The notes under the pieces: model-generated | Seen by the model: the letters and a program-made list of their open reading frames with translations, nothing else | What the model was told of the DNA's origin: nothing | The model's database searches: none | Program-made: the position numbers and the translations under genes | Source: Acidobacteriota bacterium | GTDB taxonomy: Bacteria > Acidobacteriota > Terriglobia > Bryobacterales > Bryobacteraceae | DNA length: 38,958 nt | Reading direction: 5' to 3' | Assembly (NCBI GenBank): GCA_025354525.1 | Contig: JANXMS010000605.1 | Coordinates: forward strand, 1-38,958 | Shown here: one piece after another, positions 1-38,958 of the stretch | How positions within the stretch are numbered: position 1 is the first letter of the stretch | How the letters are laid out: each line of letters begins with the position of its first letter

Positions 1-409
1 TGGAGAATCTGACTGAAAATGCTGGATACTCGTGACAGGGGGTGTAGCCTCGTTGAGGTAGGATCGTTCTTGCTGGAACTCCTTTCTACCCTAACAGGGC
101 TTTACCCCCCAAGCACTTGACCTAATTTGGACACGAGTGACGGCGGATAGGACAACGAAAATTCTTCGAAAACCCCGTTTGATATTTGTGCTCATCTGCT
201 TCGTGATTCGAACCAGTGTATGACGAACCGGACCAAATAGGTAGATGATTGATCTGACTAGAGTGTGTTTTGCGAGACTTCTGCTAGAACGCGCTGAAAA
301 TAGCCTGTTTTTAGGCACCATCGGACGTACTAGCTGAACGTAGAATCAACGAAATAGCACTAGCGGGTATAGCTTGCTATGCCGTGCGGGCATGTGGTGT
401 TCTATCACA
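1..409. other. gene-poor left edge, nothing recognised
   Basis: This stretch precedes the first supported gene. The only sizeable open frame is a 76-codon one on the minus strand (91-321) whose translation resembles no family I know and has no convincing ribosome binding site. By eye the segment is more AT-rich than the coding DNA to its right. It may be an intergenic region or the worn end of a mobile element, but I see no terminal inverted repeat or transposase motif that would prove this. Confidence 0.4.
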
Positions 410-1801
410 ATGCGGCTTCTTCTTTGGTTTCTCCTTCCGGTTCTTCATGGGCAAGTGACTTCCAAGGTGGACGCGCACGCCGAACACTTCGGTCAGCTCT
501 CGCGGCAGATCTGGGAGTTTGCCGAGGTCGGCTATAAAGAGCACAAGAGTTCAGCGCTGTTGCAGGCTGAGTTAAAGGCGGCTGGTTTTGCGGTTGAGGC
601 TGGCGTCGCCAACATTCCCACGGCGTTTGTCGCCACCTATGGCTCCGGCAAGCCGGTGATCGGGTTGATGGCCGAATACGACGCGCTCCCGGGTCTATCG
701 CAGAACGACGTGCCGAAGCGCGACCCTCGCGTGGCAAACGCCCCGGGCCATGGTTGCGGCCACAACCTACTCGGTGCTGGAGTCGTGCTGGCGGCCGTCG
801 CGCTGAAGGACCAGGGCTTCAAGGGGACGCTGAAAGTGTTCGGCACCCCGGCCGAGGAGGGCGGCGGCGGCAAGGTCTACATGATTCGGGCCGGGGCGTT
901 TAAGGACGTCGACGCCATGCTGGCGTGGCACCCTGCTGATCGCAACGGGGCGAGCTTGAGCACAACGCTGGCGAACATCACGGCGAAGGTTCGCTTCCGG
1001 GGCGTTGCGGCCCATGCTGCCGCCAGTCCGGAGCAGGGCCGTTCCGCGCTCGACGCGGTGATGTTGTTCAACCACGCGGTCGACCTGATGCGCGAGCATA
1101 TTCCGCAGGATACGCGGGTGCACTACATCATCACCGCCGGAGGGGTCGCGCCGAACATCGTCCCTGACTTCGCGGAGGTCTATGTCTACGCGCGCCACTC
1201 GTCGATGAAGGTGCTTGATAACGTGTGGCAGCGGATCGAGAAAGCGGCCGCCGGAGCCGCCTTGGGAACTGAGACCAAAAGCGAAGTGGAGATTCTCTCG
1301 GCGGTCTACAACATGCTGCCGAATGATGCGCTGGCGGCGATGTATGATCGCCATCTTCGGGTTCTGGGAGGGATTCAATACGGGGCCGAGGAGGCCGAGT
1401 TCGCGAGCACTTTGCGGAAAACGCTCTTCACGGATTCCGAGCTCCCCATGGGCAGCGAAGCCCAGATTCAGCCCATCGCCGGGGGCAGCGGGTCCGCCTC
1501 CACCGATGCCGCCGATGTCTCGTGGACGGTTCCCACGTCGGAGCTTAGCGTGGCCAGCGTAGCCCCCGGCATTCCGCTGCACTCATGGCAATCCACCGCC
1601 TGCACCGGGATGAGCATTGGCCGCAAAGGCATGGTGCTGGCGGCGAAAGTGCTGGCGCTGACGGCGATGGATTTATACTCTGATCCCGCGCAGCTAACGG
1701 CGGTCCGCGCGGCCTTCGACAAGCGCCGCGCGGGCTTCACGTACGAATCGCGGCTGCCGAAACATGCGAAGCCGCCGCTGACCTACCGCGACACCAAGTA
1801 A
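410..1801 (+). CDS. secreted M20-family amidohydrolase (AbgB-like)
   Basis: Probable metal-dependent amidohydrolase of the M20 peptidase family, the group that cleaves N-acyl or p-aminobenzoyl-glutamate amide bonds. Residue numbers are from the ATG at 410. A short hydrophobic leader (MRLLLWFLLPVLHGQ) suggests export. Metal-site motifs are visible: E89-Y-D in the first strand, H114-G-C116-G-H118-N, the E149-E150 pair and W-H174-P; a late P-L-H-S motif near residue 395 fits the last ligand. Cys116 in HGCGHN is typical of the amidohydrolase branch that includes AbgB and aminoacylases. The frame is open 12 codons further upstream (ATG at 374), but the signal peptide begins at 410. The 3' end overlaps the convergent gene by 19 bp. 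The substrate cannot be read from the sequence. Confidence 0.88.
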   Translation: MRLLLWFLLPVLHGQVTSKVDAHAEHFGQLSRQIWEFAEVGYKEHKSSALLQAELKAAGFAVEAGVANIPTAFVATYGSGKPVIGLMAEYDALPGLSQNDVPKRDPRVANAPGHGCGHNLLGAGVVLAAVALKDQGFKGTLKVFGTPAEEGGGGKVYMIRAGAFKDVDAMLAWHPADRNGASLSTTLANITAKVRFRGVAAHAAASPEQGRSALDAVMLFNHAVDLMREHIPQDTRVHYIITAGGVAPNIVPDFAEVYVYARHSSMKVLDNVWQRIEKAAAGAALGTETKSEVEILSAVYNMLPNDALAAMYDRHLRVLGGIQYGAEEAEFASTLRKTLFTDSELPMGSEAQIQPIAGGSGSASTDAADVSWTVPTSELSVASVAPGIPLHSWQSTACTGMSIGRKGMVLAAKVLALTAMDLYSDPAQLTAVRAAFDKRRAGFTYESRLPKHAKPPLTYRDTK

Positions 1802-2694
1802 GCCGCCCGCTCGGCGAAAGCGCGCAGCCCACGCATCGTGGCCGCATCGTCGAACTGGGTGCCGAGGCGGGTGGCCGTGCCTTCGAAGTTTGCGAGGCGC
1901 TCGCGGACGGCGGGCAGATGCTGCATGTAGAACTCGATCAACGTCGCGTAGCGGGAGACGAGCTGCGCCGGGTGGATATCCCAACTTTGATAGAAGCCTT
2001 CGCTGAGCGAACGCCAGATGTCCTCGCGATGCCGCTGCCAGCCGAGCTGCGGATTGTCACCGACGGGTAGCGTCTTCGTCGGGCCGTCGACGACCGTTTT
2101 GCCGGTGGCGAGCATCTGCATGCGAACCATGGTGCAGGTGGAGTGGTTAAGGTTCTGGAAGGCGGTCGGAATGCCGAGCGAAGCCATCAGATCGTACGGC
2201 CCCAGGTGCAGGCTATCGGCCGGGATTTCGTGAAGCCGACGGAGCACCGGGGCGGTCTCGATCAACGCTTCGATGTGGGCACCGGGACATTCGGCGGCCA
2301 CCATTGCCACCTCTTCGGGATTCTCTACTTTGGGCACCGTCACCCGGAAGTTCGGCGGCATGGTTCCCAGGCTGTCGAGAAACGTGCGGAGGGTTCGAAG
2401 GCCGCCCCGCTTGATCCGAATACCCACGCAGGGCAACCTCACGCCAGCCGCGAGAACCTTCCCACAGCGATAAGCGTCCGCCTCTTCTTCGTCGGGGCGA
2501 CGGTCGCCGTAGCCATCCTCGAAATCGATTCGGAAGTCTTCTATTGGCTCCACCCGCAGCTTAGCTTCCACTTGTTTGCGATAGGGCGTTTCAAAACTCG
2601 CTAGTGCGCGCAGCGCGACGCTGCTGACTTTCTCCACAATGTCGGGCCGAAACAGATGCGCTCCGGCGTAGAAGACATGGACCGGTTGCCTCAT
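1783..2694 (-). CDS. HpcH/HpaI aldolase/citrate lyase-like protein
   Basis: A 303-aa protein that looks like a member of the phosphoenolpyruvate/pyruvate-binding TIM-barrel superfamily (HpcH/HpaI aldolase, citrate lyase beta). The evidence is an acidic metal-binding strand (RIDFEDGYGDRRPDEEE, about residues 54-68), V-P-K-V-E-N after the middle of the protein, E-A-L-I-E-T, and a late W-D-I-H-P motif. The F/L-E-D-G-Y-G motif recalls the aldolase/citrate-lyase-like DUF6986 group, recalled from memory. The start is set at 2694 because its ATG overlaps the TGA of the upstream gene (ATGA, 2691-2694), which implies translational coupling; the frame is open 15 codons further up inside that gene. It is the third gene of a minus-strand operon. 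The reaction is probably C-C bond lysis or formation on a 2-oxoacid, but the substrate is unknown. Confidence 0.75.
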   Translation of the reverse strand: MRQPVHVFYAGAHLFRPDIVEKVSSVALRALASFETPYRKQVEAKLRVEPIEDFRIDFEDGYGDRRPDEEEADAYRCGKVLAAGVRLPCVGIRIKRGGLRTLRTFLDSLGTMPPNFRVTVPKVENPEEVAMVAAECPGAHIEALIETAPVLRRLHEIPADSLHLGPYDLMASLGIPTAFQNLNHSTCTMVRMQMLATGKTVVDGPTKTLPVGDNPQLGWQRHREDIWRSLSEGFYQSWDIHPAQLVSRYATLIEFYMQHLPAVRERLANFEGTATRLGTQFDDAATMRGLRAFAERAAYLVSR

Positions 2695-3938
2695 TTGCTG
2701 GGCACCGCCAGGGGATACGTCAATGTTTCCCGCAGCCATTCGGCGTTGTCGCGGACGGCTTCGCGGAGCTTTTCGACGAGCGGTTCCCGGTGCTCAAAGA
2801 GCCGATAACCTTCGCGGGGGCGGAGGTAGCCTTTGGCCTCCGGATGGCGTTCGAACAGCGTCTCTTCGCCGAGTTCTTCCTTCAGCCTTTCGAACTTCTT
2901 TCGCCGGTCGAGCAGCGCTTTGATCAGGAACGGAACCACGGCGGAATAGTCGCCCTGCATGCTTTCGGTCGACTGCAAATAGGTATCGCGATCAACTTTG
3001 CCCCAGGTCACCGCTTCCGCCGGCAGGCAACTGGAAAGCGATCCGTCAGTGACCGGGGCGGTCGTAATCTGCACGTCGAACGCGTAGCCGCGGACATCGG
3101 GCAGACCCAGGATCTGGCCGAGGGCCGGCTCCGGCTGTAGATTGTAGTTCTTCGGCACGCCGCCGCCGAGCATGAAGGTCGCGAGCGATTTCGCTTCGTT
3201 GTCGAACAGGCCCCAGCGATGGTAGGCGCAGGCTTCGAAGACCTCCGCGTGGAGATCGAGATCGAAGCCGTACTCGGGGATCAGGCCGCTCTCGCGCATC
3301 GCCCAGAGCTTCATCGAATTCAAAAACACGCTGCCGTCGCCCGGTGCGCCGACGAACACGGGAATAGCCATTTCATGGCACTTCGCGAGCAAACCCTGTT
3401 CCACGCCATTGCGCTCTTCAATGGCCTGGTACCACTTGCCGAGCATGTTCCGCATCTCGGTGCCGGTCATGCGTTTTTGGAAATCGGGGTTGCGGAGCAG
3501 CGCCGTCAAGAAACGGTCCTGGTCCATCAGCACTTCTTCGTCGAAGGCCATGTCGGTAACGCGGATGGTTTTCTCATCGCGCAGGGCACCGTCGTCGCCG
3601 AAGATCGGCACTTCGAAAACGGGGTCCTTGCGGCCGTCCAGCGAGCGATGGCCATCGTGGTAGCAGACGGCGTCGGTGGTGGAGAGGTAAGCGACCCAGC
3701 CGGTTTCGAGCAGCGGAATCAGCCATGTCTGGTGCTGGCCGGAGACGGTGATGGGCCCGGCGATGGCAAGGGTCAGCGGACAACCCAGGCCAATCGCGCG
3801 GTCCAGAATCTCGTAAATACGGCGCAAATACGCGCCTCCGAAGGCCGGCAGACAATGCCGAAACATTTCGTCGAGCGAATTGACTTCGTCGACGCGCTTC
3901 ACGCGGACGGTACGGCGAGTGTGATCGTGATGGTTCAT
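2691..3938 (-). CDS. deoxyhypusine synthase family protein
   Basis: A 415-aa protein of the deoxyhypusine synthase (DHS) superfamily. Residues 308-316 (A-E-A-V-T-W-G-K-V) match the DHS active-site motif EAVSWGK, so Lys314 lines up with the lysine that forms the covalent aminobutyl intermediate. The NAD-site loop L-G-G-G-V-P-K-N-Y (257-265) is also recognisable, but eukaryotic DHS has K-H-H there, so the histidine used as general base appears to be replaced. Bacteria lack eIF5A hypusination, and characterised bacterial DHS-like proteins include homospermidine synthases. A polyamine-type aminobutyl transfer is therefore the best guess, as an inference. The ATG at 3938 is chosen because it lies 8 bp past the stop of the S9 peptidase gene; the frame is open further upstream. 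It is followed by an ATGA-coupled aldolase-like gene. Confidence 0.8.
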   Translation of the reverse strand: MNHHDHTRRTVRVKRVDEVNSLDEMFRHCLPAFGGAYLRRIYEILDRAIGLGCPLTLAIAGPITVSGQHQTWLIPLLETGWVAYLSTTDAVCYHDGHRSLDGRKDPVFEVPIFGDDGALRDEKTIRVTDMAFDEEVLMDQDRFLTALLRNPDFQKRMTGTEMRNMLGKWYQAIEERNGVEQGLLAKCHEMAIPVFVGAPGDGSVFLNSMKLWAMRESGLIPEYGFDLDLHAEVFEACAYHRWGLFDNEAKSLATFMLGGGVPKNYNLQPEPALGQILGLPDVRGYAFDVQITTAPVTDGSLSSCLPAEAVTWGKVDRDTYLQSTESMQGDYSAVVPFLIKALLDRRKKFERLKEELGEETLFERHPEAKGYLRPREGYRLFEHREPLVEKLREAVRDNAEWLRETLTYPLAVPSK

Positions 3939-3946
3939 GCCAGCTT

Positions 3947-6604
3947 CTATTGTAGAGAGCCCGCCTGGTTCTTCGGGTCGTCCCGCTCGACGTATTCGAT
4001 GCCTTTTTCCATCCAATCCGGTTTCGGATCACCTTTCAGATAATGGCCGAAGAACTGGAACATCCGCGCGGAATAATCCTTCTGATTGGCGCGCTTGCGA
4101 AGGCCGTGGGGCTCGCCGTTGTAGTTGAAGAAGTAGGCTTCCTTGTTCATCCGGCGCAGGGCCAGAAAGAACTCGATGCCTTGGGTCCAAGGCACGGCAT
4201 CGTCGCCATCGTTGTGCAGCATCAGGATTGGCGTCTCGACGCGGTCGGCCTCGAAAACCGGCGAGTTCTCCAGGAAACGCAGGGGATATTGCCAGATGCT
4301 GCCGCCGATCCGGCTCTGGGTCCGCTCGTATTGGAACTGCCGTGGGACGCCAGTGCCATAGCGGATGCCGGAGTAGGCCGAGAACATATTGGCGACCAGC
4401 GCCCCCGGCGCGGCAGCGCGGAACCGGTTCGTTTTCGTCACCATGTAGGCGATCTGATAGCCGCCCCAGGAGTGGCCTTGAATGCCGATCCGCTTCTCGT
4501 CGATGTAGCCCTGGTCGACAATTTTCTGCACGGCGGGCAACACGGCGTTCATGCCGCTCTGGCCGGGGTAGCCGACCGTGTAGGCGATGTCCGGCATCAG
4601 GACGACGTAGCCGTTTGAGGTATACAAAGTCGGGTTCATCCGATGGCTCGGGGCGGGGTCGTGGAAGGTGTGGAGCGTCTGCGAAAGGCGCTCGTAGATG
4701 TAGACCATCAACGGATATTTTTTCGTCGGATCAAAGTCGGGTGGCTTGATCAACACCCCTTGCAGCGGCACGCCATTCAGGTTTGTAAACTGCATCATCT
4801 CGGCCTTGCCCCAGGCTAATGTTTCCTGCTGCGGATTGGCGTTCGAGATCTTTTCGGTCTTGGCGAAGGCCGAATTGGTGATCAGCAAATCGGGCGATTC
4901 GGCGAACGTGGTCGCGGCGGTTAAAAGCACGTCGGCGTTCCTGGCTTTGGTCGGCGCGCGAAAGTTCTTCGGCCCCATCATCAGCTTCCGCGGCGGGTCG
5001 TCGCCGGTGAGCGAATCGCGATAGAAACCGGTTTCGCGGGTCATTTCATTCTCGGCTCGGAGTAACAGCGACTCGGCGGGATCGATGCCGCGGTCGCGCG
5101 GATCGGTCCGGAGCCGGACGATGCGGAACTGCAACTTGTCTTTGCGGCCCATGCCTTCGGTGACGTTCTTGGCCGCGGCCGCATCCGGCTTGAGCGCCCA
5201 CACATCGAACCGATCATTGGCCAGGAAATACTGGCTGTCCTTAGTCCAACCGCTGTTCCCGTAGTTCCCCGCTCCGCCGGGCGAATCGTGTAGTTCGCTA
5301 GAGAATTTCACTTTCAAATTGGCTGTGAGGTTGGTCGAGGTCATGTTCGTCAACATCACGCCCCACCAATCGCCCCTCGAAAAATACACGGCGGATTTGC
5401 CATCGGGCGACAGGATCGGCGCGCCAGTGGTCCGCCTCGCTAACATGCGCCGTTCGCCGGTTACGGTATCCACCACCCAGAAGTCGCTAAACCGGTCGTC
5501 CCAGTCGTTGTTCTTTCGATACTGCGAATCGTCCACCGCCGTCGCCACCAAACCGTCTTCGCTCGGCGTCACCTCCGGCACTTCGGCCGAACCCAACTGC
5601 ACCAGCTTCTTTTCGGCGATATGGAAGACTGCCCGGTAGCTTCGATTCCGGTCCTGCGTGGCGCGGACTTTCTGGATCGTTTGCACGCGGTCGTCCTTAT
5701 AATGCCACAGGTCGAAGACCGCCTTGTCGTCGGTCGGTTTGGCGTCCTTCGGCGAGGGCCGCTCTGTCGTCGTGCCGAAAAACACCCGCGCGCCATCGCG
5801 CGAAAATTGCACCGTCGCGCGATCACTCGTTCCGCCCATTGCCCATTCCGCCGCCGCCGCCTCGCCGCGCTTCCAACCGAACAGCCCCTTCTTCGAGACG
5901 AACGCTAACTGACCCTGGGTCAGATCCCACGTCAGCTTGGCATAAGGTGCTTTGGCCGTCGTCAGTGTCTTCAACTCGCCGTCGATCACGATCACGGCTT
6001 CCTTGGTCGCGATCGCCACCACCTTGCCGTCGCGGGTGAAGGAGAACTCGTTCACGTCGGCGAACTTGCGCTCGGTACCGTCTACCAGTGATCGCACGAC
6101 GAGTTCGCTGGGACCTTTGCCGGTTCGACGGTAGCCGACCGCGTTGGCGACGTCTTCGGGGAAGGCAAAGCTTTGCACATCGTCGATCCGCGTGATTTTT
6201 CCCGTCGCGACTTCGACGACTGCCAGCCCGGCCTTATCTTTCGGAGCGGCCTTCGGCGGGAAGGTCCCGATGAACAGGTAGCGGCCATCGCCGCTGAAAT
6301 CAACGCGGGGGCCACGCGGCGGGGGGGTCCGTTCTTCGCCGCCTTCGCCGTCGTCGTTGCGGGGGGGCATGGTGCCGATAGGGACGCGGACTTCGCGACC
6401 GTTGGCTAGTTCGCGGAACACCACCTCGCCGTCGCCGGCCTGGGGCATCAGGGCATAGGCCACGTATCTGCCGTCGCGCGACAGCTCCTGACTCTGGATC
6501 GACTTCCAGCCATCGAAGTCGGAGAAGGTGATCGGCCGTTTACTTTGGCCAAAGGCAGGCAACAGCAAGAGCGCGGAGAGCGCGGCAAGACGACGAAGAC
6601 CCAT
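3947..6604 (-). CDS. secreted S9-family (prolyl oligopeptidase) serine peptidase
   Basis: An 885-aa exported serine peptidase. The first 20 residues form a signal peptide (basic start, leucine run, A-F-G-Q). Residues ~30-620 have the repeated 'S-x-D-G-x-x-V' blades of a beta-propeller (S-R-D-G-R-Y-V, S-G-D-G-R-Y-L, S-P-D-G-K-S-A). The C-terminal 250 residues are an alpha/beta hydrolase domain with the nucleophile elbow G-H-S712-W-G-G, the acid in H-N-D-G-D-D-A-V-P (about 801) and H833 in G-E-P-H-G. The complete triad predicts an active periplasmic or outer-membrane peptidase working on short peptides. It opens the minus-strand operon. The first codons of the divergent TonB receptor lie only 70 bp away, so the promoters must share that gap. 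Confidence 0.93.
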   Translation of the reverse strand: MGLRRLAALSALLLLPAFGQSKRPITFSDFDGWKSIQSQELSRDGRYVAYALMPQAGDGEVVFRELANGREVRVPIGTMPPRNDDGEGGEERTPPPRGPRVDFSGDGRYLFIGTFPPKAAPKDKAGLAVVEVATGKITRIDDVQSFAFPEDVANAVGYRRTGKGPSELVVRSLVDGTERKFADVNEFSFTRDGKVVAIATKEAVIVIDGELKTLTTAKAPYAKLTWDLTQGQLAFVSKKGLFGWKRGEAAAAEWAMGGTSDRATVQFSRDGARVFFGTTTERPSPKDAKPTDDKAVFDLWHYKDDRVQTIQKVRATQDRNRSYRAVFHIAEKKLVQLGSAEVPEVTPSEDGLVATAVDDSQYRKNNDWDDRFSDFWVVDTVTGERRMLARRTTGAPILSPDGKSAVYFSRGDWWGVMLTNMTSTNLTANLKVKFSSELHDSPGGAGNYGNSGWTKDSQYFLANDRFDVWALKPDAAAAKNVTEGMGRKDKLQFRIVRLRTDPRDRGIDPAESLLLRAENEMTRETGFYRDSLTGDDPPRKLMMGPKNFRAPTKARNADVLLTAATTFAESPDLLITNSAFAKTEKISNANPQQETLAWGKAEMMQFTNLNGVPLQGVLIKPPDFDPTKKYPLMVYIYERLSQTLHTFHDPAPSHRMNPTLYTSNGYVVLMPDIAYTVGYPGQSGMNAVLPAVQKIVDQGYIDEKRIGIQGHSWGGYQIAYMVTKTNRFRAAAPGALVANMFSAYSGIRYGTGVPRQFQYERTQSRIGGSIWQYPLRFLENSPVFEADRVETPILMLHNDGDDAVPWTQGIEFFLALRRMNKEAYFFNYNGEPHGLRKRANQKDYSARMFQFFGHYLKGDPKPDWMEKGIEYVERDDPKNQAGSLQ

Positions 6605-6663
6605 GACGGTTACGATACACCCTGTTGTTCAAAGAAACTTCATGATATCCTTTCTCAAATCCC

Positions 6664-6670
6664 AGGAGGT
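6664..6670 (+). promoter_or_regulatory. ribosome binding site that fixes the receptor start
   Basis: A near-perfect Shine-Dalgarno sequence, AGGAGGT, ends 4 nt before the ATG at 6675. The receptor frame stays open upstream to 6528, inside the divergent peptidase gene, so this site together with the signal peptide settles the start at 6675. Confidence 0.8.
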
Positions 6671-6674
6671 CCAT

Positions 6675-9600
6675 ATGAACCACCGAGTCTTATTGAGCGC
6701 TCTCTTGATTTCCGCCGTGAGCTTCGGCCAAGCGGAACGCGGAACCTTTAATGGTTCGATTCTCGACCCGTCCGGCGCCGCAGTGGCTGGTGCCGCGGTC
6801 AAGATCTACAACATGGCTACCGGCGTTGAGTCGCCCGCCGCCGCTACTGCCGCGGGAGTCTACCGCATGCCGTCGCTTTCGCCGGGCACGTATCGGATCT
6901 CCGTCTCGGCTCCCGGCTTCAAAACCTCTGTTCGACAGAACGTTGTTCTGTCGGTCGCGCAAACGCTGACGATCGATTTTACTCTCGAAGTCGGCAATCT
7001 GAGCGACTCGGTCACAGTCTCTGCCGAAACGCCGCTGCTGGAGACCGGCACAGCGGAAATCGGCTCGTACGTTTCGAAGAAGGAGTTTGACACTTGGCCC
7101 ATCACTGTCAGCGACGGGCGCCGTCAACTTCAACAGTTCATCTTCACCTCACTTCCTGGCACCACCGGAGGCACTTGGCAAGGGTCGATCAACGGCGGCC
7201 AGCAGTATTCGCACGAAATCCTGATCGACGGCATCTCGCTCGGCCGCATGGACCTCGCGGGTGGTGCCAACGGCGAGTTCAGCCCCTCCGCCGAATCCAT
7301 CTCGGAATTTAAACTGCAGACGGGTACAGTGTCGGCGCAATACTCGGGCGGCCAGACTGCGGTGGCTAACTTCGCGACCAAATCGGGCACGAACGAGTTC
7401 CATGGCTCCGCTTATTACTACGGGCAGAACGATGCGCTTCGCGCGAATGGCTTCAGTCAGAACGCGGCCGGGGTAAGGCGGCAGCCCTTTAAACAGCATA
7501 ACTACGGCTACTCTATTGGCGGCCCGGTGCTAATTCCGAAAATCTATAACGGCAAGAACAAAACGTTTTTCTTCCATAACCTGGAGCGGACCAAACAGAA
7601 GAACTACAGCCAGACCACGTTCTCCCGGCTCCCGATGGCAGAATTTCAGCAGGGTGACTTCCGCCGCATCTTGAATCCGGCGTTCACCGGCAACAGCGTC
7701 TCAGGGTCGGCCGTAGGCACCGACGCGCTCGGCCGACCGATTGTCGGTGGCACGATCTACGACCCCTCCTCGTCCCGGCAAGTCGGCGGCGTTTGGGTTC
7801 GCGATATCTTCCCAGGCAACATCATTCCGCGCACGCGGATCAGTCCGGTGTCGCAGAAGATCCTCGATGTTGCGACGATTGACAAACCGCTGTTCGACAC
7901 AATGCTGAACAATATTCCGGCATTTGCCTCCGGCAGCCCAGAGTTCAAGGAAATGATGCTCACCTTCAAAGGGGATCACAATATCAATGAAAAGCATCGC
8001 CTGAGCGGCATGATCAATCGCAACTTCCGGGAACGGTACAACTCCGGGGCAGGCCGGTGGGGAACGCCTCCGGGAACACCTACCGGTGTCTATCAGAACC
8101 AGAATACGCCCGGCACCATGGTCAGGCTCGCCTACGATTTTACCGTTACGCCGACGCTGCTCGGTCGCGTCAACCTCGGTTACAACAGGTTTGGGAACAT
8201 CAACGAAAGCGCGTTCGTGGATCAGGACTGGCCCGCGAAGATTGGTTTGCAGAATGTCCCCGGCACGCACTTCCCTGTCCTCAACTTTGCTGGACTGCCC
8301 TTCCAGGGCGGTGGCATCGGCTCGAACGGACGCCTGGGTTCGGGTAACCGTGGCTCCGGCTATAACGGATCCACCATTATTCAGACTGACTTCACGAAGG
8401 TCGCGGGGAAGCACAATTACAAGTTCGGCTTTGAAAATCGCCGCTACTACTACAACACGCGGACCAAGTCCGGATCGGGTGATTTCAATTTTTCACCGAA
8501 CCAGACGGCGCTGCCGGGCTTCATCAATCAGACAGGCCACAGCTTCGCAAGCTTTCTCCTCGGCGAATACGCCTCCACGAACCGCGGCATCGCGGCTTCC
8601 AACTTTGGGCACCGTTGGCGCACCGCTGGCTTTTACTTCCAGGATGACTGGAAAGTGTCCCGCAAGTTGACTTTGAACATAGGGATTCGCTGGGAAATCG
8701 TCGGCGGTCTTGTGGAGGTCGCGGGCCGCATGTCTGGAATCGATTACACCGTGCCGAACCCGGGTGCGGGTAACCTTCCTGGTGCGCTTGTCTTCGCCGG
8801 CGACCGTAACGCTAAGGGATTCCAGGGAACGTATTGGAAGCAGATTTCGCCCAAGTTTGGCTTCGCCTACGCGATGACCAATAAGTTGGTTCTGCGCGGT
8901 GGTTACGGTATTAACAACACACCAGCCATCTCGAACGGGTTCGGTTTCGGCGGAACCCTCGGCTTCAACGGCAACTTGGTCGTCAATTCCGGCAACACCT
9001 CGATTCCATTCGCCGAAGCGTCCCTCGGCAATATCTCCAACCCGTATCCGAGCTTCGCGGGGACCTTGCCGAACAAGATTCCGACGCTCGCCAACGGCCA
9101 AGGTATCGACTTCTACCCGACGAGCGGCAACCAACTCCCGTACGTGCAGAACTGGAATTTCGGCTTCCAGTACCAGCTCCCCGCCAGCTCCGTAATCGAA
9201 GTAAATTATATTGGCAATAAGGGCACCCGCCTCATGGCAAGGGGATTTGATCAGCCGAACAACGTGCCGTTTACGGCGACCCAGCAATATGGCGATCTGC
9301 TACCCCGCCCGTGGAACGCTTCGAGCCCCATTCCGCAGCCGTTCCCCGGCTTCGTCGGGACGAACCTACAGGCGTTGCGCCCCTATCCGCAGTTCACGGG
9401 GATCAACAACATCTTCCCGAACATGGGAACTTCCTCCTACAACTCCCTGCAGGTTCAGGCAACCCGCCACTTCAGCAAGGGGCTTGCCCTGCTCGGTGCC
9501 TATACGTGGTCGAAAACCATCGGACTGGCAGATAACGCCCTGGACGCCGAAGGCGTGGCGGACGTCTTCAATCGTCGATTAGAACGATCGATCACCAACC

Positions 9601-10196
9601 AACACTATCCGCATGTGGCGAAGTTGAGCTGGATCTACGAACTGCCGGTTGGACAAGGACGAGCCCTCAAAACGAGCGGAATTGTCGACAAGGTGATCGG
9701 TGGCTGGCAGGTGAGCGGTATCCACGGGTGGCGCAGCGGCAGCCCTGTCGCCATCGGCACTGGCGGTATCAGCCTGCCCACCGGCAGTACCGTCCGTCCA
9801 GACCTTGTCCCTGGTGTTCCGATTGTGCTGAACTCTGACGCTCCCATCAACTTCCGCGGCATCAATGGCGGAACCGCCTATCTAAACCGCGCTGCCTTCA
9901 GCAATCCTCCGGTCTTCGCCGGCGGCCAAAACGTCGTGGAGCGGCTTGGCACTGTTGGGCCGTACCTGCCCAACATCCGGGATCGCCACCTCACCACTTT
10001 CGACGCCAGCATCCAGAAGTTCTTTAAGTTCGACGAAGTGCGGAACATCCAACTCCGCGGCACTTTCTTGAACGCGTTCAACTGGGCCGGGATCGGTGGC
10101 CTGGATACCAACCTCACCAGTCCGTTCTTCGGCCAGTTCACCGGCCCTCAGATCGGACCGCGCAACATCGAAATCGCCCTCCGCTTTACGTTCTAA
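6675..10196 (+). CDS. Oar-like TonB-dependent receptor with carboxypeptidase-regulatory domain (1)
   Basis: A 1173-aa outer-membrane protein. A signal peptide (to A-V-S-F-G-Q, ~20) is followed by a carboxypeptidase-regulatory-like beta-sandwich (G-T-F-N-G-S-I-L-D-P-S-G-A-A-V-A-G-A, to ~105). Next comes a TonB plug-like region containing I-D-G-I-S-L-G and the G-T-N-E-F-H-G-S-A motif typical of acidobacterial Oar-like receptors. The rest is a long beta-barrel with aromatic strand ends, finishing in ...I-A-L-R-F-T-F with the terminal phenylalanine expected for BAM-dependent insertion. Such receptors import or bind bulky substrates at TonB expense. The substrate cannot be read here. The seven-heme cytochrome starts immediately after the stop codon, so the two genes are probably co-transcribed. 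Confidence 0.9.
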   Translation: MNHRVLLSALLISAVSFGQAERGTFNGSILDPSGAAVAGAAVKIYNMATGVESPAAATAAGVYRMPSLSPGTYRISVSAPGFKTSVRQNVVLSVAQTLTIDFTLEVGNLSDSVTVSAETPLLETGTAEIGSYVSKKEFDTWPITVSDGRRQLQQFIFTSLPGTTGGTWQGSINGGQQYSHEILIDGISLGRMDLAGGANGEFSPSAESISEFKLQTGTVSAQYSGGQTAVANFATKSGTNEFHGSAYYYGQNDALRANGFSQNAAGVRRQPFKQHNYGYSIGGPVLIPKIYNGKNKTFFFHNLERTKQKNYSQTTFSRLPMAEFQQGDFRRILNPAFTGNSVSGSAVGTDALGRPIVGGTIYDPSSSRQVGGVWVRDIFPGNIIPRTRISPVSQKILDVATIDKPLFDTMLNNIPAFASGSPEFKEMMLTFKGDHNINEKHRLSGMINRNFRERYNSGAGRWGTPPGTPTGVYQNQNTPGTMVRLAYDFTVTPTLLGRVNLGYNRFGNINESAFVDQDWPAKIGLQNVPGTHFPVLNFAGLPFQGGGIGSNGRLGSGNRGSGYNGSTIIQTDFTKVAGKHNYKFGFENRRYYYNTRTKSGSGDFNFSPNQTALPGFINQTGHSFASFLLGEYASTNRGIAASNFGHRWRTAGFYFQDDWKVSRKLTLNIGIRWEIVGGLVEVAGRMSGIDYTVPNPGAGNLPGALVFAGDRNAKGFQGTYWKQISPKFGFAYAMTNKLVLRGGYGINNTPAISNGFGFGGTLGFNGNLVVNSGNTSIPFAEASLGNISNPYPSFAGTLPNKIPTLANGQGIDFYPTSGNQLPYVQNWNFGFQYQLPASSVIEVNYIGNKGTRLMARGFDQPNNVPFTATQQYGDLLPRPWNASSPIPQPFPGFVGTNLQALRPYPQFTGINNIFPNMGTSSYNSLQVQATRHFSKGLALLGAYTWSKTIGLADNALDAEGVADVFNRRLERSITNQHYPHVAKLSWIYELPVGQGRALKTSGIVDKVIGGWQVSGIHGWRSGSPVAIGTGGISLPTGSTVRPDLVPGVPIVLNSDAPINFRGINGGTAYLNRAAFSNPPVFAGGQNVVERLGTVGPYLPNIRDRHLTTFDASIQKFFKFDEVRNIQLRGTFLNAFNWAGIGGLDTNLTSPFFGQFTGPQIGPRNIEIALRFTF

Positions 10197-11465
10197 GTGC
10201 GACGGCTGTTTCTTTACCTCTTCGCTGCCCGGGTCTTCGCGGACCCGGGCAGTGCTGCTTGTGGCCCCTGTCACGCCGACATCGTCAAACGCTACGCCCT
10301 TACCGGCATGGCCCGCGCCAGCACGGCAGACTCCCTCGGCTCCGGCTCCATCGGCAAAAGCTATATAGCATTCATCGATAACTTCCTCGTCCAAACGCCC
10401 CGCTCCTTCTTCGCCAAAACCAACTCGTTCGCCCTCTCCCCCGGCTTCCCCAGCGCCCAGACCTACCGCCCCGTCGAAGAGCCTTGTCTGCAATGCCACG
10501 CGACCGGCGTCCGCCTCGTGAAAGGCACCCAAAACCAATACCCGAATCCTCCCTTCGCCGAACCCGGCATCGGCTGCGAACGCTGCCATGGCCCAGCCGA
10601 AGCCCACGCGGTCAACCCCGCCAAACTCCGCGCCGAACGCCGCGACAACGTCTGCGAACAGTGCCACCTCACGGGTGCCGCCAAGGTCACCCGCGCCGGT
10701 AAGAACCCCTACGACTACCGCCCCGGCGACCGCCTCTCCGACTTCGTCTCCATCTTCGTCGAATCGTCAAAAAACAACGCCACCGACCACGTCGAACAGC
10801 TCTCGGAAAGCGCGTGCAAGCAAGCCGCAGGCGACAAACTTTGGTGCGTCACCTGCCACGACCCCCACGGCGGCCTAAAGCCCAACGCCTGCCAAACCTG
10901 CCATACCCCCGACAAATGCGGTCGTGGCCCTCAATGCGCCACATGCCACATGCCTAAAGCGGAAAGCGCCGATGCCCACGTCGCCTTCACGAATCACCGC
11001 ATCGGGGCCAAGCCGCAGCCCAAGCCGTTCCGCCTCTACTGGCCCGGCCCCGCCCCCGCCCGCGAACTCGCCCTCGCCCGTCCCACCATCGCCGGCCTCG
11101 AAAAAATCGAACCCAAGGACGCCGCGGTCCTGACCCAACTCGGCCAACTCTACGACCGCGTCAAGCGCGGCCCCGAAGCCGCCGCTCTCTATCGCCGCGC
11201 CCTTAAGCTGAACCCAAGCGAACCCACCGCCGCCGCCAACCTCGCCATCTACGAGTTCCAAAACGGCCAGGTCGCCGCCGCCCTCGCCCGCTGGCAAGGC
11301 GTCTTCGCCCGCTACCCCGGCCTGTCCGGCCCCGGCCTCAATCTCGCCCTCGCGCAGTCGCAGCGCGGCGACCCATCCGCCGCCCGCGCAACCCTCCTCC
11401 GCTTGCTCCGTTTCCACCCCGGAAACGCGCAAGCCCGCGAACTTCTCAGCCGTCTACCCCCCTAA
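10197..11465 (+). CDS. seven-heme c-type cytochrome with C-terminal TPR repeats
   Basis: A 422-aa secreted multiheme cytochrome. After a signal peptide (cleavage near V-F-A-D, ~15) there are seven CxxCH heme-attachment motifs: C22GPCH, C97LQCH, C127ERCH, C153EQCH, C217VTCH, C232QTCH and C247ATCH. This resembles the cytochrome c554/c-prime or NrfB-like multiheme proteins. From about residue 310 to the end there are TPR-like helical pairs (A-L-x-L-N-P-x-x-P and similar). The GTG start directly abuts the TAA of the receptor gene (taaGTG), so translation is likely coupled. It probably transfers electrons in the periplasm or on the outer surface, with the TPR part docking a partner. The redox partner and terminal acceptor are not identifiable. 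Heme attachment needs a cytochrome c maturation system elsewhere. Confidence 0.9.
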   Translation: MRRLFLYLFAARVFADPGSAACGPCHADIVKRYALTGMARASTADSLGSGSIGKSYIAFIDNFLVQTPRSFFAKTNSFALSPGFPSAQTYRPVEEPCLQCHATGVRLVKGTQNQYPNPPFAEPGIGCERCHGPAEAHAVNPAKLRAERRDNVCEQCHLTGAAKVTRAGKNPYDYRPGDRLSDFVSIFVESSKNNATDHVEQLSESACKQAAGDKLWCVTCHDPHGGLKPNACQTCHTPDKCGRGPQCATCHMPKAESADAHVAFTNHRIGAKPQPKPFRLYWPGPAPARELALARPTIAGLEKIEPKDAAVLTQLGQLYDRVKRGPEAAALYRRALKLNPSEPTAAANLAIYEFQNGQVAAALARWQGVFARYPGLSGPGLNLALAQSQRGDPSAARATLLRLLRFHPGNAQARELLSRLPP

Positions 11466-11487
11466 CTCTGCTAGCTTGGAAGTTCGG

Positions 11488-13125
11488 ATGATCGCGTTTT
11501 CCAACCTCAACAAACAGTACGGCAAACAGTTAATCTTTGTCGACGCCAATTTCCAGCTCAATCCGGGCGATAAGGTCGGCCTCGTCGGCCCCAACGGTGC
11601 CGGCAAGACCACCCTGTTCCGCATGATCGTCAACGAAGAGTTGCCCGACGAAGGCGACGTCACAGTACCCAGAAAGCTCACGATCGGCTACTTCCGCCAG
11701 GAAGTCGATGACATGAAGGGGCGCTCCGTGCTTGACGAAGCCATCGCCGGTTCGGGTCGCGTCGGCGACCTTCACCATGAGCTCGAAGCCTTGCAGCAGG
11801 CGCTCGAAGACCCCGCCCGCTTCGACGAAATGGACAAGATCCTCGAGCGCTTCGGCGAGGTGCAGGAAGAGTACGAGCACCTGAACGGCTACACTCTGGA
11901 AGCCCAGGCCCGCGAAGTTCTGCACGGCCTCAGCTTCAAGGACGATCAGATCGATGGCGACGTGGGCGCGCTCTCTGGCGGCTGGAAAATGCGCGTCGCC
12001 CTGGCCCGCGTTCTCCTCGGCCGCCCTGACGTTCTGCTGATGGACGAACCGACGAACCATCTCGATCTCGAATCCATCATTTGGCTCGAATCGTTCCTCC
12101 GCGCTTATCAAGGCTCGCTCCTGATGACCTCGCACGACCGCGAGTTCATGAACCGCCTGGTGACGAAGATCGCCGAAATCGACTCCGGCGAAATCATCAC
12201 CTACTCCGGCAACTACGATTTTTACGAGCGCGAACGGGCCATTCGAGAGACCAACCAGCAAGCCGCTTTCGGTCGCCAGCAGGCCATGCTCGCCAAAGAG
12301 CAACGCTTCATCGAGCGGTTCAAAACCCACGCCGCCAAGGCCGCCCAGGTCCAAAGCCGTATCAAAGCGCTCGACAAAATCGACAAGATCGAACTGCCGA
12401 AGAAGCGCCAAGTCGTCCGGTTCGAATTCCGAGCGCCCGCCCGCTCCGGGGACCAGGTCGCCGTCATCGAAGACCTCCACAAAGCCTACGGCCCGCGCGT
12501 GATCTATGACGGGCTCAGCCTCACCATCCGCCGCGGCGAACGTTGGGCCGTCATGGGCCGCAACGGTGCGGGCAAAACGACGTTGCTCAAGATGATCGCC
12601 GGTGCCAGCGAGCCCGACGCTGGAACCGTCCGCCTCGGTGCCAGCCTCAACATGGGCTACTTTGCTCAGCAATCGCTCGACATCCTCAACCCCGAACTCA
12701 CCATCTTCGAACAGTTGCAAAGCGATTTTCCGATGGACAGCATCGGCTCGCTCCGCTCCCTGGCCGGCGCGTTTCAGTTCTCCGGCGATGATGTTGATAA
12801 GCGCATCCGTGCTCTATCCGGCGGCGAAAAGTCGCGCCTCGCCATGGCTCGTATGCTCTTTAATCCGCCGAATTTCCTGGTCCTGGACGAACCCACGAAC
12901 CATCTCGATCTAGCGACGAAAGAGATGCTGGTCGAAGCGCTGAAAGACTTCGAAGGCACCATGATTTTCGTCTCGCACGACCGCACATTCCTGCGCGGTC
13001 TCGGCACGCGCGTGCTCGAACTGGGCGGGGAATCCGGCACCGAACGCGTGCCCCGCGTCTACCCCGGCACCTACATCGAATACGTCACCGCACTCGGCCA
13101 CGAGGCCCCCGGCATCTACTCCTAG
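11488..13125 (+). CDS. ABC-F family ATP-binding protein
   Basis: A 545-aa soluble protein with two ABC ATPase domains and no membrane segment, as in the ABC-F family (EttA, Uup, YbiT and the ribosome-protection factors). Domain 1 has Walker A G34-P-N-G-A-G-K-T-T, signature L-S-G-G-W (162-166) and Walker B L-L-M-D-E-P-T-N-H-L-D (183-193). Domain 2 has G357-R-N-G-A-G-K-T-T, L-S-G-G-E (443-447) and L-V-L-D-E-P-T-N-H-L-D. A charged linker (about 245-315) contains the ABC_tran_Xtn-type helices that reach into the ribosomal E site in known members. The ATG at 11488 follows a GGAAG ribosome site by 5 nt; a TTG four codons upstream is possible. The likely role is translational regulation or ribosome rescue. 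It ends 27 bp before the next receptor gene. Confidence 0.92.
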   Translation: MIAFSNLNKQYGKQLIFVDANFQLNPGDKVGLVGPNGAGKTTLFRMIVNEELPDEGDVTVPRKLTIGYFRQEVDDMKGRSVLDEAIAGSGRVGDLHHELEALQQALEDPARFDEMDKILERFGEVQEEYEHLNGYTLEAQAREVLHGLSFKDDQIDGDVGALSGGWKMRVALARVLLGRPDVLLMDEPTNHLDLESIIWLESFLRAYQGSLLMTSHDREFMNRLVTKIAEIDSGEIITYSGNYDFYERERAIRETNQQAAFGRQQAMLAKEQRFIERFKTHAAKAAQVQSRIKALDKIDKIELPKKRQVVRFEFRAPARSGDQVAVIEDLHKAYGPRVIYDGLSLTIRRGERWAVMGRNGAGKTTLLKMIAGASEPDAGTVRLGASLNMGYFAQQSLDILNPELTIFEQLQSDFPMDSIGSLRSLAGAFQFSGDDVDKRIRALSGGEKSRLAMARMLFNPPNFLVLDEPTNHLDLATKEMLVEALKDFEGTMIFVSHDRTFLRGLGTRVLELGGESGTERVPRVYPGTYIEYVTALGHEAPGIYS

Positions 13126-13152
13126 TTCAAGCTTCTGATAGGATTGGGGCAA

Positions 13153-16100
13153 ATGAAACTTGCTTCAGTTGCCCTCGTCCTGGCCGTGGCGCGTCTAGCC
13201 ACCGCCCAATCTTCGCAAGCCAACATTTCCGGCCTCGTCGCTGACGGGCAAGGCGCCATCATCGTCGGTGCGCAGGTCACCGCCCGTGGTCTCGCCAACG
13301 GCTCCACCACCACCGTTACCACCAACGATTCCGGCCTCTACGCCCTCCGCGCCTTACCCATCGGGGCCTACACCCTCACCATCGAAAAGCCCGGCTTCAA
13401 AAAGCTCGTCCGCTCCAATCTCACCCTCACCACAGGCCAGAGCCTCGAACTCAATCTCGCCCTCGAAATCGGAGCCGTCACCGAGTCCATCAACGTCTCC
13501 ACTTCGGCGTCTTCCATCGACACCCGCTCGTCCGACGTCAGCCAACTCGTCGAATCCAAAACCATCGAAGACATGCCCATCGGCGATCGCCGCAGCATGA
13601 ACATCGTCGGCCTCACAGGCGCGGCCGTCTTCGTCAGTTACGACTCCGGCGGCAAACCCAACTTCTCCCTCGCTGGCGGTCGCACCCAGTCGCAGAACTT
13701 CTTCATCGACGGCGGCACCGCCCAGAATATGCGCCTCGGCATCGGCCAGGTCGATCTCGATCCCCCAGTCGAAACCGTCGCCGAAGTCAAAATCCTTGCG
13801 AATTCTTACTCCGCCGAATACGGTGGCAGTGCCGGGGGCGTTGTCATCGCCACCACCAAGTCCGGCACCAACAAACTCCAGGGCACGCTCTTCGAATACT
13901 TCCGCAACGAAAAGCTCGACGCCGCCAACTACTTCGCGCCCGTCAACGCCACAGGGGCGAAGGTTCGAGCCCCGCTCCGCTATAACGTCTTCGGCGGCAC
14001 GGTCGGCGGCCCCATCGCCATTCCGAAGCTCTACAACGGCAAGGACAAAACGTTCTTCTTCTTCGCCTATGAAGGCAGCCGCCGCAACGAAGGCTTCGCC
14101 CGCACCCTCACCGTTCCCACTGCCGCCCAGCGCCTCGGCGACTTCAGCACCAACGCCAATCCCATCTTCGACCCCGCCACCACCTCCCTCGTCAACGGTG
14201 CCAATCGCCGCACCCAGTTCCCCGGCAACGTCATCCCCCGCAACCGCATCGACCCCGCTGCTCTCGCCCTCGCCAGCTACTATCCCGCCCCCAATCGGCC
14301 CCCCGACAACGCCACCGGCGTGAACAATTTCCGCGCCAACTACGTCACCCAATTTCCCCGCAACAACTACACCGCCAAGGTCGACCACAACATCACGACC
14401 AATGACAAACTCACCATTCGCTATCTCTTCAACTCCGACGATAGCTTCAACTCGACCGTCTTCCCCATCGCTGCGGCCGAGACTATGTCCGACGCGTCCC
14501 GCCACCAAAACTACACCTACCTTTCCTACAACAAAATCATCACCCCGACCATTCTGAACGAAGCCCGTTACACCTACGGCAATCGCACCAATTGGGCCCT
14601 ATCGAAGGGCCTTGGCGAAGACTGGGGGAAGGTGATCGGCATCGCCAATCTCCCCGCCGGTGCCTTCCCCACGCTTTCCGCCATCGGCTACACCGCTCTC
14701 GGCAACGCCGCCCAGGAACGTCGCCAGTTCCCCATTCAGCAACACCAAATCATCGACAACTTCTCCGTCGTCCGCAACCGGCACAATCTCAAATTTGGCT
14801 TCGAGTACCGACTCAGCATGAACTACGAAACCAACCGCCCCAGCGCCTCCGGAGCCTTCACGTTTGGCCCTCTCTCCACGGGCCAACCTGGCACCGCGGC
14901 CTCCGGCAACGGCTATGCGTCCATGCTGCTCGGCCTGATGACGAACTACAACGCCCGCGAGACCGAAGTCCTCGACCGCCGCAGCACTTACCTGTCCTGG
15001 TTTGTCCAGGACGACTGGAAAATCAGTCGTAATCTTACGTTCAACTTCGGCGTCCGCTGGGAAACCGACACCCCCATCATCGACGTCAACAACCGCATGA
15101 ACGGCTTTGATGCCGCCCAAATCAATCCCGTCAGCGGCACTCCCGGGGTCGTGAAATTCATGGGCGTCAATAGCTTTCCGACCTCGCCCTATGCAACCGA
15201 CAAGAACAACTTCGGCCCTCGCGCCGGATTCGCCTACAAGGTACTTGGCCGCGACGCCACGGTGATCCGCGCCGGCTACGGGGCTTACTTCGCCCACCCG
15301 TTTGACGCCGGCGCACCGGCCAGCGCCAGCCTCGGCTTTGAAAAGCAGCTTTCCCTCGTCTCGCCCGACCAAGGCATTACGCATCCCTTCGTCCTCAGCC
15401 AAGGCCCCGGTGCCGCCACCGCCATCGCGCCGGTGTTGAACGACAGCTTCGGCGCCGTTCGCGTCGGGCAAGCGCCGAACACAGCGGTCACTTACTTTGA
15501 GCCGACCCGGCGAACCGGCTATTCGCACCAGTTCAACTTCGGCATCCAGCACGTGCTCTCGGGCGGCATTCTGCTCGAAGCGACGTATCTCAGCAACATT
15601 TCCCACAAGCTGCCAAGCTCGAATCTGTCGCTGAATCAGATTCCGCTGGCGCAAGCCGCTGCCGGCCGCACGACCCAGGCCTCCCGACCGTTCCCCCAGT
15701 TCAGCGGCGTCACGCTGCTGCTCCCCAGCCTGGGCGATTCGAGTTATCACGCGCTCGCCACCCGTTTTGAGAAGCGCTTCGCCAGCGGCTTCAACTTCCT
15801 CGGGACTTACACGTGGTCGAAGTTTCTCAACAACACGAACGAAGGCGGCGGCCAGGTCGGCAACGATGCTGGGCCTTACTCAGACTTCTATAACCGTCGT
15901 CTCGACTACGGCTACAGCGGCAACGACGTTCCCCACCGGCTGACGTTTGCCAGTGTCTACGAGATCCCGTTCGGCCAAGGCCGAAGGTTTCTTAAGGGCA
16001 ACTCCCCGCTTCGTTGGGTAGTTGGGGATTGGAACCTAGGCGTGAACGCCCTGCTCCAGGCGGGAGCGCCTTTCACGGTGACGACCCAGGTAGACACCCG

Positions 16101-16467
16101 CAATAACTTCTCCGCCGGAGCGCTTCGTGCGGACATCGTCGGCGCCCCCGCACTCGAAAACGACCAGCGTACGCCCGGCCGTTGGTTTAACACGGCGGCG
16201 TTTGCCCAGCCCGCGGCGTTTCGGAACGGAACCGGCGGCGTCGGCATCGTGCGTTCGGATGGCAAAGTCAACCTGGACATCTCGCTGCTGAAGAACTTCC
16301 CGATGGGCGACCGCCGCAAATTCCAACTCCGCGGCGAATTCTTCAACCTGATGAACCACCCGAACCTGGGCAACCCCGGCTCCGTCCTCGGCGGCCCGGG
16401 CTTTGGAGTCATCGCCTCCGCCGACCCCGGGCGGCGTGTGCAACTCGGGGCGCGGCTAGTCTGGTAG
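13153..16467 (+). CDS. Oar-like TonB-dependent receptor with carboxypeptidase-regulatory domain (2)
   Basis: A 1104-aa outer-membrane receptor of the same architecture as the one at 6675. It has a signal peptide ending near L-A-T-A-Q, a carboxypeptidase-regulatory fold (A-N-I-S-G-L-V-A-D-G-Q-G-A, ~25-110), a plug-like segment with F-F-I-D-G-G and the T-K-S-G-T-N-K-L-Q-G-T motif, and a barrel ending ...L-G-A-R-L-V-W. The last residue is tryptophan, an acceptable aromatic terminus. The ATG at 13153 lies 9 nt after an AGGA; a TTG three codons upstream is less likely. The overall sequence differs clearly from the first receptor, so this is a separate paralogue and not a recent copy. The 3' end overlaps the convergent DsbD-like gene by 12 bp. 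The substrate is unknown. Confidence 0.9.
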   Translation: MKLASVALVLAVARLATAQSSQANISGLVADGQGAIIVGAQVTARGLANGSTTTVTTNDSGLYALRALPIGAYTLTIEKPGFKKLVRSNLTLTTGQSLELNLALEIGAVTESINVSTSASSIDTRSSDVSQLVESKTIEDMPIGDRRSMNIVGLTGAAVFVSYDSGGKPNFSLAGGRTQSQNFFIDGGTAQNMRLGIGQVDLDPPVETVAEVKILANSYSAEYGGSAGGVVIATTKSGTNKLQGTLFEYFRNEKLDAANYFAPVNATGAKVRAPLRYNVFGGTVGGPIAIPKLYNGKDKTFFFFAYEGSRRNEGFARTLTVPTAAQRLGDFSTNANPIFDPATTSLVNGANRRTQFPGNVIPRNRIDPAALALASYYPAPNRPPDNATGVNNFRANYVTQFPRNNYTAKVDHNITTNDKLTIRYLFNSDDSFNSTVFPIAAAETMSDASRHQNYTYLSYNKIITPTILNEARYTYGNRTNWALSKGLGEDWGKVIGIANLPAGAFPTLSAIGYTALGNAAQERRQFPIQQHQIIDNFSVVRNRHNLKFGFEYRLSMNYETNRPSASGAFTFGPLSTGQPGTAASGNGYASMLLGLMTNYNARETEVLDRRSTYLSWFVQDDWKISRNLTFNFGVRWETDTPIIDVNNRMNGFDAAQINPVSGTPGVVKFMGVNSFPTSPYATDKNNFGPRAGFAYKVLGRDATVIRAGYGAYFAHPFDAGAPASASLGFEKQLSLVSPDQGITHPFVLSQGPGAATAIAPVLNDSFGAVRVGQAPNTAVTYFEPTRRTGYSHQFNFGIQHVLSGGILLEATYLSNISHKLPSSNLSLNQIPLAQAAAGRTTQASRPFPQFSGVTLLLPSLGDSSYHALATRFEKRFASGFNFLGTYTWSKFLNNTNEGGGQVGNDAGPYSDFYNRRLDYGYSGNDVPHRLTFASVYEIPFGQGRRFLKGNSPLRWVVGDWNLGVNALLQAGAPFTVTTQVDTRNNFSAGALRADIVGAPALENDQRTPGRWFNTAAFAQPAAFRNGTGGVGIVRSDGKVNLDISLLKNFPMGDRRKFQLRGEFFNLMNHPNLGNPGSVLGGPGFGVIASADPGRRVQLGARLVW

Positions 16468-16959
16468 CCGAACCGCTTCTAACTTGGGCCAGCTCTCCGC
16501 TGGCCCAGTTGCCACCTCCACCTTCACATCAATATTCTTACAAATCGACGCCGTACAAGCCTGCGCCTTCACCCCCACCTTCCCCACTTCCCCCACCCTC
16601 TTCACCGGCACCACAAACACCGCCTCCCCTTCGTACCCCCACGTAAAAATCCGCAGCTCCGGCTTCGAGAAATCCACCGGCACCGTCTGCCTCCATCCCC
16701 CATTCACAGTCAACCCTTCCCCCACCGTCACCCGCGTCGGCTGGTCCATCCCCAACGCCTTCCTCCCCTTTAACGCCTCCGCCGCCCGCACCGCGTTATC
16801 CATCGCAAACGTGTGCCACCCCTTCCCTAACTTCACCCGCACCACTAACTCTTCCCCCGCTAACTTCGCCTCGTAAGTCGCACAAACCTCATCATCCACC
16901 CGCACCTCCATCGGCCCGCCCCACCCCGCCGCCATCAGTAACAATCCTAGTATCTTCAT
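16456..16959 (-). CDS. DsbD N-terminal-domain-like periplasmic protein
   Basis: A 167-aa exported protein (leader M-K-I-L-G-L-L-L-M-A-A-G-W-G) resembling the N-terminal immunoglobulin-like domain of the thiol:disulfide interchange protein DsbD. It has the family-like strand G-K-G-W-H-T-F-A-M-D-N, F-x-W-G-Y-E-G-E-A-V-F, and a late Cys pair A-C-T-A-S-I-C-K (~136-141) in the position of the nDsbD catalytic cysteines. The transmembrane and C-terminal thioredoxin domains of full DsbD are absent. It is the second gene of a two-gene unit: its ATG overlaps the TGA of the selenoprotein gene (ATGA, 16956-16959). That strongly suggests a shared redox job, with this protein passing electrons to or from the thioredoxin-fold selenoprotein. 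The pairing is inferred from gene order. Confidence 0.75.
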   Translation of the reverse strand: MKILGLLLMAAGWGGPMEVRVDDEVCATYEAKLAGEELVVRVKLGKGWHTFAMDNAVRAAEALKGRKALGMDQPTRVTVGEGLTVNGGWRQTVPVDFSKPELRIFTWGYEGEAVFVVPVKRVGEVGKVGVKAQACTASICKNIDVKVEVATGPAESWPKLEAVRLPD

Positions 16960-18170
16960 TTCCGAAAACTCATCTGCATCGTCTTCAACGCCATCTCAAT
17001 CTTCTTCCCACCCCGCATCACCTCGAGCGTCGCTCCATCCCCCGGAGCCTTGCGCAACACCAGATACAACGTCGCCGTATGCGCATGACTATCCACCCGC
17101 TTCCCGTCCACCGCCGTAATCACATCCCCCACCTCCAACCCGTGCAGCTCCATCGTCTTCGCCGTGCTCGATACGTATTTCACCATGCTCGCAAACCCCT
17201 CCGCCGGCAACCCCATCGCCTTCTTCTCCTCCCCGCTCAGCGGTCGATCATCAAAGAAAAACCGCGGCTCCACGCTCGACTGCCGAAACTTCGTATCCGT
17301 CAACCACCACCGCACCGGCAGCGCAATTGCCAGCTCCACCATCGCCCCAACCCGCTCCACCGTCACCTTGGCCACGCTAGCCGTCCGCGGCGTTTCATTG
17401 TACCGGTGCTGCACGTCCCCAAACGTCCAAACCGTCTTCCCCTCCCACTGCGCAATCCGATCCCCCGCCTTCATCCCTGCCTCCCCCGCCGCCCCCGTCG
17501 CCTCCTTCACCACCAACCCCTTCGGCACGTCAAGACTAACCCCGATCGCTTTCAAATCCGGCGACCGAAACAAATGCTGCAACTTGTCCAACGTCCCGTC
17601 CTGTTGCCGATGCAGGTTCTGATAATCCCCAATCAAATGGCACTCCACACACTGGTTCTTCGCAAACGTCCGCTCGACAAGAAGCGCATAGTTTTTCGGA
17701 AAATCCGGCTTCGGCCGAACCGTCGCCGCCGGTCGATTCGCATGAAGCTCCAACCCCTTCGCCGCCGCCAACGTCAAGCTCTCCAAATTCAAATACGCGT
17801 CCGGCGACGTCGAATCCCGCCCCCCGTACCGCATATAAATCTGCTCATCCGCGTTCAACAAATAGAAGTACAGTGTATTGTTCCGATCATGCTCGAACAA
17901 CCCAATATCAATCGTGTCCATCCGCGTGATCCGCACGCACACGTACTGCCGCAACAGCTTGCCCAACACAGAATCTTTCGGTGACAGCACAACCTGTGCG
18001 TCAAAAATCCTACCGTTCGTTCAAGGCTCGCACCGAAACTCCAGGAAGATCGGCTTCCCCGTCGCCTTCGCCGTCTTCACCGCCTCGGCATAACTGTCCA
18101 GCCACACGATATCATCGTCCTGACCCATCGCCATCGCGGCCAAACCAAAAACCAGCAGCAAAAGTCGCAT
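16956..18170 (-). CDS. probable selenoprotein: thioredoxin-fold/PDZ protein with in-frame TGA (Sec50)
   Basis: A 404-aa exported protein if the TGA at 18021-18023 is read as selenocysteine. Residues 1-16 are a signal peptide (M-R-L-L-L-L-V-F-G-L-A-A-M-A-M-G). Residues ~20-140 form a thioredoxin-like domain with the active site F-R-C47-E-P-U50, a CxxU version of CxxC. A single CxxCH (C174-V-E-C-H) could bind a c-type heme. Two PDZ-like domains follow (~205-275 and ~325-400). The frame is identical on both sides of the TGA (starts at 18170 and 17990 differ by a multiple of three) and stays open through the join. A SECIS-like hairpin follows the TGA. From memory, NCBI annotates a related Trx7/PDZ (seleno)protein family. 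A plain nonsense mutation or a downstream restart is the alternative, but the TGA at exactly the CxxC position makes that unlikely. It is coupled by ATGA to the DsbD-like gene. Confidence 0.82.
17979..18015 (-). promoter_or_regulatory. candidate bacterial SECIS hairpin
   Basis: On the minus strand, 18 nt after the TGA, the sequence GAC-GCAC-AGGTT-GTGC-T-GTC folds into a 7 bp stem with a single bulged U on the 3' side and a 5 nt loop containing GG. A short outer pairing (CGGU 18012-18015 with ACCG 17979-17982) could close the structure across an asymmetric internal loop. The loop starts 25 nt after the TGA, inside the range expected of bacterial SECIS elements, and its G-rich loop and bulged U recall the SelB-binding determinants of E. 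coli fdhF. The pairing is seen in the sequence; SelB binding is inferred. Confidence 0.7.
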
Positions 18171-18192
18171 AATCTTCCCCAATTGTAGCAAT

Positions 18193-19101
18193 ATGCCTAT
18201 CCGCCTCTCCGCCTTCCCCAAGTGCTATCTCGACGCCATTGCCGGCGAACGCTCCATGTCCGTCTTCGACTGGATCACCATGGCCCGCCCCCTCGACGCC
18301 GACGGCCTCGAAATGTACGAGGGCTTCTTTACCTCCCTAGAACCCGCCTACCTCGATTCGGTCGGCGACGCCATCTCCACCGCCGGCTTTTCCATGCCCA
18401 TGCTCTGCTGTTCCCCGGATTTCACCAACCCCGATCCCTCCGCCCGCCGACGAGCCGTTGACCACCACGCCGCCCTCATTGCCGTCACCCGACGCCTCGG
18501 CGGACGCGGTGCCGTTTGCCGCGTTCTCAGCGGCCAGCGCTACCCCGAAGTCACCCGCGAACACGGCCTCCATTGCGTCGTCGAATGCATCGAAGCCCTC
18601 CTCCCCGTCGCCCGCGAATACGACATCGTCCTCGGCCTCGAAAACCATTACAAAGACGGCTTCTGGCGCTACCCTGAATTCGCCCAGAAAAAGGACGTCT
18701 TCCTCGAACTCCTCGACCTCATCCCCGACACCGAAAATTTCGGCGTCCAATACGATCCCTCCAACGCCCTCGTCGCCGGCGACGACCCCATTGAACTCCT
18801 CGAACTCGTCGCCCCCCGCGTCGTCTCCATGCACGCTTCCGATCGTTACCTGGTCCCCGGCGCCTCCCTCGAAGACCTCCGCCAATCCGACGGCACCCTC
18901 GGCTACTCGCCCTCGCTCCGCCACGGCGTCACCGGCGAAGGCCTCAACGACTATCACGAAATCTTTCGCATCCTCGCCGCCCATCGCTACTCCGGCTGGA
19001 TTAGCCTCGAAGACGGCATGAACGGCATGGATGAAATGGTCGCCTCCCTCGCCTTTCTCCGCCGCATGAGCGCCCAATACTTCCCGGAGCGGAGCTTATG
19101 A
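18193..19101 (+). CDS. sugar phosphate isomerase/epimerase-like TIM-barrel protein
   Basis: A 302-aa cytoplasmic protein of the xylose isomerase-like TIM-barrel (AP endonuclease family 2) group. Visible motifs are G-L-E-M-Y-E-G-F near the start, a central G-L-E-N-H-Y-K-D (metal-binding Glu and His), G-V-Q-Y-D-P-S-N, V-V-S-M-H-A-S-D and a final G-W-I-S-L-E-D. These carry the Glu, Asp, His and Glu set that binds a divalent metal in this fold. The gene overlaps the next one by ATGA (19098-19101), so it is translated together with a Gfo/Idh/MocA oxidoreductase, a common pairing for inositol or unusual-sugar catabolism. Its ATG is only 22 bp from the ATG of the divergent selenoprotein gene, so at least one promoter must lie inside a coding region. 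The exact substrate is unknown. Confidence 0.85.
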   Translation: MPIRLSAFPKCYLDAIAGERSMSVFDWITMARPLDADGLEMYEGFFTSLEPAYLDSVGDAISTAGFSMPMLCCSPDFTNPDPSARRRAVDHHAALIAVTRRLGGRGAVCRVLSGQRYPEVTREHGLHCVVECIEALLPVAREYDIVLGLENHYKDGFWRYPEFAQKKDVFLELLDLIPDTENFGVQYDPSNALVAGDDPIELLELVAPRVVSMHASDRYLVPGASLEDLRQSDGTLGYSPSLRHGVTGEGLNDYHEIFRILAAHRYSGWISLEDGMNGMDEMVASLAFLRRMSAQYFPERSL

Positions 19102-20114
19102 AAACCGCCCTCATCGGCTGCGGCAAAGTCGGCCACCTCCACGCCGCGGCGCTTTCGGAACTCAGCCAGTTCACCGCCGTCTGCGACCACGACCCCGCCC
19201 GCGCCGCCGCCTTCGCCGCCCAATACGGTGCCACCGCCTTCGCCGACGTCCCCACCATGCTCGCCGCCGGTGTCGAAGCCGTCGTCGTCTGCACGCCCCA
19301 CCCGCTGCACGCCGCCCCCGCCGTCGCCGCCCTCGAACGCGGCATCCATGTCCTCGTCGAAAAGCCCCTCGCCGCCACCGTCGAAGATTGCGACCTCATG
19401 CTCGCCGCCGCCGCCCGCTCCGGGGCCCGCCTCGGCGTCGTCAGCCAACGCCGCTTCTTTGAACCGGTCCTCGCCATGAAAGCCGCTGTCCAAGAAGGCA
19501 AAATCGGCACCCCCATCCTTGGCACCGTCGCCATGTTCTCCTGGCGCGACGAAGCCTACTACCGCTCCGATCCCTGGCGCGGCAAATGGTCCACCGAAGG
19601 CGGCGGCGTACTCATTAACCAAGCTCCCCACCACCTCGATATTCTCCAATGGCTCATGGGCCCCATCCAGAGCGTCTCCGGCATCGCCAGCAATCTCAAC
19701 CACCCCTACATCGAAGTCGAAGATACCGCCATCGCGAATATCCGTTTCACAAACGGCGGCCTCGGCAACATCGTCTGCAGCCTATCGCAGAACCCCGGCA
19801 TCCACACCAAAATCCACATCCACGGATCCAACGGTTACTCCGTCGGCACTCAAACCGACGGCGGTGCCACCTTCATCGCCGGCATGTCCGGCACCATCCT
19901 GGAACCTGCCTACAACGACCTCTGGACCATCCCCGGCGAATCCGCGCCCACTTACACCGCCCCCGCGGATCCCATCTCCCACTACCATCGCCTCCAAGTT
20001 CAGGACTTTCTCCAAGCCATCGCCGAAAGCCGCCCCTTCGTCTCCCCCGCCGAAGACGGCAGAAAAGTCGTCGACTTGATCCGCCGAATTTACGCTTCTA
20101 CTATCGAAAGTTAA
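19098..20114 (+). CDS. Gfo/Idh/MocA-family oxidoreductase
   Basis: A 338-aa NAD(P)-dependent dehydrogenase. The N-terminal Rossmann fold is plain: A-L-I-G-C-G-K-V-G-H-L-H-A-A-A (3-17), D-H-D-P-A-R-A as the second-strand acidic end, and H-V-L-V-E-K-P-L-A (about 86-94), the hallmark lysine motif of the Gfo/Idh/MocA family. The C-terminal alpha/beta domain includes G-G-G-V-L-I-N-Q-A-P-H-H-L-D, with the catalytic-type histidines. It is translationally coupled to the preceding isomerase-like gene. Together they suggest oxidation and rearrangement of a sugar, inositol or amino-sugar derivative. No sugar transporter lies next to them. It ends 12 bp before the small secreted-protein gene. Confidence 0.9.
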   Translation: MKTALIGCGKVGHLHAAALSELSQFTAVCDHDPARAAAFAAQYGATAFADVPTMLAAGVEAVVVCTPHPLHAAPAVAALERGIHVLVEKPLAATVEDCDLMLAAAARSGARLGVVSQRRFFEPVLAMKAAVQEGKIGTPILGTVAMFSWRDEAYYRSDPWRGKWSTEGGGVLINQAPHHLDILQWLMGPIQSVSGIASNLNHPYIEVEDTAIANIRFTNGGLGNIVCSLSQNPGIHTKIHIHGSNGYSVGTQTDGGATFIAGMSGTILEPAYNDLWTIPGESAPTYTAPADPISHYHRLQVQDFLQAIAESRPFVSPAEDGRKVVDLIRRIYASTIES

Positions 20115-20126
20115 GAAAGTAACGAT

Positions 20127-20903
20127 ATGATGAAGACTATGTCATTAGTCAAATTCTCACTCTCCCTAGCCCTCTTCTCCGCCGCGGCCTTCGCTCAGGA
20201 ATGCTCCACCGCTTCCCTCACCGGTTCTTACGGCTATACCATCAACGGCACCATCACCAACGCAGCCGACAAGCTCGTCACCTCTTCTCAGGTCGGTCGC
20301 ATCACTTTTGACGGAAAGGGGGCCTACTCTGGCGTGGGTGTCTCCACCTCCGGAGCCAAAGCGGAAATCGGCGAATTCACCGGCGTCATCCAGATTGGTT
20401 CCGACTGCACCGCCGTCGCCAAAACCGGCATCGGTGCCGACGCCACCAATTTCGATCTCGTCGTCGTCAACAACGGCAGCGACTTCGCTATCGTCGTACG
20501 CGCTGGCGACGCCACCCTCGCTGGCAGCGGCAGCAAAATCGAAGGCCAAGGCACTTGCAGCCCCGCCAGCTTGACCGGAACCTTCGGCTACCAAGGTGAA
20601 GGCGTCGTCGCCGTTGACGGCAAAGGAAAGTCCACCGCCGAAATCGGCATTCTCACCTTCGACGGTAAAGGCGAAGTCAAGGGCACCTTCAGCGCCATTT
20701 CGGGTGGCCAATCCGTCCGCCAGTCGTTCACGGGCGTCTATGCCCTCGGCGATATTTGCTACGGCTCGGCGGCCTACAATGTCGGCGGCTCTGACTACGA
20801 AATGAACTTCATGGTCGTCAACAGCGGCAACCAGATCCTCTACTCCGAACTCTCTTCGGGCTACGTCGTCACCGGCGCTGGCGTCCGCACCGTCGTCAAG
20901 TAA
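20127..20903 (+). CDS. secreted protein with two tandem repeat domains, function unknown
   Basis: A 258-aa exported protein (leader ending S-A-A-A-F-A-Q, ~24). The mature part consists of two related halves. Each begins C-S-x-A-S-L-T-G-x-x-G-Y and contains I/L-T-F-D-G-K-G-x-x-x-G, so an ancestral domain of about 110 residues was duplicated. Each half also has a second cysteine (S-D-C-T-A and D-I-C-Y-G), which suggests one disulfide per domain. Proteins with these C-S-x-x-S-L-x-G-x-Y repeats are common as secreted proteins in Acidobacteriota, from memory, but I know of no assigned function. The start could be either of the two tandem ATGs at 20127 and 20130. Confidence 0.75.
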   Translation: MMKTMSLVKFSLSLALFSAAAFAQECSTASLTGSYGYTINGTITNAADKLVTSSQVGRITFDGKGAYSGVGVSTSGAKAEIGEFTGVIQIGSDCTAVAKTGIGADATNFDLVVVNNGSDFAIVVRAGDATLAGSGSKIEGQGTCSPASLTGTFGYQGEGVVAVDGKGKSTAEIGILTFDGKGEVKGTFSAISGGQSVRQSFTGVYALGDICYGSAAYNVGGSDYEMNFMVVNSGNQILYSELSSGYVVTGAGVRTVVK

Positions 20904-20923
20904 CTCTCCTCTCGGGAGGTGAG
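20904..20923 (+). terminator. short hairpin after the two-repeat protein gene
   Basis: Immediately after the TAA at 20901-20903 lies CTCTCCTC-TCGG-GAGGTGAG, an 8 bp stem with one T-T mismatch and a 4 nt loop. There is no U-tract, so intrinsic termination is uncertain. The right arm contains GGGAGGTGA, which could serve as a rather distant ribosome site for the GTG start at 20937; folding would then hide it. Confidence 0.3.
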
Positions 20924-20936
20924 ATAAGATAGCGCA

Positions 20937-22742
20937 GTGCGCTCTCTACTCACCTCCCTCCTCCTCGTCTCCCCTCTTCTCAGCCAAGACTTCCACCTCA
21001 AAAATGGAGACCGCGTCGTCTTCTTCGGTGACTCCATCACCGACCAGCGCCTCTACACCACCTTCACCGAAACCTTCGTCCTCACCCGCTTTCCCGATCG
21101 CAAAATCGCGTTCACTCATTCCGGCTGGGGCGGCGACCGCGTCACCGGCGGCGCCGGCGGCGGCATCGCCCAACGCCTCGATCGCGACGTCTTCTCCTAC
21201 CAACCCACCGTCGTCACCATCATGCTCGGCATGAACGACGGCCGCTCCCGCGCCTTCGATCAACAGATCTTCGACATCTATTCAAACGGCTACCGCAACA
21301 TCATCAAGCAGCTTAAGGCCAACCTCCCCAACGCCCGCATCACCGCCATTCAGCCTTCCCCCTACGACGACGTCACGCAGGAACCCCGCTTCCCCGGCGG
21401 CTATAACGCCGTCCTCCTCCGCTACTCCGAATTCCTCTCCACCCTCGCCCAATCCGAAAAACTTACCCTCGCCGACCTCAACCGCCCCGTCACCGCCATG
21501 CTCGCCAAAGCCAAGGCCACCGACGCCGCCCTCGCCCCCAAAATCATCCCGGACCGCGTCCACCCCGGTGCCGCCGGTCACCTCATCATGGCCGGCGGAC
21601 TCCTCACCGGTTGGAACGCTCCGAGCGTCGTCAGCACCGTCTCCATCGACGTTCCCACCCGTCGCTTCGTCAAAACCGAAAACACTGCCGCCGATATCCT
21701 CGCCTTCGCGGGCGGCGTCACCTGGACCCAAAAAGACCGCGCCCTCCCTATGCCCATCGACACCGCCGACCCCGTCATGGCCCTCGCCGTCAAATCCTCT
21801 GACTTCATCGAACGCTTCAACCAGCAGATCCTCAAAGTCTCCGGCCTCGCCCCCGGCCCCCACACCCTCCGCATTGATGGCAGCGAAGTCGTCACCCGCT
21901 CCGCCGCCGAATGGGCCGCCGGGGTCAACCTCGCCACCCTCCAAACCCCCATGTCCGCCCAGGCCACCCAGGTCCACTCCCTTACCCTCCGCCACACCGG
22001 GCTCCATCAAGCCCGTTGGCGCACCTACCAAGTCCCCTTGGCGAATGATGGCCTCACCAACCTCTCGAAAAGCCTCGAAGTCATGGACGCCGTCGAAGCC
22101 GAAATCATCGCCCAGCAGCGCCAACTCGCCCAGCCTGTCCCCCACCGTTTCGAGCTCCTCGCCGGCCCCTCCGCCTTCAAAGCCATTTTTAACAACCAGG
22201 ATCTAACCGGCTGGCACATCAGCCAAGTCAACCATCACGGCCAAACCGCCGCCTGGCGCGTCGAAGACAACGCCATCACCGGCACCCAAGATCGCCCCGG
22301 CCACGGCGGTATCATCCTCACCGACAAGCCCTATAAGAATTTCGAAATCACCCTCGAAATCAACCCCACCTACGGCTGCGACGGCGGTCTCTTCCTCCGC
22401 GCCAACGAGAAGGGGGAAGCTTACCAAGTCCTGCTCGACTACCTCGACGGCGGAGCCATCGGCGGCATCTACGGCGAGCGCCTCAAGGATGTCAAAACCT
22501 TCGTCCCCAACTGGTCCGAATGGTATCGCCGCAACGATTGGAACCATCTCCGCGCCCGCATCGAAGGCGATATCCCCCACATCCAGGTCTGGCTCAACGG
22601 CATCCAAATCACCAACTTCATCGACACCGCCAACCACGGCCAGCCCGCCGGCATGATCGCCGTCCAAGTCCACGGCGGCAACCGCTGGATCCCCGGCGGA
22701 AAGCAGCGCTTCCGCAACATTATGATCCGCGAACTGCTCTAG
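20937..22742 (+). CDS. secreted SGNH hydrolase fused to a DUF1080 domain
   Basis: A 601-aa exported two-domain enzyme. After the signal peptide (to about L-L-S-Q, 16), residues ~25-220 are an SGNH/GDSL hydrolase: block I F-F-G-D-S33-I-T-D, block II glycine in S-G-W-G-G-D-R-V, block III G-M-N-D and block V D-R-V-H-P. The set Ser, Gly, Asn, His is complete, so an acetyl- or acyl-esterase is likely. The C-terminal ~190 residues match DUF1080 (concanavalin-like, now linked to 3-keto-disaccharide hydrolases): D-L-T-G-W-H, G-D/E-x-x-L-T-D-K-P-Y-K-N-F-E and C-D-G-G-L-F-L-R. The fusion points to attack on decorated carbohydrate. The start is GTG at 20937; the best ribosome site (GGGAGGT) is 16 nt away, so the start is less certain. 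It ends 4 bp before the stop of kdsA, which is convergent. Confidence 0.85.
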   Translation: MRSLLTSLLLVSPLLSQDFHLKNGDRVVFFGDSITDQRLYTTFTETFVLTRFPDRKIAFTHSGWGGDRVTGGAGGGIAQRLDRDVFSYQPTVVTIMLGMNDGRSRAFDQQIFDIYSNGYRNIIKQLKANLPNARITAIQPSPYDDVTQEPRFPGGYNAVLLRYSEFLSTLAQSEKLTLADLNRPVTAMLAKAKATDAALAPKIIPDRVHPGAAGHLIMAGGLLTGWNAPSVVSTVSIDVPTRRFVKTENTAADILAFAGGVTWTQKDRALPMPIDTADPVMALAVKSSDFIERFNQQILKVSGLAPGPHTLRIDGSEVVTRSAAEWAAGVNLATLQTPMSAQATQVHSLTLRHTGLHQARWRTYQVPLANDGLTNLSKSLEVMDAVEAEIIAQQRQLAQPVPHRFELLAGPSAFKAIFNNQDLTGWHISQVNHHGQTAAWRVEDNAITGTQDRPGHGGIILTDKPYKNFEITLEINPTYGCDGGLFLRANEKGEAYQVLLDYLDGGAIGGIYGERLKDVKTFVPNWSEWYRRNDWNHLRARIEGDIPHIQVWLNGIQITNFIDTANHGQPAGMIAVQVHGGNRWIPGGKQRFRNIMIRELL

Positions 22743-22746
22743 GCCT

Positions 22747-23532
22747 TCAATCGATCGGCTTCAAGTGCCGCCGCGTCACCACATCCAACTCTTGTAGCCT
22801 CTTCCAAAAACCGCCCAATTCGTCCAGCGGCAACGCATTCGCCCCGTCCGAAAGCGCCCGCTCCGGCTCTTCGTGCACCTCCACGAAAACCCCGTCCACC
22901 CCAATCGCCACCGCCGCCCGCGCCAACGGCTCTATAAACTCCGGCTGCCCGCCGCTCCCGTTCCCCGCCGCCCCCGGCAACTGCACGCTATGCGTCGCGT
23001 CAAAAATCACCGGCCACCCAAAGCTCCGCAGAATCACCAAACTCCGCATGTCGACGACTAAATTGTTATACCCAAACGAAGTCCCCCGCTCCGTCAGCAG
23101 GATGTTGTTATTCCCCGTCGAAGCCACTTTGTCCGCCGCCAAACGAATATCCCACGGCGAAACGAACTGGCCCTTCTTGATGTTTACGACGCGCCCCGAC
23201 CGCCCCGCCTCCAACAGCAAATCCGTCTGCCGACACAAAAACGCCGGAATCTGAATGATGTCGCAAACCTCGGCTGCCAAAGCCACCTGCCCCGGCTCAT
23301 GCACATCCGTCATGATCCGAAAGCCCCGGTCCTTCACCTGCTGCAGCATCCGTATCCCGTCCACCAACCCCGGCCCCCGATACGAGTGCACGCTCGACCG
23401 ATTCGCCTTGTCGAACGAAGCCTTGAAAACAAAATCCCCCGCCATCGCCTTGATGCTTTCGGCCAGAAAAAACAGGTGCTCTTCGCTCTCAATCACACAC
23501 GGCCCAGCAATCAGCTCCAAGTTATTGGGCAT
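22747..23532 (-). CDS. kdsA: 3-deoxy-8-phosphooctulonate synthase
   Basis: A 261-aa cytoplasmic enzyme condensing phosphoenolpyruvate with arabinose 5-phosphate to KDO 8-phosphate, the committed step of KDO synthesis for lipopolysaccharide. Family features are clear: I-A-G-P-C-V-I-E-S near the N-terminus, F-K-A-S-F-D-K-A-N-R-S-S (substrate binding), D-V-H-E-P, I-P-A-F-L-C-R-Q-T-D, N-I-K-K-G-Q-F and F-D-A-T-H-S-V-Q. The length is slightly below that of E. coli KdsA (284 aa). It is the last gene of kdsB-pyrG-kdsA and overlaps the end of pyrG by 11 bp. KDO production shows an LPS-bearing Gram-negative cell. Confidence 0.96.
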   Translation of the reverse strand: MPNNLELIAGPCVIESEEHLFFLAESIKAMAGDFVFKASFDKANRSSVHSYRGPGLVDGIRMLQQVKDRGFRIMTDVHEPGQVALAAEVCDIIQIPAFLCRQTDLLLEAGRSGRVVNIKKGQFVSPWDIRLAADKVASTGNNNILLTERGTSFGYNNLVVDMRSLVILRSFGWPVIFDATHSVQLPGAAGNGSGGQPEFIEPLARAAVAIGVDGVFVEVHEEPERALSDGANALPLDELGGFWKRLQELDVVTRRHLKPID

Positions 23533-25156
23533 GCATCAACTCCGCACTCCGCCCAATCCGCCGTAAATGCTCCTCGTAAGACGCACTTACAAACGAAGTA
23601 AACAACGGATGCGGCTCCAAGGGCTTCGATTTCAACTCTGGATGGAACTGGCAACCCAGATACCAGGGATGATCTTTCACCTCGCAGATTTCCACATACA
23701 CCCCGTCCGGCGTCTGCCCCGTCAACTGCAACCCGCCCTCGGTCAAAACCTTCTCAAAGTCTCGATTAAACTCAAATCGGTGCCGATGCCGCTCACTGAC
23801 TAACTCCTTCCCATAAGCCTCCCGCGCAAAGCTCCCCTCCGCCAACTGGCAAGGGTAAGCCCCCAGCCGCATCGTCCCGCCCAACTCATCCACCCCCGTC
23901 AACTCCCGCAGCTTATAAATCACCCGATGCGGCGTCGACGGATCAAACTCGGTCGAATCCGCCTGCGGCATCCCACACACGTTGCGCGCAAATTCAATCA
24001 CCATCGTCTGCATCCCCAGGCAAATTCCGAAATACGGCACCTTATGCTCCCGCGCATACCGAATCGCGTTCAACATCCCATTCACGCCGCGCTTGCCGAA
24101 CCCACCCGGCACCAAAATGCCATCAAACTGCCGCAAGGTCTCCGCGCACTCCGGCCAATGCAAGTTCTCGGCCTCAATCCAATGGATGATCACCTTCAAA
24201 CGCTTCGCCAACCCACCGTGCAGCAGCGCCTCTTTCAGGCTCTTATAGCTGTCCTCGTACTCCACATACTTGCCCACCAACCCGATATGAACCTCGTCGT
24301 TGGTGTTCTGCATCCGATCCAACATCTCGGTCCACTTCGATAGATCCCGCGCCGGGGAATCCATCCGAAACTGGTGCAGAATAATCTCGTCCACGCCCTG
24401 CTCGGCAAACGTCAGCGGCACTTCGTAAATTGTCTTCGCGTCCGCGGCGCTAATCACCGCCCGCGGCTCCACGTCGCAGAACAGCGCAATCTTCTCTTTC
24501 AAATCCGCGCTCAACGGCCGCTCACTCCGGCATATCAGAATGTCCGGCTGTACGCCAATCGCCCGCAGCTCTTTCACGCTATGCTGCGTCGGCTTCGTCT
24601 TCAGCTCATGCGCCGCCGCAATCCACGGCACCAAACTCACATGTACAAAAATCGTGTTATCCCGGCCCTTTTCGTGCCGAACTTGCCGAATCGCCTCCAA
24701 AAACGGCAGCGACTCAATATCGCCCACCGTCCCGCCAATCTCGACGATCACAACATCGACATCATGCGAAACCCGCTCAATTCCGGCCTTGATCTCGTTC
24801 GTCACATGCGGAATCACCTGCACCGTCTGGCCCAGATAATCGCCCCGCCGCTCTCGGCTGATAATCGTCTCGTAAATTCGTCCCGACGTTAGGTTGTTCG
24901 CCTGCGTCAGCGGAGCATGCGTAAACCGTTCATAGTGGCCCAAGTCCAGGTCCGTCTCCGCCCCGTCGTCGGTCACAAACACTTCCCCGTGCTGAAACGG
25001 GCTCATCGTCCCCGGATCCACGTTCAAATAAGGGTCGAACTTCTGTAGCGTGACACGAAGCCCACGACTCTCCAGCAAGCAGCCGATCGACGAAGCGGCG
25101 ATCCCCTTGCCTAACGAACTCACCACACCACCGGTCACGAAAATATATTTGGCCAT
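23522..25156 (-). CDS. pyrG: CTP synthase
   Basis: A 544-aa enzyme making CTP from UTP, ATP and glutamine. The N-terminal synthetase domain carries V-T-G-G-V-V-S-S-L-G-K-G (8-19). The C-terminal class I glutamine amidotransferase domain has the nucleophile in F-G-I-C-L-G-M-Q and the C-Q-F-H-P-E histidine/glutamate pair. Length and motifs are those of a normal full-size PyrG. It lies between kdsB and kdsA, 17 bp from kdsB. The arrangement makes sense because KdsB consumes CTP to activate KDO, and the same gene order is seen in many Gram-negative bacteria. Confidence 0.97.
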   Translation of the reverse strand: MAKYIFVTGGVVSSLGKGIAASSIGCLLESRGLRVTLQKFDPYLNVDPGTMSPFQHGEVFVTDDGAETDLDLGHYERFTHAPLTQANNLTSGRIYETIISRERRGDYLGQTVQVIPHVTNEIKAGIERVSHDVDVVIVEIGGTVGDIESLPFLEAIRQVRHEKGRDNTIFVHVSLVPWIAAAHELKTKPTQHSVKELRAIGVQPDILICRSERPLSADLKEKIALFCDVEPRAVISAADAKTIYEVPLTFAEQGVDEIILHQFRMDSPARDLSKWTEMLDRMQNTNDEVHIGLVGKYVEYEDSYKSLKEALLHGGLAKRLKVIIHWIEAENLHWPECAETLRQFDGILVPGGFGKRGVNGMLNAIRYAREHKVPYFGICLGMQTMVIEFARNVCGMPQADSTEFDPSTPHRVIYKLRELTGVDELGGTMRLGAYPCQLAEGSFAREAYGKELVSERHRHRFEFNRDFEKVLTEGGLQLTGQTPDGVYVEICEVKDHPWYLGCQFHPELKSKPLEPHPLFTSFVSASYEEHLRRIGRSAELMHAQ

Positions 25157-25173
25157 AGCGAAAGGAAACGGAT

Positions 25174-25905
25174 TTAAGGGAGCGAGCCCAAATAGGCCTG
25201 CACGCGAGAAAGGTCTTCCGGGGTGTCCACCCCGAGGGATTCGTACTGCGTTTCGGAAACGTGAATGGCAAAACCATTCTCGAGGGCTCGCAACTGCTCC
25301 AGCCGTTCGGCCTGCTCCAGCGGCCCTATCGGAAGGGTCGAGTAGTCGAGCAAAAATTCACGCTGATAAACGTACAGCCCAATATGCTTGTAATAGGTCA
25401 CCGCCCCACCCCGGTTGTACGGAATCGGACTCCTGGAGAAGTAGATCGCCATCCCTTCCCTATCCGTTAGAACCTTAACGACATTCGGATTCGTGATTTC
25501 GTCCAGCCGGTCGATCGGCCGCTTCAACGTCGCCATCAGCGCCTTTGGATGCTCCTTCAGCCCCCGCACCGCCAAATCAATCGCCGCCGGATCAATCATC
25601 GGCTCATCACCCTGAATATTCACGACAATCTCGTGTTCATGGCTCCCCGAAACCTCGGCCACCCGATCCGTCCCCGACAAGTGCAACGCCGACGTCATTT
25701 GCACCATCGCCCCAAATCCACGCGCAACCGCCGCAATCCGGTCGTCATCCGTCGCCACAATCACTTGATCCAAACTACTGCAAAGGCAAGCCCGCTCAAA
25801 AACATGCTGCAACATCGGCTTTCCGTTTATAGGGACGAGTGGTTTCCCTGGAAACCGAGTAGAAGCCAGGCGCGCCGGAATAACACCTAAAACTCTGGCG
25901 AGCAC
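25174..25905 (-). CDS. kdsB: 3-deoxy-manno-octulosonate cytidylyltransferase
   Basis: A 243-aa enzyme that couples KDO to CMP before transfer to lipid A. The N-terminal nucleotide-binding motif G-V-I-P-A-R-L-A-S-T-R-F-P-G-K-P-L is diagnostic, followed by V-A-T-D-D-D-R-I, N-I-Q-G-D-E-P (metal-binding Asp) and Y-Y-K-H-I-G-L-Y-V-Y. I set the start at the GTG at 25905, which gives a protein beginning eight residues before I-P-A-R as in known KdsB proteins. A GTG at 25920 is an alternative, and the long frame further upstream is an artefact overlapping the divergent gene. No strong ribosome site is visible. It is the first gene of the operon; its start lies 58 bp from the divergent PSD1 gene. Confidence 0.93.
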   Translation of the reverse strand: MLARVLGVIPARLASTRFPGKPLVPINGKPMLQHVFERACLCSSLDQVIVATDDDRIAAVARGFGAMVQMTSALHLSGTDRVAEVSGSHEHEIVVNIQGDEPMIDPAAIDLAVRGLKEHPKALMATLKRPIDRLDEITNPNVVKVLTDREGMAIYFSRSPIPYNRGGAVTYYKHIGLYVYQREFLLDYSTLPIGPLEQAERLEQLRALENGFAIHVSETQYESLGVDTPEDLSRVQAYLGSLP

Positions 25906-25963
25906 GCTCGATGGTAACACGAGCAGAGGTGATATTATTGCGTTTAGGTTATAGAATTTCGTG

Positions 25964-28405
25964 ATGACGAAGCGCCTTCCCGCCGCCCTCTTCGCGCTCC
26001 TGCCCGCTGCCGCCTTGGCTGGCGGAACGCCCGAGCAACTGGAATTCTTCGAACAGCGCATCCGCCCGCTCTTCATTAAAAATTGTCAAGGGTGCCATCC
26101 CATCGCCAAACTGGCCAGCGCCGCCGTCGTCCCCGGCCACCCCGAAGCCAGCCTGCTCTACCAAGCCGTCGCCCGCACCCACGAGCGCGTCAAAATGCCG
26201 CCCAACGGCAAACTCCCCCCCGACCAAGTCGCCGACATCGCCCGTTGGATCACCGACGGCGCCGCCATGCCCACCTTCTGGGCCTTCCTACCCCTCCCCA
26301 AACCTGCCCCCTTCAAGATCGACCAGCACCTGGAAGCCGCCCGCCAACAAGCCAACCTCCTCCCCAATCCCCCCGCCGACAAACGCACTCTCCTCCGCCG
26401 CGTCACGTTTGATCTAACCGGCCTCCCCCCCAACCCCGAACAACTCGCCGCCTTCGCCGCCGACAACTCCCCTCAAGCCTTCGTCACCGTCGTCGACCGG
26501 CTCCTCGCCAGTCCCCAATACGGCGAACGCTGGGCCCGCCACTGGCTCGACCTCGCCCGCTACTCTGACGGCCAACTCGGTGCCAGCTCCGACACCCCAT
26601 ACCCCAACGCCTTCCGATACCGCGATTGGGTCGTCAACGCCCTCAACACCGACCTCCCCTACCCCCAATTCGTCCGCGCCCAACTAGCCGCCGACCAACT
26701 CCCCAACAACGCCAGCCTCCTCCCCGCCCTCGGCTTCCAAGCCCTCGGCATCTCCGCTAACGACCAACTCGACGTCTCCACCAGAACCTTCCTCGGCCTC
26801 ACCGTCGCCTGCGCTCAATGCCACGATCATAAATACGATCCCATCCCCACCAAAGACTACTACTCCCTCCTAGGCGTCTTCAAAAGCAGCAAATCCCACG
26901 AAGTCCCCCTGGCCGCGGAAGCCGCCGTCAAAGCTTATAAGGATCACCAAAAACGCATCGACGACGCCAAATTCGCACTTGAACGCTTCGTCCAAGTCCA
27001 ATCCGCCGACCTCTCCGAGATCCTTTCCCGCCAGACCGAGAAATACCTCACCGCCAAGTCCGCGGAAGGCCTCGACCCCGAAATTTACGCCCGCTGGAAG
27101 GCCTACCTAGCCGGCCCCCTCAAAGACCACCCCTTCGACCCCCTAAAGGACCTCGCCGAGTTCCAAACCCTCGTTACCCGCATCTTCGCCGACCGCCGCG
27201 GCATGGAAGAACGCAACTACGTCAAACTCGGCGGCATCAAAGGCCTCCGCGACGAATCCACCCGCCAATGGACCAACCTCGAGTCCCTCCCCATTCTCGA
27301 ATACTACCTCTGGCGCGACCTCGCCTCCGACCCCTATTCGAAGGACTTCCTCGACTTCAAAGGCGGCATCTACTACTTCGGCGAAAAGGACATCGACCGC
27401 TGGCTCGCCCCCGCCTGGAAGGCTGAACACGACCGCCTCCGACAAGATCTCAAGCACCTAAAAGCGACCCTGCCCCCGCAGTACAACTTCCTCCACACCA
27501 TCACCGACACCGACAAGCCCGCCAACACGAAGGTAGCCATCCGCGGAGACGAGAAAAATCTAGGCGAAGAGGTCCCCCGCCATTTTTTGCACGCCCTCTC
27601 CGATTCCAAGCCCACGCCGTTCTCCCAAGGAAGCGGCCGCCTCGAACTGGCCGAAGCCATCGTCAACCACCCGCTCACCGCCCGCGTCATCGTTAACCGC
27701 CTGTGGCAGGGCCACTTCGGCTCCGGCATCGTCCGCAGCGCCTCCAACTTCGGCCAACTCGGCGAACGTCCCACCCATCCCGCTCTCCTCGACGCCCTCG
27801 CCGCCGAGTTCGTCGCCGACGGCTGGTCCCTCAAGCGTCTCCACCGCCGCCTGCTCCTATCCAACGCCTATCAACTCAGCTCCACCCCGTCGGAATCCAA
27901 CACCCAGAAAGACCCCGAAAACAAGCTCCTCTGGCGCGCCAACTTCGTCCCCCGCCTCGACGCCGAATCCCTCCGCGACTCGATCCTCTCCGTCGCCGGC
28001 CATCTCGACCTCGCCCCCGGCGGCCCCGCCCTCCCCCTCACCGACGATTTCCGCCGCCGAACCCTCTACGGCTACGTCGGTCGCACCAAGCCAGACCCCA
28101 GCCTCACCCTCTTCGACTTCCCCAACCCCAATAACCCCACCGAAAAGCGAACCGTGACCCTAGGCCCTCTCCAACGCCTATATTTCCTAAATAACACCTT
28201 CGTAGCCAAAGAAGCCGAGGCATTTGCCCAGCGCCTCCAGGGCGACGACCGCGAAAAAATCCGTCAAGCCTACGAGCGTCTCTATCTCCGCGCCCCCCGC
28301 CCGGACGAGACAAACATGGGCTTGGCTTTCTTGAAACAGAGCAGCTCCTGGGCCCAGTACGCGCAAGTATTGCTGGCCTCCAGCGAATTTACGGCGGTAA
28401 ATTAA
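25964..28405 (+). CDS. PSD1/DUF1549/DUF1553 cytochrome-like protein
   Basis: A secreted protein of 813 aa with the planctomycete-type cytochrome C domain (PSD1) and the DUF1549 and DUF1553 domains. The signal peptide ends about A-A-L-A-G. A C-Q-G-C-H heme motif follows at ~47, then the DUF1549 signature [13 protein letters not shown] and the second motif [12 protein letters not shown]. The C-terminal DUF1553 region includes R-V-I-V-N-R-L-W and L-L-R-R-V-T-type elements. The protein family pairs with DUF1501 proteins in Planctomycetes, Verrucomicrobia and Acidobacteria; the function is not established, and polysaccharide breakdown is often suggested. The ATG at 25964 is preferred to the GTG one codon earlier. 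The 3' end lies in a tandem duplication. Confidence 0.88.
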
Positions 28406-28562
28406 AGCCATGTTGAGACGAGACCTATCACGCGGCATCGGCGGCGGCTGGGCGGACACAGCCGCCGGCCCCCACTTCGCCCCCAAGGCCAAGCGGGTTA
28501 TCTTCCTTTTCCTCAACGGAGGAATGTCCCACGTCGATACCTTCGACCCCAAGCCCATCCTC
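28309..28562 (+). repeat. tandem duplication, copy 1
   Basis: First copy (254 bp) of a local duplication that covers the tail of the PSD1/DUF1553 gene and the head of the DUF1501 gene. It starts at a GACAAAC heptamer (28309-28315). The gene-tail part (to 28409) matches copy 2 at all but three of 101 positions. The gene-head part (28410-28562) differs by three substitutions and lacks 15 nt and 3 nt present in copy 2. Confidence 0.9.
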
Positions 28563-28670
28563 GACAAACATGGGCTTGGCTTTCTTGAAACAGAGCAGCT
28601 CCTGGGCCCAGTACGCGCAAGTATTGCTGGCCTCCAGCGAATTCACGGCGGTGAAGTAAAGCCATGTTGA
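28410..28670 (+). pseudogene. truncated DUF1501 head fused to out-of-frame PSD1-gene tail
   Basis: An 86-codon open frame left by the duplication. The first ~50 codons repeat the start of the intact DUF1501 protein (M-L-R-R-D-L, then [19 protein letters not shown]), but its hydrophobic leader is damaged by 15 nt and 3 nt in-frame deletions. After L-D-K at 28568 the frame crosses the duplication join and reads the second copy of the PSD1-gene tail in the wrong frame. Its TGA (28668-28670) overlaps the ATG of the intact DUF1501 gene (28664), so if it is translated it could act as a short upstream frame feeding ribosomes to that start. It is almost certainly not a functional protein. Confidence 0.8.
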
Positions 28671-28834
28671 GACGAGACCTATTACGCGGCATCGGCGGCA
28701 GCCTCGGCCTTCTCGGCTGGGCGGACACAGCTGCCGCCGGCCCCCACTTCGCCCCCAAGGCCAAGCGGGTTATCTTTCTTTTCCTCAACGGAGGAATGTC
28801 CCACGTCGATACCTTCGACCCCAAGCCCGTCCTC
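28563..28834 (+). repeat. tandem duplication, copy 2
   Basis: Second copy (272 bp), adjacent to copy 1 and again beginning with GACAAAC (28563-28569). A third GACAAAC follows at 28835-28841, where the repeat ends. The heptamers at both ends suggest unequal exchange or replication slippage at microhomology. Bases 28570-28659 repeat the end of the PSD1/DUF1553 gene, now without a gene in front; the rest is the functional head of the DUF1501 gene. Confidence 0.9.
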
Positions 28835-30007
28835 GACAAACGCGACGGCGAGCCCATGCCCGGCCCCAAACTGCAAACCGATCGCGCCGCCGGCAACCTG
28901 ATGAAGTCTCCCTTCAAGTTCTCCAAGCACGGCCAAAGCGGCCTCGAGATCAGCGAGATCTTCCCGAAACTAGCCCGCCGCGCCGACGACCTCTGCGTCA
29001 TCCGTTCTATGCACTCCGACAACGGAAACCACGGTCCGTCCCTGCTAATGATGAACTGCGGCCACAACCTCCCCGGCCGGCCGTCCATGGGCTCGTGGCT
29101 GACCTACGGCCTCGGCACCGAAAACAAAAACCTCCCCGGATTCGTAGTTCTCTGTCCCGGTTATCCCGTACTCGGCCCCCAGCTATGGGACTCTGCGTTC
29201 CTCCCAGCGACTTATCAAGGAACCCACTTACTAATTAAGGAAAGCGGCCCCGAAAAAATCCTCCAAAACATCCGCAATGCGAAGCTGACGTCGAGCGAGC
29301 AAGAACGCCAACTCGCGCTACTCGACCGCCTCAATCAGGGCTATCTCCATCAAGTCGGTCACGAGCCTCAGATGGAGGCCAGCATCGCCGCCATGGAGGT
29401 TGCCTATCGAATGCAGACCGAGGCCCCTGAGATCTTCGACATCACCCGCGAACCGCAAAAAGTCCGAGCCCGTTACGGAGACCACGAGTTTGGCCGAGGC
29501 TGTCTGATGGCCCTCAGAATGGCCGAAAAGGGCGTGCGCATGGTCCAGGTCTACTTCGGAAACTTCCAGCCCTGGGACAGCCACGACGATATCCGCATTC
29601 ACTCAAAGTTGGCCAACGCCGCCGACGGCCCCATCGCCGCTCTGCTCGAAGACCTTAAACTCCGCGGCATGTTTGAAGATACGCTCGTCGTCATTGGCAG
29701 CGAATTCGGCCGCACCCCGATGATCCAGAACAGCGGCCTCGAACGCGTCGGGAACGGGCGAGACCACAACGTCCACGGCTTCACGACGCTCCTCGCCGGC
29801 GGCGGAGTCAAAGGCGGCTTCGCCTACGGAGCCACGGACGAATTCGGCTACAAAGCGGTAGAAAACAAGGTGCACGTCCACGACTTACAAGCGACGATCC
29901 TCCACCTTATGGGCCTGGATCACACCAAACTAACTTACCGCTACAGCGGCCGCGACTACCGGCTCACCGACGTCGAAGGCCACGTCGTCAAGCCCCTACT
30001 CGCCTAG
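28664..30007 (+). CDS. DUF1501 protein with Tat-type leader
   Basis: A 447-aa exported protein of the DUF1501 family (alkaline phosphatase/sulfatase-like fold). The leader [17 protein letters not shown] has a twin arginine and hydrophobic stretch, consistent with Tat export of a folded metalloprotein. Characteristic stretches are [18 protein letters not shown] (about 37-54), [30 protein letters not shown] and [17 protein letters not shown]. The Asp and His residues in these places fit a metal site. It follows the PSD1/DUF1553 gene, its usual partner, from which it is separated by the duplication remnant. Substrate and reaction are not known. Confidence 0.9.
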
Positions 30008-30163
30008 CGAAGGCTCAGAGAAAGGTAGGCCGTGACGCCACCCGGAGGCATCACCCGATACTGCCCCGCCATCGATCCGTCGCCTCAAAGCTCACAACCC
30101 AACGTTCTCCCCTCCGCGTTCGCTCAGCACCGCACGGCCCGATATCCGGGATAATCGAGAAAC
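30008..30163. other. intergenic gap with possible relic of a protein C-terminus on the minus strand
   Basis: On the minus strand, a short open stretch running to a TAG at about 30007 reads [22 protein letters not shown]. The alternation of hydrophobic residues and terminal arginine look like the last strand of an outer-membrane barrel or a similar beta-rich protein. It is preceded by stops and frame breaks and is far too short to be a gene. I regard it as a possible remnant of a lost gene, with low confidence. Confidence 0.25.
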
Positions 30164-30535
30164 ATGGATCCCATCGACAAGCAAAGGCTCAGCGCGCGCG
30201 TGGAAAAGCTCGGATTGGACCAAGTGGACCGCCACATCTTCCTGTGTGCCGACCAGACAAAGGCCGTCTGCTGTTCGAAGGAAGAGGGGCTCGAAGCCTG
30301 GGACTTTCTGAAGGCCCGTGTGGCCGAGCTGGGCCTGATGGCCGCGCGGCCTTGTGTTTTTCGGACCAAGGCGAATTGCCTGCGAGTCTGCGAGCAGGGC
30401 CCGATCGCCGTCGTCTATCCCGAAGGAGTCTGGTATCACCACGCCACGCCGGAAGTGCTGGAGCGAATCATTCAGGAGCATCTGATTGGCGGCACGCCGG
30501 TGAAGGAGTTCGTGATGCGGCGAGAAGAACCATAA
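30164..30535 (+). CDS. (2Fe-2S) thioredoxin-like ferredoxin
   Basis: A 123-aa cytoplasmic protein of the thioredoxin-fold [2Fe-2S] ferredoxin family (NuoE/Shethna-like). It contains H-I-F-L-C28-A-D with C36-C37, then R-T-K-A-N-C72-L-R-V-C76-E-Q-G-P and V-V-Y-P-E-G-V-W-Y. The cluster ligands are probably C28, C36 or C37, C72 and C76. The C-terminal H-L-I-G-G-T-P-V is typical of the family. It probably donates single electrons to an unknown partner. It stands alone on the plus strand, with no obvious operon partner downstream. Confidence 0.88.
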
Positions 30536-30570
30536 TGCGGTAGTGGGCGTTGATTTTGATCCTGATCGCG

Positions 30571-30798
30571 GCAGCGCTAGAGCGATACCCGTCTTACTGG
30601 AGGCGTTCTGGAAACCCGAACTACCGGCCCGTATTGGGCGGACTGCAAACTACGTTTGTCCCAGCTCAGGGCCCCGTCAATGCCTTCGCTTGTCGTCGAT
30701 CTCGCCGAGGCTCGCTGCCCCTTCCTCTCTCCCGACATTGCTCCTGATCTCTTCAGACGTCGCAAATGTGCCCTCTGTTAAGTCAAGACTTGCTATAG
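30571..30798 (+). repeat. long direct repeat, copy A
   Basis: Copy A (228 bp) of an imperfect direct repeat whose partner lies at 31241-31455. Relative to copy B it has one C fewer in a C-run at 30628-30630 and keeps a 14 nt segment that B lacks. The ends are near ...CGATACCCG at the left and TTGCTATAG at the right. No terminal inverted repeats are obvious. Confidence 0.85.
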
Positions 30799-31240
30799 GC
30801 ACGTTCTTCTACTGGGGCGTTCATACGCTAGCGGGGCGGCGCCGCTTTGACGATAGCGGTCGTCCTGACCACCGTGGCGACTGCGCTCTTTCTGATCGCC
30901 TGGAAACGGGGCTAGCGAACACACCGGAATCCGACCGCGCTACCACCCAGGATCGGGTGAAGTGATGGCTGGTTGCGCCTGCATGGACGCCGTCTGCTCT
31001 ATCGAACCAACTGCCGCCACAGAGCACTTTGAAGGGAATCTCGAAAATCCTTTTGCCGTCGATCCACCGGAACACCCACCCGAACTACGACTCGGTATCC
31101 CAGTCGGCCGACCATGTTGCGGCAACCGTACTCCGAAGCCCGGCTTCCCCAAACTGATCAACTGGCGTCGTGCCTTCCGTGTCCACATTGCCCGGCGAGC
31201 AAGCTCCGCGCCGACCCAAGTCACCTGCCCCGCTGGATGA
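30799..31240. other. unique sequence between the direct repeats, no supported gene
   Basis: About 440 bp without a convincing gene. Short overlapping open frames occur on both strands, none with family resemblance or a good ribosome site. One plus-strand frame just before copy B reads C-L-P-C-P-H-C-P-A-S-K-L-R, which could be part of a degenerate zinc-ribbon sequence, but this is weak. The segment may be the scar of a decayed gene or mobile element. Confidence 0.35.
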
Positions 31241-31455
31241 GCGGCGTTAGAGCGATACCCGCCTTAATGGAGGCGTTCTGGAAACCCGAACTGCCGGCCC
31301 CGTATTGGGCGGACTGCAAACTACGTTTGTCCCAGCTCAGGGCCCCGTCAATGCATGCGCTTGTCGTCGATCTCGCCGAGGCTCTCTCCCGACATTGCTC
31401 CGGATCTCTTCAAACGTCGCGAATGTGCCCTCTGTTAAGTCAAGACCTGCTATAG
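31241..31455 (+). repeat. long direct repeat, copy B
   Basis: Copy B (215 bp) of the imperfect repeat, offset 670 bp from A at the left end and 657 bp at the right. In copy B the frame reading R-A-I-P-A-L-M-E-A-F-W-K-P-E-L-P-A is unbroken through the C-run where copy A is shifted. The 14 nt deletion then shifts B relative to A further on. Both copies therefore look like damaged versions of one short coding or structured element of unknown identity. Confidence 0.85.
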
Positions 31456-31498
31456 TCACCGGATAGCGGTCGATCCAAAAACCACCCTCCGGGCATAA

Positions 31499-32614
31499 CT
31501 ACCGGCCTTCGAGAAACGCGCGATTGCAGCGTGTGAACGTGATGGTTTGATACGGTGCCGTAGACCCGCGCTCCCACAAAATTCCAATCGTCGAATCAGC
31601 CAGAATCGCCAAGTCCGAGTACGCCGCGAACCCGCCATAAACCACTCGCTCCTGCGCCCACGTCTGGCCTTCATCGTGGCTCATCCGAATCACCAGATTC
31701 TGGCGATTGGCCAGCGTCGGGCCGGTCCAAAGCAGCAGCTTGTCGAAACGTTCGATGGCCGTTGCGACGGCGGAAACGGCCAGTCCGACGCGAGGCCGCA
31801 GCCAAGTCTGTCCCCCGTCCGAGCTTGTCAAAAACCAGCGATGATCGCCGTTGTTCTGCCGGGCGTCCATCAGGATATTGCCATCGGCCAGCTCCACCAG
31901 TTGGTTCTCGTTCGTCAATGCCGGCACCAGCGCCCCGCGCTTCCACGTCTCACCATGATCATCGCTATAGATCACGTAAGCGCGCATCAGACCAATTGTG
32001 CCAGTGAAACTACCAACCGTGCCCTGGACAGAAAACACGTCGGTCTTCATCGAAGTCGGCAAAAGCAGGCGGCCGGACTTGGCTTGAATCGCGCCGCCCG
32101 GGCCGAGAAACATAGCGCCCCAATGGTCGAATTCGCGGCTGTCTCTCGTCAGGTCGCGAGCGGTCGACCAAGTCACGCCGTGGTCGTCGCTCGTCCGCGC
32201 CCACATCTGGTTTTGCGTCGTGCCCGGTTGCGATCTGTCCGTGCCGAAGCCGGGCTCCCAACGGTTATAGAAAATCCAGACGCGTCCGCTCGAACGGTCC
32301 AGCAGCGGCGTCGGATTGGAGGCCGACCACTTCTCGCCGGGGTCATCCACCAGTTGCAGCGAAGTCCACGTCCGGCCCTGGTCCGACGATCGCGACAGCA
32401 CCAAGTCGATGTCGCCGTTGCCGGGGTCGCCACGGTTGTCGCGACGCGCCTCGGCGAAAGCGAGCAGAGAGCCATTGGCTGCCGTTAGCAAGGCCGGAAT
32501 GCGATAGGAATGGTACCCCCCCACTCCCGCCCGGAACACGTCCGCGTGGGTCAGTAGCGGTTGTGCCAAAGCCGACAGACAACTGAAAACCAGACAAAAC
32601 ACGCGGATCGGCAT
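31499..32614 (-). CDS. secreted exo-alpha-sialidase (GH33-like)
   Basis: A 371-aa exported sialidase removing terminal sialic acids. After the signal peptide (to L-A-Q, ~18) the mature protein has the Y-R38-I-P motif (first arginine of the carboxylate-binding triad) and F-A-E-A-R-R-D (acid/base Asp region). Five Asp boxes follow: S-S-D-Q-G-R-T-W (~76), S-D-D-H-G-V-T-W (~142), S-D-D-H-G-E-T-W (~217), S-S-D-G-G-Q-T-W (~264) and S-H-D-E-G-Q-T-W (~312). The Asp boxes mark a six-bladed propeller; N-Q-L-V-E-L and A-Y-S-D-L (Tyr nucleophile) complete the site. Length is normal for a single-domain GH33 enzyme. Its start lies 6 bp after the stop of the 94-aa gene, in an apparent operon with a TonB receptor. 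Confidence 0.92.
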   Translation of the reverse strand: MPIRVFCLVFSCLSALAQPLLTHADVFRAGVGGYHSYRIPALLTAANGSLLAFAEARRDNRGDPGNGDIDLVLSRSSDQGRTWTSLQLVDDPGEKWSASNPTPLLDRSSGRVWIFYNRWEPGFGTDRSQPGTTQNQMWARTSDDHGVTWSTARDLTRDSREFDHWGAMFLGPGGAIQAKSGRLLLPTSMKTDVFSVQGTVGSFTGTIGLMRAYVIYSDDHGETWKRGALVPALTNENQLVELADGNILMDARQNNGDHRWFLTSSDGGQTWLRPRVGLAVSAVATAIERFDKLLLWTGPTLANRQNLVIRMSHDEGQTWAQERVVYGGFAAYSDLAILADSTIGILWERGSTAPYQTITFTRCNRAFLEGR

Positions 32615-32620
32615 AACGGT

Positions 32621-32905
32621 CTAATCGCCCTCGTACGGGAATCGCCGAATCGCTCCCATGCATTCCGATAGCGCCTTGAGCAGGGTGCTGCCCCAGCCGG
32701 TCGGCGTGTACGGCATGGTGTTCTGATTCGTCTGTTTGTCCGCTTCGGCGTAGAACTTCATCGCCGGATCGGGAGGGGTTACGAACTCTTTGACCGAGAT
32801 CCGGAACTCGATCTCCCGGTCGCCCTGAACCTTGGTGAGCGCGAACTGGTGAACGAGTGCGAACTTCTCCGCCTTATCTGCGTGCGCGAATTGCCATTCC
32901 GACAA
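32621..32905 (-). CDS. 94-aa conserved-looking protein of unknown function, TTG start
   Basis: A small protein without signal peptide or membrane segment, rich in charged and aromatic residues; I do not recognise the family. Its N-terminus reads L/M-S-E-W-Q-F-A-H-A-D-K-A-E-K-F-A-L-V-H and it ends M-G-A-I-R-R-F-P-Y-E-G-D. The start is taken as TTG at 32905 because a strong AGGAG (32912-32916) precedes it by 6 nt, while the open frame continuing upstream runs into the receptor gene and looks artefactual. It sits between the receptor and the sialidase with gaps of 43 and 6 bp, so it should be co-expressed with them. It may be a cytoplasmic helper in sialic acid use, but that is only inferred from position. 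Confidence 0.65.
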   Translation of the reverse strand: MSEWQFAHADKAEKFALVHQFALTKVQGDREIEFRISVKEFVTPPDPAMKFYAEADKQTNQNTMPYTPTGWGSTLLKALSECMGAIRRFPYEGD

Positions 32906-32911
32906 GCTAGT

Positions 32912-32916
32912 CTCCT
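32912..32916 (-). promoter_or_regulatory. ribosome binding site supporting a TTG start
   Basis: AGGAG on the minus strand, 6 nt before TTG at 32905. It decides the start of the 94-aa gene against longer upstream frames. Confidence 0.65.
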
Positions 32917-32948
32917 TGAGTTTGGATCTAGTTGAGTCTAGCGCACGG

Positions 32949-35921
32949 CTAGAAGCGCACGCGAACGCCAAGTTGCATTTGACGGGGCCCGCCGAACCGG
33001 TCTGTACCCGGAGCGAATGTTGGGACCAACGCCGTATTGTTCGCGAAGGGCAGTCCCGTATTGGGGTTGATGGTCGCCGTCGGTCGGCCAAACGTGGTCT
33101 CGCCGTCGCCATTGAACGCCTTATTGCTTGATCGAGTAAGGTTGAATGCCTCGGCGGAAAAGGTGAGTTGAGCGCTCTCGCCAAGCCTGAAATCCTTCAG
33201 CAGGCGAACATCCCAACTGAAAAACCCAGGCTGCCGGAAAGCATCCCGCGCGGCCACTTGGCCGTTGATCACCGGTCGGTCGTTGACGGTATTGCCGTCG
33301 TTCTGGGTGTCAACGCCTACCACCGGTTTGACGATGACGCCGGTGCGGGCGAACAGCAGCGTGCTGACCGTGAAACCGCGACCGAGGTCGTAGAGCAGGT
33401 TCAGATTTCCGTTGTGGCGGATGTCGTTTTTGGCGAAAGAAGCGTCACGCGTCAGGTTAAACGTATCGAGCGTTCCCTGCCGATTAAAATCGCGTTCGTT
33501 CGAATCGTCGTCGTGATTGAACGCGTAGGTGTAGTTAACGCCAAACTGGACCTTTCGGCTCATGCGGCGTTGCAGGCTGAGTTGCAGACCGTCGTAACGG
33601 GAGTGGGCCACCGACTTGTTCTCATTGATCTGGCCGATCCTCGGATCGGGCCGCGCCACGCTCGCCGGCAACGTGCGTCCGGTCGAATCGGCGAACACGG
33701 GCAGGCCAGTGATGCCGTTAAAGCTTGACGGATAAACCAGGTTGCGGTTCGCGTCAAAGGTCGGATACACCGGCAGTCCGTTCGGTAACGTCCGCGTCGG
33801 AAAAAGGTTCGTATCGATGCGGCGCTGCAGGTGCCAAGTCGAGTTGCGGGTGTAACCGATCGTGATCTTCGTGTCGCGGGTAATTTGCTGTTCCAGCGCC
33901 ATCGCAACCTGACCCGAACGAGGATTCCGGAACGAAGGGTCAAACGCATAGATGCTATTAATCGGCGTTTTGATGCCCGACGGCAAGGACGGGAACGGGT
34001 TCGGAACTTGCAAGAAGTTGAGAATCGAAGCATCCGTGCCACTATCGAGGATCAATGTGTTCAGCCCGTTGTCGGTGAAGATCCGCTGCATCAAGTAGCC
34101 CGGCGTGCGCGCCGCGAACAGGCCAGACGAAATCCGAATCACGGTTCGGCCTCGGCCCTCCACCTTCCACGCCAGCCCCAGCCGGGGCTGAAACATTTTG
34201 ACGTCGTTCGGGATCTGGCCGGTGATCGGGTACCTCGGGTTGGGCGTGTTGGGCTGCGGGTTGATCTGAGCCTCATAACGCAGACCGGCCGTTAGCGTCA
34301 GGTTCGGGCGAAGCCGAAAAATATCCGTGACAAATCCCGCATAATCCTGCTGTTTCCCGTTGTAGCGGCCTTGCGTTCCGTTGGCGGCAATCGACTGCTG
34401 ATACCGGGAAACCTTCGAGATATTGCCCCCGACCGCCGCAATGTAGTCAGCCAGCGTACTGAACGTATACGCCCCGCCGTAGTTAGTTTCGCGTTGCTGC
34501 TCCTGCGGGCTAATGTTGGCGTCCACGCCAACCTTCAACGTATGGCGGCCTTTGTTCCACGTCAGGTTGTCGATGAACTGAATCCGGGTCGCGTTATAAA
34601 TGTAGGTCCCGTTCTTGCTGCCGCCGAGCGTTCCAAAATCGTTGATGACGACTTCAGCCAGCGTGCTATTCGGGCGCTGCGTCCGATTGTCGTATGCGTA
34701 TTGGAACCGGAAGTCATGGAGCAAACTCGGCGACAGGACCGTCGTGAGGGCCCCTTTGACGCCTTGGCTCGCCCGGTCCAGGATCGTGTTATTCGTCGAT
34801 GCGGCCGTGGTCTGGCCGCTCACGCCGCCGAAGTTCAAGCCGTGCTGGGCCGCATACGTGTACTGCAGGTTCAACATCGTCGCCGTGCTCCACTGATAGT
34901 CAAGACGGCCAAAAGCCACCAGCGGATTATTCTTCTGGTTGAAGGTTCCTTCTCGACTCTTTATGTCCGCCGGTACAGCGATGTTGCCGGAAGGAACATT
35001 GAACTTTACCGTGTAGGGAATCGTCAGAAGGTTCTTTTCAACGGCGGCGAAAAAGAAGAGCTTGTCCGTGCGGATCGGTCCCCCGGCCGAAATGCCGAAC
35101 TGATGCTGGGAATTGTTGCTTGCGTCATTCCCAAACGCATCCTTCGACGTCATCGATCCATTCCGATTGGCGTAAAAACCTTCGCCATGATAATTGTTCG
35201 TGCCCGACTTGGTCACCACGTTGATGTACCCCGAGTTCGTACGCCCCACTTCGGCCGACGCACCGTCGCGGACCACTTGGAACTCGCGCACGGCCAGTTG
35301 GGGGAAAAAGTAGGCGGACTCCTGCGGACCCCCGCCGCGCTGGCCACCCTGCAGCGAATCGTTAAAGTCGACGCCATCCACCGAGATGTTCGAGTTGATC
35401 GACCGTTGGCCGTTCACCACAATCCCGTTGCGGTTGCCTTCCTGCATCACGCCGGGAGTCAGTTGGATAAACTCAGCGAAATTCCGGCCGCGAATCGGCA
35501 GCCGTTCAATTGCTCGCTCTCCAATCGTGGTGCTGTTGCTGGTGTCGGCCCGGTTCACGATTTCAGCCGCTGCGTCAACCGTGATCGCGCTGGAAACCGA
35601 CTCGATCTGCAGCGAGATCCGCAGGGTGACGGTTTGGCCCACCGTTAACGCCAGGTTCTCCGCGCGAAACAAAGCAAATCCGGGATATTGCGCTTCGATC
35701 AAGTAGCGGCCCACCGGTAACGCGCTGAGGCGGAATTTGCCATCGACCTGCGAAGTCGCCCGCCGGGTGGCGCCGGTTTGGGTGCTCTTCAGGAGAAGCG
35801 TTGCTCCCTCCAACGGCTTCCCCGTCGGGTCGACCACTGTCCCTTCGCAGGAGGCTCGACCGGCCTCGGACTGCGCAAAAACGGTGGTTGCGAGAAGGCT
35901 CAACAGAACAAAGAGTTTCAT
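32949..35921 (-). CDS. Oar-like TonB-dependent receptor (3), next to sialidase
   Basis: A 990-aa outer-membrane receptor. Signal peptide to T-T-V-F-A-Q (~16); carboxypeptidase-regulatory domain beginning C-E-G-T-V-V-D-P-T-G-K-P-L-E-G-A; plug-like region with R-G-R-N-F-A-E-F, G-V-M-Q-E-G and S-V-D-G-V-D-F-N; then a barrel with G-T-N-N-Y-H-G-E-G-F near its start, ending ...L-G-V-R-V-R-F with terminal Phe. The ATG at 35921 is chosen for the signal peptide, with AGGA about 10 nt upstream; the frame is open for a further 108 codons through the intergenic region. It heads a unit with the 94-aa gene and the sialidase, so a sialylated glycan or glycopeptide is the most likely ligand. No SusD-like lipoprotein is present. 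Confidence 0.9.
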   Translation of the reverse strand: MKLFVLLSLLATTVFAQSEAGRASCEGTVVDPTGKPLEGATLLLKSTQTGATRRATSQVDGKFRLSALPVGRYLIEAQYPGFALFRAENLALTVGQTVTLRISLQIESVSSAITVDAAAEIVNRADTSNSTTIGERAIERLPIRGRNFAEFIQLTPGVMQEGNRNGIVVNGQRSINSNISVDGVDFNDSLQGGQRGGGPQESAYFFPQLAVREFQVVRDGASAEVGRTNSGYINVVTKSGTNNYHGEGFYANRNGSMTSKDAFGNDASNNSQHQFGISAGGPIRTDKLFFFAAVEKNLLTIPYTVKFNVPSGNIAVPADIKSREGTFNQKNNPLVAFGRLDYQWSTATMLNLQYTYAAQHGLNFGGVSGQTTAASTNNTILDRASQGVKGALTTVLSPSLLHDFRFQYAYDNRTQRPNSTLAEVVINDFGTLGGSKNGTYIYNATRIQFIDNLTWNKGRHTLKVGVDANISPQEQQRETNYGGAYTFSTLADYIAAVGGNISKVSRYQQSIAANGTQGRYNGKQQDYAGFVTDIFRLRPNLTLTAGLRYEAQINPQPNTPNPRYPITGQIPNDVKMFQPRLGLAWKVEGRGRTVIRISSGLFAARTPGYLMQRIFTDNGLNTLILDSGTDASILNFLQVPNPFPSLPSGIKTPINSIYAFDPSFRNPRSGQVAMALEQQITRDTKITIGYTRNSTWHLQRRIDTNLFPTRTLPNGLPVYPTFDANRNLVYPSSFNGITGLPVFADSTGRTLPASVARPDPRIGQINENKSVAHSRYDGLQLSLQRRMSRKVQFGVNYTYAFNHDDDSNERDFNRQGTLDTFNLTRDASFAKNDIRHNGNLNLLYDLGRGFTVSTLLFARTGVIVKPVVGVDTQNDGNTVNDRPVINGQVAARDAFRQPGFFSWDVRLLKDFRLGESAQLTFSAEAFNLTRSSNKAFNGDGETTFGRPTATINPNTGLPFANNTALVPTFAPGTDRFGGPRQMQLGVRVRF

Positions 35922-36003
35922 AAAAATCGAATCCTGACCACGCCGAGTATCGCGGGCCAAGGTTACGAAGCTATTGCGAAGCAGAAACGAAACCATGAAT
36001 ACT

Positions 36004-36030
36004 TTGTCAAATCCGATTTGGATGTAAAAT
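36004..36030 (+). promoter_or_regulatory. possible sigma-70-type promoter for the hydrolase-fold/Sel1 gene
   Basis: TTGTCA (36004-36009) and TAAAAT (36025-36030) with a 15 nt spacer lie 21 bp before the ATG at 36051, in an AT-rich stretch between two divergent genes. The spacer is shorter than usual, and sigma-factor preferences of this group are poorly known, so this is only a candidate. Confidence 0.3.
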
Positions 36031-36050
36031 ACAGCGTGAACCGAGAGAAA

Positions 36051-37580
36051 ATGATGAAAAACGCAATGCTGGTTTGGATGGCGGCCATGGCCGCCTGGGG
36101 CGCTACGCCGGGTGAATTGGAGTTGAAGGACGAAGCCGGAAAAACGATCATTCGTTACGCCGTCTCGGCTCCGGCCGGCCTTGCCCCCGCGAACACGAAG
36201 GACCCTACCAAGCAAGTAGGCATATTTCTCTGCTTCCCGGAACACGATCGCCCAACCGGCGACGAAATGCTTCCCGTCCGCGCGGCCCTACAGCGGCTCG
36301 GTTTGAGCGATCAGTTCGTCGTCATCGGGGCTCATCCGCAGGGGCAAAAAGTTAACGTCATCGACCACGAGCCCATCCAAAAGCTCTTAGCCTGGGCCAA
36401 GAAAACCTATCCCATCAATCCACGGCGAGTCTACCTCTACGGCAAGGGCGAAGGCGGCAAAATCTCAGGGCAAATGGCGATGCTATTCCCCGATTTGTAT
36501 ACGGCCTCCATCTCCTACAGTTGGAGTTGGTGGCTCATGCCATCTCATCTCGATAAGCCCTTTGATGCCGTGAAAGAAGGCGCTGAGATCTACATGGTGC
36601 TCGGAATGCGCGATCTATCGCACCACTTAACCAACGTCCGCGATGGCTACAGTCGAGTCCAGGCGAAAGGTGCCCACGTGATCTACCGCGAAGTGGATGA
36701 CCTCGGCGCCCGCACCTATCACCCTGTCTCGAACGACGACGCCGTCGCCTGGGCTGTGGCGCAGCGGAACAAGCGGCTGCCCTTGTCGGCAGGCGAAAAG
36801 GCGTTACTGGCCAAAGGGCACGGCCTAGAGGTGGTCGGCGGAGCGGCCGCCGGAGAGGTGGTGCGCAAAAACCTCACCCCGGCCAACGTCCGCGCTTGTG
36901 CCAAGACCAACTGCGGCGAAGCGGCCATCGAAGCCATCGGCCAGCTCGGCACACGTCCAGACGTCATTTCTACCCTGGCCGTAAATGCGAATTGGCGAAG
37001 CGCCGCCGCGCAGGCCGCCTTGATTCGGATGGCGCTGACCGACGAACCCGGCGTGGACCGCGTCACCGCCGTCGACGCCCTGGGACGGGCTGTTCGGCTC
37101 CAGATCAACGGCGTCAAGCAGGATCCGCCAATCTTCTCCGCGCTCGTGAAGTTGCTCTCCGACAAGGACGAAGAGTTGCGGACGATGGCCGCGAACCTGT
37201 TAGCTCCGATCCGCGACCGCGACTTCCGCGGCGACCTCGGCCGACCCGAGAAGAAGTTCCCCGAAGGCGGTTGGGAGAAGTGGCTGGCCGACATCACGGC
37301 GAAGAATGAGGGCTTCGGCACCTTAGGCAACTTCCCCGTCACGCTGGCGGCAGCGCAGAAAGGAGACACCGCCGCCGCGGCGAAAGTCGGCATGCTCTAC
37401 GCAGTGGGCAATGGCGTGGAGCAAAACTTCGTCGAAGCCGAAAAATGGTGGACCAAAGCCGCTGAAGGGGGGCACCGGCTATCCGCCCGCAACCTTTCGA
37501 TGATGTACCGCGGAGCGCCCGGAATGAACGGCAAAGCGGAACTCGCTGCGAAGTGGACGAAGGTAGCGGAGGCACCGTGA
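36051..37580 (+). CDS. hydrolase-fold protein lacking the nucleophile serine, with Sel1 repeats
   Basis: A 509-aa exported protein (leader to A-A-W-G-A, ~18). Residues ~30-240 look like an alpha/beta hydrolase of the phospholipase/carboxylesterase type (V-G-I-F-L-C-F-P-E-H-D, V-Y-L-Y-G-K-G-E-G-G). At the nucleophile elbow, where G-x-S-x-G-G is expected, it has G131-K-G133-E-G-G, so the serine is replaced by glycine and esterase activity is doubtful. Residues ~250-400 contain repeated helical segments resembling HEAT-like repeats. Residues ~435-505 contain Sel1-type repeats (A-K-V-G-M-L-Y-A-V-G-N-G-V, A-E-K-W-W-T-K-A-A-E). Sel1 repeats bind other proteins, so a scaffold role is plausible. Start: tandem ATGs at 36051 and 36054; GAGAG at 36043 fits the second slightly better. 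It is divergent from the receptor gene. Confidence 0.7.
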   Translation: MMKNAMLVWMAAMAAWGATPGELELKDEAGKTIIRYAVSAPAGLAPANTKDPTKQVGIFLCFPEHDRPTGDEMLPVRAALQRLGLSDQFVVIGAHPQGQKVNVIDHEPIQKLLAWAKKTYPINPRRVYLYGKGEGGKISGQMAMLFPDLYTASISYSWSWWLMPSHLDKPFDAVKEGAEIYMVLGMRDLSHHLTNVRDGYSRVQAKGAHVIYREVDDLGARTYHPVSNDDAVAWAVAQRNKRLPLSAGEKALLAKGHGLEVVGGAAAGEVVRKNLTPANVRACAKTNCGEAAIEAIGQLGTRPDVISTLAVNANWRSAAAQAALIRMALTDEPGVDRVTAVDALGRAVRLQINGVKQDPPIFSALVKLLSDKDEELRTMAANLLAPIRDRDFRGDLGRPEKKFPEGGWEKWLADITAKNEGFGTLGNFPVTLAAAQKGDTAAAAKVGMLYAVGNGVEQNFVEAEKWWTKAAEGGHRLSARNLSMMYRGAPGMNGKAELAAKWTKVAEAP

Positions 37581-38546
37581 TGCACTGGGCTTGGCCCAGC
37601 CGGTCGTCTCGGCGGTGCAGAATAACTACAGCTAAATCCCGTCCGGCGTTCCGCAATACGGAGCTGTCCAGGGTTCCATCTTCGTCGTCTTCGGCACCGG
37701 CCTGGCCAACGCCTCCACCGGCCTGCAAAGCATTCCATTGAATACGACGCTGGAAGGCGTCTCGGCCGCAATCACCGTCGGTGGCGTAACCAGGGCCGCA
37801 ATTCTCTACTACGTCACCCCGGCCCAGCTTGCCGGCATTCTGCCGTCCAACACCCCGGTCGGCACCGGAACCATCATTGTCACGAACAACGGTCGCGCCA
37901 GCGCCGCCGCGCCCAAAGCGCTTTCGGTACTCTAACGCTCGACGGATCCGGCACCGGCCCGGCAGCGGTCTTTAACGCGGCGAATCCGTCCTTAGGGCCC
38001 GCAAACTCGACCCATCCCGGCGATGCCATCGTGCTCTACGGCACCGGCGTCGGGCCTACCGCAGGCGACGAGACTGGACCCCAACCGCAGACCAATCTGA
38101 CGGTCGTGCCCCTCGTCGTCGAGATCGGCGGCAAGCCGACGCGAATTCTCTATCGCGGCCGAACGGTGTTCCCCGGACTCGATCAGATTAATGTTGTCGT
38201 ACCAGACGACGTCGGCTTCGGATGCGGCGTCTCCGTAGCCACAACCTCCGGAACAATGGTCGGCAATTTCACGACGATTCCGGTGGCTGCCGCCGGCAGC
38301 AATTGCCCCACCGAAGGACGCGACGAAGGGCTACTCATCACGGACGCGGAATTCGAACGCCGGTCCGCGGCTGGACAATTCAGCACCGGCACTGTGTGGC
38401 TTACCCGGTCGACCAGTTACTTGTTCCCCGTCGGCCTAGGCGGCGGCCTTACAGGCCTGACGCGAAGCGACACCGCCTCCGCACGCTTCAGTCGCCTCAG
38501 CGGCAACGTCGGCGTCCTCCTCCGGCCGACGCGGCTAGTGCTCTGA
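37579..38546 (+). pseudogene. broken secreted protein with Solibacter-type C-terminal (TIGR03437-like) domain
   Basis: Remains of a gene read in two frames. The first part (from 37579) reads A-L-G-L-A-Q-P-V-V-S-A-V-Q-N-N-Y-S, which looks like the end of a signal peptide and the mature N-terminus, then hits TAA at 37633. The same frame continues with I-F-V-V-F-G-T-G-L-A and G-T-G-T-I-I-V-T-N-N-G to a TAA at 37933. Homology-like text resumes in another frame just before (T-L-D-G-S-G-T-G-P-A-A-V-F-N) and runs to 38546, with I-V-L-Y-G-T-G-V-G-P and Q-I-N-V-V-V-P. These are typical of the C-terminal domain abundant in Solibacter secreted proteins. So there is one in-frame stop, one frameshift near 37930, and a missing signal-peptide start that coincides with the end of the upstream gene. 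Confidence 0.75.
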
Positions 38547-38958
38547 CCGCTGGAAACAGTTTTCATAAATCATTTCGACCATCGCCGTATTAACAAAGCA
38601 GCTACCAAGATCAATTGGCAGTTCGATAGAAACACCGCACGAACAACCGTTGGATGCTAATGGAACCCTTTCAAACGGTCTCAGCACTAACGCCCACTGC
38701 GGGGTCCTGCGTCGTCACTGTACGCCCCACCAATCCAATCTTCGAATACTTCTATCAGGGCCTCGACGAGGGAACGCCCCTGCGAGTAGTAGGCCCTGCC
38801 GCCGAGCGCCTTCTCTCGCCTCCTCGCTGTTTAGTGTGGGTAAGGAAGGCGAAGCGAAACGACGAGAATCGAGTCACAGGGGAACAGCGCCGAAGGTTTC
38901 GCGAATCGATCAGGGGAACTCGGGGCGGGCGGAGCTCATGTTTGGGTTTGAGCGGGGA
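38547..38958. other. right edge, no recognised gene
   Basis: About 410 bp with no family I can recognise. One frame opens with ATG at 38660 and stays open for 99 codons to the window end (M-E-P-F-Q-T-V-S-A-L-T-P...). It has no good ribosome site, and its distal part is rich in Arg and Gly as expected of a chance frame. It could be the 5' part of a gene cut by the window edge, but I would not rely on it. Confidence 0.35.

Follow-up and report, generated by a model that had tools for sequence, protein, structure and literature searches.

A predicted CxxU selenoprotein of Acidobacteriota with thioredoxin-like and PDZ domains, an invariant CXXCH motif and an adjacent DsbD_N-like gene

Results

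Gene organisation at the locus

The stretch of DNA analysed here, referred to below as the window, comprises 38,958 nt of an acidobacterial genome. On its minus strand, a frame starting at position 18170 runs for 49 codons to a TGA (18023..18021), continues in the same phase for 354 more codons and closes with a terminal TGA (16956-16958). The peptide around the interruption reads M...FLEFRCEP-TGA-TNGRIFDAQVV..., and the coordinates, frame and TGA position reported in an earlier note on this DNA were all right. Mechanical ORF calling leaves a 344-residue frame downstream of the TGA, which is devoid of the N-terminus and of half of the thioredoxin fold because its first start codon is the GTG at 17990. 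Neither half is sensible alone, as the earlier note had argued, and the Thioredoxin_7 domain spans the TGA. Its further statement that standard annotation misses or splits the gene holds for calls that stop at TGA, but a curated NCBI model for the family does exist. The features of the locus are given in Table 1.

Table 1. Features of the two-gene unit and their positions in the window
Feature	Position	Strand	Remarks
Trx7/PDZ selenoprotein gene (predicted)	16956..18170	minus	404 residues + stop, Sec = residue 50; read-through translation
Active-site motif C47-E-P-U50	18021..18032	minus	Predicted Sec codon TGA 18021-18023; TGA there in 54/54 acidobacterial loci
SECIS hairpin (by comparison) GACGCACAGGTTGTGCTGTC	17983..18002	minus	Apical loop AGGUU; begins 21 nt past first TGA base
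Thioredoxin_7-like domain	17730..18116	minus	Residues 19-147; Pfam PF13899
CXXCH, C174-V-E-C177-H178	17637..17651	minus	Linker between Trx and PDZ domains; putative c-type heme attachment
PDZ domain 1	17322..17528	minus	About residues 215-283; Pfam PDZ_2 stretch and predicted structure
PDZ domain 2	16983..17237	minus	About residues 312-396; Pfam PDZ_2 stretch and predicted structure
DsbD N-terminal-domain-like protein	16456..16959	minus	167 aa; ATG overlaps selenoprotein stop (ATGA)
CTASIC redox Cys pair C135, C140	16540..16557	minus	Both Cys invariant in 29 aligned relatives

Elsewhere in the window, three intervals (6528-10196, 13144-16467 and 32949-36245) each encode a very large outer-membrane beta-barrel protein with CarboxypepD_reg domains (PF25183). 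A gene for a protein with a cytochrome c554-type multiheme part and TPR repeats lies at 10197-11465 (+), a few kilobases away from that for the selenoprotein.

Family assignment and predicted fold

The read-through protein scored 416.2 bits against the NCBIfam model NF041199 (trx7_PDZ_seleno; cut-off 300) and has its Trx_7/PDZ architecture (Pfam PF13899 and PF13180); the same model was matched by all 25 aligned sequences. The window protein is thus a new member of an already predicted selenoprotein family, and the Trx/PDZ family of Planctomycetes and Acidobacteria that the earlier note had mentioned is real (NF041199; reviews PMC9312934 and PMC13188914). The two reviews list it as predicted, with a CxxU motif and one Sec, and trace it to the GOS survey of 2008 (PMC2398784), whose table contains a 'putative secreted serine protease MucD' with two Sec sequences and CxxU. 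By our own reading, this entry appears to be the Trx7/PDZ family. The 2008 designation as a MucD/HtrA serine protease was rejected, as the protein has no trypsin-like catalytic domain and only its PDZ domains match.

The Pfam Thioredoxin_7 match covers residues 23-82 and runs across the TGA. An AlphaFold model of the read-through protein, computed from 25 aligned sequences with U written as C, had a mean pLDDT of 86.9 and showed a complete thioredoxin fold and HtrA-like PDZ domains. The best structural match of the thioredoxin domain was 3f9u_A (Z 13.1, rmsd 2.7 over 117 residues); in structure comparison of the model, its nearest neighbours in fold were reductases of the DsbD type and disulfide isomerases rather than peroxiredoxins. 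The N-terminus is signal-like, as judged by eye.

Conservation of the TGA codon

Codon 50 is TGA in all 54 acidobacterial loci and no other codon was seen there, which rules out a chance stop; since some genomes are present in two collections, these loci leave 33 rows below 90% identity. Twenty-five homologous contig loci, retrieved with peptide patterns that left out the TGA region, had TGA at this codon without exception (25/25). Within the Bryobacteraceae, 31 gene matches were obtained in 150 genomes, with TGA at the codon throughout the copies read. A search of plasmid records for homologues found none. In Planctomycetota, 113 loci carried either Sec (85) or Cys (28) at the second motif position and nothing else. 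The UGA is thus flanked by homology on both sides and has Cys homologues, as is usual for bacterial selenoproteins, and residue 50, which the earlier note had proposed to compare among homologues, is invariably Sec or Cys.

Extra in-frame TAG codons, reflecting sequencing error, decay or another cause, were observed in otherwise intact copies: at residue 161 in L026/L106, which derive from one genome, and just past the CXXCH in the distant relative L052.

A hairpin immediately downstream of the TGA

The RNA 3' of the TGA forms a bulged stem with an apical AGGUU (-9.4 kcal/mol; z -2.25 against shuffled sequences), whereas in a longer RNA window the fold was no better than that of shuffles (z -0.81). 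The hairpin sequence is nearly unchanged across Acidobacteriota (33 unique sequences), at synonymous sites too, and the 20-mer has a single match in the window where 0.01 would be expected (up to 3 mismatches allowed). In Planctomycetota a stem is found at the same distance from the TGA with other sequences, and it covaries. The cells of its 7-bp stem were paired in 81% of cases in 80 unique planctomycetal Sec sequences, as against 21% in 27 Cys relatives. Sliding the 3' side reduced pairing in the Sec sequences to 29-51%, and shuffling of the pairing partners gave at most 77%, with 0 of 2000 shuffles reaching the observed value. Among the same Sec sequences, 27 cells, distributed over 6/7 stem pairs, were altered on both sides. 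At the apex, most planctomycetal stems read AGGUU, AGUUG or AGGUC. Judged from these alignments, the stem is a bacterial SECIS pattern, a hairpin just 3' of the UGA at a fixed distance and with a conserved loop G (AGGUU/AGUUG), that is lost where the codon encodes Cys. A gathering-threshold Rfam scan of the window gave no match, so the case for the SECIS is made by comparison.

Selenocysteine machinery

The genome (7.32 Mb, 97% complete) contains every component whose presence the earlier note had suggested checking: profile searches recovered selA (454 bits), selB (361.9 bits, over the cut-off) and selD (350 bits), and a tRNA-Sec with anticodon TCA was found at 74 bits. The selD gene (L022, G000:C549:18147-19049) is likewise interrupted by an in-frame TGA, at the U of the motif GUASK, and an AGGTT-loop hairpin lies downstream of it; SelD is therefore a second selenoprotein of this genome. 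In addition to the complete selB on C192, another SelB-like stretch lies near a contig start (L002, G000:C270:13-879; 195 bits over the first 264 model positions), representing a fragment, a paralogue or contamination.

Counted over genomes, which are not independent events, tRNA-Sec accompanies the gene. In Planctomycetota it was detected in 64/75 genomes with TGA copies versus 14/44 with Cys copies only (Fisher p 4e-9), and in Bryobacteraceae in 30/31 genomes with the gene versus 88/119 without (p 0.003). Of the genomes reached through the loci, 26/27 had a tRNA-Sec match, although two matches, at 48.3 and 52.7 bits, are close to serine-tRNA scores. The 11 planctomycetal genomes, out of the 75 carrying TGA copies, in which tRNA-Sec was not detected (e.g. 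G697, G853, G845) are probably incomplete, as may be the one genome of the 27 that had no match.

Active-site variants and phylogeny

The 113 planctomycetal loci, in which three genomes are counted twice, comprised 54 UxxU (two TGA codons, mostly UxxUxxC), 31 CxxU and 28 CxxC forms. UxxU members (e.g. L111, L114, L117, which was scored by eye, L120, L122, L139 and many of L140-L214) have a pair of in-frame TGA codons nine bases apart, giving a diselenide-type active site, with one hairpin seen past the second. A quick, unrooted tree of 138 rows was computed with the motif left out. On it, 20 changes are needed to explain the UxxU label, and supported branches force 13 of these; without a root, gain and loss of UxxU are not separable. 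The acidobacterial copies formed one group (99%) joined to a planctomycetal Sec group (100%), a topology that points to a single inter-phylum transfer.

The CXXCH motif

The CXXCH was present in 167/167 loci from the two phyla, as invariant as the CxxU site itself. In 152 unique sequences the fully conserved positions were C47, C/U50, C174, C177, H178, P204 and G210; H143 was conserved in 90%, and no distal heme ligand was fully conserved. In an exported protein, CXXCH is the signature of covalently bound heme c, and its occurrence in all loci suggests a c-type heme. Cytochrome c assembly genes are present in the genome. A search of the selenoprotein for cytochrome c Pfam families at E 0.001 gave no match, for which reason the protein is not filed as a cytochrome and the heme stays a matter of inference. 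On its sequence, the linker probably carries covalent heme c.

The adjacent DsbD_N-like gene

In 51/54 acidobacterial loci, the selenoprotein gene is followed on its own strand by a homologue of the second gene, within 141 nt in 46 and displaced in 5; of the three loci lacking a match, one is cut by a contig end and one has little downstream DNA. The Pfam family PF11412 was matched by 23/29 relatives of the protein, the window copy itself scoring 21.1, under the Pfam cut-off of 25. Its AlphaFold model (pLDDT 91.8) resembles ScsB-N (Z 12.3) and nDsbD (Z 9-10), so that it combines an nDsbD fold with a redox Cys pair. The two-gene unit itself encodes no DsbD membrane domain, and one DsbD_TM gene was found elsewhere in the genome. 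The DsbD_N-like protein is a plausible electron partner of the selenoprotein. This gene was found next to the selenoprotein in Acidobacteriota only. At two planctomycetal loci (L047:4910-6703 and L048:4257-6053), PSCyt2/PSD1 (DUF1549/DUF1553) genes lie downstream in its place.

Discussion

The earlier reading of the gene as a CxxU selenoprotein stands, since the refuting conditions named with it were checked and did not hold, and it is backed by the TGA in 54/54 acidobacterial loci, the SECIS and the full Sec machinery; UGA codon 50 is almost certainly decoded as selenocysteine in vivo. The invariant CXXCH, the DsbD_N-like gene and the SECIS are additions to that account. Its description of the product as a periplasmic selenium-dependent oxidoreductase is supported as to the selenoprotein, 'oxidoreductase' being conditional on the model that follows.

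In the proposed mechanism, the hairpin 21-40 nt downstream would direct SelB and tRNA-Sec to read UGA codon 50 as Sec, while the terminal UGA would terminate translation. The product would be exported by virtue of a signal-like N-terminus and would present a DsbD-gamma-like thioredoxin domain with C47-x-x-U50, the CXXCH linker and two PDZ domains, which probably dock a protein partner. Electrons would pass between its C47/U50 selenenylsulfide and the Cx4C cysteines of the co-encoded DsbD_N-like protein, roughly in the way that nDsbD is reduced by cDsbD. We consider such an exchange rather likely, if a little less so than the heme. In DsbD, electrons flow from cDsbD to nDsbD (1vrs is the complex of the two); for this reason the simplest route would be from C47/U50 to C135/C140 and on to a target. 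The linker probably holds one heme c, which may serve as a one-electron input or output, and the two proteins together may relay reducing equivalents in the periplasm to oxidised protein thiols or peroxides. Most likely, the selenoprotein would accordingly serve in the periplasm as a selenol/thiol electron carrier or reductase, with the heme and the direction of flow put forward conditionally. The fuller proposal, that Trx7/PDZ is a 'seleno-cytochrome' in which a Sec thioredoxin site, often a diselenide-type UxxU in Planctomycetota, is coupled to covalent heme c within a DsbD_N-like relay in Acidobacteriota, is tentative and has somewhat less than even chances. If true, one-electron heme chemistry would be converted to two-electron thiol/selenol chemistry in one exported chain.

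Another possible explanation is that the CXXCH binds no heme and is a second thiol/disulfide or a metal site (with H143), or mimics apocytochrome c and is reduced by the thioredoxin domain. The empty Pfam search and the lack of a fully conserved distal ligand would fit with this, and nDsbD/cDsbD-type proteins are known to act in cytochrome c maturation. However, the His is as invariant as both Cys in the 152 unique sequences, which a plain disulfide would not need, the genome has cytochrome c assembly genes, and two planctomycetal relatives lie beside PSCyt2/PSD1 genes; we thus regard a heme-free linker as unlikely, although it is the strongest of the alternatives. Less probable still is that the protein acts as a peroxidase and not as an electron carrier, with Sec and heme removing peroxides and the DsbD_N-like protein merely recycling the enzyme. 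Many peroxidases contain Sec, and domains of the nDsbD type are able to reduce partners in the periplasm, but the closeness of the Trx_7 fold to DsbD-type reductases and disulfide isomerases instead of peroxiredoxins speaks against it.

The readings that dispense with Sec have next to no probability, and pseudogenisation, sequencing error and UGA = Trp were all ruled out by conservation, Cys replacement and the machinery: a true stop in a pseudogene or split gene, or a misread TGC/TGT, might draw on the additional TAG codons in L026/L106 and L052, but is contradicted by TGA in 54 acidobacterial and 85 planctomycetal loci, by protein conservation on both sides and by the covarying SECIS, while general recoding of UGA to Trp or unprogrammed read-through, for which the frame would be open under any UGA-reading code, is at odds with the gene's own TGA stop, with relatives that have Cys and never Trp, and with the presence of tRNA-Sec and SECIS.

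The electron carrier or reductase thus remains the preferred reading of a hidden selenoprotein for which the RNA and phylogenetic evidence is unusually strong. A family so far filed simply under 'Trx7/PDZ, CxxU' turns out to contain an invariant motif for heme attachment, and its acidobacterial members are accompanied by a conserved candidate gene for a redox partner; together these give it a testable function. The CXXCH, the DsbD_N-like partner and the UxxU members seem to be previously undescribed for this family; in the main texts of open-licence papers, no heme-plus-Sec thioredoxin and no UxxU form of Trx7/PDZ was found. The occurrence of one active site as CxxC, CxxU and UxxU in Planctomycetota offers a natural series on one versus two selenium atoms.

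Among known systems, the published NF041199 family agrees with the window protein in domain order and in the CxxU position of Sec, but its accounts describe one Sec in CxxU, and do so without the CXXCH, the DsbD_N-like partner or UxxU members. The UxxU motif of the planctomycetal Trx7/PDZ relatives is also that of the diselenide selenoproteins of Shchedrina et al. 2007 (PMC1955791, referred to in PMC2398784); these are a different family, and the window protein is CxxU. MamP, a magnetosome protein of the 'magnetochrome' kind, combines PDZ with c-type heme motifs (CXXCH), and its PDZ domain (4jj3) aligns with that of the window protein (Z 10.3); unlike the latter, it has neither a thioredoxin domain nor Sec, and its domain order differs. 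With DsbD (E. coli, Neisseria; N-terminal alpha and C-terminal gamma domains) and ScsB, the likeness is that a DsbD-type C-terminal domain is the best match of the thioredoxin domain (3f9u) and that nDsbD/ScsB-N resemble the product of the next gene, whereas the window pair consists of separate exported proteins without a membrane domain, with Sec in place of the second Cys and with PDZ domains and CXXCH added.
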